64,000 nt of DNA from Rhizobium sp. JAB6 (GTDB lineage Bacteria > Pseudomonadota > Alphaproteobacteria > Rhizobiales > Rhizobiaceae). The notes below the pieces were generated by a model. The model did no database searches and was not told the DNA's origin. It worked only from the letters and a program-made list of their open reading frames with translations. Location: positions 124,001-188,000 of the forward strand of contig NZ_PYJQ01000010.1 of assembly GCF_003024605.1 (NCBI RefSeq). The letters run 5' to 3'. Positions 1-64,000 of this stretch are shown here, piece by piece. Position numbers and translations under genes: made by a program. Numbering within the stretch: the stretch's first letter is position 1; every line of letters begins with the position of its first letter.

Positions 1-9
1 CTTGGTCAT
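1..9 (-). CDS. start of a truncated downstream gene
   Basis: Only three codons (M-T-K) lie in the window before the left edge. An AGGA about eight bases upstream, inside the end of the alcohol dehydrogenase gene, makes a start here plausible, so this would be the next cistron of the same minus-strand operon. The product cannot be named from three residues. Confidence 0.4.
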
Positions 10-10
10 T

Positions 11-1156
11 TCAAATTCCTTTCGGCAGCGCCATGACGGCGGCGGCAAAGCGGTCGATATCGGCATCCGTCACGTCGCGGATCGTCGAGCGCCGCATGGG
101 CAGGTTTTCCGGCGCACGCATTTCGCGGGCGAGATCAGCTTCGTCGAACGGCTTGAAGGCCGCGGGCAGCGAACGGACAATGCCGCAGCGATCCATCCAG
201 TCGGAGACGAAAGCGGGAAGTTCCGCGGCACTCTCGACATCACATGCCCTGGCGGCGGCATTGAGATCTGCCGTATCCGCTTCGACCAGCCATGGAAGCG
301 TCGCTTCGAAGCCGAGTGCGGTTGCAAGACCATGGTGAACGGGACCAAGGCCCGCCAGCGCATGGCTGACATTGTGCGCGATCGCCGTGCCGCAATTGTC
401 GATCGCAATGCCGGCAAAACAGGAGCCGAGCAGCACATCGCCGCGGGCGGCCATATCATGGGGCTGCTTCACGGCCGTTTCCAGCGCACCCGTCAGCAGC
501 CGCAGTGCCTGATGCGCATAGAACTGTGCACCGCGATGGCTGTTGCGGTTCGTGGCTGCTTCGAAAGCATGGATGAAAGCGTCGAGGCCGCACCATGCAG
601 TGAGATTGGCAGGCAAGGTCTTCGTCAGCGCGGGATCGAGAATGACGAGATCGGCCTTCGTCTCCGGGCCCCAGATCCAGAGCTTCTTGCCTTCGGGTCC
701 GGCAAAGATATTCGTCGCCGATGTCTCCGAACCCGTGCCGGCCGTGGTCGGGATCATGATCTTCTTCAACGGGTTCTTTGGCAGCGGGTTGGCCGCCAGC
801 GCATAATGCATTGGATCTTTACCCGAAGCGATGCAGCAGGCGACGATCTTGCCAATATCGAGCGCCGAGCCGCCGCCGATGCCGATTACCATATCCGCGC
901 CCTGCCCCGCCGCGATCGCCGCATGCAGATGCGCAAGCTTCGGCTCGCCGGCAAAATCGGAGAAGACCTGCGTCTTTATACCCGGTTCCGCGAGCTCAGC
1001 GCTGATCCTGGCCGCAAGTCCGGACTGTGCCAGGAAGGCATCCATCACGAGCAGAACCGTGCCGACGCCGTGGAAGGATCTGACGGCAGCGGGAAGACCG
1101 GAGAGCGCACCCTCGCCGAAACGAATGTCAGGAATGGCGGAAACGGAAAAGGACAC
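11..1156 (-). CDS. iron-containing alcohol dehydrogenase (group III)
   Basis: A 381-residue dehydrogenase of the Fe-ADH/maleylacetate reductase superfamily, expected to oxidise or reduce an alcohol/aldehyde or related substrate with NAD(P) in the cytoplasm. The dinucleotide-binding GGGSALD motif is at residues 94-100. The four expected metal ligands can be placed at D192, H196, H265 and H275 (the last in a VHHG motif). Length is normal for the family. Translation starts at GTG, preceded by an AAGGTGA ribosome-binding site. It is divergent from a LysR gene that probably regulates it, and the next cistron starts immediately downstream. Substrate is not predictable; maleylacetate reductase and general alcohol dehydrogenase are both possible. 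Confidence 0.85.
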   Translation of the reverse strand: MSFSVSAIPDIRFGEGALSGLPAAVRSFHGVGTVLLVMDAFLAQSGLAARISAELAEPGIKTQVFSDFAGEPKLAHLHAAIAAGQGADMVIGIGGGSALDIGKIVACCIASGKDPMHYALAANPLPKNPLKKIMIPTTAGTGSETSATNIFAGPEGKKLWIWGPETKADLVILDPALTKTLPANLTAWCGLDAFIHAFEAATNRNSHRGAQFYAHQALRLLTGALETAVKQPHDMAARGDVLLGSCFAGIAIDNCGTAIAHNVSHALAGLGPVHHGLATALGFEATLPWLVEADTADLNAAARACDVESAAELPAFVSDWMDRCGIVRSLPAAFKPFDEADLAREMRAPENLPMRRSTIRDVTDADIDRFAAAVMALPKGI

Positions 1157-1208
1157 GCGGAATCACCTTGGAAAGCGGCTTAAAACGATGTCATAACTCT
1201 GTATCACA

Positions 1209-1260
1209 ATTTCAGATCTTCAAATCCGGGCAATTATCGGGAATATTGATGATCTGAAAT
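1209..1260. promoter_or_regulatory. inverted repeat in divergent ADH/LysR promoter
   Basis: A perfect 10-base inverted repeat, ATTTCAGATC at 1209-1218 and GATCTGAAAT at 1251-1260, lies in the 116-base gap between the divergent alcohol dehydrogenase and LysR genes. The second arm ends 12 bases before the LysR start. The two arms are candidate LysR recognition and activation sites. The pairing is seen directly; the regulatory role is inferred. Confidence 0.5.
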
Positions 1261-1272
1261 CATGGAGCGCCG

Positions 1273-2172
1273 ATGCTAGAGAAAATACCGCTGGAGGCCT
1301 TTCGCGTGTTCGACGCCGCGGCGCGCGCCATGAACTTCTCCCGTGCCGGCCGCGAGCTGAACATCACCCAGGCCGCCGTCAGTCGCCGCATCAAGGGACT
1401 GGAGGATCATCTTGGCGCGACGCTCTTTACCCGACGCGGCCGCAATCTTGCACTGACGCCAGATGGCGAGCGGCTGTTTCAGCGCGTGCGCGCCACGCTC
1501 GAATATCTTGAGGAGAGCCTGGAGCCGTTTCGTACTGGTACGGGTGAAATCATTTCCATTGCGGCGAGCGGTTCGATCTCCCATCTCTGGCTCGGGCAGC
1601 GGCTGAGAGATTTCGGCAAGGAGAGCCCCGGCATCTCGGTGCGGCTGCTGACGACGGACGTCCATTCCGAACTTGCCTCGGAGAACAACGACCTCATCAT
1701 CATCTATTCCACCGGCGAACACCCACGCTGGAGCCTGACCCCACTAATGAAAGAGGTGCTGGTGCCGATTGCCTCGCCGGATTACCTGGCGGCCCGCGGC
1801 CTCGACCCTCAGGCTCTGACGGCGGTCGATATCGCCGGGCTCGATCTTATCGACTACGAGCGCGCCAACGCTCATTGGATCAGCTTCCGCCAATGGTTCA
1901 GCCGCGTCGGCGATCCCCTGAAGGGTAAGCTGCCGAGGCCGCGCCTGTCCTTCTCGACCTACATCATGGCAGTGGAAGCAGCGTTACGGGGCGAAGGCAT
2001 AGCCCTCGGCAGCCTCGGCCTTATTGAGGAATATCTGCAGTCGGGCTCGCTCGTCAGCCTCGGCAACGACCGGGTCGAGAGCGGCTTCGGCTATTATCTG
2101 GGTGCGCCGCGCTTCCGCTCGCTGTCTCCGGAGGCGGCACAGTTGCATAGGTTTCTGCTGACGGGACAGTAG
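1273..2172 (+). CDS. LysR-family transcriptional regulator (GcvA-like)
   Basis: A 299-residue LysR-type regulator. The N-terminal winged helix-turn-helix covers about residues 5-65, with the typical pattern of an alpha helix rich in AARAMNFSRAG, then ITQAAVSRRIKGLE, then LGATLFTRRGR. The rest is a periplasmic-binding-like effector domain. The helix-turn-helix wording (AFRVFDAAAR, NITQAAVSRRI) resembles the GcvA/AmpR branch. It is divergent from the Fe-type alcohol dehydrogenase, the standard arrangement for a LysR regulator and its target, with an inverted repeat between them. The effector is unknown. Confidence 0.9.
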   Translation: MLEKIPLEAFRVFDAAARAMNFSRAGRELNITQAAVSRRIKGLEDHLGATLFTRRGRNLALTPDGERLFQRVRATLEYLEESLEPFRTGTGEIISIAASGSISHLWLGQRLRDFGKESPGISVRLLTTDVHSELASENNDLIIIYSTGEHPRWSLTPLMKEVLVPIASPDYLAARGLDPQALTAVDIAGLDLIDYERANAHWISFRQWFSRVGDPLKGKLPRPRLSFSTYIMAVEAALRGEGIALGSLGLIEEYLQSGSLVSLGNDRVESGFGYYLGAPRFRSLSPEAAQLHRFLLTGQ

Positions 2173-2249
2173 ACTTGACGCTATTTCCGGAGGAATCGCC
2201 TTACCGCCTCCGCTTTGAAAAGTAGCAGTTGCGGTCGCTCGCCACCCGT

Positions 2250-2486
2250 CCTCGTGGTTCGAGGCTGCAGCCCGTTCGACAAGCGCATGGGGCTTTCGCA
2301 CCTCACAGGCTCTTGCGTACCTCTCCACAGGGCTCGCTCCACCTCATGGTGAGGTGCAACGCCGTTAAGCGAAGCGAAAACGGCGATGCCTCGAACCACG
2401 AGGTGGCCCGGGTTTGCGCCGCATATTACCCGCGCTTTGCTCCGCCTTCACCCGGAAGCAAGCAGCCGTTGCCTCGAAGGGCGAGG
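2250..2486. repeat. intergenic palindromic repeat cluster
   Basis: The 386 bases between the LysR gene and atpC hold no convincing gene. They contain CCTCGTGGTTCGAGGC (2250-2265) and its exact reverse complement (2388-2403). Between these lie a related CCTCATGGTGAGG unit near 2342 and a CGCCGTT/AACGGCG hairpin. A further related arm, GCCTCGAAGGGCGAGG, is at 2471-2486. This matches the style of short palindromic repeats scattered between genes in Rhizobiales chromosomes (recalled; family name not assigned). The block lies downstream of both convergent flanking genes. Confidence 0.7.
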
Positions 2487-2505
2487 ATGGCCTCCAGCCC
2501 TTTCA

Positions 2506-2531
2506 ACAAAAAGCGGCCCAGAGGACCGCTT
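2506..2531 (-). terminator. Rho-independent terminator of the atp operon
   Basis: Read on the minus strand, AAGCGG-TCC-TCT-GGG-CCGCTT forms a GC-rich hairpin followed at once by a T run (TTTTTG). It lies 28 bases downstream of the atpC stop codon and should end the atpHAGDC transcript. Confidence 0.8.
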
Positions 2532-2558
2532 CCACATCATCCGCTGATTCGGATCGCA

Positions 2559-2966
2559 TCAATCCTGCGGGATCGAGCCGCGCAGATGCGAGAGTTCCAT
2601 GATGAAATGCTCCAGGCGCGATTTGTGCTCGTGATGCTCGGCATCCTCAAGTTCGGCCTTGGCAGCGTTGATGCGGCGGTCCAGTTCGTCGCGGCTCATG
2701 TCTTCGACCGGAACGGCGGATTCGGCAAGCAGCGTGCAGCCGGTCGGCAGGATGTCGGCGAAACCGCCGAAAACGACGTAGTCCTGCTTCTTGCCCGAAG
2801 CGGAATGCACCTTGACGACGCCCGGCTTGATCGTGGTCATGGTCGGCGCATGATGAGCCATGACCGTCATCTCGCCATCGGTAGCGGGGATGACGACATC
2901 GATGACCTGTTCCGACAGCAGCAGGCGCTCCGGAGAAACCAGTTCGAAATTGAAATTGTCAGCCAT
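2559..2966 (-). CDS. atpC: ATP synthase F1 epsilon subunit
   Basis: Epsilon subunit of the F1 sector, part of the central stalk that couples rotation to catalysis and can inhibit ATP hydrolysis. The 135 residues begin with the typical beta-sandwich sequence (FNFELVSPERLLLSEQV), with VMAHHAPTMTTI and VKV strands, followed by a C-terminal helical region rich in charged residues. It is last in atpHAGDC, the alphaproteobacterial order, 77 bases after atpD, and is followed by a strong terminator. Confidence 0.97.
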   Translation of the reverse strand: MADNFNFELVSPERLLLSEQVIDVVIPATDGEMTVMAHHAPTMTTIKPGVVKVHSASGKKQDYVVFGGFADILPTGCTLLAESAVPVEDMSRDELDRRINAAKAELEDAEHHEHKSRLEHFIMELSHLRGSIPQD

Positions 2967-3043
2967 GACCCGTCACTTCTCGATTGTCTTATTCGCAAGG
3001 CAAGGGCGCGCGGACGATGCCGCGCGCCGATGGATTGGCCTGA

Positions 3044-5382
<2,339 letters not shown>

Positions 5383-5411
5383 CCTTGGTCCGTCCTAGAG
5401 CTTGGGCCCGA

Positions 5412-6941
5412 TTACGCGAAAGACTTGGCGAAGCTGTCGAGAGCAGCGGTGAGCTTGCCCTTCGTCGCGTCGCTGATGGCCTTTTCGGTACGGATGGTGT
5501 CGAGGATTTCCTTGCCTTCCGAGCGGAGGTAGGACAGCAGACCCTGCTCAAACTTGCCGACCTGCGCGACAGGCAGCTTGTCGAGATAGCCGTTGACGCC
5601 GGCGAAGATCACCGCAACCTGCTCTTCCGTCTTCAGCGGCGAGAACTGCGGCTGCTTCAGGAGTTCGGTCAAGCGGGCACCGCGGTTCAGCAGGCGCTGC
5701 GTTGCCGCATCGAGGTCGGAGCCGAACTGGGCGAAGGCGGCCATTTCACGATACTGGGCAAGTTCACCCTTGATCGAGCCGGCAACCTGCTTCATCGCCT
5801 TGATCTGCGCCGACGAACCGACGCGCGAAACCGACAGACCGACGTTAACGGCCGGGCGAATACCCTGGTAGAACAGGTCTGTTTCAAGGAAGATCTGGCC
5901 GTCGGTGATCGAGATCACGTTGGTCGGAATAAAGGCCGAAACGTCGTTGCCCTGCGTTTCGATGACCGGGAGAGCGGTGAGCGAGCCAGCGCCCTTATCG
6001 TCGTTCATCTTCGCAGCGCGCTCGAGGAGGCGCGAGTGCAGGTAGAAAACGTCGCCCGGATAGGCTTCGCGGCCCGGCGGGCGGCGCAGCAGCAGCGACA
6101 TCTGACGGTAGGCAACGGCCTGCTTGGAGAGGTCGTCATAGCCGATCAGGGCGTGCTGGGCATTGTCCCGGAAGTATTCGCCCATGGCGCAGCCGGCAAA
6201 CGGAGCCAGGAACTGCATCGGAGCCGGATCGGAAGCGGTCGCCGCAACGATGATCGAGTACTTCAGCGCGCCGCGCTCTTCGAGCACCTTGACGAACTGG
6301 GCGACGGTCGAGCGCTTCTGGCCGACGGCGACGTAGACGCAGAAGAGCTTTTCGCTGTCCGGACCGTTATCCTGAATGGACTTCTGGTTCAGGATCGTGT
6401 CCAGGATGATGGCGGTCTTGCCGGTCTGGCGGTCGCCGATGACGAGCTCGCGCTGGCCGCGGCCAACCGGGATCAGAGCGTCGATGGCCTTGAGGCCGGT
6501 GGACATCGGCTCATGAACCGACTTGCGCGGAATGATGCCCGGAGCCTTGACGTCGACGCGGGCGCGGCGGGTTGCATTGATCGGACCCTTGCCGTCGATC
6601 GGATTACCGAGCGCGTCGACAACGCGGCCGAGCAGTTCCGGACCGACCGGAACGTCGACGATCGCGCCGGTGCGCTTGACGGTGTCGCCTTCCTTGATGT
6701 CGCGGTCGGAGCCGAAGATAACCACGCCGACATTGTCGGATTCGAGGTTCAGCGCCATGCCGCGGATGCCACCGGGGAATTCGACCATTTCGCCGGCCTG
6801 AACATTGTCCAGACCGTAGACGCGGGCGATACCGTCACCGACGGAGAGAACCTGGCCGACTTCGGAGACTTCAGCTTCCTTGCCGAAGTTTTTGATCTGA
6901 TCTTTCAGAATTGCGGAAATTTCCGCGGCGCGGATATCCAT
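5412..6941 (-). CDS. atpA: ATP synthase F1 alpha subunit
   Basis: The 509-residue alpha subunit carries the non-catalytic nucleotide sites of F1. The P-loop GDRQTGKT is at about residues 169-176, and the family signature [17 protein letters not shown] is present near residue 365. Its ATG overlaps the atpH stop codon by one base (TGATG), indicating translational coupling in the atpHAGDC operon. Confidence 0.98.
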
Positions 6942-7507
6942 CAGCCGACCTCTTTCAATGCAAGCTTAAGGGTGGAGAGTTTGGTGCGAAGGGACGTATC
7001 GATCTGACGCGAACCGACCTTGACGATCAGGCCGCCGAGGATCGACGGATCGACGGTGACGGCAATCGCCACATCCTTGCCGGTGACGCCCTTCAGCGCC
7101 GCCTTCAATTCATCTTCCTGCGCCGGGGTGAGCGCATGAGCCGAGGTGACCTCGGCGGAAATCTCGCCGCGATGCTGAGCGGCGATGATGCGGAAAGCCT
7201 TGATCATGCCCGGCAGCGCAAACAGGCGCCGGTTGCTGGCCACAAGCTTCAGAAAATTGGTGACATAAGCGCCGAAGCCGGCCTTTTTCGCCAGCGCTTC
7301 AATCGCACCAACCTGCTCTTCGGCCGAAAAGACCGGGCTGAGGACGAAGCGCTTCAGATCATCGCTTTCGTCGAGCATGGCTTGGAACCGATCGAGATCG
7401 GCGGCCACTGCCGATACGGCACCCTCTTCAAGGGCCAATTCGAACAGCGACGAGGCATATCGTTCTGCAACGCCAGAAACATGCTGGGATGTGTCTGCCA
7501 CGGGCAC
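6941..7507 (-). CDS. atpH: ATP synthase F1 delta subunit
   Basis: Delta subunit, the peripheral-stalk protein that holds F1 against rotation. The product begins [25 protein letters not shown] and ends with the conserved [24 protein letters not shown] segment. The frame is open to a TTG at 7537, but I chose the GTG at 7507. That gives 188 residues, the usual rhizobial length, and removes ten residues that do not look conserved. It is the first gene of the F1 operon. Fo genes are not nearby, as expected for Rhizobiales. Confidence 0.93.
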
Positions 7508-7769
7508 AAAATTCCCTGATTTCAACCCAAGAACCAAACTTCCGTGTGACGGAAGCGATATGTCCTTGAATTCGTTTTGATTTCCCCCAGAAATCAGCAG
7601 GAGTGCTCTCCCGCCTCATCCGAAATTCGGGGTTCGTCTAACATAGGATATTGAGACTCGCAACACGCGTATTCGACGAATACGCCATTCCGGCGAATTT
7701 ATGATGGCAAAATTCGAAAAGCATGAGAATAGCGCGGGCAAAAACGGCAGCGCCGGAGCCGTTTTCGGC

Positions 7770-8153
7770 TCAAATATAGCCGAGACCATAGAGAAAAGGT
7801 AGCGCAGCAAGAATCGCCTGCGCAACCAGAAGGAGAAGACTCAAAAATACGCTGCCCCGATCGGACATGAGCGACAGGATGCGACCGAACGCCGCGACGC
7901 CGAAGGAGGCGCCGAGCGCGAGATAGATCATCGGCTGCGCGAGCAGAATTGCCACCAACCCGAAACCGACCATGAAGCCGCCGGCCGAGCGCGCTTCGGC
8001 ATGGGCTTCCGAACGGCCTTCCTTCACCTGCAGCCTCAGGAAGCGATAGGTATAGCCCGGCGCGAACATCAGGAAGAGGCCGATCAGTGCCGTAATGGCA
8101 GCCGAACAATAAGCAAGCCGCTCACCGAATTCGGTCGGAAAATAAAGCTCCAT
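7770..8153 (-). CDS. small four-helix membrane protein of unknown function
   Basis: A 127-residue integral membrane protein with about four hydrophobic segments: near residues 13-32 (LAYCSAAITALIGLFLMFAPG), 57-75, 77-92 and 103-126. A charged loop, VKEGRSEAHAEARSAGG, follows the first segment. This shape resembles uncharacterised DUF4345-like membrane proteins of rhizobia, but I cannot assign the family firmly. It follows priA on the same strand with a 108-base gap and precedes the atp operon by about 260 bases. Confidence 0.7.
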   Translation of the reverse strand: MELYFPTEFGERLAYCSAAITALIGLFLMFAPGYTYRFLRLQVKEGRSEAHAEARSAGGFMVGFGLVAILLAQPMIYLALGASFGVAAFGRILSLMSDRGSVFLSLLLLVAQAILAALPFLYGLGYI

Positions 8154-8261
8154 CGGTCGCCCTCAGAATCAACCGTGCAAATCACGTTAAATGAGACGGC
8201 CGACTTATGGCATGATCCGCGTTAGAAGGGGAAGGTGCAGCCGAAATATCCGTCGCGTCAA

Positions 8262-10493
8262 TCACAGAAAGCTTTGCGGATCGACATCGAGCTGCACCTG
8301 CACGGAACCGCGCTCCTTGGGAGACTGCGCCAGCATGGCCCGCAGAAAGCCCTGCATGTCGGAATTGCGCCGGCCGTGCACCAGCAGGCGGAAGCGATGG
8401 CGGCCGCGCACCAGCGCAATCGGCGCTTCGGCCGGACCCAGCACCGAAATACCTGAAACCTGCGGCGCGGCGTTGCGCATGCCGCGCGCATGGGTTTCGG
8501 CATCCTGCCTGCTGTCGGCGGAGACGATGATCGACGCGAGCCGGCCGAAGGGCGGCAATATGGCCTTCTCCCGCTCCGATATCTCGCGCTCGTAAAAGGC
8601 GCTGGCATCGCCGGATACGATCGCCTGCATGACAGGATGCTGCGGCTGATAGGTCTGCAGCAGACCGTGGCTTTTCAGACCGGTTCGCCCGGCGCGGCCC
8701 GTCACCTGCGACAGGAGCTGGAACGTCCGTTCGGCAGCGCGTGGATCGCCATTCGCCAGGCCAAGATCCGCATCGACAATGCCGACCAGCGTCATCAGCG
8801 GAAAATTGTGCCCCTTGGCGACGAGCTGCGTGCCGATGACGATGTCAGCCTCGCCCTTGGCAATCGCGTCGAGTTCCAGCCTCAGCCGCTTGACGCCCCC
8901 CATGATGTCGGAGGAGAGCACGATCGTCCGCGCTTCGGGGAAATGCCGCTCCACCTCCTCGGCAATGCGCTCGACGCCGGGGCCACAGGCGACGAGATGG
9001 TCGAGCGTGCCGCATTCGGGACAGGCCTCAGGCGTGCGCTCGGCATAGCCGCATTGATGGCATTGGATCTGGCTGCGGAACCGGTGCTCTACCAGCCAGC
9101 TCGAACATTGCGGGCATTGGAAACGATAGCCGCAGACCCGGCAGAGCGTCAGCGGCGCATAGCCGCGCCTATTAAGGAACAAGAGCGCCTGCTCGCCCTT
9201 GGCAACCGTCTTGCCGATCGCGCGGATCATGACCGGCGAAAGAAATCCGCCGCGCTCCGGCGCATGCCGGCGCATATCGATCAGGTGCAAATCCGGAAGG
9301 GCCGCATCGCCGAAGCGCGTCGGCAGGTGGATTGTGGTGTAGCGTCCGCTCTGGCCGTTGACCTGGCTTTCGACCGATGGGGTCGCCGACACCAGCACGA
9401 CGGGAAAATCGCCGATGCGTCCGCGCACCACGGCCATGTCTCGCGCATTATAATAGACGCGATCCTCCTGCTTGTAGGCAGGATCATGCTCTTCGTCGAC
9501 AACGATGAGACCGAGATCCTCGAAGGGCAGGAAGAGCGCCGAACGCGCTCCGGCCACCACCCTGACTTCGCCCGTGACTGCTTGGCGCCAGACCTTCTCG
9601 CGCATCCTCGGCGCAAGATCGGAATGCCATTCGGCCGGCTTGGCGCCGAAGCGATCCTGAAAACGCTCGAGAAAGCTTGCCGTCAGCGCGATTTCCGGCA
9701 GCAGGATCAGCACCTGCTTGCCGCGCCTCAGCGTTTCGGCAATCGCCTCGAAATAGACCTCCGTCTTGCCGGAGCCGGTGACGCCGTCGATCAGGGAAAC
9801 CGCGAATTCGCCCTTGCGCACGTCAGCCAATATCTCTTCAGCGGCGTCCCTCTGCGGCCCCTGCAGCCTCGATGCGGTGAACTCCGGATCGGGCCTGGCG
9901 ACGACCGGCGGCGGGGGTAGGAAGATGGTCTCGAAAATGCCCTGCGCGATCAGCCCGTCAATGACGCTGGTGGACACACCGGCCGCATGTGCAAGCCCGG
10001 TGCGCGTCCACGAAAGCCCGTCGGCAGCGATCTCCATCACCTTGGCGCGAGCCGGCGTCATCCGCTCCGGCTGGCCGCCGATAAAGCGCAAGCCTTCGAT
10101 CATCGGCTCGGGATCGAAGGCGGCCGGCGCCCTCAGCGCCATGCGCGCCACCAGTCCCGGCGGCGACAGCGTATAGGCGGCAACCCAGTCGATGAAATCG
10201 CGCATATGCTTGCCGAGCGGCGGGCAATCGAACACATGGCTGATCGGCCGAAGCTTCTGCGGATCGACGCCGCCGTCATCCTCGCCATCCCAGACGAGGC
10301 CGATGACCTGCCGCGGCCCGAGCGGCACCTGCACGACCGAGCCCGGCTCCACCGCCATGCCCTCGGGCACGGCATAGGAGTATGCCCTCGGCGCCGGCAT
10401 CGGCACGAGAACGGGCACGGTACGGCTCATCACAGGTTTTGCGGGCGCGGCCTCGAAAAGCGCACCGAACAGATCGGAAGAATCTTTGCTCAT
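8262..10493 (-). CDS. priA: primosomal replication restart helicase PriA
   Basis: PriA recognises stalled forks and reloads the replisome; it is a 3'-5' superfamily 2 helicase. An N-terminal DNA-binding domain (VLVPMPAPRAYSYAVPEG) is followed by Walker A GVTGSGKTEVY, DEEH box (VVDEEHDPAYKQED), and SATPS. The Cys cluster CRVCGYRFQCPQC...CHQCGY...CPECG binds two zincs. The C-terminal helicase lobe has TGRAGR. I start it at the ATG at 10493 (MSKDSSDLFGALFEAAP), about 743 residues; an ATG ten codons upstream is also open. The next upstream gene on this strand is the orphan ATPase. Confidence 0.96.
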   Translation of the reverse strand: MSKDSSDLFGALFEAAPAKPVMSRTVPVLVPMPAPRAYSYAVPEGMAVEPGSVVQVPLGPRQVIGLVWDGEDDGGVDPQKLRPISHVFDCPPLGKHMRDFIDWVAAYTLSPPGLVARMALRAPAAFDPEPMIEGLRFIGGQPERMTPARAKVMEIAADGLSWTRTGLAHAAGVSTSVIDGLIAQGIFETIFLPPPPVVARPDPEFTASRLQGPQRDAAEEILADVRKGEFAVSLIDGVTGSGKTEVYFEAIAETLRRGKQVLILLPEIALTASFLERFQDRFGAKPAEWHSDLAPRMREKVWRQAVTGEVRVVAGARSALFLPFEDLGLIVVDEEHDPAYKQEDRVYYNARDMAVVRGRIGDFPVVLVSATPSVESQVNGQSGRYTTIHLPTRFGDAALPDLHLIDMRRHAPERGGFLSPVMIRAIGKTVAKGEQALLFLNRRGYAPLTLCRVCGYRFQCPQCSSWLVEHRFRSQIQCHQCGYAERTPEACPECGTLDHLVACGPGVERIAEEVERHFPEARTIVLSSDIMGGVKRLRLELDAIAKGEADIVIGTQLVAKGHNFPLMTLVGIVDADLGLANGDPRAAERTFQLLSQVTGRAGRTGLKSHGLLQTYQPQHPVMQAIVSGDASAFYEREISEREKAILPPFGRLASIIVSADSRQDAETHARGMRNAAPQVSGISVLGPAEAPIALVRGRHRFRLLVHGRRNSDMQGFLRAMLAQSPKERGSVQVQLDVDPQSFL

Positions 10494-10550
10494 TGCGCCA
10501 GACCATGCCCCGGACGGAGGCAAAAGAAAACCCGCCTTGCTGGATCGCTG

Positions 10551-11684
10551 CTATTCATCATCCCCATCAATCACGCCGGTCAGCCGCATGCCGTCGATCC
10601 AGGTGGAGCCATCCTCCCGGATCACCCGGCGCGGCTTCGCTCCGCAGCGCTCCTGCACGGCGTCCGCCAGACGTTCTGAATGGGTGACGATCCAGATCTG
10701 GCTGGTCTTTGCCGCCTCAGCGATCATATCGGCAAGCGGCACCAGCATGTCGGGATGCAGGCTCGCCTCCGGCTCGTTGAGCGCGATCAGCGGCGGCAGG
10801 CGGTAGGACATCAGGGCAGCGGCAAGACCGAGGAAGCGAATCTGGCCATCCGATAACTCGCGCGGCTGGAAGACGCGGTTGGGAAACTCAGGAAGCATCA
10901 GGCCGAAATCCGCCGTTTCCTCCGGCACCGGCACGACGAGCCGAGCGCCGCCAAGAGCGACGGCGATTACGCGGTCGAGTTCGACCGTATCTCCTCGTAT
11001 ATGTTTGAGCGTGGCGAAGGTGGCGGCAATGTTGACGCCATCCTCATCCAGCATAGGCGACGTTATCGCCAGGCAAGGCGCACGCAGTGGCGAACCGCGA
11101 TCGGTGCGGAAACCATGAAAGAAGCGCCAGGCATCGACAGCTCGCCGGAAGGTACCGATCTCTGGATAATGTCCGGCATCACCCAGCAGCGCGATCGCGG
11201 TTTCCGATGGCAAGGCCGGTTCGCGATAGGCTTCCATGCGGCCATTCTCGCCACGAACGGCAATACCAGGGCCGTCACGCTTCATCATCGTGACCGGCCG
11301 GCGCCCGGCTTCGAACGTAAGCTCCTCGGTTTTGATTTCCGGCTCAAGTGAGAAACCCGCAGCAGTCGGCGGCCGTATGCCGGCCTCGATCGAGTAGCGA
11401 AATGTCGCCGCCCGCTCCATGTCGAGCAGCTCGACATCGAAACGGATGCGTGCGGGTTCATGCGAGCGACGCTTGCCCGACCACATGGCCGAGAACATGC
11501 CGCCTTCGCTTGAGATTTCATATGCCAGGCGGCCGCGAACCGCGGCCTGCACAAGTTGCAGCGAGCGATAGAGATTGGACTTGCCCACCCCATTCTCCCC
11601 GATGAACAGATTGACGTCGGCAAGATCCATGCGGATCGAGCGCAGGGAGCGATAATTCCTGGCAGACATGGAGCGTAGCTGCAT
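10551..11684 (-). CDS. SMC/RecF-like AAA ATPase, orphan (COG4637-like)
   Basis: The product has an ABC-type ATPase head resembling RecF/SMC and OLD ATPases. Walker A GENGVGKSN is at residues 29-37, the signature motif LSDGQIRFLGLAAAL follows in the C-terminal half, then Walker B with the catalytic glutamate replaced in register by ALNEPEASLHPD, and the H-loop WIVTHSERLA. There is no TOPRIM or nuclease domain. I start at 11684 (MQLRSMSARNYRSLRSIRMD), giving 377 residues; the upstream open frame overlaps the acyltransferase gene and does not look real. Its role is unknown. It sits between priA and a lipid acyltransferase. Confidence 0.8.
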   Translation of the reverse strand: MQLRSMSARNYRSLRSIRMDLADVNLFIGENGVGKSNLYRSLQLVQAAVRGRLAYEISSEGGMFSAMWSGKRRSHEPARIRFDVELLDMERAATFRYSIEAGIRPPTAAGFSLEPEIKTEELTFEAGRRPVTMMKRDGPGIAVRGENGRMEAYREPALPSETAIALLGDAGHYPEIGTFRRAVDAWRFFHGFRTDRGSPLRAPCLAITSPMLDEDGVNIAATFATLKHIRGDTVELDRVIAVALGGARLVVPVPEETADFGLMLPEFPNRVFQPRELSDGQIRFLGLAAALMSYRLPPLIALNEPEASLHPDMLVPLADMIAEAAKTSQIWIVTHSERLADAVQERCGAKPRRVIREDGSTWIDGMRLTGVIDGDDE

Positions 11685-11710
11685 GGCCGAGGGTTTAGCC
11701 GATTCTGAAA

Positions 11711-12655
11711 TTAAAGAGAATGCGAAACCAGGGGTTCGTCCTGGTTCGGAGGAACGAGCGGCGTGAAGGTTGCGTTGCCGTCCGCCGCAAGATCGAAGAC
11801 CGTGTGCTTCTCCAGCGCCTTCGTCACCTCGTTGACATCGCCGTCCAGGTGCTCGACGGGAATGAGATTGCCGACGAGGAAATCGAACCGGTCGCCACGC
11901 TTGTTGAGCAGCTCGTGGAACACCGTCATGTCGCGCAGCTCGGTCGACCACTTGGCGAACCAGTAGAACAGGCCGGAATTGCGCGCCGTCAGATGCACGG
12001 GCAGGATCGGCAGATTGTATTTGCGCGCCAGGCCTACGGCCGAGGTTTTCCACGGCCGCTCATTCAGCTTGCCGTTCGCCCAATAGGCGATGCGGCCGGA
12101 GGGAAACAGCACCGTGACCTTGCCTTCCGCCACGGCGCGGTTGGTCAATTGCAAGGTCTCGCGCGTCTTCGGCTTGCTCTTATATTCCTCGCGCCATTCG
12201 ACCGGAATGATCATCTCGGCAAAGCGCGGGTTGACGCGTACCGCATCGCGATTGGCAAAGATCATCATATCGGGCCGGCGCGACTTCAGGAGGTCGAAGA
12301 CGGCGACGCCATCGGCAATCCCGGTGGGATGATTGCTGACGAGAATGAAACCGCCGGTAGCCGGAATGCGGTCGGCATGGGTGACGCCGATATCGAGCCG
12401 CAGCAGATCGCTCATATATTCGAAGCACTGGAAGCCAGAAAGCTTGGCGACATCATCGGCGAATTCGATCGCCTTGTTGTAGCGCAGCAGCGTGTAGAGA
12501 AAGGGGCGCATCAACGGCCAGAGCGGATTGCGGACGATCTTCTGCCCGCGTTCGGCAATCAACGTATCGACGATATGCCCCGGTTGCCCCTGGGACACCA
12601 AAGCGATTGCTTCTGCAATCTGCCCGAGTGCAGTTATCGAACCGCGGCGTGCCAT
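11711..12655 (-). CDS. PlsC-type lysophospholipid acyltransferase
   Basis: A 314-residue member of the 1-acyl-glycerol-3-phosphate acyltransferase superfamily, expected to move an acyl chain to a lysolipid at the inner membrane. The active-site block reads GGFILVSNHPTGIADG, with His109 and Asp115 (HX5D rather than the classic HX4D), followed by an FPSGRIAYW substrate block near residue 180 and LPILPVHLTARNS. HX5D occurs in hemolysin-like acyltransferases. The start at 12655 has AGGA seven bases upstream, so 24 upstream residues in the longer frame are omitted. The substrate is unknown; ornithine-lipid or phosphatidic-acid synthesis are possibilities. Confidence 0.8.
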   Translation of the reverse strand: MARRGSITALGQIAEAIALVSQGQPGHIVDTLIAERGQKIVRNPLWPLMRPFLYTLLRYNKAIEFADDVAKLSGFQCFEYMSDLLRLDIGVTHADRIPATGGFILVSNHPTGIADGVAVFDLLKSRRPDMMIFANRDAVRVNPRFAEMIIPVEWREEYKSKPKTRETLQLTNRAVAEGKVTVLFPSGRIAYWANGKLNERPWKTSAVGLARKYNLPILPVHLTARNSGLFYWFAKWSTELRDMTVFHELLNKRGDRFDFLVGNLIPVEHLDGDVNEVTKALEKHTVFDLAADGNATFTPLVPPNQDEPLVSHSL

Positions 12656-12765
12656 GAAGTATCCTGAATGGTTGGGATATATCCTATCGCAATCGAATAT
12701 GATCGAAGCATGACAAGCGCCTCGCATATGGAAGGCGGGACCATCCTAGATCCGGAGCGACCCAT

Positions 12766-12849
12766 ATGCAGTTTATTGGAGTCCAGATGCGGCCCGCGGC
12801 ACGCAGGGGAAACGCACCGGAAGCAACGGGAAAATTAGCGATTCCATAA
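12766..12849 (+). CDS. possible 27-codon leader ORF upstream of xerC
   Basis: ATG at 12766 with GGAG eight bases upstream opens a 27-residue frame (MQFIGVQMRPAARRG...) that stops 16 bases before the xerC frame. It has no recognisable similarity and could be chance. Listed because the ribosome-binding site spacing is good. Confidence 0.2.
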   Translation: MQFIGVQMRPAARRGNAPEATGKLAIP

Positions 12850-12865
12850 CCTTCCTTCCTTCAAA

Positions 12866-13837
12866 GTGGCAGAAGGAATGCGAATTTCAAGGGGTTTTCC
12901 ACTGAACGAATTGCTTGTTATCGCCGACTCAAGGTTGATGGCGGAACGCGGCCGCTGGCTCGAAGCGCTCGGCCGGGAGCGGCGGCTCGCCGCCCATACG
13001 CTGAACGCCTATGAACGCGATACGCGACAATTCCTGATCTTCCTCACCGGCCATCTCGGCGGTCCGGCGACGATCGAGGATATTCATGCGCTGCGCCCTG
13101 CCGACTTTCGCGCCTTTCTGGCCGCCCGCCGCAAGGACGGCGCGGGCGCGCGTTCGCTCGGGCGCAATCTCGCCGGGCTTCGTTCGCTGCTGCGCTATCT
13201 CGAAAAGAAGGGCCTGGTGAATGCCGCGGGTGCCGCCGCGGTGCGCTCGCCCAAACAGCCGAAATCGCTGCCGAAGCCACTTTCCGACCGGCAGGCGATT
13301 ACCGTTGTCAGCGATGAGGCGCAGCTTCACGAAGAGCCCTGGATCGCCGCCCGCGATGCCGCCGTGCTGACCCTGCTCTATGGCTGCGGCCTGCGCATCT
13401 CCGAAGCGCTCGATCTCAAGCCGCGGGATTTTCCGCCGGGCGCAACCTCGCTGCGCATTACCGGCAAGGGCAACAAGACCCGGCTGGTACCGTTGCTTCC
13501 GATCGTCACGCAAGCGGTCGACCAATATCGTAAGCTCTGCCCCTACCATCTAGACGATGATGGCGCCCTCTTTCGCGGCGCGCGCGGCGGCAAGCTGCAG
13601 CCGGGCATCATCCAGCACGGCATGCAGAAGCTGCGCGGCGCCTTCGGGCTGCCGGATACCGCGACGCCGCATGCGCTGCGCCATTCCTTTGCCACTCATC
13701 TGCTGGCCGGAGGCGGCGACCTGCGCACCATCCAGGAACTGCTCGGCCACGCCAGCCTTTCGACGACGCAGGTCTATACCGGCGTCGATTCCTCGCGGCT
13801 GCTCGAGGTCTACGACCGCGCCCATCCGCGCGCGTAA
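12866..13837 (+). CDS. xerC: site-specific tyrosine recombinase XerC
   Basis: XerC acts with XerD at dif to resolve chromosome dimers at division. An N-terminal SAM-like core-binding domain (about residues 25-115) precedes the catalytic domain. All catalytic residues are present: R177 (GCGLRISEAL), K201 (GKGNKTR), H269 and R272 (HALRHSFATHLL), H295 (LLGHASLSTT) and nucleophile Y304. Length 323 is slightly long, and the true start may be a later codon (for example MAERGRWLEAL at 12938). No phage or integron genes lie nearby, so a housekeeping Xer is more likely than a mobile integrase. Confidence 0.9.
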   Translation: MAEGMRISRGFPLNELLVIADSRLMAERGRWLEALGRERRLAAHTLNAYERDTRQFLIFLTGHLGGPATIEDIHALRPADFRAFLAARRKDGAGARSLGRNLAGLRSLLRYLEKKGLVNAAGAAAVRSPKQPKSLPKPLSDRQAITVVSDEAQLHEEPWIAARDAAVLTLLYGCGLRISEALDLKPRDFPPGATSLRITGKGNKTRLVPLLPIVTQAVDQYRKLCPYHLDDDGALFRGARGGKLQPGIIQHGMQKLRGAFGLPDTATPHALRHSFATHLLAGGGDLRTIQELLGHASLSTTQVYTGVDSSRLLEVYDRAHPRA

Positions 13838-13966
13838 GGAAAGATTAACCTCTCCCGTTAAGAGAATCTCCGTCTCGCGCGCGTAGAGCAGAGCCATATC
13901 GCGCATGCCCTGCGAAAGCCGCTTTCGGGCGTTAGCGGTCATGCCCTCTGCGAACGGAAGGTTCTG

Positions 13967-15055
13967 ATGATTTCTGCCCTCGGGTCCAAGACGATACGGT
14001 CGAAGCCGACGCTTGGCGATATGCTGCTCTGGCTTGCAACCGCCCTTCCGTTGATGCTCGCCATTCTGTTGATCGCGACCATGCTGACGCTGCAGCCGGC
14101 CCATGCCGAAGGTGCCGTGTCCGACAGCTGCGGCGGCAAGGATCTCATGGCCGAACTGCAAAAGAGCGACCCGGCAAAATACGCCTCCATTATCGCCGCC
14201 GGCGATAAGGTAGAGAATGGCAAGGGCATCTTCTGGAAGATCGAAAAGCCCGGCCTGAAGCCGTCCTGGCTACTCGGTACCATGCATGTCTCGGATTCAC
14301 GCGTGGTCACCATGCCCAAGGGAGCCGCCGATGCTGCGGCCGCGGCTGATACGATCGTGGTCGAATCGGACGAAATTCTCGACGACAGGAAGGCTGCGGC
14401 TACGCTCTTCGCCAACCCTTCGCTCACCATGCTCACCGACGGCTCGACCATCAGCCAGCATCTGACACCGGAAGAAAATGCCCGGCTCGAAGCAGGGCTG
14501 AAGGCGCGCGGCATCGCGCTCGCCGCGGTTTCCCGCATGCAGCCCTGGCTGATCTCGAGCTCTTTCGAGATGACGGGCTGCGAGGTCCGCCGCAAGACGG
14601 CCGGCGCGAAATTCCTCGATCAGAAATTGGCGAGTGACGCCATGGCCGAGGGCAAGAAGGTCGTTGGTCTCGAAACTCTGGCCGAGCAGGCCAGGGCCAT
14701 GAGCGACCTGCCGATCGCGCTGCACCTGAAGTCGCTGCTGCAGGCGCTCGAACTGGGCGACAAGATCAACGATATCAACGAGACCATGACCGGCCTCTAT
14801 CTCGCCGGCAATATCGGCGCGATGATCCCGATGCTGAAGGTAATCGAACCGGACCAGAAGATCACGGACGATGATACCGCCGCCTTCGAGCAACGCATCA
14901 TTCTCGACCGCAACAAGGTCATGGCCGAGCGTGCCGCTCCGGTTCTCGACAAGGGCAATGCTTTCATCGCCGTCGGCGCGCTTCACCTCGTCGGTGATCA
15001 GGGCCTCGTGTCGCTGCTGCGCAAGCAGGGCTTTACAGTGACGGCGGTGAACTGA
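13967..15055 (+). CDS. TraB/GumN-family secreted protein
   Basis: A 362-residue member of the TraB/GumN (Pfam TraB) family. An N-terminal hydrophobic segment at about residues 20-45 ending in AHA looks like a signal peptide or anchor. The first conserved motif, LLGTMHVSD, is near residue 103, a central VVESDE strand follows, and the C-terminal GxxH motif is VGALHLVGDQGLVSLLRKQGF. These glycine-histidine motifs suggest a metal-dependent hydrolase or peptidase-like fold, but no function is established for bacterial members that I can rely on. It follows xerC by 129 bases on the same strand. Confidence 0.82.
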   Translation: MISALGSKTIRSKPTLGDMLLWLATALPLMLAILLIATMLTLQPAHAEGAVSDSCGGKDLMAELQKSDPAKYASIIAAGDKVENGKGIFWKIEKPGLKPSWLLGTMHVSDSRVVTMPKGAADAAAAADTIVVESDEILDDRKAAATLFANPSLTMLTDGSTISQHLTPEENARLEAGLKARGIALAAVSRMQPWLISSSFEMTGCEVRRKTAGAKFLDQKLASDAMAEGKKVVGLETLAEQARAMSDLPIALHLKSLLQALELGDKINDINETMTGLYLAGNIGAMIPMLKVIEPDQKITDDDTAAFEQRIILDRNKVMAERAAPVLDKGNAFIAVGALHLVGDQGLVSLLRKQGFTVTAVN

Positions 15056-15190
15056 CCGCTCGCATCCCATGGCCGAGATCGGCAAGCATCCTCGCGACGA
15101 TCAGCCGGTGGAATGGCGTGATGATTGCGAGATAGATCCGGTCAAGCTGCCGATCGGCAAACGCCGGCTGCGGCAATTCGGCCGGCAGGT
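15033..15190 (-). pseudogene. remnant of a DUF2867-type gene, C-terminal end only
   Basis: Directly downstream of the M16 peptidase stop, the minus strand reads an open frame containing QLDRIYLAIITPFHRLIVARML, then ADLGHGMRAV and a stop. The LYLAIITPFHRLIVxxML pattern is what I recall from the C-terminus of DUF2867 proteins. No N-terminal part or start is present, so only about 50 codons survive. The last part overlaps the 3' end of the TraB-family gene. I read this as a decayed gene fragment. Confidence 0.5.
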
Positions 15191-18051
15191 TAGCGAACCG
15201 CCGATCCGTTGGCCGGCAATATCTTCACCCGCCAGGATGTTTTCGGCTTCAGATAGGTCGCTGCAACGGCGCGGACATCCTCGGCGGTCACGGCCTCGTA
15301 GCCGCTGATGCTCCCGCGAATACGGTCGAGGCGCCGGGGATCTCTCTGGGCATCGCGAAGATTCTGGACCCAATAGCCGTTGGTCTGCTGCGAGCGCTTC
15401 ACCGCTTCAATGATCGGAACCTTGGCCCGCGTCAGCTCATCGGGCGAAATATCTCCATGACCGAGATCGGCAGCGATCTTATCCACCAGCTCGAAGAAAT
15501 GATCCACCTTGGCGGGCGTGGTTTCGACATAGAGATAGGCAAAACCATAGCCGGGGATCGATCTCGATAGATCGACCTCGCCCTGAGGGCTGTAGGTGGC
15601 GCCCTCGGCGATGCGGAACTGGTCGATCAGGCGATTCTGCAGGATCGCCCCAGCGACATTGGCAGCGGCAGCTCGCGGCAGATCGGAGAGGAAATCGCCG
15701 ATAGGGATGGCGACGGCTGCGCCGGCATTGTCGCTGCGCCCGTCATGAAGCCGAACGACGGGATCGATCGTCGGTGCCGGAAAATGCACGTCGGAGCCGT
15801 CGCGCTGCTTCTCTCCGTCGTCGCGAACCGGCAAGGCGCCGAAGGTCTGCGCGGTCAAACGAACGGCGTCGTCGACCTCGACATCGCCGACGACGATGAC
15901 CTCGATCGCCCCCTTCGAAAGTGCAGGCTGCAGGAAGCTCTTGAAGTCTTCCGGCTTGGTATCTACCAGTTGCGTGCGGTCCGGGAACGCCCAGCGCGGA
16001 TCGCCGGAATGCAGGAGACCGGAAAGATCACGCCCGACCACGCTGCCCGGTGTCGCCTGAAGCTGGGGAAGCATATTCAGATACGCTTGCTGAACCCGCT
16101 TGAAGACATCCGGACGATAGGCCGGGCCGGAGACATAGGCGGTCAGCAGCTGCAATTGCGTCTGCAGGTCGCGCGGCTGCGTCGTACCCTCGAATTTGAA
16201 AGAAGCATCTTGAACGGCGAAATCGATGCTGACGACCTTCGCGGCAAAGGCTTTCTGCATGTCGTCATAGCTGATGGCCTTCAGGCCGGACAACGGCAGC
16301 GCCGGTGCAGCCCAGATCGGCAGCGGACGATCATTCGGCAGGTCCAGCCGGCCGTGACCGATCTCTGCGCGCACCAAAACCTCGTCAGCGCGATATTTGG
16401 TCGGCTTGACGGTCAGGCGAACGCCATTGGCGAAACGTATCATCGTAATACCGAGATCATCGACCTCACGGCGTTCGACGACATCGCCCGGCTTGCCGAA
16501 ATCGGTATAGGGCCATGCGACCGCAGCCGTCTGTTTCGGTGGCTTCACCGCCACTGCGTGCGAATCGGCATAGGCCTTCTCGACAGCAGCATCCCCGCCC
16601 TCGGGCATTTGCGGGATTTGCAGCACCAGCTGCGGACCATTGCCGGTAAAGACGCGCTGAAGAGCCTTGTTTACCTCGTCTGCACGCAGGTCTTTCATCG
16701 CGGCATCAAACAGCGCCAGATCGTCCGCAGGTGAGGTGAACACCATATTTTCGCCGACGCTCCAGTTGAGCGCGCCGGCAATATCCGGACTGGTACGCGT
16801 CGCGGCTCCGCTCGCGGCAGCCTGCAGGGTGGAGCGATATTCGGCAATTTCCCTGTCGATCTCGCTCTGGTAGGCACCGAACTGCGCAATGCGGCGTTGC
16901 TCCTGATCGATAGCTGCCAGGGCAGCCTGCCATTCAGCGGGATCGCTATCGGCGGCAACCATCGCGACATGGGCTGATTTCAGCAGATCCTGCGCACCGG
17001 CCCGCGCGCTGACGAAAGGCGGGTCGGGCTGCTGCGCCAGAACGGACAGGCGCCGATTGAGAACGGCAAGACCGATATCCTCGACCAGCCGCACGCGCCG
17101 CTTGGCAACCGTATCCGGCGAAGTGTCGTAAGCCCGTGTCCAGGCAAGCTGCACGCGGGTCGCGCCACCCGGCACGATGACCGTGCCGACGCGCGCTCCA
17201 TGGCTTTGGAGCGTGCCGAGATCAGGGTCGGCGGGTGCAGGTGCGGCGGCGGTCCAATTGCCGAAGCGAGTCCGGATATCGGCTTCAATGGCGGCGGCAT
17301 CGATATCGCCGACGACGATCAGGGTGGTGCGATCCGGGCGATAATAGGTGCGGTAGAAGTCCCGCAGCAGATCGACCGGAGCATTGCTGATGATATCGGT
17401 CTTGCCGATGGGCGGGCGCTGCGACACACGCTGCCCTGGCAGCAGTTGCGCGAGCAAACCGGTCCCGCCGCGATATTGCGGCGTGTCGCGCAGCTTCTCT
17501 TCCGAAAGAATGACTCCGCGCTCGCGGTCGAAGGCGCCGGCATCGAGCGTCAGTTCGCTCGCCGTCTCGCGCATCAGCATCAGCCCGGTCGAGACCGTCT
17601 CCGGATTGGCTTCCGGCAGATCCAGCGCATAGACAGTTTCGCCATAGCTCGTGGATGCATTTGTATCCGCGCCGAAAGCCAGACCAAGACGCTGAAGTGT
17701 GCGCACCATCTCGCCTTCTGGCACATGGGTCGAGCCCTTGAAGGCCATATGCTCGAGGAAATGCGCAAGGCCTTGCTGGTCATCGCGCTCCTGCAGCGAA
17801 CCGGCGCCGATGCGGAGGCGGATCGCCACCTGACCCGCCGGCGTCGCATTGTGCATGACGGCATACCGCATGCCGTTCGGCAAGGTCCCGAAACGTATCC
17901 CCTGCTCCACCGGCAGGTCGCTTGCCGCCTGCAGCCAGCCGGCGACAGGCATTTCCGCATGGGCCGGAGCCGCAACGGTAACGAGGAACGCGAGCGCTGC
18001 CGCAACGAAAAGTTTCAGGGATAGGCGGCCGGCTGGGTTTTGACGTGACAT
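15190..18051 (-). CDS. M16-family zinc metallopeptidase, two-repeat type
   Basis: A large M16 (insulysin/pitrilysin-like) peptidase of about 953 residues. A signal peptide (residues 1-33, LKLFVAAALAFLVTVAAPAHA) points to the periplasm. The inverted zinc motif HFLEH places ligands and catalytic glutamate at H97, E100 and H101. Two M16 N/C repeats follow, and the second (from about residue 520) lacks an HXXEH motif, as usual. I start at 18051 (MSRQNPAGRLSLKLF) so that the signal peptide is N-terminal; the upstream frame is not needed. It follows lpdA on the same strand, separated by strong palindromes. Confidence 0.92.
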   Translation of the reverse strand: MSRQNPAGRLSLKLFVAAALAFLVTVAAPAHAEMPVAGWLQAASDLPVEQGIRFGTLPNGMRYAVMHNATPAGQVAIRLRIGAGSLQERDDQQGLAHFLEHMAFKGSTHVPEGEMVRTLQRLGLAFGADTNASTSYGETVYALDLPEANPETVSTGLMLMRETASELTLDAGAFDRERGVILSEEKLRDTPQYRGGTGLLAQLLPGQRVSQRPPIGKTDIISNAPVDLLRDFYRTYYRPDRTTLIVVGDIDAAAIEADIRTRFGNWTAAAPAPADPDLGTLQSHGARVGTVIVPGGATRVQLAWTRAYDTSPDTVAKRRVRLVEDIGLAVLNRRLSVLAQQPDPPFVSARAGAQDLLKSAHVAMVAADSDPAEWQAALAAIDQEQRRIAQFGAYQSEIDREIAEYRSTLQAAASGAATRTSPDIAGALNWSVGENMVFTSPADDLALFDAAMKDLRADEVNKALQRVFTGNGPQLVLQIPQMPEGGDAAVEKAYADSHAVAVKPPKQTAAVAWPYTDFGKPGDVVERREVDDLGITMIRFANGVRLTVKPTKYRADEVLVRAEIGHGRLDLPNDRPLPIWAAPALPLSGLKAISYDDMQKAFAAKVVSIDFAVQDASFKFEGTTQPRDLQTQLQLLTAYVSGPAYRPDVFKRVQQAYLNMLPQLQATPGSVVGRDLSGLLHSGDPRWAFPDRTQLVDTKPEDFKSFLQPALSKGAIEVIVVGDVEVDDAVRLTAQTFGALPVRDDGEKQRDGSDVHFPAPTIDPVVRLHDGRSDNAGAAVAIPIGDFLSDLPRAAAANVAGAILQNRLIDQFRIAEGATYSPQGEVDLSRSIPGYGFAYLYVETTPAKVDHFFELVDKIAADLGHGDISPDELTRAKVPIIEAVKRSQQTNGYWVQNLRDAQRDPRRLDRIRGSISGYEAVTAEDVRAVAATYLKPKTSWRVKILPANGSAVR

Positions 18052-18077
18052 GCTTGCTTTGTTGGTGAAAACGATGA

Positions 18078-18151
18078 GATGATGCGATGCAAGGAGCCCC
18101 GTACATCGCATCATCAGGCAAGCATTGCAATGCCGGCACTTGTCATGCCGG
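18078..18151. repeat. three stacked palindromes between lpdA and M16 gene
   Basis: The gap holds a 12-base perfect stem, GATGATGCGATG (18078-18089) with its complement at 18104-18115, then the perfect palindrome GCATTGCAATGC (18122-18133), then CCGGCA/TGCCGG (18133-18138 and 18146-18151). Read on the minus strand after lpdA, the large hairpin is followed six bases later by TTTT, so it may terminate or attenuate the TCA transcript. Confidence 0.55.
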
Positions 18152-18163
18152 GACGCTCCGATC

Positions 18164-19570
18164 TTACATATGGATCGGCTTGAAGAAGGTCGCGAGCGCG
18201 GCTTCCTTCACGGCTTCCGACATGGTGGGATGCGCATGGCAGGTGCGGCCGAGATCTTCCGACGAGCCACCGAATTCCATCAGCACGGCGATCTCGTGGA
18301 TCATCTCGCCGGCGCCGAAGCCGACGATGTGGCCGCCGAGAACGCGATCCGTTTCCTTGTCGGCGAGGATCTTGACGAAACCGTCCGTCGCCAGCATGGC
18401 GCGGGCGCGGCCATTGGCCGAGAACGGAAACTTGCCGACCTTGTAGGCGATGCCCGCCGCCTTCAGCTCTTCCTCGGTCTTGCCGACGGAAGCGACTTCC
18501 GGCTGTGTGTAGACGACGCTCGGAATGACGTCGTAATTTACGTGACCGGCCTGACCGGCGAGGATTTCGGCAAGCGCCACGCCCTCGTCTTCCGCCTTAT
18601 GGGCGAGCATCGGACCCTTCACGACGTCACCGATGGCATAGATGCCGGCAACATTCGTCTTGAAGTGGCCGTCGATCTCGACGCGACCGCGATTGTCGAG
18701 CGCGACGCCCGCTTCTTCGAGGCCGAGGCCTGCCGTGTACGGCTTGCGGCCGGTGGCGACGAGAACGACATCGGCATCGAGCACGACCTTGTCGCCGCCC
18801 TTGACCGGTTCGAAGGTGACCTTAGCGCCGTTGCCGGTTTTTTCCACGCCGACGACCTTCGCGCCGAGGTGGAACTCAAGACCCTGCTTGGCGAGCATGC
18901 GCTGGAACTGCTTGGAGACTTCGCCGTCCATGCCGCCCAGGATGGTGTCGAGATATTCGACGACGGTGACCTTGGCGCCGAGGCGCGACCAGACCGATCC
19001 GAGCTCGAGACCGATGACGCCGCCGCCGACCACGATCATCTTGCCCGGCACCTTGTCGAGCGCGATGCCGCCGGTCGAGGAGATGATGACCTTCTCGTCG
19101 ATCTCAAGCGGCACGCCCGGAATGCCGGCAACGTCGGAACCGGTGGCAATGACGATATTCTTGCCTTCGATCTCGGTGACCTTGCCGTCGTCAGCCGTGA
19201 CGGAAACCTTGCCGGCCGAAACGATCTTGCCGGTGCCCTGGAAGGCATCGATCTTGTTCTTCTTGAAGAGGAAGGCGACGCCGTCGACGTTCGACTTGAC
19301 CGTCGCGTCCTTGTGCGCCAGCATCTTTTCAAGATTGAGCTTCGGAGCGGCAACTTCGACGCCGAGGGCATCCATGCCATGGCCGGCATGATGGAACACT
19401 TCGGAAGCGTGCAGCAGCGCCTTGGAGGGGATGCAGCCGACATTGAGGCAGGTGCCGCCATAGGTCGCGCGCTTTTCGACGACCGCGACCTTCAGGCCGA
19501 GCTGCGCGGCCTTGACTGCGCAGACATAGCCGCCGGGGCCGGTTCCGATAATGATCACATCGTAGGACAT
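18164..19570 (-). CDS. lpdA: dihydrolipoyl dehydrogenase (E3)
   Basis: Flavoprotein E3 that reoxidises the dihydrolipoyl arm of 2-oxoacid dehydrogenases with NAD. The 468 residues include an N-terminal FAD fold ([13 protein letters not shown]), the redox-active disulfide [13 protein letters not shown] with C41 and C46, a second dinucleotide fold ([15 protein letters not shown]) and the C-terminal catalytic block [14 protein letters not shown]. It is the last gene of the mdh-suc cluster, so it should serve the 2-oxoglutarate complex whose E1 and E2 are encoded upstream. Confidence 0.97.
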
Positions 19571-19598
19571 GTTTCAATTTCCTTGTTTGATATCTTTG

Positions 19599-20237
19599 TT
19601 AGTCGGCCGCCCGCGCCAGGGCGAGGCGGATGCCGAAGCCGACGAGCGCCGCTCCGGTGATGCGGTTGAACCATTTGCCCGACGCGATGAAACGATCGCG
19701 CACCGGCTTGACGGTGAAGAAGGTGGAAACCCCGGCAAACCAGGCGACAAGCGCCGACGCCATGCCGATGCCGTAGCTGAACTGGATGAGCGCCGGCGTA
19801 TCGTGATGCACGAGCGTCGAAAACAGCGACAGGAAGAACAGCACCGGCTTCGGATTCAGGGCATTGGTGACGAAACCCGTCGCCAGGCAGCGCCAGACGG
19901 AAACCGGCTTTCGGTCTTCTTCCGTGATCTCGACATCCTTCACGTGGAAGCCCGCCTGACGGAAGGACTTGATGCCGAGATAGACGAGATAGAGAACGCC
20001 GGCCCACTTGATGAGGCTGAAAAGCATCAGCGACTGCGACACGATCAGGCCGAGGCCGAGAATGGTGTAGCTGATGTGAAAGAGCAGCGAGAAGCCCATG
20101 CCGAGCCCGGTCATCATGGCCGCACGGCGGCCATGCACGATGCTCTGGCGCAGGATCACGGCGAAATCGGCGCCGGGAACGACGATGAAGATCGAGAACA
20201 CCACCATCAGGCCGAGAAATTCGAAGATATACTGCAT
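19599..20237 (-). CDS. LysE/RhtB-family amino acid exporter
   Basis: A 212-residue inner-membrane exporter of the LysE superfamily, with about six hydrophobic segments and the early GADFAVILRQS motif (VVPGADFAVI) typical of RhtB-type proteins. GFVTNALNPKPVLFFLSLF in the middle is the conserved loop NP-K motif. Substrate is not predictable. It sits between the SDR gene and lpdA with short gaps (18 and 28 bases), so it is probably co-transcribed with the 2-oxoglutarate dehydrogenase genes. It is one of three LysE paralogues in the window. Confidence 0.88.
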   Translation of the reverse strand: MQYIFEFLGLMVVFSIFIVVPGADFAVILRQSIVHGRRAAMMTGLGMGFSLLFHISYTILGLGLIVSQSLMLFSLIKWAGVLYLVYLGIKSFRQAGFHVKDVEITEEDRKPVSVWRCLATGFVTNALNPKPVLFFLSLFSTLVHHDTPALIQFSYGIGMASALVAWFAGVSTFFTVKPVRDRFIASGKWFNRITGAALVGFGIRLALARAAD

Positions 20238-20255
20238 GTTATCAATCCGTTCCGA

Positions 20256-21011
20256 TCAGCGGCCACCGCTCACGTCGAGCACGGCACCGGTTATATAGGA
20301 TGCGTGCAGGCTCAACAGATAGAGAATGGCATCCGCAACTTCGTCGGAAGTTCCTGCCCGCTTCATCGGCAGCTGCGGTGCGACATCGCGAGCTCGGTCC
20401 GGCAGGCCGGCGGCGGCATGGATATCGGTATCGATAATGCCGGGCCGGACAGCATTGACGCGGATGCCTTCCGCAGCCACCTCGCGAGCAAGCCCCACAG
20501 TGAACGTATCGATCGCTCCCTTGGAGGCGGCATAATCGACATATTGTCCGCCGCCGCCGAGCGTGGCGGCCATGGAGGAGACGTTGACGATCACCCCGCC
20601 CTTACCGCCGTGGCGGGTCGACATGCGACGCACGGCTTCGGCCGCCGCCAGCATCGAACCGGTGACATTGATGCGGAACATGCGGTCGATCCGCTCCGGC
20701 GTCATCTCGTCCAGGCGCTGGATGACATCGACGACGCCGGCATTGTTGACGAGCCCGTCGATACGGCCGAAATGCGCATCGACCTTGGCGAAGATGGATT
20801 TGATATCCTCAGGCTTGCCGACATCGCCGGCAATCGCGATCGCCTCGCCGCCGGCGTCGACGATCGTCCCCACCACAGCCTCGGCCGCATCCTTGTTGGA
20901 GGCGTAATTGACCGCCACGGCCCAGCCATGCCGAGCGGCGGCCAGGCAAAGCGCGGCACCGATGCCGCGGCTGCCGCCGGTTACGAGAAGAACAGGTGCA
21001 TCGTCGGTCAT
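20256..21011 (-). CDS. short-chain dehydrogenase/reductase
   Basis: A classical SDR of 251 residues with the TGGSRGIG cofactor motif, NNAG, catalytic serine region NVSSM, and YAASK (Y and K of the active site; normally YxxxK). The C-terminus VLDVSGGR is also typical. The substrate is unknown. The ATG at 21011 overlaps the upstream gene's stop codon as ATGA and has AAGGA eight bases before it, which favours it over an ATG three codons earlier. Confidence 0.92.
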   Translation of the reverse strand: MTDDAPVLLVTGGSRGIGAALCLAAARHGWAVAVNYASNKDAAEAVVGTIVDAGGEAIAIAGDVGKPEDIKSIFAKVDAHFGRIDGLVNNAGVVDVIQRLDEMTPERIDRMFRINVTGSMLAAAEAVRRMSTRHGGKGGVIVNVSSMAATLGGGGQYVDYAASKGAIDTFTVGLAREVAAEGIRVNAVRPGIIDTDIHAAAGLPDRARDVAPQLPMKRAGTSDEVADAILYLLSLHASYITGAVLDVSGGR

Positions 21012-21535
21012 TGATTGCATCCTTTCAGACTAAGGACATCCCAGGGCGCGACAGTCGCCTTGCCCTTGCCCCAGAGGGACGATTTCTGGATCGCGGGACC
21101 GAGCGCCGGCAGGAAAAGCCGATCCGCCGCACTCTCGCCTTGCGCCGGCAGCGCGCGGATATGGCCCTTCAGATCCGAGGCGTAGACCATGCCCTGCCAG
21201 ACGGTGCAAGCGCGGAGATCCGCGCCGGTGACATCGCCTTCGGGGCATTCGAACATGATCCGGCCATCGGCACGCAGTTGATCGTCACCGCGCATGACGA
21301 TGCCTTCGGCCAAGATGGCCGTGTTGCGCACGGCGAGCTTGAACCTGTTGCTGACTGACGATTCCGACCCCATCGGCTCGAAGCGCAGCTCATAGGCATT
21401 GTCCATATCGACATAGATAGCCTTTTCCTGCAGGCACTCTTCCGCATGGGCAGGCATGGGATTGGCCGCGCAGGCCAGCATTATCCAAGGCATTGATGCC
21501 AGCCGTGTCATCATGGTCTGAGCCGGCATGGTCAT
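21008..21535 (-). CDS. secreted protein of unknown function
   Basis: A 175-residue product with an apparent signal peptide (LASMPWIMLACAANPMPAHA, then mature EECLQEKAIYVD). The mature part contains several cysteines (in EECLQ, MFECPEGD, LRACTVW, LKGCNQ) that could form disulfides, and a beta-rich pattern. I recognise no domain. It overlaps the DUF4241 gene upstream and the SDR gene downstream by four bases each (ATGA), so it is translationally coupled to both. Partnership with the DUF4241 protein is an inference from this coupling. Confidence 0.75.
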   Translation of the reverse strand: MTMPAQTMMTRLASMPWIMLACAANPMPAHAEECLQEKAIYVDMDNAYELRFEPMGSESSVSNRFKLAVRNTAILAEGIVMRGDDQLRADGRIMFECPEGDVTGADLRACTVWQGMVYASDLKGHIRALPAQGESAADRLFLPALGPAIQKSSLWGKGKATVAPWDVLSLKGCNQ

Positions 21536-22281
21536 TTCCCTCCCGGCTCGCGCCGGCCATCGGCATTCTCGATTACGCCGAAATCGGTGAATAGAACCAG
21601 CGGATGCCCGCCGGCATCGAGCCCCCAGAATACCGGATAGAAGCCGTCGCCCCAGCCGCTCGAGAAAACGGCGACGTTACCCCGTTTGCCTGATACGGGC
21701 CGGTGCAGGGCATAGTCGCCGTTATTCGGCTGCAACTCGGACGCCAGAACATCATCATAGTAGTTGATATCCGACGACGACGTCTCGAGCTTCACCCGCT
21801 TTTCGCGCTCCTGGATCAGCGTATAGGTGTCGGCATCCATGTAACAGCCGAGACCGGCATCGACCGGATAGCCGAAGAATTCGTCATTCTTCAGCGAATT
21901 GATATCCTGGCCAGGTACCAAGGCCGGTTCCCAGCGCACCGGCTTGCCCTCGGCAAAACGCATGCTGGCCGCAGCGATGCGGCCGAAGGCTTGATATAAG
22001 GTGACGGGATAGTCGCCGGGAGAAACGGTGCGGGTAAATGCCTCGCGGTCAGGCCCGACAAGCGGATCGCTGGCGACGACCCGCCCCGAGGTCAGCTCGA
22101 CCTTACCGATGCGACGGATATTGATCGAACGGGCGGCAAGATCGGCGTCGCCAAGCGACACCAGATCGAGATTGCTGCTGAGCTTGGACATGTCGAGCTC
22201 GCCCGCACCGGCGGCCGATGGCACCCATGCGGCGACGGCGCAAAACAATCCGCGCAGCGTCCGCAGGGGCCATGTCGACAT
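21532..22281 (-). CDS. DUF4241 domain protein, probably exported
   Basis: 249 residues with a short hydrophobic N-terminus ending AGA, consistent with export. The rest fits the DUF4241 pattern as I recall it: an early SGRVVASDPLVG strand, VSPGDYPVTLYQA, PVRWEPALVPGQ, a GYPVDAGLGCYMD block, and the C-terminal GWGDGFYPVFWGLDAGGHPLVLFTDFGVIE. The function of this domain is not known to me. It begins 15 bases after sucB and overlaps the next gene by four bases, so it belongs to the same transcription unit. Confidence 0.75.
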   Translation of the reverse strand: MSTWPLRTLRGLFCAVAAWVPSAAGAGELDMSKLSSNLDLVSLGDADLAARSINIRRIGKVELTSGRVVASDPLVGPDREAFTRTVSPGDYPVTLYQAFGRIAAASMRFAEGKPVRWEPALVPGQDINSLKNDEFFGYPVDAGLGCYMDADTYTLIQEREKRVKLETSSSDINYYDDVLASELQPNNGDYALHRPVSGKRGNVAVFSSGWGDGFYPVFWGLDAGGHPLVLFTDFGVIENADGRREPGGK

Positions 22282-22296
22282 GATCCAACGCTCCCC

Positions 22297-23535
22297 TTAG
22301 AGATCGAGAACGAGACGTTCCGGATCTTCCAGGCTTTCCTTGACGCGCACGAGGAAGGTCACCGCTTCCTTGCCGTCGACGATACGGTGATCGTAGGAGA
22401 GCGCCAGATACATCATCGGGCGGATGACGACCTGACCGCCGATGGCGACGGGACGCTCCTGGATCTTGTGCATGCCGAGAATGCCCGACTGCGGCGCATT
22501 CAGGATCGGCGAGGACATCAGCGAACCGTAGACGCCGCCATTGGTAATGGTGAAGGTGCCGCCCTGCATGTCGGCCATCGACAGTGAGCCGTCGCGAGCG
22601 GCCTTCGCCAGACGGCCAAGTTCCTTCTCGATTTCCGCGATCGACATCTGGTCGGCATCGCGGATCACGGGAACGACGAGGCCCTTGTCGGTGCCGACAG
22701 CCATGCCGACGTGGCAGTAGTTCTTGTAGATGATGTCGGTGCCGTCGATCTCGGCGTTGACAGCCGGCAGTTCCTTCAGCGCGTGTGTGACGGCCTTGGT
22801 GAAGAAGCCCATGAAGCCGAGCTTCACGCCATGCTTCTTCTCGAAGATGTCCTTGTACTTGTTGCGCAGGTCCATGACGGCCTTCATGTCCACCTCGTTA
22901 TAGGTGGTGAGCATGGCGGCGGTGTTCTGTGCGTCCTTGAGGCGCTTGGCGATCGTCTGGCGCAGGCGGGTCATCTTGACGCGCTCTTCGCGGCTGACGT
23001 CCTCGACGGCGGTCGGGGCGCGGGCGGCAACGGGTGCGGTCGGCGCGGCGGCTGGAGCCGAAGCGGCCTTGGCGACGGCAGCGATGACATCGCCCTTCAG
23101 GACCTGGCCGCGCTTGCCGCTGCCTTCGACCTGATCGGCGGAAAGGTTGTTTTCGGCCAGCAGCTTGCCGGCAGCCGGTGCCGGCGGCATCGAGGAAGCC
23201 GGAGCGGAAACGGCGGGAGCGGCAACCGGTGCGGCAGCGGCAGGCGCCGGGGCAGCAGGTGCGGCGGCGGCCTGTGCCGGAGCGGCAGCAGCGCCGTTGC
23301 CGGCGGATATCTGGCCGAGCAGCGCGCCGAGACCCACGGTTTCGCCGGCCTGGGCAACGATTTCGGAAAGCGTGCCGGCAGCAGGCGCCGGCACTTCGAT
23401 CGTCACCTTGTCGGTTTCGAGTTCGAGAAGCGGCTCATCGGCCTTGATGGCATCGCCGACCTTCTTGAACCAGGTACCGACGGTCGCTTCGCTGACGGAT
23501 TCGCCGAGGGTAGGAACGCGGATTTCAGTGGCCAT
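22297..23535 (-). CDS. sucB: 2-oxoglutarate dehydrogenase E2, succinyltransferase
   Basis: E2 core of the 2-oxoglutarate dehydrogenase complex, transferring succinyl groups to CoA. The 412 residues comprise one lipoyl domain (lipoylated K43 in [13 protein letters not shown]), an Ala/Pro-rich linker (about 80-115), a peripheral-subunit-binding domain ([23 protein letters not shown]) and the catalytic domain ending in [12 protein letters not shown] with the active-site His near residue 383. It lies downstream of sucA and a small YciI gene. Confidence 0.97.
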
Positions 23536-23558
23536 TGTTCAAATCCTGATTTTCGTCT

Positions 23559-23885
23559 TTATGAGTTGGATGGAATTCCGGCGACAGAGGACCGGAGAAT
23601 GAGTGAGGGCATCGGCGAGATTTCGATACGGAAACCGAGTCCGGCGAGAAGAACGGGGTCGGCATCACCAAGCGCCTTGGCCGCATCGGCATGCTCGACG
23701 TCGACGACAGCCATGCCGAAAGCACCATCGGCCGCGAAGACCGGGCCGACGACAATTGCCGTTCCGGCACTCGCATGTTCACGCCAATAGGCGGCGTGTT
23801 GCTGCATGGCGGCCATCTCCTCCTCCGTACCGTCATGCGGGAAGCTGGGGCGCGGCGGCACAAGTTTCAGATGAAAATAGGCCAT
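23559..23885 (-). CDS. YciI-family small protein
   Basis: A 108-residue YciI-like protein (ferredoxin-like alpha-beta fold) with the typical start YFHLKLVPPRPSF, then EMAAMQQHAAYWREH and the phrase VVDVEHADAAKALGDADPVLLAGLGFRIEISPMPSL. YciI proteins are small, often dimeric, and mostly without a known role. I chose MAYFHLK at 23885 over an upstream start five codons earlier. It lies 11 bases after sucA and 23 before sucB, so it is embedded in the 2-oxoglutarate dehydrogenase operon. Confidence 0.85.
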   Translation of the reverse strand: MAYFHLKLVPPRPSFPHDGTEEEMAAMQQHAAYWREHASAGTAIVVGPVFAADGAFGMAVVDVEHADAAKALGDADPVLLAGLGFRIEISPMPSLILRSSVAGIPSNS

Positions 23886-23896
23886 CGCGCAACCCC

Positions 23897-26881
23897 TCAA
23901 CCGCCGAGCGCGTCCTCAAGGAACGCCGCAAGCTGCGCTAGATGCTTGGACATCAGGCCCGTCGCCGGAGAGGCGGCGGCCGGACGGCCGGTGTAGCGAA
24001 CGCGCTGGTACTTGGCATCGATATGGGCGAGCACCCATTCCAGATACGGATCGATGAAGGACCATGCGCCCATGTTCTTAGGCTCCTCCTGGCACCAGAC
24101 CATCTCCGCATTGCGGAAGCGGCTGAGCTCGTTGATGAGCGCCTTGGCCGGGAACGGATAGAGCTGTTCGATACGCAGCAGGTAGATATCATCGATGCCG
24201 CGCTTCTCGCGCTCTTCCAGCAGATCGTAATAGACCTTGCCCGAGCAGATGACGACGCGACGGATCTTGTTGTCCTTCTGCAGCTTGATCGGACCGTCCT
24301 TGATCAGCTCCGCATCGTCCCACAGCAGGCGGTGGAACGAGCTTTCGCCCGCCATCTCCGCCAGCGTCGACACCGCGCGCTTGTGGCGCAGCAGCGACTT
24401 CGGCGTCATCAGGATCAGCGGCTTGCGGAAATCGCGCTTCAGCTGACGGCGCAGGATGTGGAAGTAGTTCGCCGGCGTCGTGACGTTGGCGACCTGCATG
24501 TTATCCTCGGCGCAGAGCTGCAGATAACGTTCCAGACGGGCCGAGGAGTGTTCCGGACCCTGACCTTCGTAGCCATGCGGCAGCAGGCAGACGAGACCGG
24601 ACATGCGCAGCCACTTGCGCTCGCCCGACGAGATGAACTGGTCGAACACCACCTGCGCACCATTGGCGAAATCGCCGAACTGGGCTTCCCAGAGGGTCAG
24701 CGCGTTCGGACGGGCAAGCGAATAGCCGTATTCGAAGCCGAGAACCGCTTCTTCAGAGAGCATCGAGTTGATGACTTCGTAGCGGGCCTGGGTCGGCGAG
24801 AGATTGGCGAGCGGGATGTAGCGCTCTTCGGTCTCCTGATCGTAGAGAACCGAATGACGCTGCGAAAAGGTGCCGCGTTCGCAATCCTGACCGGACAGGC
24901 GGATCTTGTGGCCTTCGACCACGAGCGAACCGAAGGCCAGGGCTTCCGCCATGGCCCAGTCGATGCCCTCGCCCGTCTGCACCATGTTGGCGCGGTTTTC
25001 CATGAAGCGCTGGATGGTGCGGTGCGCGTGGAAGCAAGCGGGGATTTCCGACAGCTTGCGGCCGATTTCCTTCAGCGACTTCATCGGCACGGCGGTCTTG
25101 CCGCGGCGCTGCTCGTCGGCATTGTCGGCCGTGTGCAGGCCGGACCACTCGCCGTCGAGCCAGTCGGCCTTGTTCGGCTTGTAGGACTGGCCGGCCTCGA
25201 ACTCCTGCTCGAGATGCGCACGCCAATCGGCCTTCATCTTCTCGACTTCGCCCTCGGTCAGCACGCCTTCGCTGATCAGACGCTGCGAATAGATCTGCAG
25301 CACCGTCTTGTGGGCGCGGATGACCTTGTACATGTTCGGCTGCGTGAAGGACGGCTCATCGCCTTCATTGTGGCCGTAACGGCGATAGCAGAACATGTCG
25401 ACCACAACGGGCTTGTGGAACTTCATGCGGAATTCTGTCGCGATCTTCGCGGCATAGACGACCGCTTCGGGATCATCGCCGTTGACGTGGAAGATCGGCG
25501 CCTCGATCATCTTGGCGACGTCGGACGGATAGGGCGACGAACGCGAGAAGGCCGGATTGGTGGTGAAACCGATCTGGTTGTTGATGATGACGTGCATCGT
25601 ACCGGCAACGCGGTGGCCGCGCAGACCGGACAGACCGAGGATTTCGGCAACGACGCCCTGGCCGGCGAAAGCCGCGTCACCATGGATGAGCAGCGGCACG
25701 ACCTTGGCGCGCTCGGACAGCGGGATGATGTCGCCGTCCCACTGGGTGGCGCCCATATCCTGCTTGGCACGGGCCTTGCCCATGACGACCGGGTTGACGA
25801 TTTCGAGATGCGACGGGTTTGCCGTCAGCGATACGTGCACCTTGGCACCATCGAAATCGCGGTCCGAGGACGCGCCGAGATGGTACTTCACGTCGCCCGA
25901 ACCCTCGACTTCGTCAGGCGCGTAGGAGCCGCCCTTGAACTCGTGGAAAATGGCGCGGTGCGGCTTGCCCATGACCTGGGACAGCACGTTCAGACGGCCG
26001 CGATGCGCCATGCCGAACACGGCTTCGCGAAGACCGAGCTGGCTGCCGCTCTTCAGGATCTGTTCAAGCGCCGGGATAAGCGATTCGCCGCCGTCGAGGC
26101 CGAAACGCTTGGTGCCCTTGAACTTGACGTCGAGGAACTGCTCGTAGCCTTCGGCTTCGATGATCTTCTGCAGGATGGCCTTCTTGCGTTCGGGGTTGAA
26201 CGCGATGCCCTTGTCCGGACCTTCGATGCGTTCCTGAATCCATGCCTTTTCCTCCGGGTTGGAGATGTGCATGAATTCGACGCCGAGGGTGGAGCAATAG
26301 GTGCGCTCGAGGATTTCGATCATCTCGCGAACGGTCGCGAATTCGAGGCCGAGCACGTTGTCGATGAAGATCTTGCGGTCGAAGTCGGCCTCCGTGAAGC
26401 CATAGGCTTCCGGCGACAGCTCCTTGTAGTCTTCGACCGGAGCGGCGATGCCGAGCGGATCGAGCTTGGCGTGCAGGTGGCCGCGCATGCGATAGGCGCG
26501 GATCATCATGATGGCGCGGACGGAATCGCGTGTCGCCTGCAACACGTCGGTCGCGCTCGCCGGCGCACCGGCGGCGTCGGCCTTGGCCTTCAGCTTGGTT
26601 TCGATAACCTTTTCGACAACGCCCCAGTCGCCGTCGAGCGCGGAAACCAGATCGCCCTTCGGCTGGATCGGCCAGTTCTTGCGCCGCCAGGAGGCGCCCT
26701 GCGCTGCCTTCTTCACATCGTCGGGGCTATCCTCGAGCGCCTTGAAGAAAGACCGCCACTCGTCGGAGACCGATGAAGGATCGTCCTCGTAGCGCGCGTA
26801 GAGCTGCTCGATATAGGCAGCATTGGCGCCATCCAGGAACGAGGTGATCTGAAATTGCTCGTTGGCTTCTTGCCTTGCCAT
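23897..26881 (-). CDS. sucA: 2-oxoglutarate dehydrogenase E1
   Basis: Thiamine-diphosphate-dependent E1 that decarboxylates 2-oxoglutarate and succinylates E2. About 994 residues begin MARQEANEQFQITSFLDGANAAYIEQLYARYEDD, the conserved E2-binding N-terminus. GMAHRGRLNVLSQVMGKP, the TPP-binding region GDAAFAGQGVVAE through NNQIGFTT, and RYGHNEGDEPSFTQP follow, with the transketolase C-terminal domain at the end. I dropped 31 upstream residues in the open frame because the family starts here. The 175-base gap to sucD holds two hairpins. Confidence 0.97.
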   Translation of the reverse strand: MARQEANEQFQITSFLDGANAAYIEQLYARYEDDPSSVSDEWRSFFKALEDSPDDVKKAAQGASWRRKNWPIQPKGDLVSALDGDWGVVEKVIETKLKAKADAAGAPASATDVLQATRDSVRAIMMIRAYRMRGHLHAKLDPLGIAAPVEDYKELSPEAYGFTEADFDRKIFIDNVLGLEFATVREMIEILERTYCSTLGVEFMHISNPEEKAWIQERIEGPDKGIAFNPERKKAILQKIIEAEGYEQFLDVKFKGTKRFGLDGGESLIPALEQILKSGSQLGLREAVFGMAHRGRLNVLSQVMGKPHRAIFHEFKGGSYAPDEVEGSGDVKYHLGASSDRDFDGAKVHVSLTANPSHLEIVNPVVMGKARAKQDMGATQWDGDIIPLSERAKVVPLLIHGDAAFAGQGVVAEILGLSGLRGHRVAGTMHVIINNQIGFTTNPAFSRSSPYPSDVAKMIEAPIFHVNGDDPEAVVYAAKIATEFRMKFHKPVVVDMFCYRRYGHNEGDEPSFTQPNMYKVIRAHKTVLQIYSQRLISEGVLTEGEVEKMKADWRAHLEQEFEAGQSYKPNKADWLDGEWSGLHTADNADEQRRGKTAVPMKSLKEIGRKLSEIPACFHAHRTIQRFMENRANMVQTGEGIDWAMAEALAFGSLVVEGHKIRLSGQDCERGTFSQRHSVLYDQETEERYIPLANLSPTQARYEVINSMLSEEAVLGFEYGYSLARPNALTLWEAQFGDFANGAQVVFDQFISSGERKWLRMSGLVCLLPHGYEGQGPEHSSARLERYLQLCAEDNMQVANVTTPANYFHILRRQLKRDFRKPLILMTPKSLLRHKRAVSTLAEMAGESSFHRLLWDDAELIKDGPIKLQKDNKIRRVVICSGKVYYDLLEEREKRGIDDIYLLRIEQLYPFPAKALINELSRFRNAEMVWCQEEPKNMGAWSFIDPYLEWVLAHIDAKYQRVRYTGRPAAASPATGLMSKHLAQLAAFLEDALGG

Positions 26882-26963
26882 GGTGAATCTGCGGGCGCTC
26901 TCGCCCGTCTCCCAACTTGTTTGCATTGCCGGTTTTCGGGTCCCCGGCGACCGTATTTCGTTC

Positions 26964-27039
26964 GCGGCCGTCAAGGCCGCAGCTATGCACTTGCGAATGC
27001 CGGAACCGGACGGGACAAGGCGACTGCCGCCCCGTCCGG
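26964..27039 (-). other. two intercistronic hairpins between sucD and sucA
   Basis: CCGGACGGG (27006-27014) pairs perfectly with CCCGTCCGG (27031-27039), with an inner GGCG/CGCC stem; GCGGCC (26964-26969) pairs with GGCCGC (26975-26980). Neither is followed by a T run on the minus strand, so they look like mRNA processing or stability elements rather than terminators. Confidence 0.5.
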
Positions 27040-27056
27040 CCTTGCTATAGGTAGGC

Positions 27057-27959
27057 TCAGCCCTTCAGGACTTCCACCAGCGTCTTGCCGAGCCGCGCCG
27101 GCGACGGCGACACGCGGATGCCTGCCGATTCCATCGCTGCGATCTTATCTTCCGCGCCGCCCTTGCCGCCGGAGATGACGGCGCCGGCATGGCCCATCGT
27201 GCGGCCGGGAGGTGCGGTGCGGCCGGCGATGAAGCCGACCATCGGCTTCTTGCGGCCCTTCTTGGCTTCGTCCTTGAGGAACTGCGCGGCGTCTTCTTCC
27301 GCCGAGCCGCCGATTTCGCCGATCATGATGATCGACTTGGTTTCGTCGTCGGCGAGGAACATTTCCAGGACGTCGATGAATTCGGTGCCCTTGACCGGGT
27401 CGCCGCCGATGCCGACGGCCGTCGTCTGGCCGAGACCTTCATTGGTGGTCTGGAACACGGCTTCATAGGTCAGCGTGCCGGAGCGCGAGAGAACGCCGAC
27501 GGAGCCCTTCTTGAAGATGGAGCCCGGCATGATGCCGATCTTGCATTCGTTCGGCGTCAGAACGCCCGGGCAGTTCGGCCCGATCAGGCGCGACTTCGAC
27601 TTGATCAGACGGTCCTTGACCTTGACCATGTCGGCGACCGGAATGCCTTCCGTGATGCAGACGATGAGCGGGATTTCGGCTTCGATCGCTTCGAGGATCG
27701 CAGCCGCGGCACCGGCCGGCGGCACGTAGATGACCGATGCGTTAGCGCCGGTCGCTTCCTTGCCTTCAGCGACCGATTTGAAGATCGGCAGCTTTTCGCC
27801 CTTGGAACCGGTCCAGGTTTCACCGCCCTTGGAAGGGTGGATACCGCCGACCATCTTCGTGCCGTGATAGGCGAGCGCCTGTTCAGTGTGGAAGGTGCCG
27901 GTCTTGCCGGTCAGGCCCTGAACCAGAACCTTGGTGTCTTTGTTGATGAGGATAGACAT
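27057..27959 (-). CDS. sucD: succinyl-CoA synthetase alpha subunit
   Basis: Alpha subunit, 300 residues, of the ligase that converts succinyl-CoA to succinate with substrate-level phosphorylation. It has an N-terminal CoA-binding Rossmann domain ([24 protein letters not shown]-type region), [23 protein letters not shown], and the phosphohistidine loop [16 protein letters not shown]. Unusually, a small DUF1579-type gene separates it from sucC. Confidence 0.97.
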
Positions 27960-27971
27960 GCGAGGCCTTTG

Positions 27972-28463
27972 TTACGAGAGGTTGGAAGACGCGGAGGCAA
28001 CGCGGCGATATAAGCCGCTGACGACCTCCTGCCATGTATCGCTGCCGGCGGGCGAGAACGTGACGCCCATGCGGTAGCAGTCTTCATTTTCGAACTGGAA
28101 GAGAGTGCGTTGTTGACCGCGCGGCGAGACCTTGGTCAGGACAAGCTTGTCGTCGGTCCATTCGCCGGAGGCCGGCGCGGCGGGCGTAAAGCCTACCGTA
28201 TCGAACTGATAGAGCTTGTAGGCCTGATCCGCAGCGTCGAAGCCGAAAATGTTCCGGGCTTCGAACGACGTGCTGCCGTCCCGCGTCTGCACGTAGCGCT
28301 GCTCGACGAAAAATCCGCCGAACAGCCACTCGGCCGTGAGGCGCGCGGCTGCCGTGCCTTCCTTCGTCCAGGCCGAAGCCGCGACGCGCTCTTCCCCTTC
28401 CCAGGTGCCGGCAAAGGCACCGAGGCGAAGATGAGCAGCCGTTGGAGCGAAGGAAGCAGCCAT
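27972..28463 (-). CDS. DUF1579-like protein inserted between sucC and sucD
   Basis: 163 residues, no signal peptide. The pattern [71 protein letters not shown] and a closing strand [10 protein letters not shown] resembles the DUF1579 beta-barrel family (lipocalin-like). Function unknown. Gaps of 5 bases to sucC and 12 to sucD show that it is within the operon; sucC and sucD are normally adjacent because their products form one enzyme. Confidence 0.75.
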
Positions 28464-28468
28464 CCCGA

Positions 28469-29662
<1,194 letters not shown>

Positions 29663-29689
29663 GGGTCTATCCCTGTTGGAAGTCGGAAA

Positions 29690-30781
<1,092 letters not shown>

Positions 30782-30796
30782 TTAGATCGAAAAATT

Positions 30797-30812
30797 CTTA
30801 CGTAAACGTAAG
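30797..30812. promoter_or_regulatory. 16-base palindrome upstream of mdh
   Basis: CTTACGTAAACGTAAG is a palindrome with two 7-base arms around AA, 145 bases upstream of the mdh start and 20 bases after the zapE stop. It resembles MerR-type operators such as those I recall for LiuR-like regulators, but this is from memory. It could control the whole TCA operon. Confidence 0.45.
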
Positions 30813-30831
30813 CGGGTGTTTCACTGGTTTG

Positions 30832-31995
30832 TTACTCGGCGGCGCGCCTTGCCCGAGTCTGAGCGAGATATTCGGCGCTGCGCATCTCGAAAAGCCGCGA
30901 GGCGGTCCGGTCGAATTCGAAGCCTTCGGTGCCCCGGCGTTCCACTAGCAAGTCCTCCGGCATCGCGGCTGCGGAGACGTAAAGCCGGATATTATGATCG
31001 TAGAGCGTATCGATCAAAATGATGAAACGCTTCGTTTGGTTCCGCTTATCCGGACCGAGCTTCGGCACGCGATCAAGAAAGATCGTATCGAAACGCTCGG
31101 CGATGGCCAGAAAATCGGCGGGGCCAAGCGGCGCGCCGCAAAGATCGGCGAAGGAAAAACGCGCCATGCGATCGACGGCCAGCGGGACATGGATGGAGCG
31201 CCCCTTCATCGGGATCTCCGCCGGCTGCGCCTTGCGCCCGTGCAATGCCTGCATCCAGGAGGCATCCATCGCCATGTCGGTACGCTGGTCGAGGGGGGTG
31301 AGATAGACGGGCTGGCTGTTCAGCTTCTCCATGCGGTAGTCGGTCGGCGAATCCAGCGTCACGATATCGACATGCTTCTTCAGAAGATCGATAAAGGGCA
31401 GGAAAAGACCGCGATTGAGCCCGTCCCGGTAGAGATTGTCCGGCTCGACATTCGAAGTGGCGATCAGCACGCAGCCGAGCGAGAACAGCTCGGAAAACAG
31501 CCGCGAAAGGATCATCGCGTCGGCAATGTCGGTCACGGTGAATTCGTCGAAGCACAGCAGTTCGGCTTCGGCGTAGAGATCGGCGGCAACAGGCGGTATG
31601 GGATCGGCCTGCTTCGTCTCGCCGTTCTTGAATTTCAGCCGCTGCGCCGCAATCCGGTTGTGCACGTCGGTCATGAACTCGAAGAAATGCGCCCGGCGCT
31701 TCTTCTGGCAGGGCGCCATCGAGAAGAACATGTCCATCAGCATGGTCTTGCCGCGGCCGACGCTGCCGTGAATATAGAGGCCTTTGATCGTCTCGACGGA
31801 CTTCTTGCGCGCGGCAAACATCCACCCCAGGGCGCTGGATTTTGCGGCGGGCCGCTTACGCTTGAGATCGGCAAGCACACGGTCCAGCATCTTCGCCACA
31901 TCCATCTGCGCCGAATCCACCTGAAGGGACCCGGACGCCGTCAGCGCCTTCAGCTGTTCGCAGACGCTGAGCGAGTAATCTGGCATGGGCTGCAT
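30832..31995 (-). CDS. zapE: cell division ATPase ZapE (AFG1-like)
   Basis: AFG1/ZapE-family P-loop ATPase of 387 residues. Walker A is GSVGRGKTMLMDMFF; the MAPCQKKRRAHFFEFMTDVHNRI segment and LLCFDEFTVTDIADAMILSRLF Walker B block are characteristic. In E. coli ZapE acts at the division ring; mitochondrial AFG1/LACE1 relates to respiratory-chain quality control. The start at 31995 (MQPMPDYS) was chosen; the frame is open further up. It is followed by mdh after 179 bases, a common rhizobial neighbourhood. Confidence 0.92.
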   Translation of the reverse strand: MQPMPDYSLSVCEQLKALTASGSLQVDSAQMDVAKMLDRVLADLKRKRPAAKSSALGWMFAARKKSVETIKGLYIHGSVGRGKTMLMDMFFSMAPCQKKRRAHFFEFMTDVHNRIAAQRLKFKNGETKQADPIPPVAADLYAEAELLCFDEFTVTDIADAMILSRLFSELFSLGCVLIATSNVEPDNLYRDGLNRGLFLPFIDLLKKHVDIVTLDSPTDYRMEKLNSQPVYLTPLDQRTDMAMDASWMQALHGRKAQPAEIPMKGRSIHVPLAVDRMARFSFADLCGAPLGPADFLAIAERFDTIFLDRVPKLGPDKRNQTKRFIILIDTLYDHNIRLYVSAAAMPEDLLVERRGTEGFEFDRTASRLFEMRSAEYLAQTRARRAAE

Positions 31996-32057
31996 GGGGA
32001 AATATCCGCCTGTGCAAATGGGGCGCACCCAAAGGATGCTGCCCCTTTCAAATAAGC

Positions 32058-32585
32058 TTATCGGCTGAGGCTGAGCGGCTGGCCGGAGGCGGTCGAACCG
32101 TCGAAGCGCGCAGCGGCCGTCTTGTAGAGTGTGCCGATGGTCGAGCCATCACGATTTTTCAGGAGGACCTGCTTGCCGGAAACCTCCCACGAACCCATGG
32201 AGGTCAGTTCGCCCGCGCAGCCGCGCGTACCGCCGCGCGAGCCGCTGCCGAGATTGGTCAGCGTCAGGAACATGTCGCAGCTCGATCCGCCATTGCTGAC
32301 CTTCCAGCTGCCGACCATCGATTCCTTCGTGACATCCATGGCGGAAGCCGCCATCGCCTGCTGTTGCGCCGGATTCCCCGCATTCGGAGCGCCCGTGGGA
32401 GGGGCTGGAAACTGCGAGCCGTTGCCGGCGCCTGGTGGCGGAAGCTGGCTTGATTGTACGGAAGGAACAGGCTGAGCCTGCAGTGGCGGCGGAGAAGAAT
32501 AACTGTCGTTGTTGTATGCCGTGCGCTGGCAACCGGCAAGCGACAGACCAATCGCCGCAGCCGTCGCTGCATATCTAAACTGCAT
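32058..32585 (-). CDS. Omp19-like lipoprotein, AprI/Inh protease-inhibitor domain
   Basis: About 175 residues with a lipobox LSLAGC in the N-terminus, so an outer-membrane lipoprotein. A Pro/Gln/Ser-rich linker ([14 protein letters not shown]...) leads to a C-terminal domain with two cysteines, [57 protein letters not shown] and [16 protein letters not shown]. The layout matches Brucella Omp19, a known inhibitor of proteases. AGGAG lies seven bases before the second of two adjacent ATGs; starting at the first (32588) adds one residue. Confidence 0.88.
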
Positions 32586-32921
32586 CATCACACTCCTAAA
32601 TGATTGTCCACCGCTGACATCTGCAAAGTGATATTTAATGATGTCCGAATTATCGTATTTCACTTTGGTTAATCAAGTCGATACCGCCACAAAGTGCCGT
32701 AGGCCATAGCTGGACAAGAATTGGGTGGTTTCAAGGCTTAATCCGCTGCAACCCGTCTAAAATGGCTGCGAGCGGCCGTTCGGTGGCCTCTCCGATGCCC
32801 GTCCTTGCTCGAATGCTTTCGCGACGGCAACATGTTATGCGCCATCTGGAGAACGATGCGGGCGCTTCGGCGAGCCCGCCGCAGCATTTTGCTTTGCGGT
32901 TAAACGGCTGGAAACGGCGGG
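32586..32921. other. intergenic region, no gene seen
   Basis: 336 bases between the lipoprotein start and the sdhB stop. I see no credible coding frame. It is AT-richer near 32640-32670 (promoter of the lipoprotein, presumably) and ends in the sdhB hairpin. Confidence 0.6.
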
Positions 32922-32935
32922 TCAGACCCGCCGTT
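32913..32935 (-). terminator. hairpin overlapping the sdhB stop codon
   Basis: AACGGCGGGT and ACCCGCCGTT form a perfect 10-base stem with a three-base loop; the sdhB TGA lies in the loop and stem. Only a short TTT follows on the minus strand, so it is a weak intrinsic terminator or a 3'-end protecting structure. Confidence 0.55.
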
Positions 32936-33701
32936 CGACCATCATCTTCTTGATTTCGGCGATTGCCTTGGCCGGGTTCAGACCCTTCGGGCAGGTCTGG
33001 GCGCAGTTCATGATCGTATGGCAGCGATAGAGACGGAAGGGATCCTCGAGATTGTCGAGGCGTTCGCCCTTGGCTTCGTCTCTGGAGTCGATCAGCCAGC
33101 GGTAAGCCTGCAGCAGAACAGCCGGACCGAGATAGCGGTCGCCGTTCCACCAGTAGCTCGGACAGGAGGTCGAGCAGCAGGCGCATAGGATGCACTCGTA
33201 GAGGCCGTCGAGCTTCAGGCGGTCTTCATGGCTCTGCTTCCATTCCTTGGCCGGCGGCGGCGATACCGTCTTCAGCCAGGGTTCGATCGAGCGATGCTGG
33301 GCGTAGAAGTTTGTCAGATCCGGCACGAGGTCCTTGACGACAGGCATATGCGGCAGCGGATAGATCTTCACGGTGCCCTTGATCTCGTCCATGCCCTTGG
33401 TACAGGCGAGCGTGTTTGTGCCGTCGATGTTCATCGCGCAGGAGCCGCAAATCCCTTCGCGGCAGGAGCGGCGCAGCGTCAGCGTCGGATCGATCTTGTT
33501 CTTGATGTAGAGCAGACCGTCGAGCACCATCGGGCCGCAATCGTCGACATCGATGTAATAGGTATCGATGCTCGGGTTCTGGCCGTCATCAGGGCTCCAG
33601 CGATAGACGCGGAATTCGCGCGTGTTCTTCGCGCCGACCGGCTTCGGCCAGACCTTGCCTTCGCGCATCTGAGAGTTCTTGGGGAGAGCAAGTTCAACCA
33701 T
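32922..33701 (-). CDS. sdhB: succinate dehydrogenase iron-sulfur subunit
   Basis: Electron-transfer subunit of complex II, 259 residues. The 2Fe-2S ligands are in [21 protein letters not shown], the 4Fe-4S set in [16 protein letters not shown], and the 3Fe-4S set in [17 protein letters not shown]. It is last in sdhCDAB, 17 bases after sdhA. Confidence 0.98.
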
Positions 33702-33718
33702 GGTCAGTTCCTCTCAGA

Positions 33719-35575
33719 TCAGTACACGCGTGCCTTCGGCTCGATCTTGTGCGGATCGATGCCTTCGGCGATCAGGTCGGTGTGAACCGGACGATAGTCA
33801 AGCTTCACCTCGCCTGCCTCGTTGACCCAGGCAAGCGTATGCTTGCGCCAGTTCTCGTCGTCGCGGCCGGCGAACTTGCCCTCGGTATAGTCCTCGCGGG
33901 CGTGCGAGCCGCGGCTTTCCTTGCGGGCTTCGGCGCCGTAGATGGTCGTGATGGCATTGGCCATCAGATTGTGCAGTTCGAGCGTTTCCACGAGATCGGA
34001 ATTCCAGATCAGCGACCGGTCGGTGACCTTGATGTCAGGCAATTCCTTCCAGATCTCCGACAGGCGGCGGCAGCCGGATTCCAGCGATTCCTGCGTGCGG
34101 AACACGGCGGCGTCTTCCTGCATGGCGCGCTGCATCTTCTCGCGCAGTGCCGCAGTCGGCGTCGAGCCGCTGGCGTGGCGCAGGCGGTCGAAACGCTCCA
34201 TGATCTTGTCGCAGGCGGCGACGTTCACAGGCGGAACAGGGCTGTTGCGGTCGATGACCTGGCCGGCTCGGATGGCGGCGGCGCGGCCGAAGACCACGAG
34301 GTCGATCAGCGAGTTGGAGCCGAGGCGGTTGGCCCCGTGCACCGAAGCGCAGCCGGCTTCGCCGACAGCCATCAGACCGGGCAGAACGCGCTCGGGATTG
34401 CTGCTGTCGGCATTCAGCACTTCGCCCCAATAGTTCGTCGGGATGCCGCCCATATTGTAGTGAACGGTCGGCAGGACCGGGATCGGATCGCGGGTCACGT
34501 CGACGCCGGCGAAGATGCGGGCGCTTTCGGAAATGCCCGGGAGACGCTCGTGCAGCACGGCGGGATCGAGGTGGTCGAGATGCAGGAAGATATGGTCCTT
34601 GTTCTTGCCGACGCCGCGACCCTCGCGGATCTCAAGCGTCATGCAGCGCGAAACGACGTCGCGGGAGGCAAGGTCCTTCGCCGAGGGAGCATAGCGCTCC
34701 ATGAAGCGCTCGCCCTCGGAATTGACGAGGTAGCCGCCTTCGCCGCGCGCGCCTTCGGTAATAAGACATCCCGAACCGTAAATACCGGTGGGATGGAACT
34801 GCACGAATTCCATGTCCTGCAGCGGCAGGCCGGCGCGGGCCACCATGCCGCCGCCGTCGCCGGTGCAGGTATGGGCAGACGTCGCCGAGAAATAGGCGCG
34901 GCCATAGCCGCCGGTCGCCAGCACCACCATCTTGGCGGCGAAGCGATGGATCGTACCATCATCGAGGCACCAGGCAACGACGCCGGTGCAGCGGCTGCCA
35001 TCATCGGACATGATGAGGTCGAGCGCGAAATATTCGATGAAGAATTCCGCGTTGTTTCGGAGCGACTGACCGTAGAGCGTGTGCAGGATAGCGTGACCGG
35101 TACGGTCGGCGGCGGCACAGGTGCGCTGTACCGGCGGTCCCTCGCCGAAATTCTGCATGTGACCGCCGAACGGGCGCTGATAGATCTTGCCTTCTTCGTT
35201 ACGGGAGAAAGGCACGCCGTAATGCTCGAGCTCGTAGACGGCCTTCGGCGCTTCCATGACCATGTACTGCATGGCATCGACGTCGCCGAGCCAGTCGGAG
35301 CCCTTGACGGTGTCGTAGAGATGCCACTGCCAGCTGTCCGGCGTCATGTTCTGCAGCGAGGCGGCAATGCCGCCCTGGGCTGCGACCGTATGCGAGCGGG
35401 TGGGGAAGACCTTGGTGATGCAGGCGGTGCGGAAACCTTGTTCGGCCATGCCGAGCGTGGCGCGCAGGCCGGCGCCGCCGGCGCCGACGACGATTACGTC
35501 ATAGGAGTGATCGATATATTTGTAGGCTTTCCCGTTCTGAGCGGGCCCATTCTGAGCGGATGAGTTCGGTGCCAT
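33719..35575 (-). CDS. sdhA: succinate dehydrogenase flavoprotein subunit
   Basis: Catalytic FAD subunit, 618 residues, oxidising succinate to fumarate. The N-terminal FAD fold [23 protein letters not shown] is followed by the covalent-flavin histidine motif [16 protein letters not shown] and the capping-domain active-site block [21 protein letters not shown] low-complexity leader ([12 protein letters not shown]) is present and probably unstructured. Confidence 0.98.
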
Positions 35576-35582
35576 GATGCAA

Positions 35583-35963
35583 TTATCCTACGAACGCGAT
35601 CTTCAGAACGGCGAAGAGACAGAGCCCCGCCACGACGATCGCGAAGAACGTGTTGAGCATGAGAAGGACGATCTTGGCGAATTCGCCATGAACATAGTCC
35701 TCGATAATGACCTGCATGCCGATCCTCATGTGAAAGAGGGCTGAGATCACCATCAGGCCGAAGATGACGGCGACGATCGGGTTCGACAGCGCATGCACAA
35801 CTTCGGCATAGGGCGCGCCAGCATAGATCATCAGGAAGATGACGAAGAAGAGCAAGAGCGGAACGTTGGCAACGGCGGTCAGGCGCTGGCGCCAGAAATG
35901 ATCGGTACCTTCCTTGGCGGAACCGAGACCGCGGACTTTGCCCAGAGGAGTGCGCATATCCAT
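35583..35963 (-). CDS. sdhD: succinate dehydrogenase membrane anchor
   Basis: 126-residue hydrophobic anchor with three membrane segments (about 28-48, 58-77, 97-121). It binds the quinone and haem of complex [21 protein letters not shown] and the [16 protein letters not shown] loop are typical SdhD features. It sits seven bases before sdhA, with a palindrome in the gap to sdhC. Confidence 0.94.
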
Positions 35964-35980
35964 GAGAAATATCCTTTAAA

Positions 35981-36024
35981 GCATGATCCCGAATGCGCTG
36001 AAGCGCTTCCGGGAGCGATCATGC
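35981..36024. repeat. palindromic repeat between sdhC and sdhD
   Basis: GCATGATC (35981-35988) pairs with GATCATGC (36017-36024). Inside are CCGAA/TTCCGG and GCGCT/AGCGC (35995-35999, 36002-36006). This is the same architecture as the larger repeats at 44562 and 61430 and matches the rhizobial intergenic palindrome style. It fills the 64-base intercistronic gap. Confidence 0.75.
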
Positions 36025-36027
36025 CAA

Positions 36028-36426
36028 TCAACCCAACCGGATGATGATGCCGATGATCCAGACCAGCGCGGTCAGACAGATCGAGCCGATGAGCGTGGCC
36101 TTGGCCATCCTGGTCGAAACGGCGGGATCGAACCCATGCCCCAGATCCCACACGAAGTGGCGCAGACCGCCAAGCATATGGTGCAGAAGCGCCCAGGTGT
36201 AGCCAAACAGGATGATGCGGCCGATGATGGTGCCCATGATCCAGTTGACCAGATCGAAATAGGCCTGACCGGTCGCCGCGGCGATCAGCCACCAGGCGAC
36301 CAGCAGCGTGCCGAAATAGAGCGCGCCGCCGGTGATGCGGTGGAGGATCGACATGACCATGGTGGGAATGGGTTTGTAGATTTGCAGATGCGGCGACAAA
36401 GGCCGGTTTTGTGTGACGTTCGCCAT
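36028..36426 (-). CDS. sdhC: succinate dehydrogenase cytochrome b556 subunit
   Basis: 132 residues, three membrane segments, first gene of sdhCDAB. RPLSPHLQIYKPIPTMVMSILHRITG is the signature start, and LLHHMLGGLRHFVWDLGHGF contains the haem ligand histidine. Confidence 0.95.
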   Translation of the reverse strand: MANVTQNRPLSPHLQIYKPIPTMVMSILHRITGGALYFGTLLVAWWLIAAATGQAYFDLVNWIMGTIIGRIILFGYTWALLHHMLGGLRHFVWDLGHGFDPAVSTRMAKATLIGSICLTALVWIIGIIIRLG

Positions 36427-36727
36427 CAGAACCTCGCGGCGTTACGATACGCTTAGAACCCGGTATCCGGGGCAACGCGCGCGCAAAGACGTGCAGTGTG
36501 CGTTGCATCATTGCGACCAATAATCACAGAGACGCCCATCCACAAGCCCAATTGATGCCTGCATCGAATTTAATCGATTCGGATCGCATTGCACTTTAGC
36601 GAGCATGCAAGCACGGACTTCCCATTCGGGGCCGTTTACCATTTCGGCAACCGTGACGTGGACTTCGCGCGGCTCTTGGGGCAATCTGCCGTTAAGATTT
36701 CATTAACCGATCGAAGCGAGGCGAATC
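36427..36727. other. divergent promoter region of sdhC and a secreted-protein gene
   Basis: 301 bases with no credible gene. The left part should hold the sdhCDAB promoter; a CGAAT/ATTCG inverted repeat lies near 36565-36582. The right end carries the CtrA-type box described separately. Confidence 0.5.
36692..36707 (+). promoter_or_regulatory. candidate CtrA binding site
   Basis: TTAA-N7-TTAAC (TTAA at 36692-36695, TTAAC at 36703-36707) is an exact match to the full CtrA box of alphaproteobacteria. It ends 20 bases before the ATG of the secreted-protein gene. Confidence 0.5.
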
Positions 36728-37123
36728 ATGAAGCCGCATCTTTTAAAGGCAGCAGCGCTCATCGTGGCGGCGGCAATTCTTTCCTTCGCACCGGCATCGG
36801 CGGGCGACTACCGGCACTGGCATCATCAGGACCGCTCCGGCTTGGTGCACCTGAACCAGATAGCGGAACCCCAGGATCGCGAGCAGCAACCTGCCCGGAT
36901 CGTCATCATGGAACGGCGCGACGCGGCGAACGCCGGCAGCTATGCCGGCTCGGCCGACGTCTATCGGGCCGATGGTGGTACCTATGTCATCGGCTATGGC
37001 GGCTACAATCCCTACGCTCCGCCTGCCACAATGCAGCTGAGGCCGAAGGCGAAAGTCATCGATGTCCGCTATGCCGGCAATCCCTGCTCGTATGAAGCGG
37101 GCGTCTGCGTTATCCGGCACTGA
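36728..37123 (+). CDS. small secreted protein of unknown function
   Basis: 131 residues with a clear signal peptide (LLKAAALIVAAAILSFAPASAG, cleaved near residue 26). The mature part has DVYRADGGTYVIGYGGYNPYAPP, a Gly/Tyr-rich stretch, and two C-terminal cysteines (NPCSYEAGVCVIRH) that may form a disulfide. I recognise no domain. A CtrA-type box sits just upstream, hinting at cell-cycle control. It is divergent from sdhC. Confidence 0.75.
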   Translation: MKPHLLKAAALIVAAAILSFAPASAGDYRHWHHQDRSGLVHLNQIAEPQDREQQPARIVIMERRDAANAGSYAGSADVYRADGGTYVIGYGGYNPYAPPATMQLRPKAKVIDVRYAGNPCSYEAGVCVIRH

Positions 37124-37129
37124 CGATTG

Positions 37130-37780
37130 TCAATCGGCGGCAAAACGCCAGACCGTCGTCTTCTTGACCTCGCTATCCTCCAGTGCCCGCGTAACCGGCA
37201 CTTCATAGGTGGCCTGCGCCTCCAGGCGTTCCTTCGGAAGATAGGCCCTGCCGGGATCGCCGACCAGAACGAGCCTCCCCTCGCCGGCTAGTTGACGCAG
37301 CCAGGGAACGAGCTTCGCCGCGATATCACGATCGTAAAAAACATCACCGGCAAGAATAACCTCCGCATCCACGGTGCGGCCTATGATATCCTCACCGGCG
37401 AAATCCAGATCGACGCCGTTTTCAACGGCATTGAGCCGGATCGCCGTGCCCGCCCACGGATCGATATCGACCGCGAGCACATGAGCCGCACCCGCACGCA
37501 TCGCCGCAATCGCGACGAGCCCGGAGCCGCTGGCAAAATCCAGCACGATCTTGCCTGCAACGATCTCCGGATGATCGAGGATATAGCGCGCCAGGCTCTG
37601 CCCGCCGGCCCAGGCAAAGGCCCAGAAGGGCGGCGGCAAGCCGATCGCCTCCAGCTCCTCTTCCGTCTTCAGCCAGAGTTCATGCGCCTCGCTCGCAAGA
37701 TGCAAACGGATTTCCGGCACATGCGGCGGCGCCATGAGGCTGGTATTGGCAAGGATGAAGCTTTCGGGATCGGTTTTCAC
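37130..37780 (-). CDS. lysine methyltransferase, ETF-beta (METTL20) type
   Basis: 216-residue class I SAM-dependent methyltransferase. PPPFWAFAWAGGQSLARYILDHPE matches the conserved block of METTL20-like enzymes, followed by motif I VLDFASGSGLVAIAA, the acidic VDIDPW end of strand 2, and the GDVFYD catalytic motif. Human METTL20 and an Agrobacterium homologue methylate lysines of electron-transfer flavoprotein beta. A close relative role is likely, but target identity is inferred. The EVE gene ends 18 bases upstream on this strand. Confidence 0.78.
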   Translation of the reverse strand: MKTDPESFILANTSLMAPPHVPEIRLHLASEAHELWLKTEEELEAIGLPPPFWAFAWAGGQSLARYILDHPEIVAGKIVLDFASGSGLVAIAAMRAGAAHVLAVDIDPWAGTAIRLNAVENGVDLDFAGEDIIGRTVDAEVILAGDVFYDRDIAAKLVPWLRQLAGEGRLVLVGDPGRAYLPKERLEAQATYEVPVTRALEDSEVKKTTVWRFAAD

Positions 37781-37797
37781 GAGGTCCTTCAGCCGGA

Positions 37798-38229
37798 TCA
37801 GACCGGCGGATTATCCAGGCCGCCCATGTGGCAGACTTCGAGCCATTCCTCGTCGGTCACCGGCTGCACGGAAAGCCGCATGGAGGTGACGAGCGACATT
37901 TGCGAGAGCTTCGGATTGGCCTTGATATCCTTGAGGGTCACGGGATTCGGCATGTCGCGCACCGCGCGGATGTCGACGCATTCCCAGCGCGGATCGTCCT
38001 TGGCGGTCGAGTCCGGATGGGCGAGCGCGCAGACCTCCACGATACCGACGACCTCCAGCCCGTCATTGGAGTGATAGAAGAAGCCCTTGTCGCCGATCTG
38101 CATGGACCGCATGTTGTTGCGGGCAAGATAGTTGCGCACGCCGGTCCATTCGGTGCCCTTTGCGCCGGCATCCTTCTGCTGTTGCCAGGACCAGGAGGAC
38201 GGCTCGGATTTGTAAAGCCAATGAGCCAT
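37798..38229 (-). CDS. EVE-domain protein
   Basis: 143 residues, a single EVE domain (PUA-like fold related to YTH). It starts HWLYKSEPSSWSWQQQ, contains the WTGVRNYLARNNMRSMQIGDKGFFYHSN core and ends with LEVCHMGG. EVE domains bind modified bases in DNA or RNA; a specific partner is not indicated here. The YciI gene lies three bases upstream, so the two are coupled. Confidence 0.9.
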   Translation of the reverse strand: MAHWLYKSEPSSWSWQQQKDAGAKGTEWTGVRNYLARNNMRSMQIGDKGFFYHSNDGLEVVGIVEVCALAHPDSTAKDDPRWECVDIRAVRDMPNPVTLKDIKANPKLSQMSLVTSMRLSVQPVTDEEWLEVCHMGGLDNPPV

Positions 38230-38232
38230 CTC

Positions 38233-38526
38233 TCATGCCTCCGGATTGTTGAAGACCCAGTTGAACGGCTTGATCTCGACGCTCTCGAACAGGCCGGCCT
38301 TCATATAGGGATCGGCGTCGGCAATCGCCTTGGCTGCCTCGCCGCTCTCGGCATTGACGACAACAAGGCTGCCGTTCGGCTTGCCGTCCGCATCCAGGAA
38401 TGGACCGGCCATCTTCAATGTGCCTTCGGCATTGAGCTTGTTCAAATGCTCCAGATGCGCCGGACGCGTCTCCATGCGAACATTCAGATGACCGGGCTTG
38501 TCCTTGCAGACAAAGGCGAAAAGCAT
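38233..38526 (-). CDS. YciI-family small protein
   Basis: 97 residues, YciI fold: FAFVCKDKPGHLNVRMETRPAHLEHLNKL, AGPFLDADGKPNGSLVVVNAESGEAAKAIADADPYMKAGLFESVEIKPFNWV. It is a second YciI gene, different from the one in the sucA-sucB gap. It sits directly upstream of EVE in an apparent YciI-EVE-methyltransferase unit. Confidence 0.88.
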   Translation of the reverse strand: MLFAFVCKDKPGHLNVRMETRPAHLEHLNKLNAEGTLKMAGPFLDADGKPNGSLVVVNAESGEAAKAIADADPYMKAGLFESVEIKPFNWVFNNPEA

Positions 38527-38592
38527 GGTTTAATTCTCCCAAGAAAATCAAAAACGATTGATGGCGATGGATAAGGCCTTACTTGCGGCACG

Positions 38593-39027
38593 TCATCTGG
38601 TTTCTGCGCGAAGAGGGTTGATGAAATCCAGACCCCAAAAGTCTTTTTCGTTGTCCGTAGCCAAAACACAATCGTTCACGACAGCTATAGAGGCGATAAT
38701 CATATCAAAGGCATTTCTCGGGCGCCCAATCGACCGCCCTTCGGCCATGAGTTGTGCCCAGAGCAATCCAGCGCGCTCGTCAAAAGGAAGGATTCGCCCG
38801 GCGAATACTGCCTGCGGTCCTGCAGAGCTTGAAAACCATGCTTCCAGCAAACTGCGCCTGCGACCCGCCGGCATGATCAAAATACCGCGCCGAATCTCGG
38901 CCACCACGAGAGATGGAACAAATAAATCATCATCTGCTTGCTCCGCATACCATGCCAAAAGCGCCTGCGAAGGCTCCGGTTTGATCGCGTTGCTAACAAT
39001 GTTGGTATCCAGCAGGTAGCGCGTCAC
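38593..39027 (-). CDS. PIN-domain toxin (VapC-like)
   Basis: 144-residue PIN-domain ribonuclease toxin of a type II toxin-antitoxin pair. Conserved acids are visible: D7 (YLLDTNIVSNAI), the AEIRRG glutamate, the PRNAFDMIIASIA aspartate and the ATDNEKDF block. It overlaps the antitoxin by four bases. Confidence 0.88.
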   Translation of the reverse strand: MTRYLLDTNIVSNAIKPEPSQALLAWYAEQADDDLFVPSLVVAEIRRGILIMPAGRRRSLLEAWFSSSAGPQAVFAGRILPFDERAGLLWAQLMAEGRSIGRPRNAFDMIIASIAVVNDCVLATDNEKDFWGLDFINPLRAETR

Positions 39028-39323
39028 AGATCGATCTCACGCGGCTCGGTCCGCAGCCGTTCGAGATCCAGTTCAGCATCTTCGAGAGGAAAACTTCGGA
39101 GCGCGGCAATGACACCGCCCTTTTTTGAAGGTTCTTTCGAGATCGTCTTGATGACGACATCACGAATGCGGGCCGCTTCGGCACCATCCTCTGCCAAATG
39201 CCGTGCCAGCGAGCGAAGGAGCGCCTTATCCTCATTGAGCCCCAGCACCTCGAAGCGTGCCAGACCGCGCTCGCCAAGACGGGAGCGGTAATTCTGGACT
39301 GCGCGTTTCTGGGAACTGGTCAT
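39024..39323 (-). CDS. antitoxin partner of the PIN toxin
   Basis: 99 residues, upstream of and overlapping the toxin. KRAVQNYRSRLGERGLARFEVLGLNEDKALLRSLARHLAED looks like a short DNA-binding dimerisation region (I recall YacA-like antitoxins), and the acidic C-terminus (LEDAELDLERLRTEPREIDL) would wrap the toxin. GGAGACC lies upstream of the start. Exact family is uncertain. Confidence 0.75.
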   Translation of the reverse strand: MTSSQKRAVQNYRSRLGERGLARFEVLGLNEDKALLRSLARHLAEDGAEAARIRDVVIKTISKEPSKKGGVIAALRSFPLEDAELDLERLRTEPREIDL

Positions 39324-39334
39324 CGGGGTCTCCT

Positions 39335-39356
39335 ATATATCCAGTAATATATCCAG
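39335..39356. promoter_or_regulatory. tandem operator of the PIN toxin-antitoxin module
   Basis: ATATATCCAG occurs twice (39335-39344 and 39347-39356) with a 12-base period, just upstream of the antitoxin gene. Such direct repeats are typical of autoregulated toxin-antitoxin promoters; here this is inference. Confidence 0.45.
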
Positions 39357-39375
39357 AGATGCCCCGTTATTCAAG

Positions 39376-40365
39376 TTATTCCGTGGTGATCGGCCGTGTC
39401 ATCAACTGGCCGATGGCTGTGGCTATGTCGAGCTTGCCGTCGATGATGGCGGAGACTGCCTCGGTGATCGGCATGTCGACGCCCAGTTCGTGTGCGAGCC
39501 GCGCGGCAATGGAGGCGGCATAGGCGCCTTCGACCAAGATGCCGTGCGTCGGATCGGCAGCCTTGCCTTCACCGAGCGCGATGCCAAAGCGCAGATTGCG
39601 GGATTGGTGGCTGGTGGCCGTCAGCACGAGGTCGCCAAGACCGGAAAGCCCGCGCACGGTTTCAGCCTTGCCCCCCTTGGCTGCAACGAAGCGCGACATC
39701 TCGGCAAGACCACGACTGATCAGCGCCGCACGGGCGGAATCGCCGATGCCACGGCCCTCGACAATGCCGCAGGCAATCGCGAGAACATTCTTCAAGGCAC
39801 CGCCGAGCTGAACGCCGATGCGGTCATCCGATGCATAGAGGCGAAACGTCGGGCCGGAAATCGCCAGCGCAAGCCTCTCGGCCACCCCCATATCGGCTGC
39901 GGCAATCGCCATGGCCGTTGGCAAGCCCTTGGCGATGTCGGCGGCAAAGCCCGGCCCGGAGAGCACGGCGATTGCATGCTCCGGCAACTCCCGCTCCAGC
40001 ATATCGGTCAGTAGGTTGCCGGAGACCTTGTCGATGCCCTTCGCACAAGTAACGACGACCGCATCTTTGGCAAGATAAGGCCCGTAATGGCGGGCAGCAT
40101 CGGCCTGGGCCTGCGAGGGCATGGCAAACAGAACGATGCCGGCAGTGGAAACGGCGTCCGCCTCGGCAGAGAACTGCAGCGAATCCGGAAGGTCGATCCC
40201 GGGCAGAACGGCATCATGCATGCGATCGGCGGCGAGATCGGCCATCAAGCCTGCTTTCCGCCCGACGAGGATGACGTCGCTGCGACCGGTCAGTGCGATG
40301 ACGGCGGCAAGCGCCGTGCCGAACGCACCGGCGCCGATGACTGCGATCCGCTCATTGCCGCTCAT
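39376..40365 (-). CDS. gpsA: glycerol-3-phosphate dehydrogenase (NAD(P)+)
   Basis: Makes glycerol-3-phosphate for phospholipids. 329 residues: [10 protein letters not shown] cofactor motif at the N-terminus, [30 protein letters not shown], the catalytic [18 protein letters not shown] lysine block, and [15 protein letters not shown]. Its start overlaps the tsaD stop by four bases (ATGA). Confidence 0.97.
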
Positions 40366-41456
40366 GCCTTCGCTCCTCGTTTGCCGTGTCCGAGCAGAGT
40401 TTCCGCCTTCTGATCCAGCGGCCAGCGTGAGCGCGGCTGCACGTCGAGATCGTCGGGTGCGGCGCCCGCCGCCATGCGTTCCAGGCCGGCCCAGGCGATC
40501 ATGACCGCGTTATCCGTACATAATCTCGATGGCGGCGCGATGAAGCGGAACCCACTGGCATCGCAAAGCTCCTGCAGCGTGCGGCGCAGCTCGAGATTGG
40601 CGGCAACGCCGCCAGCCACGACAAGCGACGGCTTTTCCGTCTTCGGGAATTCCGTCTTGAAGCGCTGCAAGCCCCGGCCGATCCGGTCCTTCAGCGTGCG
40701 TGAAATCGCCTTCTGGAAGGAGGCGCAGATATCGGCGATATCCTGCTCCGTGACCGGCGCAATCGCGGTTGCCGCCTGCCGCACTGCCGTCTTCAGTCCG
40801 GAAAAGGAAAAATCAAGGCGGGTCTCGCCGACCAGCGGCCGCGGAAGATCGAAGCGATCCGGATTGCCGTTCTTCGCGGCAGCTTCTACGGCCGGGCCGC
40901 CGGGATAGGGCAATCCAAGGAGTTTCGCCGTCTTGTCGAAGGCTTCGCCGAGAGCGTCATCGATGGTCGTGCCCCAGCGCTCATATTCCCCGACGCCGCG
41001 CACCAGGATCAACTGGGTGTGACCGCCGGAAACGAGCAGCATGAGATAGGGAAACGTGAGTCCGTCCGTCAGCCGCGCCGTCAGGGCATGGCCTTCCAGA
41101 TGGTTGATGGCATATAATGGCTTACCTGTCGCGCGCGAAATTGCCTTGCCTGTCATCAACCCGACAAGCAGGCCACCGATGAGGCCCGGCCCGGAGGTGG
41201 CGGCAATGGCATCGACGTCCGAGAGCGACACATTGGCGCGTTTCAATGCTTCGTCGATCAGCGTATCCAGCGCCTCGACATGGGCACGCGCGGCGATTTC
41301 CGGTACGACGCCGCCATAGGCGCTATGCTCGTCCAATTGGCTGAGGACGACATCGGAACAGACCCTGGGCGTGCCGTCATCCCGGCGCTCGACAATGGCT
41401 GCAGCGGTTTCGTCGCAGCTTGTTTCGATGCCGAGAATGCGAAGAACGGATGCCAT
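40362..41456 (-). CDS. tsaD: tRNA threonylcarbamoyladenosine synthase subunit TsaD
   Basis: TsaD transfers the threonylcarbamoyl group to A37 of ANN-decoding tRNAs. 364 residues begin [29 protein letters not shown] and [13 protein letters not shown] carry metal-binding histidines, and [10 protein letters not shown] is the ATP-binding strand-loop. It is coupled to gpsA, and divergent from hemC across 84 bases, a conserved alphaproteobacterial arrangement. Confidence 0.97.
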
Positions 41457-41540
41457 GGAGAAAGTTCGTTGCCTACAGGTCGATTGCGGTAAAGCGGAAA
41501 TATGGTTACGGGAACTGTCGGTAACAACGGATCAAAGCGG

Positions 41541-42470
41541 ATGCAAACAAAACCTTTCCGGATCGGCACACGCGGCAGCCCGCTGGCGCTCGCCCAGGCG
41601 CGAGAAGCGCGCGACCGCCTGATGGCGGCCCATGGCCTTCCGGAGGAGATGTTCGAAATCGTCGTTCTCACCACAAAGGGTGACCGCATCACCGATCGGT
41701 CTTTGGCGGCAATCGGCGGCAAGGGCCTGTTCACCGAGGAACTGGAAGAGAAGCTGACCTCAGGCGAACTCGACTTCGCCGTTCACTCGGCCAAGGACAT
41801 GGCGACGAAGCTGCCGCAAGGCCTGGCTTTGACTGCCTATCTGCCGCGCGAGGACATTCGCGATTCGGTCATCGGCCGTACCGCGCCGAAACTGATCGAG
41901 CTGCCGCATGGGGCCACCGTCGGATCGGCGTCGCTGCGCCGGCAGGCGCTGATCCGCCGCCTGCGACCGGATATCAACGTCATCACCTTCCGCGGCTCGG
42001 TCCAGACGCGTCTTCGCAAGCTGGAAGAGGGACAGGCCGACGCGACCCTGCTGGCGCTCGCCGGCCTGAAGCGGCTGGGCAATGTCGACGTCATCACCGA
42101 CATTCTCGATCCTGACGAATTCCCACCCGCGCCTGCGCAAGGCGCAATCGCCATCGAGAGCCGGATCGACGATCAGCGGATGAACGACCTGCTCGCCGCG
42201 GTCAATGACGGCCCGACTTTTGATGCCGTATCCTGCGAGCGCGCCTTCCTGGCGGCGCTCGATGGCTCCTGCCGCACACCGATAGCCGGCTACGCAATCT
42301 GCGAAGGCGACCATCTGCGCTTCTTCGGCATGATCCTCACCCCGGACGGCCGACAAGTGCACACGACCACCATTGAGGGCCACCGCCGCGATGCCGAGGC
42401 GCTCGGCGTCAATGCCGGGCAGGCGATCCGCGCTGAAGCCGGCAGCACCTTCTTCGAAGACTGGATCTGA
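41541..42470 (+). CDS. hemC: porphobilinogen deaminase
   Basis: Assembles hydroxymethylbilane from four porphobilinogens. 309 residues starting [48 protein letters not shown] and [11 protein letters not shown], whose cysteine carries the dipyrromethane cofactor, are all present. The open frame extends 13 codons upstream, but this ATG fits the family. hemD follows six bases later. Confidence 0.97.
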
Positions 42471-42476
42471 CAAAAG

Positions 42477-43205
42477 ATGCGCGTCGTCGTCACCCGCCCC
42501 CAGCATTCGGGTGAACGTACCGTTCGGCGATTGGCGCAGATGGGGCACGAGTCTCTGCTGCTGCCGCTAGTCGAACCCGTCCATCGTGTCCAGGAAGCAA
42601 GACGCGCACTCCTGGCAACGCAGGGCGCCATCGCCGTCACCAGCGCCGAGGCGATCCGCGCGCTGGCGGTGCTGGGCGGGGATATCGAGCCCCATCTCGG
42701 ACGGCCGCTCTTTGCAGTGGGCAAGGCAACGGCCAAAGAGGCAGCGGAGCTGGGATTCAGCAATATCGCGGTTTCCGAAGGCGGCGGCGCCGAGCTTGCC
42801 GCTCTGATTTCATGCCATTCTGCCGGCGGGAATACCACACCTCTCCTCTATCTCGCAGGCTTTCCCCGGGCACCCGGCTTCGAAGCGGGATTGGCGGAGC
42901 GGCACCTGCCTTTCCTGACGGTCGAATGCTACCGGATGCGGGATATCGGCCCCGACGATGTCACTCTTCGCCGGCTTTTCGCCGACGCTCGCGCGGATGC
43001 CGTGCTGCTTTATTCTCACGAAACAGCTAGGCGCTTTTTCAGCCTGTCTTTTGTCAGTCACACCATGGAGGTTTTTGCCGAAACACGGTTTCTTTGCTTG
43101 AGCGAAGCCGTCGCCGGCGCAGTTCCGGAGACGCTGCAATCCCAAGTCGATATCGCCGACATGCCGAACGAAGACCGACTTCTGGCGCTTCTGATCCGGG
43201 CGTAA
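42477..43205 (+). CDS. hemD: uroporphyrinogen-III synthase
   Basis: 242 residues of the two-lobed HemD fold, cyclising hydroxymethylbilane with D-ring inversion. The start MRVVVTRPQHSGERTVRRLAQMGHE and the AVTSAEAIRAL, VGKATAKEAAELGF and LYLAGFPRAPGFEAGL segments are typical; sequence conservation in this family is low. It lies directly after hemC. Confidence 0.92.
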   Translation: MRVVVTRPQHSGERTVRRLAQMGHESLLLPLVEPVHRVQEARRALLATQGAIAVTSAEAIRALAVLGGDIEPHLGRPLFAVGKATAKEAAELGFSNIAVSEGGGAELAALISCHSAGGNTTPLLYLAGFPRAPGFEAGLAERHLPFLTVECYRMRDIGPDDVTLRRLFADARADAVLLYSHETARRFFSLSFVSHTMEVFAETRFLCLSEAVAGAVPETLQSQVDIADMPNEDRLLALLIRA

Positions 43206-43284
43206 GGCCGCAATTTTGATGTAAGGCCTTTCCATAATCGTCTTGTCTGTCTAACTTCGCTGCAGCGCATGAAAAGAGGACCTC

Positions 43285-44562
43285 ATGGTATCGCGAAAAA
43301 CGCCTAACCATTCGAAGCCCAACGAAGAACCGGTCACGATCGATCTGGAAGCCGAAAAGACTGCGCAGGACGCAGCTCCCGAAAATTTGACGGAGCGCAG
43401 CCATGAGGAACCTGGCGGCTCCTCGACCAAGGAGGGGGAAGTGCCGCTCGAAGCGGATAAGGAGCCGCTTCGCGATGAGGCTCAGGAGTCTATTTTCGCC
43501 TCCGCTCCGCAAGAGCCGCAAGCTGCAGCCGCGCACGAGGCCGATCCTCGGCCTTCCCATGCCGAACAAGCGCCTCATACCGAGGGTGCGCCATCGCACG
43601 CAGGTTCGACTTCGGGGCTGATCGCGGCGGGCATCGTCGGCGGCCTGATCGCCCTCATCGGCGCCGGCGCCTTGCAATATGCAGGCTTCCTGCCGGGCGG
43701 CCGCGCCAGCAAAGGCAATTCGGCCGAGATCGCCGCATTGAATGCGCAAATCGACGGCCTCAAGCAGAGCGTCGCCAATCTCGCCGCCGCGCCGGCAGCC
43801 AAACCGGACGCAACGCTGGCCGCCCGAGTCGCAGCGCTTGAGACGAGTGTGGCTCACGGCGGGGCAAGCGGATCCGGTGGCGCCGCAAATGCCGCTTCCG
43901 ATCAGAAGATCGCTTCGCTCACTGGCGAGGTCGAGCAGCTGAAGGCAGATCTCAGCAAGGCGACGCAGAGCCAGGCAAGCTCCGATGCCGAAGTCAGCAA
44001 GCGTCTCGACGACGCCGAAAAGAAGCTGAGCGGGCCGAGCCAGGAGAGCGCTGTCGCCCGTGCCATCGCGGCGGCGGCGTTGAAGGCGGCGATCGACCGC
44101 GGCGGCCCCTTCCAGCCGGAGCTCGACACCTTCGCCAATGTCGCGCCGGACGATCCGGCTGTCGCCGCTCTCAAGAATTTTGCCCAGACCGGCGTACCCT
44201 CTCGGGCCGACCTGATCCGTCAGGTTTCGAATGTTGCAACGGCAATCGTCGCAACGGCGCAGACCGATGATCCCAACCAAAGCTGGAGCAGCCGCCTGAT
44301 ATCCGGCGCCAAGTCGCTGGTGCAGGTCCGCCCCGTCGGCGATGTGCCGGGCGACAGCATCGATGCCATCGCCGCTCGCTTCGAGGACAAGGTGAGGAAT
44401 GGTGATCTTCCGGGTGCTGTGACCGAGTGGAACAGCCTGCCCGATGCCGCCAAATCCGCATCGGCCGCCTTCAAGCAATCGCTGGAGGCCCGCATCCGCA
44501 TAGAGGACCTGGTAAGTGACGCCTTGTCGAAGGCAATCGCCAATACCGGGAAACAGAACTAG
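43285..44562 (+). CDS. bacterial Mic60/mitofilin homologue
   Basis: 425 residues. An acidic, Pro/Glu-rich N-terminus (1-110) is followed by one transmembrane helix (about 112-135, LIAAGIVGGLIALIGAGALQYAGF), then a periplasmic coiled coil (about 145-260 with EVEQLKADLSKATQ, VSKRLDDAEKKLSG) and a C-terminal mitofilin-like domain (RLISGAKSLVQVRPV, DLPGAVTEWNSLPDAAK). This architecture and the location between hemD and hemY are those of alphaproteobacterial Mic60 (COG4223), linked to intracytoplasmic or inner-membrane shaping. Rhizobia lack obvious photosynthetic membranes, so its role here is inferred. Confidence 0.85.
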   Translation: MVSRKTPNHSKPNEEPVTIDLEAEKTAQDAAPENLTERSHEEPGGSSTKEGEVPLEADKEPLRDEAQESIFASAPQEPQAAAAHEADPRPSHAEQAPHTEGAPSHAGSTSGLIAAGIVGGLIALIGAGALQYAGFLPGGRASKGNSAEIAALNAQIDGLKQSVANLAAAPAAKPDATLAARVAALETSVAHGGASGSGGAANAASDQKIASLTGEVEQLKADLSKATQSQASSDAEVSKRLDDAEKKLSGPSQESAVARAIAAAALKAAIDRGGPFQPELDTFANVAPDDPAVAALKNFAQTGVPSRADLIRQVSNVATAIVATAQTDDPNQSWSSRLISGAKSLVQVRPVGDVPGDSIDAIAARFEDKVRNGDLPGAVTEWNSLPDAAKSASAAFKQSLEARIRIEDLVSDALSKAIANTGKQN

Positions 44563-44674
44563 AGCATGATGCCGAAAAGTGTGAACGGTTTTCGGACGGC
44601 ATCATGCTCCACCTATTTGATGTTAGAGCGGATTCAGATTTTAGATCGTTTCGATCTAAAATCATTCGGCTCTA
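44562..44674. repeat. two-hairpin palindromic repeat between Mic60 and hemY
   Basis: Hairpin 1: outer arms GAGCATGATG (44562-44571) and CATCATGCTC (44600-44609), inner CCGAAAA/TTTTCGG (44572-44578, 44589-44595). Hairpin 2: GATTTTAGATCG (44637-44648) with its exact complement (44652-44663), enclosed by TAGAGC/GCTCTA (44624-44629, 44669-44674). It begins at the Mic60 stop codon. A rhizobial intergenic mosaic-type repeat, with a partner copy at 61430. Confidence 0.8.
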
Positions 44675-44690
44675 AGGACGGAGCGCAGCA

Positions 44691-46298
44691 ATGATCAGAC
44701 TGCTTATCTTCGCCATTCTCGTCCTGGCTCTCGGCTATGGTTTTTCCTGGCTCGCGGATCGGCCTGGCGATCTCTCTCTGGTCTGGGAAGGCCAGCTTTA
44801 CCAGACGAAGCTGATCGTCGCCGCCGCCATCCTGATTGCGATCGTCGCCGCCATCATGATCGTCTGGTGGTTCGTGCGCCTGATCTGGACCTCGCCGCAC
44901 TCCGTCACCCGCTATTTCCGTGCCCGCAAGCGTGACCGTGGCTATCAGGCGCTTTCCACCGGCCTCATAGCCGCCGGCGCCGGCAACGCGCTGCTTGCCC
45001 GCAAGATGGCGGCCCGGACCCGCGGCCTCATCCGCTCCGATCAGGAGCCGCTGATCAATCTGCTCGAAGCCCAGGCAGCCTTGATCGAAGGCAAGCATGA
45101 AGAGGCCCGCCAGAAATTCGAGCAGATGGCGAATGATCCTGAAACGCGCGAACTCGGCCTGCGCGGCCTCTATCTCGAAGCCAAGCGCCTCGGCGCGCAT
45201 GAGGCGGCGCGGCAATATGCCGAGAAGGCTGCCGACCAGGCGCCCTACCTGCCCTGGGCGGCACAGGCGACGCTGGAATATCGCAGCCGGGCCGGCCGCT
45301 GGGATGATGCCATCAAGCTGCTCGATCAGCAGAAGGCAGCCAATGTCGTCGACAAGGCAACCGCCAACCGTCAACGCGCCGTCCTGCTGACGGCACGCGC
45401 CGGCGACAAGGTGGAAAGCGATCCCGCCGGCGCGCGCGACGATGCGCTGGCGGCATTGAAGCTCGTGGACGATTTCGTGCCCGCGGCACTGATCGCCGCC
45501 AAGGCCTTGTTCCGTGAAGACAAGGTGCGCAAGGCTGCCTCCATTCTCGAGCAGGTGTGGAAAGCGCAGCCGCATCCGGAAATCGGCAGAGCCTATGTGC
45601 GGGCCCGCAGCGGCGATTCCGTTCTCGATCGCCTCAAGCGCGCCGAACGGCTGGAAGCGATCCGCCCGAACAATGTCGAAGCTCTGCTGTTGACCGCAAA
45701 GGCGGCGATGGACGCGGGCGATTTCGGCAAGGCCCGCGCCAAGGCCGAAGCCGCCGCACGGATCGATGCGCGGGAGGGCGCCTTCCTGCTTCTCGCCGAT
45801 ATCGAAGAAGCCGAAACCGGCGATCAGGGCCGCGTCCGCCACTGGATGGCGCAGGCGCTGCGCGCCCCCCGCGACCCCGCCTGGGTCGCCGATGGTTTCG
45901 TCTCGGAAAAATGGCTGCCGCTGTCGCCGGTAACCGGCCGCCTCGACGCCTTCGAATGGAAGGCGCCGTTCGGTCAGGTCGAAGGTCCGGTCGAAGAGGC
46001 TTCTTCGGTCTCTGTCGATGCGGCGCTGAAATCGCTGCCGCCTGTGCGCGAGACAGCTCGCGCAACCGCGGCGGAAACACCGAATTCACCAAAAGTTGCA
46101 TCGCCAGCCAGCAATGCCTATGTCATGGAATTGGAGCCGGCCGTGGCAAAATTCACGCCGAGCGTGCCCGAGACAGCGCCAAAACCGGTGCAGCAGGACG
46201 CGGAGCCGCGGCCCTTCTTCGGTGGTGCGCCTGATGATCCGGGCGTGAAAGATCATAAACTTGAACCGGAACCCAAGACACGGCTCAAATTGTTTTAA
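44691..46298 (+). CDS. hemY: HemY-type TPR membrane protein
   Basis: 535 residues with two N-terminal hydrophobic segments (about 3-20 and 40-65) and a long TPR-like helical region (LEAQAALIEGKHEEARQKFEQMANDPETRELGLRGLYLEAKRLGAHEAARQYAEKAADQAPYLPWAAQATLEYRS-type repeats; key pattern LAE-A-Y-P). The C-terminus (about 440-535) is low complexity and Pro/Lys-rich. This is the HemY_N TPR family, not the oxygen-dependent protoporphyrinogen oxidase also called HemY. It is presumed to act in late haem synthesis because of its constant hem location. Confidence 0.88.
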   Translation: MIRLLIFAILVLALGYGFSWLADRPGDLSLVWEGQLYQTKLIVAAAILIAIVAAIMIVWWFVRLIWTSPHSVTRYFRARKRDRGYQALSTGLIAAGAGNALLARKMAARTRGLIRSDQEPLINLLEAQAALIEGKHEEARQKFEQMANDPETRELGLRGLYLEAKRLGAHEAARQYAEKAADQAPYLPWAAQATLEYRSRAGRWDDAIKLLDQQKAANVVDKATANRQRAVLLTARAGDKVESDPAGARDDALAALKLVDDFVPAALIAAKALFREDKVRKAASILEQVWKAQPHPEIGRAYVRARSGDSVLDRLKRAERLEAIRPNNVEALLLTAKAAMDAGDFGKARAKAEAAARIDAREGAFLLLADIEEAETGDQGRVRHWMAQALRAPRDPAWVADGFVSEKWLPLSPVTGRLDAFEWKAPFGQVEGPVEEASSVSVDAALKSLPPVRETARATAAETPNSPKVASPASNAYVMELEPAVAKFTPSVPETAPKPVQQDAEPRPFFGGAPDDPGVKDHKLEPEPKTRLKLF

Positions 46299-46410
46299 GG
46301 CAATTCCGGCAAAAGCGCGCAGCGGCTTTGCGTCTGGAATTCGGGAAGACAAAAAGATGGAGCATGGTGCCCCAAGAACCCTGCTCGGCCCGTTTTGAGA
46401 ATGGAGACGC

Positions 46411-46896
46411 ATGTTCGAACGCTTTCAGGAATTTCTTCATAACCTGACCCAAGACCATCCCAGATCCAGCTTTGCGCCCGACGACCCGCGTGTCGCCGTG
46501 GCGGCTCTCTGCATCCAGGTGATGGAGGCGGACGGCAAGATCGAGAACAGCGAGAAGAAGCGGCTGCGCAAGCTGCTGAAGGAGCAGTATGGCCTCGATG
46601 GCCGCAAGCTCGACCAGCTGATCGCGGCCGGCGAGGAAGCGGAAAGCGAGGCGGTCGATTATTATCGCTTTACCTCGGATCTGAAGCGCCACCTCGACAG
46701 CACGCAGCGCCTCGAACTGCTCGGCATTCTCTGGGATATCGTCTATGCCGATGGCGAACGCAGCGAGATGGAGGACCATGCTATCTGGCGCATCGCGGAC
46801 CTCATGGGCATTTCCGATCGCGAACGCATCATGAAGCGTCAGGAAGCTGCCGCACGCGCGCCCGGTTTCAGGGTGGAGACAGGCAATGATGATTGA
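46411..46896 (+). CDS. TerB-family protein
   Basis: 161 residues, a single TerB helical domain: AVAALCIQVMEADGKIENSEKKRLRKLLKEQYGL, then LLGILWDIVYADGERSEMEDHAIWRIADLMGIS, the two acidic ADG..E halves that could bind metal. TerB domains are named from tellurite operons but occur widely without that function. It overlaps the next gene by 11 bases. Confidence 0.88.
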   Translation: MFERFQEFLHNLTQDHPRSSFAPDDPRVAVAALCIQVMEADGKIENSEKKRLRKLLKEQYGLDGRKLDQLIAAGEEAESEAVDYYRFTSDLKRHLDSTQRLELLGILWDIVYADGERSEMEDHAIWRIADLMGISDRERIMKRQEAAARAPGFRVETGNDD

Positions 46897-47614
46897 AGGG
46901 CCGAAGAGCGCCGGCCGCCCGATATTGATCATCCTGCATCAGGAGCGCTCCAGCCCCGGCCGGGTCGGCCAGATGCTGCTGGAAAAAGGCTTCGATCTCG
47001 ATATCCGCCGCCCGGTCCTCGGCGATCCGCTGCCCGCGACGTTGGAGGCCCATGCCGGCGCCGTCGTCTTCGGCGGCCCGATGAGCGCCAACGACCCTGA
47101 CGACTTCATCAAGACCGAAACCGACTGGCTGAAGGTACCGCTTAAGGAAAACCGGCCGTATCTCGGCATCTGTCTGGGCGCGCAGCTGCTCGCTCGCCAC
47201 CTCGGCGCCAAGGTGAAGGCGCGCGATGACGGCAAGACAGAGATCGGCTGGTATGCATTGCAGCCGACGGAAAAGGGTCGCCTGCTGATGCGCTGGCCGC
47301 AGATGGTCTATCATTTCCATCGCGAAGGCTTCGACCTGCCGCACGGCGCCGATCTTCTGGCAACGGCGGAGACCTACCCCAACCAGGCCTATCGCTACGG
47401 CGCCAACGCCTGGGGCCTGCAATTCCATGCGGAGCTCACCCGCGCCATGATGCAGCGCTGGGTCGTGCATGGCGAACATCGCTTCTGCATGCCGAACGCG
47501 CAGCAGGGCCGCGAACATCTGGAAGGCCGCATGATCTTCGACGCGGCATTAAAGGCCTGGCTGTCGGAATTCCTCGATCTTGTCTTCGAGGGCAAGCAGG
47601 CGATGGCGGCCTAA
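46886..47614 (+). CDS. class I glutamine amidotransferase
   Basis: 242 residues of the GATase1 fold. The nucleophilic elbow is YLGICLGAQLLA (Cys), and the His/Glu region reads GLQFHAELT, a variant of the usual FHPE. The protein is a stand-alone amidotransferase resembling GuaA-N-terminal-like or YhaI-type enzymes; the acceptor is not known. It ends four bases into the converging neighbour. Confidence 0.88.
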   Translation: MMIEGPKSAGRPILIILHQERSSPGRVGQMLLEKGFDLDIRRPVLGDPLPATLEAHAGAVVFGGPMSANDPDDFIKTETDWLKVPLKENRPYLGICLGAQLLARHLGAKVKARDDGKTEIGWYALQPTEKGRLLMRWPQMVYHFHREGFDLPHGADLLATAETYPNQAYRYGANAWGLQFHAELTRAMMQRWVVHGEHRFCMPNAQQGREHLEGRMIFDAALKAWLSEFLDLVFEGKQAMAA

Positions 47615-48240
47615 AGGCCTTCGCCTGACAACAGAACGCGATCGAATTCATCGATCGCGCCGCGGATCGCAGACGCATATCGCTTCATCTTTTCCGCGTC
47701 ATTCATAAGAATATCTCTGACGCTTCTCGGAATTTCGAGCTGGACGCCGGCCTGTCGCTGGCCGCGATTGCAGATATTGCCGGCGGAAGCTCCCGCAAGC
47801 GCCTCCCCTTTCACTCTCGCGGCCGCCGCAAAGTCATTGAGGCGCAATGCCCTGACGATCCCGTCACGAAGCGCCGTGTCGAGACCGCCGATCCAGCTCG
47901 TCAGCGGATCCTCCCGATCCGCTCGCCCGTGAACGGCGACGACGACCGAGGAACTGGCCACTAAGCCGTTTGCTATCGGTTCATCGAAATTTTCGGAGGT
48001 GACGTGCAGCTCATGATGGAGCCTCGCCGCATCGAGCCCCTCGAAACGATAAAGGCAGAACCTCTCCTCCGCGATCGCCAGAGCGATCTCGGATGTGGCG
48101 GGCTCAATGAAACCGCCATGGGGAGCGATGACAGCGACATTAGATGATCGATCCTCGATATGGATGCGATAGTCGACGCCTTCAGTTTCACGCTCGCGAA
48201 GCGCCGAAAACGAATTGTATCGATCCGGCAACCTCGCCAT
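47611..48240 (-). CDS. poly-gamma-glutamate hydrolase-family protein
   Basis: 209 residues. VAVIAPHGGFIEPATSEIALAIA (metal-ligand HGG..E motif), RLHHELHVTSENFDEP and VVAVHGRAD are the conserved blocks of the PGH family (DUF867), zinc hydrolases first characterised in phages that degrade poly-gamma-glutamate. No signal peptide is evident. I start at MARLPDRY (48240). It converges with the amidotransferase gene by four bases. Host substrate is unknown. Confidence 0.8.
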   Translation of the reverse strand: MARLPDRYNSFSALRERETEGVDYRIHIEDRSSNVAVIAPHGGFIEPATSEIALAIAEERFCLYRFEGLDAARLHHELHVTSENFDEPIANGLVASSSVVVAVHGRADREDPLTSWIGGLDTALRDGIVRALRLNDFAAAARVKGEALAGASAGNICNRGQRQAGVQLEIPRSVRDILMNDAEKMKRYASAIRGAIDEFDRVLLSGEGL

Positions 48241-48250
48241 TGCGCGCTCC

Positions 48251-49507
48251 TCAAACCGGCTGCGGCTCGCCGTCACGGTCGGGCGCGTTGAGACTATCGA
48301 TCCGGCGCAGCTGCGGGAAACCTGTGGCCCAGAGGATGGCGACCGTCAGCGTGCCGAGGCCTCCGATGACGACGGCGGGAATTGCGCCGAAATAATGCGC
48401 CATGGTGCCGGCGCGGAATTCGCCGAGCTCGTTCGACGCGCCGACGAAGACCATGTTGACGGCATTGACGCGGCCGCGGACATGATCCGGCGTCCAAAGC
48501 GTAATCAGCGTTTCGCGCACATAGACAGAGATCAGGTCGGAAGCGCCCATGACGGCCAGAGCTGTTATCGACAGCCACGGCGTATGCGAGATGCCGAAGA
48601 CGAGCGTGCCCACGCCGAACATGGCGACGCCGGCAAACATGCAGAGACCGGCGCGGTTCCGGATGGGATAGGTCGCCAGAAACAGGCCCATGGCGATCGC
48701 GCCGAAGCTTGGCGCCGCGCGCAGCATGCCGAGACCCCATGGTCCGAGCGTCAGGATATCGCGCGCATAGATCGGCATCAGCGCGACGGCGCCCCCGAGC
48801 AGCACGGCGAAAAGATCGAGCGAGACGGCGCCGAGCACCACTTTTTCGGACCAGATGAACCGGAAGCCGGCGAGCATCTCGTTCAGGCTACGCCGCTCAT
48901 GCGCGATGCGCTGCTGCGGCTTGGGGATCAGAAAGGTGAGCACTGAACCGGCCGCGAAGAAAAGCACGGCCACGGAATAGGCGATATTGGCTCCGATGCC
49001 ATAAAGCAGGCCGCCGGCCACCGGACCGAGGATGGCGGCCGCATCCCATGACATCGAGTTCCAGGTGATGGCGTTCGTCAGATCTTCGGGCGGTATCAGG
49101 TTGGGCGCCAGCGATTGCATGGCCGGCGTCATGAAAGCCCGCTCGATGCCGAAGACCGTGAGGATCAGAAACACCGGCAGCGGCGCGAAGGTGCCCGATA
49201 CGGTCAGAAACAGCAGCGCAGTCGTGCAGAGAGTGCCGACGAAAATGCAGATCGCGGAAATCAGGCGCCTGTTGTACCGGTCTGCCACCGTGCCCGTCAC
49301 AAGGATCAGCAGCAGCGACGGCAGGAACTGCACGAGGCCGATCAGACCGAGATAGATCGGCTGGCCGGTGTGCTCATACATCTGCCAGCCGACGGAGACG
49401 CTGACGACCTGCGTGGCAAAGCCCGTCAAAAACCGCGCGAAGAAGAAATAGGTATAGGCAATGTGTCTGAAGGCGGCAAACCGGTCTCCGCTGGCAGCGA
49501 ACGACAT
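48251..49507 (-). CDS. MFS transporter (EntS-like)
   Basis: 418-residue major facilitator with about 12 hydrophobic segments. FLTGFATQVVSVSVGWQMYEHTGQPIYLGLIGLVQFLPSLLLILVTGTVADRYNRRLI is the N-terminal block of the MFS_3/EntS branch of exporters, including the conserved DRYNRR loop. The substrate is not predictable. It is transcribed in the same direction as, and 10 bases upstream of, the PGH gene. Confidence 0.9.
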   Translation of the reverse strand: MSFAASGDRFAAFRHIAYTYFFFARFLTGFATQVVSVSVGWQMYEHTGQPIYLGLIGLVQFLPSLLLILVTGTVADRYNRRLISAICIFVGTLCTTALLFLTVSGTFAPLPVFLILTVFGIERAFMTPAMQSLAPNLIPPEDLTNAITWNSMSWDAAAILGPVAGGLLYGIGANIAYSVAVLFFAAGSVLTFLIPKPQQRIAHERRSLNEMLAGFRFIWSEKVVLGAVSLDLFAVLLGGAVALMPIYARDILTLGPWGLGMLRAAPSFGAIAMGLFLATYPIRNRAGLCMFAGVAMFGVGTLVFGISHTPWLSITALAVMGASDLISVYVRETLITLWTPDHVRGRVNAVNMVFVGASNELGEFRAGTMAHYFGAIPAVVIGGLGTLTVAILWATGFPQLRRIDSLNAPDRDGEPQPV

Positions 49508-49644
49508 GGGACGAGACTTTCCGACGGGGGCGGCCAGCGCAAATGCAGGCCTTTTAAACAGGATTCAACATGCTTGGGAGCATGGGACTTGCCCGTTTAG
49601 TCGCCAATGTCTACATGTCTGTCAACCGCGAATTGGAGACGGAC

Positions 49645-49938
49645 ATGCTCGCCCTATTTCAAACCATTGATCTGGCTTTGAATCTTTATACTTGGATATT
49701 GATCGCCAGCGCCATCTTTTCCTGGCTCTATGCATTCAACGTCATCAATTCGAGCAATCAATTCGTCAGCTCCGTCGGCAACTTCCTTTATGCGGTCACC
49801 GAACCTGCCCTGCGGCCGATCCGCCGCATTCTGCCTGACCTCGGCGGCATCGATATCTCGCCGGTCATCCTGCTCTTGATCATCTTCTTCATCCGCTCGC
49901 TGATGTGGAATTCGATCGTCCCCATATTCCTGCGGTGA
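49645..49938 (+). CDS. YggT-family membrane protein
   Basis: 97 residues with two hydrophobic segments (about 5-28 and 70-92). [71 protein letters not shown] is the YggT pattern, PxLRPIRRxxP. I start at MLALFQ with GGAGAC upstream rather than 25 codons earlier. It overlaps the next gene by four bases (GTGA). Confidence 0.9.
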
Positions 49939-50363
49939 ACAAGGCCTGGCAGGCCTTTCCGGATCACATCAGGCTTTCCGTGCGGCTCACGCCCAATGGC
50001 GGGCGTGACGCGATTGATGGGCTCGAAACCGGCAGCGACGGCGAATGTTATCTGAGGGCGCGCGTTTCTGCAGCACCCGAAAAGGGCAAAGCCAACAAGG
50101 CACTGATCGCCTTGCTTTCAAAGAGCCTCGGCATTCCCAAATCCACGTTTACCCTCGTCAGCGGCGAAACGGCGCGCAAAAAAATCCTCCGGATCGAGGG
50201 CGAGCCGGAGGATTTGATGGAGAAATTAAACCTTGTTGCGAGGGCTGATCAGGCCTTTGCCTTCTTGGCGCGGGCGATGGCTTCGACGATCAGCTCGCCG
50301 GCTTCCTTGGAGCCGCCCCAACCAAAGATCTTCACCCACTTGCCGGGCTCCAGATCCTTGTAG
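49935..50363 (+). CDS. DUF167-family protein with antisense tail
   Basis: 142 residues. [52 protein letters not shown] and [15 protein letters not shown] are the DUF167 (YggU) core; YggT-YggU neighbours are common. The GTG start overlaps the YggT stop. The core ends near residue 100; the last ~38 residues ([26 protein letters not shown]...) are read antisense to the ppa 3' end and are not part of the known fold. Confidence 0.8.
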
Positions 50364-50785
50364 TGCTCGAAGAAATGTTCGATCTGCTTCAGCGTGATCT
50401 CCGGCAGGTCGGTATATTCCTTGACCTTTTCATAGCGCAGCGTCAGCTTCGGCGAGGGAACGGCGATGATCTTCTCGTCCTTGCCGGAATTGTCTTCCAT
50501 TTTCAGCACGCCGATCGGGCGGACATTGATGACGCAGCCCGGGACCAGTGGACGGGTGCTGGCGATCAGAACGTCGATCGGGTCGCCGTCTTCGGAGAGC
50601 GTGTGCGGGACGAAGCCGTAATTGCCCGGATAGGTCATCGGCGTGTAGAGGAAACGGTCGACGACCAGCGTGCCGGCCTCCTTGTCCATTTCGTACTTGA
50701 TCGGATGGCCGCCGACCGGCACTTCAACGATGACGTTGACGTCTTCGGGCGGATTCTTGCCAATGGAAATCGCGTCGATACGCAT
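50249..50785 (-). CDS. ppa: inorganic pyrophosphatase
   Basis: Soluble family I pyrophosphatase, 178 residues, hydrolysing PPi to pull biosynthetic reactions. [27 protein letters not shown] and [22 protein letters not shown] carry the metal-binding acidic residues. Its 3' end overlaps the end of the DUF167 frame by 115 bases. Confidence 0.97.
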
Positions 50786-50875
50786 GCTTGTCCCCTAGAT
50801 AAGGATGGTTGCCGCCAGCCCCATAATAGGATTCATGCCGCAACGCAACAACGCATCGGGAAAGAGGCGGATTTA

Positions 50876-50946
50876 CTGCATGATTCCTCAAATCGGAATC
50901 GATTTTAGGGATGTAATTATGCAGCAGATTTAGAGCGCTACAGCGC
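50876..50946. repeat. rhizobial-type palindromic repeat
   Basis: CTGCATGAT (50876-50884) pairs with ATTATGCAG (50916-50924) with one mismatch, enclosing AAATCG/CGATTT (50890-50895, 50900-50905). A short AGAGCGCTACAGCG tail follows. The pattern is repeated in Rhizobium chromosomes as I recall. It fills the gap between ppa and the GNAT gene. Confidence 0.6.
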
Positions 50947-50949
50947 CGC

Positions 50950-51456
50950 TCACGGCCAGACGAAGCCGATCTTGCGCAGCTGCCTGTGATCGAAGGTTTC
51001 GATGCCCTCGCAGAAATCCGCGCCCCCCTGCCCACGATAGAAGCGGTATGCATTCTCGTTTTCCTCGAGGCACCAGACCACCAGTCCCTTGCAGCCGAGC
51101 GATTTCAACAGTCGGCGCGCCTCGCCGAACAGCATGCGCCCGAGGCCCAGCCCTTGGTACTGCGGGCGCAGATAGAGTTCGTAGATCTCGCCTTCCTGCG
51201 GCAGCGCGCGGGCGCGATTGAGGCCGAGCGTGGCATAGCCTGCGATCTCGCCGGCGACATCCAGAACCAGCAGCGTTGCCGGTCCGCTGGTCGCCTTGCG
51301 CCACCAGGCTTCGCCGCGGCGCTCGATCATCTGGCCGAGAGCGCGATGCGGAATGATGCCGGCATAGGTGTACTGCCAGGACTGGCGGTGCACCTCCGAA
51401 ATGGCCCGGGCATCATCAGGTTCTGCCCGCCGAACATCAATCGACAACGTCTTCAT
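50950..51456 (-). CDS. GNAT-family N-acetyltransferase
   Basis: 168 residues with the acetyl-CoA-binding motif A, LYLRPQYQGLGLGRMLFGEARR, and an N-terminal VRRAEPDDARAISEVHRQSW typical of GNAT enzymes. EENENAYRFYRGQGG completes motif B. The acceptor is unknown. A CtrA-type box lies about 100 bases upstream of its start. Confidence 0.88.
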   Translation of the reverse strand: MKTLSIDVRRAEPDDARAISEVHRQSWQYTYAGIIPHRALGQMIERRGEAWWRKATSGPATLLVLDVAGEIAGYATLGLNRARALPQEGEIYELYLRPQYQGLGLGRMLFGEARRLLKSLGCKGLVVWCLEENENAYRFYRGQGGADFCEGIETFDHRQLRKIGFVWP

Positions 51457-51554
51457 AACGTCTACTCTGATCTTACCAACGAGAATTAACCATCCTCATT
51501 CATAAAGATGGCAGACTTGCCCACAGGCTTTATCCGTGGATCATTGACAAAAAT

Positions 51555-51570
51555 TAACGACTTTTTAACC
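51555..51570. promoter_or_regulatory. candidate CtrA binding site
   Basis: TTAA-N7-TTAAC with TTAA at 51555-51558 and TTAAC at 51566-51570, upstream of the GNAT gene and downstream of typA. A partial TTAACCAT half is also present near 51486. Confidence 0.4.
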
Positions 51571-51605
51571 TTTTGGACAAGGGCTCAAAAACCGAACATG
51601 CAATT

Positions 51606-51630
51606 AAAAACCCCGGCACGAAGGCCGGGG
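51606..51630 (-). terminator. Rho-independent terminator of typA
   Basis: On the minus strand, CCCCGGCC-TTCG-TGCCGGGG followed by TTTTT; a compact GC hairpin with a stable tetraloop and T run, 27 bases after the typA stop. Confidence 0.9.
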
Positions 51631-51656
51631 TCGAATGCATTGCTCGGTTAGGATGA

Positions 51657-53474
51657 TCAGGCCAGACGGGCCTTCTCGTAACGCTTGCGCTCGTTCGGAT
51701 CGAGATACATCTTCCGCAGGCGGATCGACTTCGGTGTCACTTCCACCAGCTCGTCGTCCTGGATCCAGGAGAGCGCACGGTCGAGCGTCATGCGGATCGG
51801 CGGGGTCAGCTTCACGGCTTCGTCCTTGCCGGCGGCGCGGATGTTGGTGAGCTTCTTGCCCTTCAGCACGTTGACTTCGAGGTCGTTGTCGCGCGAGTGG
51901 ATGCCGATGATCATGCCGGCATAGACCTTCTCGCCGGCATCGATGATCATCGGGCCGCGGTCTTCCAGGTTGAACAGGGCATAGGCCACGGCTTCGCCGG
52001 CTTCATTGGCGAGCAGCACGCCGTTCACACGGCCGCCGATTTCGCCCTTGTAGGGCTGATAGTCATGGAACAGACGGTTCATGACGGCCGTGCCGCGCGT
52101 GTCGGTCAGAAGTTCCGACTGATAGCCGATAAGGCCGCGCGTCGGCGCCAGGAAGACGAGACGGACGCGATTGCCGCCCGAAGGACGCAGCTCGGACATT
52201 TCAGCCTTACGCTCGGACATCTTCTGCACGACGATGCCGGAATGCTCCTCATCCACGTCGATGACGACTTCTTCGATCGGCTCGAGCAGCTGACCGTTCT
52301 CATCCTTATGCATGACGACGCGCGGACGCGACACGGCAAGCTCGAAGCCTTCGCGGCGCATGGTTTCGATGAGAACTGCGAGCTGCAATTCGCCACGACC
52401 GGAAACGTAGAACGAATCCTTGCCTTCGGCTTCTTCGATCTTCAACGCAACGTTGCCTTCGGCTTCCTTGAAGAGGCGGTCGCGGATGACGCGCGAGGTG
52501 ACCTTGTCGCCTTCGGTGCCCGCATAGGGACTGTCGTTGACGATGAAGGACATGGTGACGGTCGGCGGGTCGATCGGCTGCGCGACCAGCGGCTCGGTAA
52601 CCTGCGGGTCGCAGAAGGTATCGGCGACGGTGCCCTTGGAAAGGCCGGCGATGGCGACGATGTCGCCCGCATGCGCTTCTTCGATCGGCTGGCGCTCGAT
52701 GCCGCGGAAGGCGAGGATCTTCGAAATACGGCCGGTTTCGATGAGGTTGCCGTCGCCACCCAGAACCTTGACGGCCTGGTTCGGCTTGATCGAGCCGGAA
52801 TGGATACGGCCGGTGATGATACGGCCGAGGAAGGGGTTGGCTTCCAGGATCGTGCCAATCATGCGGAACGGGCCTTCGCCGACGGTCGGCTCCGGAACGT
52901 GCTTGACGACGAGATCGAGAAGCGGGCCGAGGCCTTCTTCCTTCGGGCCATCGGGCGAATAGTTCATCCAGCCGTTACGGCCTGAACCGTAGAGGATCGG
53001 GAAATCGAGCTGCTCGTCGGTGGCGTCGAGATTGGCGAAGAGATCGAAGACTTCGTTGATGACCTCGTCGGCGCGGGCGTCCGGACGGTCGATCTTGTTG
53101 ATCGCAACGATCGGGCGCAGGCCGACCTTGAGCGCCTTGCCGACGACGAACTTCGTCTGCGGCATCGGGCCTTCGGCAGCATCGACGAGAACGATCGCGC
53201 CATCCACCATGGAGAGAATACGTTCGACTTCACCGCCGAAGTCGGCGTGGCCGGGCGTGTCGACGATGTTGATGCGGGTATCCTTCCAGACGACCGAGGT
53301 CGCCTTGGCAAGAATGGTAATGCCGCGTTCCTTTTCCAGATCGTTGGAATCCATGACGCGTTCGGCAACGCGCTGGTTCTCGCGGAAGGAGCCGGACTGC
53401 TTCAGGAGCTCGTCGACGAGGGTGGTTTTCCCATGGTCAACGTGCGCGATGATCGCGATGTTGCGAAGTGCCAT
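51657..53474 (-). CDS. typA: ribosome-associated GTPase TypA/BipA
   Basis: 605-residue translational GTPase. [28 protein letters not shown] contains G1, [12 protein letters not shown]3 and [11 protein letters not shown]4. Domain II and the C-terminal TypA-specific domain ([44 protein letters not shown]) follow. TypA supports ribosome assembly and stress growth. The start is the conserved MALRN at 53474. Confidence 0.96.
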
Positions 53475-53502
53475 ATGTCTTAATCTCTGAGGCTGGGGCG
53501 CA

Positions 53503-53517
53503 GTGTTTGGTAAACAC
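53503..53517. promoter_or_regulatory. palindrome in the typA upstream region
   Basis: GTGTTT-GGT-AAACAC, a perfect 6-base inverted repeat 29 bases upstream of the typA start. It could be a 5'-UTR hairpin or an operator; nothing more can be said. Confidence 0.3.
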
Positions 53518-53707
53518 GCCAATTGCATTTGGCGCGCTCATACCCTTTTTTTCGCGAATGCGAAAGGGGGGAGGCAAGAAAGGGGCTGAATGCCGGCTTT
53601 CCGTGCCTCACGCATCAGTCTTACACGTCTGGGCAGCCGAACTCTTTTCTATCGCATGGCCAAGTCAGATCCACGCAATCGCCTCGATCGGGATTTGTGC
53701 AGCTCAG

Positions 53708-54391
53708 TCAGGCGGCATGTTTCAGTAAGAACGCATTATGATGAAGCAGGAAAGCTTTGAGGCGCTCGGGATAGTCGTGCGTCACTGCGTCTCGCACGCT
53801 TTGCCGCATTGCCAACTCCCCGCGCCATGCCTTGACACGCGAGAGCCCGTCGAACACGCCGGTCGATGTGATGGTGTCGAATACATCGAAGTAACGGAAG
53901 ATCGGCGCGAAAACTGCATCGACCAGGCTGAACGCCTCTCCAGCAAAGAAGGGGCCGGTTTTCAATTCCGCCTCGACACGAGCAAATTTATCGATCAGCG
54001 CCTTGCGCTTGACCTCATAGGTCCCTTCGTCCCTGGCGGTCTCGAATCCCCACAAATCCGAAAGGATGGAAGAACCGAATTCCATCCAGCCGCGATGGCG
54101 GGCACGCGCGAGCGGATCGTCGGGGTGGAGCCGAGCACCGGATTGGGTTTCCTCGATATATTCGCAGATCACGGCGCTCTCGAACAAAACCGTTTCCACT
54201 CCGTCGTCCTGCCGCACGATCAGCAGCGGAACTTTGCCGAGCGGGGAAATAGCCAGAAACCAATCGGGCTTTGCAGATAGATCGACATAGCGGAACTCGA
54301 ATGGCGCACCCTTTTCGGCAAGCGTGATGGCGGCTCGCTGCACGTAGGGGCAAAGGTAGTGGCTGACAAGGACCAGTTTTGCGTCGGACAT
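53708..54391 (-). CDS. glutathione S-transferase family protein
   Basis: 227 residues. An N-terminal thioredoxin-like domain reads LVSHYLCPYVQRAAITLAEKG, with the LCPYVQR motif, then the conserved cis-proline SPLGKVPLL and FESAVICEYIEE (glutathione-binding). A helical C-terminal domain follows. GGAG precedes the ATG at 54391. Divergent from a MarR gene with paired operators between them, so it is probably the MarR target, induced by an electrophile or similar. Confidence 0.9.
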   Translation of the reverse strand: MSDAKLVLVSHYLCPYVQRAAITLAEKGAPFEFRYVDLSAKPDWFLAISPLGKVPLLIVRQDDGVETVLFESAVICEYIEETQSGARLHPDDPLARARHRGWMEFGSSILSDLWGFETARDEGTYEVKRKALIDKFARVEAELKTGPFFAGEAFSLVDAVFAPIFRYFDVFDTITSTGVFDGLSRVKAWRGELAMRQSVRDAVTHDYPERLKAFLLHHNAFLLKHAA

Positions 54392-54418
54392 GATCAATCT
54401 CCTGGATCTTCGTTCAAG

Positions 54419-54483
54419 ATAGATGTAATTGCATCTATATGCGGTCTTGCCAAGCCGGTCAACATAGATGTAATTGCATCCAT
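54419..54483. promoter_or_regulatory. paired MarR operators between GST and marR
   Basis: A 20-base palindrome ATAGATGTAATTGCATCTAT (54419-54438) recurs 45 bases later as ATAGATGTAATTGCATCCAT (54464-54483), one mismatch in the arm. The second copy covers the marR start codon at 54482. This arrangement fits autoregulation plus repression of the divergent GST gene. Confidence 0.7.
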
Positions 54484-54946
54484 GCCCGACTATTCAGATG
54501 CCAGCGCTTCAAAACCCTCCGCCGCCGTCACGCGAGCATGGGTGCGCCTCATGCGCACGCAACAAATCGTCCTCGCGGCGATCGAGCATGATCTGAAGGA
54601 CGCCGGCCTGCCACCGCTCGGCTGGTACGATGTGCTATGGGAGCTGACCCAGGCGACGGAAGGGAAGTTGCGCCCCTATGAGATCGAGGAGCGCACGCTC
54701 CTCGCCCAGCATAATCTGTCGCGCCTGCTCGACCGAATGGAAAAGGCCGGCCTGGTTCATCGTGAAATATTTTCCGAGGACGGCCGAGGCCGCTGGGTCC
54801 TTATCACCGAAGCAGGAAGTGCCATGCGCAGCCGCATGTGGGCAGTCTATGCCTCGGCGCTTCAACGCCATGTGGGCGATAAGCTGAACGATGCGCAAGC
54901 AGGCCAATTGGCTGAGCTGTTGGCATTGCTTTCTCGCAAACCCTGA
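54482..54946 (+). CDS. MarR-family transcriptional regulator
   Basis: 154 residues with a winged helix: WVRLMRTQQIVLAAIEHDLKDAGLPPLGWYDVLWEL, then the recognition-helix block QHNLSRLLDRMEKAGLVHREIFSEDGRGRWVLITEAG. The start is the ATG at 54482, embedded in the second operator. Probable repressor of the divergent glutathione S-transferase gene and of itself. Confidence 0.9.
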   Translation: MPDYSDASASKPSAAVTRAWVRLMRTQQIVLAAIEHDLKDAGLPPLGWYDVLWELTQATEGKLRPYEIEERTLLAQHNLSRLLDRMEKAGLVHREIFSEDGRGRWVLITEAGSAMRSRMWAVYASALQRHVGDKLNDAQAGQLAELLALLSRKP

Positions 54947-54989
54947 TTGACCGAGAAGATCAGTGCGAAGCAAGCACTGCCACATAAAT

Positions 54990-55027
54990 CAGCCGCCAAG
55001 GTTGACCTTTCGCGGCTGACTTTTTTC
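54990..55027 (+). terminator. Rho-independent terminator after marR
   Basis: TCAGCCGC (54990-54997) pairs with GCGGCTGA (55012-55019), enclosing AAGGT/ACCTT, and is followed by C then TTTTTT. It is a strong plus-strand terminator and may also serve the converging M3 peptidase gene. Confidence 0.85.
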
Positions 55028-55046
55028 TGCCTACGGAACGCAAAGA

Positions 55047-57110
55047 TCAGGCCGCCAAGCCCTTCTTCTTCAGCATCGCATCCGGGCTCGGCAGCTTGCC
55101 GCGGAAGGCCTTGTAGGCATCTTCCGGATCGATCGAACCGCCGACGGAATAGATGTTGGCCTTCAATTTTGCGGCCATATCCGGATTGAAGGCATCGCCG
55201 GTTTCCTCGAAGGCGGAGAACGCATCGGCATCGAGCACTTCCGACCACATGTAGGAATAGTAACCGGCCGAATAGCCGTCGCCGGAGAACACATGCTGGA
55301 AGTGCGGCGTCGCATGGCGCATGACGATGGATTTCGGCATGCCGATCTCCGCAAGCACCTGGGCTTGCACCGCCATCGGATCTTCGACGGCGCCACGCGT
55401 ATGGAATGCCATGTCGACCAGAGCCGAAGAGGTGAATTCGACCGTATTGAAGCCGGCATTGAAGGTGCGGGCGGCAAGAACCTTGTCGAGCAGTGCCTGC
55501 GGGATCGGTGCGCCGGTCTCGTAGTGGACGGCATATTCCTTGAGAATGGCGGGTACTGTCAGCCAGTGCTCGTAAAGCTGCGATGGCAGTTCGACGAAAT
55601 CGCGGGAAACCCCCGTGCCCGAAACCGAGGGATAGGTGACGTTCGAAAGCATGCCGTGCAGCGCATGGCCGAATTCATGGAACAGTGTACGGGCATCGTC
55701 GAGCGACAGCAGCGCCGGCCGGCCTTCCCCCGGCTTGGCGAAGTTGCAGACATTATAGATGATCGGCAGTTCGCCGGTATGGCCGTTCTTCAGCGGCAGC
55801 TTGTGCTGCGATTGAAAAGAGCTCATCCAGGCGCCGGAGCGCTTCGAGCTGCGGGCGAAATAGTCGCCGAGAAACAGGGCGACGAGCTTGTCGGAGCGGT
55901 CGCGAATCTCGAAGACGCGCACATCGGGATGATAGGCGGGAACACCCTTCTGTTCGATGGCCTTGATGCCGAACAGGCGGCCGGCAACATCGAAGCATGC
56001 GGCAATGATCTTTTCGAGCTGCAGATAGGGCTTCAATTCGGTTTCGGAAAAATCGAACTTCCGTGTCCGGATCTTCTCGGCATAATGACGCCAATCCCAG
56101 GGCATGACCTCGTGGTTGCGGCCCTCCTCGGCGATCAACGCCGCGATATCCCTTTCTTCCTCTGCCGCGCGTGCTGCCGCCTTGTCCCACACGGTCATCA
56201 GAAGATCGTTCACCGCTGCCGGCGTCTTTGCCATGGTGTTGTCGAGCTTGAGTTCGGCGAAATTCGCGTAGCCAAGCAGCTTCGCCTTCTCTGCTCTTAA
56301 GGCCAGAGTCTCGCGAATGATCTCACGATTGTCGGTCTTGCCGCCATTGGCGCCGCGCGCCACCCATGCGTTGAAGGCCTGCTCACGCAGATCACGCCGC
56401 TCGGAAGAGGTGAGGAACGGTTCGATGATCGAGCGCGAGAGGGTGACGGCATATTTGCCCTCCTCGCCGCGTTCGCGCGCAGCCGCTGCCATCGCCTCGC
56501 GCAGATAGTCGGGAAGGCCGGCGAGATCGGCCTCTTCCGACAGCAGCAGCGCCCAGCTCTTTTCATCCGCCAGCACGTTCTGCCCGAATTGCGCGCCGAG
56601 GCCGGCAAGCTTTTCGTTGATGGCAGACAGGCGCTCCTGTTCGGCCTTCGGCAGCTTGGCACCGGCCTTGACGAAGCCCTTCCAGTGCCGCTCCAGCACC
56701 CGGGTTTCTTCCAGTGTCAGCCCAAGTGCGTCGCGGCTTTCCCAGAGCGCGTCGAGGCGGGCAAAGAGCGCCGCATTCGTGCCGATCTTCGAATAGTGCC
56801 GGGCCATCTTTGGTGCGATCTCGCGCTCGAGTGCCTGGATGGTCTCGTTCGTATGCGCGCCTGCCTTGTTCCAGAAGAGCGCAGAAATGCGCGACAGCTC
56901 GTCGCCAGCGATCTCCAGCGCCGTCACGGTATTGGCGAAGGTCGGTGCCTCGCTCTTGCCGGCGATGGCATCGATCTCGGCCTCATGCGATGCAAGCGCT
57001 GCATCGAAGGCAGGTGCAAAATCCGTATCCTTCACCGCATCGAAACGCGGCAGCCCCTGATGTCCGGTCCATTCGGTGAGCGCAGGATTGACGGCGATAG
57101 GGGAAGACAT
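55047..57110 (-). CDS. M3-family oligopeptidase
   Basis: 687 residues of the thimet oligopeptidase family (Dcp/OpdA type), a cytoplasmic zinc peptidase degrading oligopeptides. The zinc motif is LFHEFGHALHGML; the downstream YSAGYYSYMWSEVLDADAFSAF block is conserved. The start is ATG 57110 (MSSPIAVNPALTEWTG), dropping eight upstream residues. Confidence 0.93.
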   Translation of the reverse strand: MSSPIAVNPALTEWTGHQGLPRFDAVKDTDFAPAFDAALASHEAEIDAIAGKSEAPTFANTVTALEIAGDELSRISALFWNKAGAHTNETIQALEREIAPKMARHYSKIGTNAALFARLDALWESRDALGLTLEETRVLERHWKGFVKAGAKLPKAEQERLSAINEKLAGLGAQFGQNVLADEKSWALLLSEEADLAGLPDYLREAMAAAARERGEEGKYAVTLSRSIIEPFLTSSERRDLREQAFNAWVARGANGGKTDNREIIRETLALRAEKAKLLGYANFAELKLDNTMAKTPAAVNDLLMTVWDKAAARAAEEERDIAALIAEEGRNHEVMPWDWRHYAEKIRTRKFDFSETELKPYLQLEKIIAACFDVAGRLFGIKAIEQKGVPAYHPDVRVFEIRDRSDKLVALFLGDYFARSSKRSGAWMSSFQSQHKLPLKNGHTGELPIIYNVCNFAKPGEGRPALLSLDDARTLFHEFGHALHGMLSNVTYPSVSGTGVSRDFVELPSQLYEHWLTVPAILKEYAVHYETGAPIPQALLDKVLAARTFNAGFNTVEFTSSALVDMAFHTRGAVEDPMAVQAQVLAEIGMPKSIVMRHATPHFQHVFSGDGYSAGYYSYMWSEVLDADAFSAFEETGDAFNPDMAAKLKANIYSVGGSIDPEDAYKAFRGKLPSPDAMLKKKGLAA

Positions 57111-57208
57111 GCGGGGCATCCTTTCGACAGACATCTGATCGAAGCACGATATAAGGCCAGCTCCGCCGAATTGGTATGGCGGGAGCCTAACAAATTGATA
57201 GGGCGGAC

Positions 57209-57850
57209 TCAGGCCTTGCGCCAGCCGAGCAGGCCGGGCGTGGCATGCCAGAGCGCCTGCACAGCAAATCCCATGAAGAGGACGCCGGAGCAGCGCACGA
57301 TCAGCCGCTCATGCGCGCGATAGAAGCGCCGAACAGCGCCTGCTCCGATAATACTGATGAGAATGACGTCGGCCGTTATGAACCCCGCAAAGGAAACCGT
57401 CAGCAGCAACGGCAGGGCGCTGAAGGTCAGCGCGCCGGCGGAGCCCGCGACAAGTGCCGTAAAGGTTGCCAGCGCTACGGGATATCCCTTTGGATTGGTT
57501 AGCCCGAAGATCAGGCCGCGGCGGAACGGCCGGTCGACATTGACGAGTGCCTTGCCATCGCCCTTCGGCTTGGCCGTCACGGCACTCCAGCCGATCCAGG
57601 CGAGATAGAAGCCGCACAACAAGCCGAGCAGGTCGAAGACGAAGGTGCCGATGGTCTTGGCGCCGACGATGGCGACCAAGGCGAGTGTGGACCAGACGAG
57701 ATCGCCCAGCAGATGGCCGCTGACGAAGAATGCGCCCGCCCTGCGCCCCTGTCCGGCGCCTATGCCGAGCAGCGCCAGAAAGGCGGGGCCGGGGATGAGC
57801 ACATAGAAAAGCGCGGCCAGAAAAGCGCCGACAACAAGCGATTGCGTCAT
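57209..57850 (-). CDS. LysE-family exporter
   Basis: 213 residues, six hydrophobic segments, with IPGPAFLALLGIGAGQGRRAG and GLTNPKGYPVALATF, the usual LysE/RhtB motifs. The start is MTQSLVV at 57850. It is divergent from a MarR gene with a 160-base gap, so it may be the regulated target. Substrate unknown. Confidence 0.88.
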   Translation of the reverse strand: MTQSLVVGAFLAALFYVLIPGPAFLALLGIGAGQGRRAGAFFVSGHLLGDLVWSTLALVAIVGAKTIGTFVFDLLGLLCGFYLAWIGWSAVTAKPKGDGKALVNVDRPFRRGLIFGLTNPKGYPVALATFTALVAGSAGALTFSALPLLLTVSFAGFITADVILISIIGAGAVRRFYRAHERLIVRCSGVLFMGFAVQALWHATPGLLGWRKA

Positions 57851-58010
57851 GATGGATGTTCCCGCTGGCAATCGCGCGAGAGTAGCAATCTGCGGAACCC
57901 GGTCAAGCACGAGCGCGTTGCGGACAGAAGAAGTCGTTGTGTTCATGGGACGAAATCAATATGTACGTAGTGGGGCCCAAAAACTAAAGAGCGTAGGTAG
58001 GGAAGCGCTT

Positions 58011-58493
58011 ATGAACAGCAGGATTAATACGGATTCGCTCGCCTTTCTTGTGAGCGATTGCGCCCGACTGATCAGGGCGGCCTTCGAGCGACGCATTCTT
58101 GTCGCCGGGCTTGGACTGACGGCCGGAGAAGCGCGGACGCTCATGCAGGTTGCCGCCATCAATGGCAGTCGCCAGCTCGACATCGCCTCCCGCATGGGGT
58201 TGGAGCCGATGACAGTCAGCGCCTTTCTCGACAAGTTGCAGGCGCGCGGCCTGATCGAACGCCAGCCCGACCCGCTCGACCGCCGTGCCAAGCGCATCGT
58301 GCTGTCGGATGCCGCCGACGCCAAGTTGAAGCAGATCGATAGGGAGATCTGCGAAGTCGAGCGTAATGCGACACAGGGCTTCGATCCGGCTCTTCAGCTT
58401 CAGTTGCATGACGCCCTGTGTGTTTTCCGCAGCAATCTGCAGAAGGCGGAGGCACCGGCGGAAGTCGAACGCGAATTGCGGCCGGTGGAATAA
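58011..58493 (+). CDS. MarR-family transcriptional regulator
   Basis: 160 residues with a MarR winged helix: LGLTAGEARTLMQVAAINGSRQLDIASRMGLEPMTVSAFLDKLQARGLIERQPDPLDRRAKRIVLSDA. Divergent from a LysE exporter gene, the likely target. I see no strong palindrome in the gap. The start is the ATG at 58011; an open frame continues upstream without support. Confidence 0.9.
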   Translation: MNSRINTDSLAFLVSDCARLIRAAFERRILVAGLGLTAGEARTLMQVAAINGSRQLDIASRMGLEPMTVSAFLDKLQARGLIERQPDPLDRRAKRIVLSDAADAKLKQIDREICEVERNATQGFDPALQLQLHDALCVFRSNLQKAEAPAEVERELRPVE

Positions 58494-58527
58494 TCCAAGC
58501 CCGCCGCCTTCGCAGGCTCAGATGAGA

Positions 58528-58560
58528 AAGCCCGCCTCCGGCGACACCGCAAGCGGGCTT
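58528..58560. terminator. hairpin between marR and argG, possibly bidirectional
   Basis: AAGCCCGC (58528-58535) pairs exactly with GCGGGCTT (58553-58560). On the minus strand it is followed by TCTC rather than a long T run, so termination for argG is moderate at best. It sits in the 83-base gap between two converging genes. Confidence 0.55.
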
Positions 58561-58576
58561 CATCGAGAGAGAGCGG

Positions 58577-59800
58577 TTACTTCGACAGGTTGCGCTTGGC
58601 GAGCGTGCGCAGGCGCAAGGCGTTGAGCTTGATGAAACCAGCCGCATCCTTCTGGTCGTAGGCGCCCTGGTCGTCTTCGAAGGTGACCAGCTTGTCGGAG
58701 TAGAGCGACTTCGGGCTTTCGCGGCCGATGACCATGACGTTGCCCTTGTAGAGCTTCAGTGTCACCTCGCCTTCGACATGCTCCTGGCTTTTGTCGATCA
58801 GGGCCTGCAGCATCTCGCGTTCCGGCGAGAACCAGAAGCCGTAATAGATCAGCTCGGCATAGCGCGGCATCAGCTCGTCCTTGAGGTGCGCGGCACCGCG
58901 GTCGAGCGTGATGGATTCGATGGCGCGGTGGGCCGCGAGCAGGATCGTGCCGCCGGGAGTCTCGTAGACACCGCGCGATTTCATGCCGACGAAACGGTTC
59001 TCGACCAGATCGAGACGGCCGATGCCGTTGTCGCGGCCGTACTCGTTCAGCTTCGCAAGCAAGGTCGCTGGGCTCAGTCGCTGGCCATCGATAGAAACGG
59101 CATCACCCTTTTCGAAGCCGATCTTGATGATGGTGGCCTTATCGGGGGCTGCTTCCGGCGAGATCGTGCGCATGTGCACATACTCGGGCGCTTCCTGGGC
59201 CGGGTTTTCCAGGACCTTGCCTTCGGACGAGGAGTGCAGCAGGTTGGCGTCGACGGAGAAAGGCGCTTCGCCCTTCTTGTCCTTGGCAACCGGAATCTGG
59301 TGCTTCTCGGCAAATTCGAGCAGATCGGTGCGGCTCTTGAACGACCAGTCGCGCCAGGGTGCGATGATCTTGATGTCCGGATTCAGCGCATAGGCCGAAA
59401 GCTCGAAACGAACTTGGTCGTTGCCCTTGCCGGTCGCGCCGTGAGCAATGGCGTCGGCGCCGGTCTTCCTGGCGATCTCGATGAGATGCTTGGAGATCAG
59501 CGGACGCGCGATCGAGGTGCCGAGCAGATAGACGCCTTCATAGACGGCATTGGCGCGGAACATCGGGAAGACGAAATCGCGCACGAATTCCTCGCGCACA
59601 TCCTCGATATAGATTTCCTTGATGCCGAGCATTTCGGCCTTCTTGCGCGCCGGCTCCAGCTCTTCGCCCTGGCCGAGATCGGCGGTGAAGGTGACGACTT
59701 CGGCGCCGAGCTCCGTCTGCAGCCACTTCAGGATAATCGAGGTGTCGAGACCGCCGGAATAGGCGAGAACGACTTTCTTCACGTCTTTATGTGATGCCAT
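58577..59800 (-). CDS. argG: argininosuccinate synthase
   Basis: 407 residues of the ATP-dependent synthase joining citrulline and aspartate in arginine synthesis. [19 protein letters not shown] is the PP-loop; [18 protein letters not shown] and [20 protein letters not shown] are conserved. The start is [11 protein letters not shown] at 59800. Confidence 0.97.
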
Positions 59801-59920
59801 GATGAGTTCCGTTTCAAGGCGGACCAGAGAAAATGCCCGCAAACCTGTATCGCGGAACTTTTAGCGAGATTATCGTGCGGCGCAAGGGGAGGCGAGAGCG
59901 GGACGTTTCTCAGGACAGCG

Positions 59921-60209
59921 TCAAAGATGGGCGCCGATATTCATCCGTCGATGCAGGATGCGGATGATCGTGACCGTTTCGACGCCATCCTTATAGATGA
60001 TGAAATGAGCCAGAGGCGAGAGCGAGATAATCCCGTTTGATGCCGCCGACCTTGCGATCGCGTGCGATGCCCTTCATCAAAGCATGACAACGATCACGCA
60101 GAGCGAAGACATAATCCTCCGCTTGCTCGTGACCCCATTTTTCCTCGGTATAGTCGTAGATTTGATCGATGTCGGACGTTGCTTTCGGCGAGAAGACCAA
60201 TTTCTTCAT
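59921..60209 (-). pseudogene. frameshifted ParE-family toxin gene
   Basis: The first frame gives MKKLVFSPKATSDIDQIYDYTEEKWGHEQAEDYVFALRDRCHALMKGIARDRKVGGIKRDYLALASGS, a normal ParE/RelE start, but runs into a stop after 72 residues (59991). The next frame continues HFIIYKDGVETVTIIRILHRRMNIGAHL and stops at 59921, which is the missing C-terminus. The break is in the serine codon near 60004, best explained by loss of two bases (or gain of one). Restoring it gives about 96 residues, the usual ParE length. The antitoxin gene just upstream is intact. Confidence 0.85.
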
Positions 60210-60451
60210 CGCTGATTGCGCAACTTTCTCTTTCCTTCGATAAATTCATAGAAGTCAAACTCCTCCGGCTCGCCCGAGGCCTCCCCTTCGGCGATCGCCG
60301 CTTCAATCGCATCTATTTCCGCCCGGCTACGGAATAATTTCAGCGCGGCGTCGATGACCTCGCTTGGCGAATCGTAATTGCCGTGGCTGATCTGCTCGCC
60401 GATAAACGCATCCATCTGCTCGTCGATTTCTATGGACACATGCTTTGTCAC
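60206..60451 (-). CDS. ParD-type antitoxin
   Basis: 81 residues, ribbon-helix-helix antitoxin: KHVSIEIDEQMDAFIGEQISHGNYDSPSEVIDAALKLF is the DNA-binding part, and the C-terminus (AIAEGEASGEPEEFDFYEFIEGKRKLRNQR) would neutralise the toxin. It overlaps the toxin gene by four bases. The gene is complete although its toxin is broken. Confidence 0.88.
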   Translation of the reverse strand: MTKHVSIEIDEQMDAFIGEQISHGNYDSPSEVIDAALKLFRSRAEIDAIEAAIAEGEASGEPEEFDFYEFIEGKRKLRNQR

Positions 60452-60536
60452 GAGCGCGACCTCCAGCGGTTTGACTTGATTGCCGAAAGTACCATATTCG
60501 GCGGCGACCGAACAATGCCTGAGGAGGGCTCCGCTC

Positions 60537-61391
60537 GTGACCGATATTCAAGACATTTTCAAGAAATCCAATGTTGCCGTCATCACCGGAGGCGCTTCCG
60601 GCATCGGCTTTGCCGCGGCGAAACATTTCGCATCCCTCGGCATGAGCGTCGTCATCGCCGATCTCGGCGGCGATCGCCTGGCCGAAGCGAGCGCTGAACT
60701 CAAGACGATTGCAGGCGAAGAGCATGTGATGGCCATCGAGACGGATGTCGCCAGCAAGGAAGCGCTGGAAGCACTGGAACGTGCCGTCCTGCAGCGTTTC
60801 GGCCGCGTGCATGTGTTGATGAACAACGCCGGCATCGGCCCGGAAACCTCCATCTTCAGCGCCCAGGCCGGCTGGGACGCGATCCTCGGCGTCAACCTGC
60901 TCGGCGTCATCAACGGCACGCGCGTCTTCGGGCCCGGTATGCTGGCGCACGGCAAGCCGGGCGTCATCATCAACACCGGCTCGAAACAGGGCATCACCAC
61001 GCCTCCCGGCAATCCCGCCTACAATGTCTCGAAGGCCGGTGTGAAGGTCTTTACTGAGGCGCTGCAGCACGAGCTGCGCAACACGGAAGGCGCCAGGATT
61101 TCGGCCCATCTCCTCATCCCCGGCTTCGTCTTCACAGGCTTGACCAAAGGCGATCGACGGGAAAAGCCTGCTGCCGCCTGGACGCCAGAGCAGACGGTCG
61201 AGTTCATGATGGAAAGCCTGAAGCGCGGCGATTTCTACATTCTTTGCCCCGATAATGATGTGGCCCGGCCGGTCGACGAACGCCGCATGCTCTGGGCTGC
61301 CGGCGATATTGTCGAGAACCGGCCGCCGCTGTCGCGGTGGCACCCGGACTATGCCGATCAATTCAAGGCTTTCCTCGAAAGGAAGGATTGA
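60537..61391 (+). CDS. SDR-family oxidoreductase
   Basis: 284 residues with TGGASGIGFAA cofactor motif, NNAGIG, the catalytic region INTGSKQGIT and YNVSKAG (YxxxK). I start at GTG 60537, where GAGGAGG lies about ten bases upstream; the frame runs 19 codons further with no ribosome-binding site. Substrate unknown. Confidence 0.88.
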   Translation: MTDIQDIFKKSNVAVITGGASGIGFAAAKHFASLGMSVVIADLGGDRLAEASAELKTIAGEEHVMAIETDVASKEALEALERAVLQRFGRVHVLMNNAGIGPETSIFSAQAGWDAILGVNLLGVINGTRVFGPGMLAHGKPGVIINTGSKQGITTPPGNPAYNVSKAGVKVFTEALQHELRNTEGARISAHLLIPGFVFTGLTKGDRREKPAAAWTPEQTVEFMMESLKRGDFYILCPDNDVARPVDERRMLWAAGDIVENRPPLSRWHPDYADQFKAFLERKD

Positions 61392-61429
61392 TTTGCAATC
61401 AACCGAAAGCCGGGTAAGAACGGATAGAC

Positions 61430-61537
61430 CTAAAGCATATCGCGATCTTTCAGATTCGCTTCCTGTGCTTTAGCTCCTTGATTTTGCGCATGTCGTTCTC
61501 GCAAAACCGCTATACACTTTTGCGCGACATGCTTTAA
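61430..61537. repeat. two-hairpin palindromic repeat, partner of the 44562 copy
   Basis: CTAAAGCA (61430-61437) pairs with TGCTTTAG (61466-61473); GCATGTCG (61488-61495) pairs with CGACATGC (61525-61532), enclosing CGCAAAA/TTTTGCG (61500-61506, 61518-61524). Read in reverse, loop and bulge sizes match the 44562 element. It fills the gap between the SDR and LysE genes. Confidence 0.75.
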
Positions 61538-61559
61538 TCCGGCTTTCGGAGCAGCCCTT

Positions 61560-62201
61560 ATGGATTTCATACCCAGCCTGCCGACCCTTCTTGCCTTTTC
61601 CGCAGCGAGCCTGCTGCTGGCGATGACGCCCGGTCCCGACATGACGCTGTCGATCAGCCGTGCGCTGGCACAGGGCAAGAAGGCGGCGCTCTTCGTCGTG
61701 CTCGGCACCACGCTCGGCGTTGTCGTTCATACCTGCCTGGTGGCCTTCGGCATCTCGGCGCTGATCACTGCCTCTCCGGTCGCCTTTACCGTCCTGAAGA
61801 CCGGCGGCGCCGCCTATCTGCTCTGGCTGGCGGTCCAGGCAATCCGCTTCGGCTCCAGCCTGTCGGTCAAGAAGATCGATACCGTCGGGGGAACGCCCTT
61901 CGCCAACATCTCGAACGGTTTCTGGGTCAATCTGCTGAACCCGAAGGTCATCATCTTCTTCATGACCTTCCTGCCGCAGTTCGTCACCGCCGGCGATCCC
62001 GCAGTCACGCACAAGCTGCTCTTCCTCGGCTTCTTCTTCATCGTCATCGGCATGCCGGTGAACATGCTCGTCGTTCTTGCCGCCGACGGTCTGTCGTCCT
62101 GGCTGCAGCGCAATCGCGGCGTGATGCGCGGCCTCGACTACGCCTTTGCCAGCGTTTTCTCGATCTTCGCGGTGAAGATCTTCTTCACTCAGGCTCGTTG
62201 A
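61560..62201 (+). CDS. LysE-family exporter
   Basis: 213 residues, about six membrane segments. MTPGPDMTLSISRALAQGKKAALFVVLGTTLGVVVH and GFWVNLLNPKVIIFFMTFLPQFV are the LysE/RhtB signatures. Third LysE paralogue in the window. Its 3' end overlaps the converging membrane-protein gene by 17 bases. Confidence 0.9.
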   Translation: MDFIPSLPTLLAFSAASLLLAMTPGPDMTLSISRALAQGKKAALFVVLGTTLGVVVHTCLVAFGISALITASPVAFTVLKTGGAAYLLWLAVQAIRFGSSLSVKKIDTVGGTPFANISNGFWVNLLNPKVIIFFMTFLPQFVTAGDPAVTHKLLFLGFFFIVIGMPVNMLVVLAADGLSSWLQRNRGVMRGLDYAFASVFSIFAVKIFFTQAR

Positions 62202-62613
62202 GAACGGACCATTGTCCCGCAAAGCGGCCGGCGATCCACCAATAGACGGTGGCGCAGGCTGCACCTAGAAAGGCAAAGCAGACGGCGACGGTAATCAGAT
62301 TGAGCGTTTGCGGCCGTTCCGTCCCGCCCGAAATCAGGATGGACGCGACCGCCGATAGAACCGCGCCGAAAATCGCATAGCCATACCATCGACGCATGCC
62401 GCGCCATTCGAGAATGGGAATGACCACAAGAGACGGCAGGATGCTGACGATCATCGCGACCTTGGTCAGAGCGATGGTCAGGACGAAAAGCTCGGGCGCC
62501 GCGGTCTCCGGTATGGTCCACGCAGCAACACAGGCCAGCACGAAGCCCATCAGAGCGCAGGCGGCGACATAGCCCCACAGGAGGCGCATCGGCTTGCGCA
62601 GTCCAAGAAGCAT
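62185..62613 (-). CDS. four-helix membrane protein of unknown function
   Basis: 142 residues with four hydrophobic segments (about 12-32, 42-62, 75-95, 105-127). A PETAAPELF extracellular-side loop and an EWRGMRRW basic loop suggest inside-positive topology. I recognise no family. It follows rlmN by six bases and is probably co-transcribed. Confidence 0.7.
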   Translation of the reverse strand: MLLGLRKPMRLLWGYVAACALMGFVLACVAAWTIPETAAPELFVLTIALTKVAMIVSILPSLVVIPILEWRGMRRWYGYAIFGAVLSAVASILISGGTERPQTLNLITVAVCFAFLGAACATVYWWIAGRFAGQWSVLNEPE

Positions 62614-62618
62614 CTATC

Positions 62619-63854
62619 TCAATCCTCGCCGTGATTGGCGATCATCATGGCTTCGAAAGCCAATCGCTCCGTCTTGCGCATGCGCTCGGATTCCGATTTC
62701 AGCTGACCGCAGGCGGCGAGAATGTCGCGGCCGCGCGGCGTGCGGATCGGCGAGGCATAGCCGGCCGAATTGATAAAATCAGCGAACTTCTCGATCTGCT
62801 CCCAATCGGAACACTGATAGTTCGTGCCGGGCCAGGGATTGAAGGGGATCAGGTTGATCTTGGCCGGAATGCCCTTCAGAAGCTGGATCAAGCCCTTCGC
62901 ATCCTCGAGGCTGTCGTTGACACCCTTCAGCATCACATATTCGAAGGTAATGCGCCGCGCGTTGGAGAGGCCGGGATAGGCGCGGCAGGCGTCCATCAGT
63001 TCCTTCAGCGGATATTTCTTGTTGATCGGTACCAGCATGTCGCGCAGATCGTCGCGCACCGCATGCAGCGAGATCGCCAGCATGACGCCGATCTCGTCGC
63101 CGGTCCGGTAGATTTCCGGCACGACCCCCGAGGTTGAAAGGGTGATGCGCCGCTTCGAAAGAGACAGGCCGTCGCCATCGGATGCGATCAGCAGCGCCTG
63201 TTTGACGCTGTCGAAATTATAGAGCGGCTCGCCCATGCCCATCATGACGATGTTGCTGACCTTGCGTCCCTCGGCCGGCATGATCGTGCCCTGCGGCGCT
63301 TCGCGATCCGGGAAATCGCCGAGACGATCGCGCGCCAGAAGCAACTGCGACAGGATTTCCTCCGCCGTCAGATTGCGCACGAGGCGCTGTGTGCCCGTAT
63401 GACAGAAGGAGCAGGTGAGCGAGCAGCCGACCTGGCTGGAGATGCAGAGCGTACCGCGCCCTTCTTCCGGAATATAGACGCTTTCGACTTCGACGGGACG
63501 ACCGGCGCCGCGCGGCGGAAAGCGCAGCAGCCATTTGCGGGTGCCGTCATTGGAGACCTGCTCCTCGACGATCTCGGGACGGGCGATGGTGAAATGCGTC
63601 TTCAGCATCTCGCGCATGTCCTTCGACACATTCGCCATGGAATCGAAATCGGAGACGCCGCGCACATAGATCCAGTTCCAGAGCTGGCTGACGCGCATCT
63701 TGATCTGCTTGTCGGCAACACCCTTTTCCTTGAGTGCTGCACCCATTTCCTCGCGCGTCATGCCGATCAGCGACGGCTTCGGCGAAAGTTCGACCGGCTG
63801 CGGTACCGGCATGGGCTTCAGCCTGGAGGGAGTTATGACATCGGTGGCGGACAT
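62619..63854 (-). CDS. rlmN: 23S rRNA / tRNA adenine C2-methyltransferase RlmN
   Basis: Radical-SAM enzyme methylating A2503 of 23S rRNA and A37 of some tRNAs, 411 residues. The cluster cysteines are C144, C148 and C151 ([14 protein letters not shown]), and the second catalytic cysteine is C382 in [10 protein letters not shown]. The start is [14 protein letters not shown] at 63854, with GGAACG upstream; an open frame above is unsupported. The 146 bases to the window end show no gene. Confidence 0.96.
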
Positions 63855-64000
63855 AGGATCGTTCCAACGGTTCACAGCGGCGATGCCGCAAAAGCTGACA
63901 AAAGCTGCGGATGCGGACAAGGCACGGAAATCTGAAGATTCATGCGGCGGCGGGGCAATCTATCTGCCGCACACCTATCGTTGGCGCGGCATTTAGCATT

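Follow-up and report, generated by a model that had tools for sequence, protein, structure and literature searches.

ParDE modules of type II, such as ParDE1 of Caulobacter (3kxe), ParDE1 of M. tuberculosis (8c24), and ParDE3 of Mesorhizobium (5ceg), are arranged in the antitoxin-toxin order, with a short overlap of the two genes. Orphan antitoxins are also on record: the section of PMC7354431 that deals with them gives a Caulobacter parE pseudogene accompanied by ParD and a frameshift in Shigella yacB accompanied by Orf176. The pertinent part of PMC2654758 describes ccdO157 of E. coli as degenerating within the species (compare the decay treated in a section of PMC7167474). The anti-addiction idea, too, is already described in portions of PMC7354431 and PMC2654758. 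Toxin-first decay that leaves an orphan antitoxin is already known, and the case reported here belongs there. It resembles the Caulobacter and Shigella examples, as outlined in that section, in that the toxin was lost by frameshift or decay and the antitoxin is open; it differs from them in that the loss in Rhizobium recurs at two sites, in related species, and by mostly distinct lesions. As far as the cited part on ccdO157 goes, the likeness is that of a chromosomal module degenerating at a fixed place, whereas the toxin family and the host are different. A literature search found no paper on this locus; absence from print is not claimed.

The locus lies in the window, that is, the whole stretch of 64,000 nucleotides analysed from Rhizobium sp. 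JAB6. The source genome (G000; 4.0 Mb, 11 contigs) is 73% complete. Related ParD proteins were found in 12 named loci, namely eight from Rhizobium species (R. dioscoreae, R. leucaenae, R. tropici twice, R. hainanense, R. multihospitium, R. freirei, and R. rhizogenes), two from other Rhizobiales, and two from distant genera; 10 of the 12 are genomes of the present comparison, which carry G handles. Judging from these named loci, the window genome seems to be near R. tropici. In the window, parD and parE are located between argG and an SDR (short-chain dehydrogenase)-like gene. The names of both neighbours are putative and come from reading the sequence. The features are as follows:

58577 to 59842, minus strand: argG, the left neighbour, intact.
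59921 to 60007, minus strand: 3' part of parE, residues 69-96 and the stop codon, in the other frame.
59991 to 60209, minus strand: 5' part of parE, open over 72 aa, with the last four residues off the family frame.
60006 to 60008, minus strand: the lesion at codon 68, two bases fewer than in close relatives, with a placement ambiguous by a base or two.
60067 to 60253, minus strand: core of the cassette, comprising the ParD tail and the ParE head, replaced as a unit in seven relatives.
60206 to 60451, minus strand: parD antitoxin gene of 81 codons with a GTG start, frame whole.
60480 to 61391, plus strand: SDR-like gene, the right neighbour, divergent to parD.

The searches of Pfam and NCBIfam covered the two window proteins only. 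ParD matched the Pfam family ParD_antitoxin (PF03693) with 65.6 bits over residues 1-76 (cut-off 21) and the NCBIfam family TIGR02606 with 63.9 bits over residues 5-71 (cut-off 46.2). These matches span nearly the whole protein and exceed the curated cut-offs, which places it in the ParD family. The 72-aa ParE fragment matched ParE_toxin of Pfam (PF05016) with 30.9 bits (cut-off 23), at profile positions 2-48 of 89 only, and had no match in NCBIfam. By sequence, ParD and ParE of the window both match 3kxe and 8c24, and ParD also matches 5ceg. The antitoxin gene comes first and overlaps the toxin gene by four bases (60206-60209), parE starting at 60209, and both are on the minus strand; this is the layout of a type II toxin-antitoxin operon. 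Gene order, short overlap, profile matches, and the fold of a relative's intact ParE are shared with the ParDE modules mentioned above. Unlike 3kxe, 8c24, and 5ceg, the toxin of the window does not run in a complete frame to the conserved C-terminal end, as the frame is shifted at codon 68. A promoter-like site at 60471-60498 on the plus strand points to the SDR-like gene, with 0.5 such sites expected by chance; no site for parD was found in the promoter scan, which says little.

A frame-aware alignment with ParE of G021, the nearest relative, which is intact at 96 aa, revealed one lesion in parE. According to the earlier note on this DNA, the toxin is split by a 2-base loss in a serine codon near 60004. 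The comparison with close relatives that the note had proposed bears out the loss, which is located in codon 68 relative to G021, parE being intact across this site in G021, G168, and G072; only the position is different, since the lesion is placed here at 60006-60008. After codon 68, four foreign residues are followed by a stop after residue 72. The note was also correct in that the C-terminus is preserved in another frame and that the antitoxin is intact: residues 69-96 (28 residues) are readable in the other frame down to the stop codon at 59921-59923, and parD (60206-60451) is whole. Four of these 28 residues differ from those of G021.

The lost part contains 11 columns (H69, F70, Y73, L86, H87, R89, M90, N91, I92, H95, and L96) that are invariant in an alignment of 12 of the 21 intact relatives, the same 12 ParE sequences being used for the structure model. 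In the AlphaFold model of a relative's intact ParE (mean pLDDT of 93.3), the missing part corresponds to two strands (69-75 and 79-87) and a helix (92-95). The best matches of this model among solved structures were ParE-type toxins with Z values of about 14 to 16 (16.0 for 7ycs_A and 14.4 for 3kxe_A). Reports cited in the relevant portion of PMC11925232 link a truncated C-terminus of ParE to lower toxicity. The same portion describes C-termini grafted onto a non-toxic ParE that gave no toxicity, and therefore the very end of ParE is insufficient for toxicity. Since parts of the fold are lost and truncation had the effect described in these reports, we infer that the 72-aa remnant would not be toxic; the toxicity of the intact ParE itself is presumed from its family. 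The toxin gene of the window is probably dead.

In the whole module, ParD would act as a ribbon-helix-helix protein that represses the operon and covers ParE, and ParE would be a gyrase poison, as judged from the respective families. If the remnant is non-toxic, the module would no longer addict its host, and ParD would be heading for loss unless it is used otherwise. Taken as a whole, the locus is very probably a type II parDE module on the chromosome whose toxin gene was recently turned into a pseudogene, which left the antitoxin an orphan.

The split was observed in a single genome, which is 73% complete and in 11 contigs, so that a sequencing or assembly error, with parE whole in the living strain, should be considered. 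This is very unlikely. Coding-like ORFs of at least 80 aa were taken from the syntenic part of a relative as a control, and 0 of 55 from G021 and 0 of 53 from G168 were split by a frameshift in the window, with 1 and 4 ORFs, respectively, meeting stops; the numbers of ORFs meeting stops in five comparisons were 1, 3, 4, 1, and 4, not split by strand. An assembly error is unlikely because none of the 55 ORFs from the nearest relative was frameshifted. It should be mentioned that parE itself failed the filter for the control list, presumably owing to a low third-position excess, and therefore the control speaks for the general indel rate only. In addition, the lesion is outside any long single-base run, and similar lesions of parE are present in many other assemblies. 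The flanking segments of argG (855 bases) and of the SDR-like gene (847 bases) were each open in 28 of 28 genomes. When one-base losses were simulated in 300 trials each, 299 were caught in argG and 200 in the SDR-like gene.

The well-kept ParE tail in the other frame might also be taken to mean that the split frame is in use, either by way of programmed frameshifting or by yielding a short ParE whose only task is to bind ParD. This is hardly credible, as the close relatives have a single open parE frame and the positions of the lesions differ in most species. Programmed frameshifting was put aside because the lesions are at different places among the species. The tail is still readable because the lesion is young, rather than because of frameshifting.

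The ParD search, with a cut-off of E 1e-8, was then extended to 148 genomes of the genus, 36 of which proved to have a ParD at the argG-SDR site. ParE was intact in 21 of the 36 and broken or gone in 15. The frame is shifted or stopped in eight (G000, G013, G152, G006, G068, G062, G110, and G111), with an identical stop in G110 and G111, and ParE is mostly or wholly gone in six (G107, G112, G028, G030, G099, and G146). The remaining one, G031, has lost five residues in frame and was counted as broken on presumption. Loss of the ParD frame was observed in 0 of 36; in-frame losses are present in G112 and in one of the two tandem ParDs of G146. The difference between ParE (15/36) and ParD (0/36) gave a Fisher p value of 9.6e-6. 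This asymmetry is partly expected because a cell that loses ParD while its ParE is live should die. The tree of the flanking genes includes 23 genomes, of which 8 are broken, and 7 changes are required on it to explain the broken or intact state of ParE.

The site is empty, with 172-198 bases, in six genomes examined (G125, G154, G166, G010, G095, and G015), and some genomes carry other inserts there. Gaps of 605 to 1937 bases between argG and the SDR-like gene, with no parDE visible, were found in G108 and G109 (L129 and L130), G133 (L131), G002 and G003 (L132 and L133), and G126 (L136), as if the site were a landing site for small modules.

The source genome has a second parDE outside the window (C7:455493-456024; L083 and L137), in which ParE is broken and ParD is intact. 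The neighbours of this second site are presumably acyl-CoA dehydrogenase-like and GNAT-like genes. Twenty-five candidates were aligned, and the 20 that have the acyl-CoA dehydrogenase flank were counted; G082, G087, G026, G120, and G088 were dropped as lying elsewhere. ParE is broken or gone in 14 of the 20 and intact in six (G077, G109, G010, G129, G095, and G003). Shifts or stops are present in 12 (G000, G021, G125, G166, G020, G072, G168, G152, G094, G106, G083, and G024), each placed differently by the alignment, and ParE is deleted in G145 and G103. The shift in G152 is at codon 6, where an alternative start is possible, and that in G166 is at codon 90, near the end of ParE. ParD is broken in two of the 20 (G094 and G024), with ParE broken in both; the Fisher p value for ParE (14/20) versus ParD (2/20) was 2.4e-4. 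The toxin was lost first, and repeatedly, at the argG-SDR site and at the second site, mostly via distinct lesions.

Two more ParE-like stretches are located outside the window at C3:56591-57802 of the source genome (L079 and L085). Their frames are apparently interrupted or short, and one of them has a stop within the profile match.

The age of the breaks was estimated from omega on terminal branches, using triples of relatives. At the second site, omega of ParE was about 0.20 in 11 broken lineages and 0.21 in 6 intact lineages, and that of ParD was 0.11 in lineages with a broken ParE versus 0.09 in those with an intact one. The values for the argG-SDR site cover 19 of the 36 loci in three groups of close relatives, leaving out G020, G080, G006, and more distant loci, and their sums and ratios were made by hand. 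Here, the numbers of replacement and silent changes in ParE were 38.3 and 50.7 in 6 broken lineages (omega of about 0.23) and 86.3 and 125.8 in 13 intact lineages (about 0.21). The corresponding numbers for ParD were 18.5 and 44.5 in broken lineages (about 0.12) and 34.3 and 87.1 in intact ones (about 0.11). Since omega of ParE is alike in broken and intact lineages, the breaks, taken together, are young, and little drift is seen in the broken frames.

The branch of the window itself is somewhat different. Its ParE has 7.0 replacement and 5.0 silent changes (omega of about 0.41, from few changes), and its ParD has 6.0 and 6.0 (about 0.26). Both are above the group values (0.21-0.23 for ParE and 0.11-0.12 for ParD), the numbers being small, and intact lineages match the ParE ratio of the window, for example, G170 with 9.0 and 5.0. 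These values, small as the counts are, would also be in line with a lesion of somewhat greater age and a ParD on which constraint has begun to relax. The lesion had been called recent in the earlier note; this is true of the breaks as a group (about 0.23 versus about 0.21), whereas the own branch of the window, at about 0.41, is higher.

The equal pooled omega of ParE in broken and intact lineages, together with lesions mostly distinct between species, might suggest that isolation and growth in the laboratory produce the lesions or select for them, which would account for most of them being at the tips. Such an origin in culture seems highly improbable, however, as some states are common to two genomes: an identical stop occurs in G110 and G111, and neither G145 nor G103 has a ParE. 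Large deletions of ParE exist as well. From these common states and large deletions, it follows that part of the ParE loss looks older than any culture.

Selection might be maintaining the orphan ParD, which would then either neutralise ParE toxins that arrive from outside or are paralogous (anti-addiction) or act as a regulator, but this is doubtful. At the argG-SDR site, ParE is wholly or almost wholly deleted and ParD is open in G107, G030, G028, G099, and G146, and at the second site ParE is deleted and a ParD is open in G145 and G103. Furthermore, G099 and G146 have tandem ParDs without a full ParE, although one of the ParDs in G146 has an in-frame loss. The omega value of about 0.11 for ParD would also agree with its being kept. 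However, most deaths of ParE are too young for omega to tell, and the low value is therefore not creditable to a toxin-free use. ParD is also broken in G094 and G024 at the second site, it shows in-frame losses in G112 and G146, its tail looks altered in G028, and the argG-SDR site is empty in the six genomes mentioned above.

A close plasmid-borne partner was not found, either. Among 72,556 plasmid records, tblastn detected no counterpart of ParD at E 1e-6. For ParE, there were matches in 41 plasmid records, every one with less than 60% identity. An intact paralogue served by ParD was also sought in its own genome (73% complete) and rejected, the best candidate having 33% identity at E 0.01. 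The proposal of the earlier note that ParD protects against, or regulates, related modules thus found no support in these searches, though a protective role of the window ParD is possible.

Apart from the lesions, a stretch of about 200 bp within parDE, which encodes the tail of ParD and the first half of ParE, is replaced in seven relatives (G152, G031, G077, G096, G128, G145, and G006). The identity of this cassette to the window is 41-44% in the seven, and the stretch was unaligned to the window in G031, G152, G077, and G128. In six of the seven, the promoter side with ParD codons 1-65 has 82-94% identity to the window and the ParE end has 76-87%; in G006, the most distant one, these values are 80% and 67%. 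The contrast is visible between loci L030-L036 and L022-L029, in which both flanks are more alike.

When types A and B were assigned to the ParD tail and the ParE head by hand-written sequence patterns, the two agreed in 21 of 21 intact loci (13 A and 8 B). Two N-terminal types of ParD (TKH and GRL-like) were each found with both tails. Mapped on the best tree of the flanks, which is poorly resolved in places, the A/B state requires 6 changes, and the sister pair of G018 and G145, one A and one B, has a support of 99/96. In our reading, the ParD tail and the ParE head are a matched unit that moves by homologous exchange. The two tandem ParDs in G099 (L117) and in G146 (L118), which are without a full ParE, have tails of the A and B types.

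In Mesorhizobium ParD3, specificity is set by positions including 60, 61, and 64, according to the parts of PMC7669267 and PMC7354431 that treat this protein. These positions had been expected within the cassette. By a hand count, they align with residues 53, 54, and 57 of the window ParD, and all three fall outside it; the alignment ends at chain residue 78 of ParD3, and position 80 is beyond it. The cassette may alter partner choice, and the term specificity cassette is used here as a conjectural label only, because the mapped ParD3 positions are outside.

A wider and tentative reading, which is rather unlikely at present, is that the argG-SDR locus collects and re-tunes antitoxins: swaps of the cassette would change the partner type, toxins would be lost repeatedly, and antitoxins would be kept against circulating ParE. 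In such an antitoxin-collecting locus, the cassette would be swapped between species, with the DNA-binding region of ParD and the end of ParE staying in place, and the antitoxins would be kept singly or in tandem.

The case of the window alone is one more decayed toxin-antitoxin pair, which is an ordinary event. Together with the relatives, it becomes a replicated natural experiment, in which toxins have died many times at two fixed sites with antitoxins surviving next to them, and the exchange of the cassette moves matched halves of two proteins together. Of possible interest to a specialist are the repeated loss at two sites and the exchange of the cassette. With this set of loci, it can be tested directly whether the longer survival of antitoxins is due to selection or simply to time, and how the partner choice of toxin and antitoxin changes in nature.
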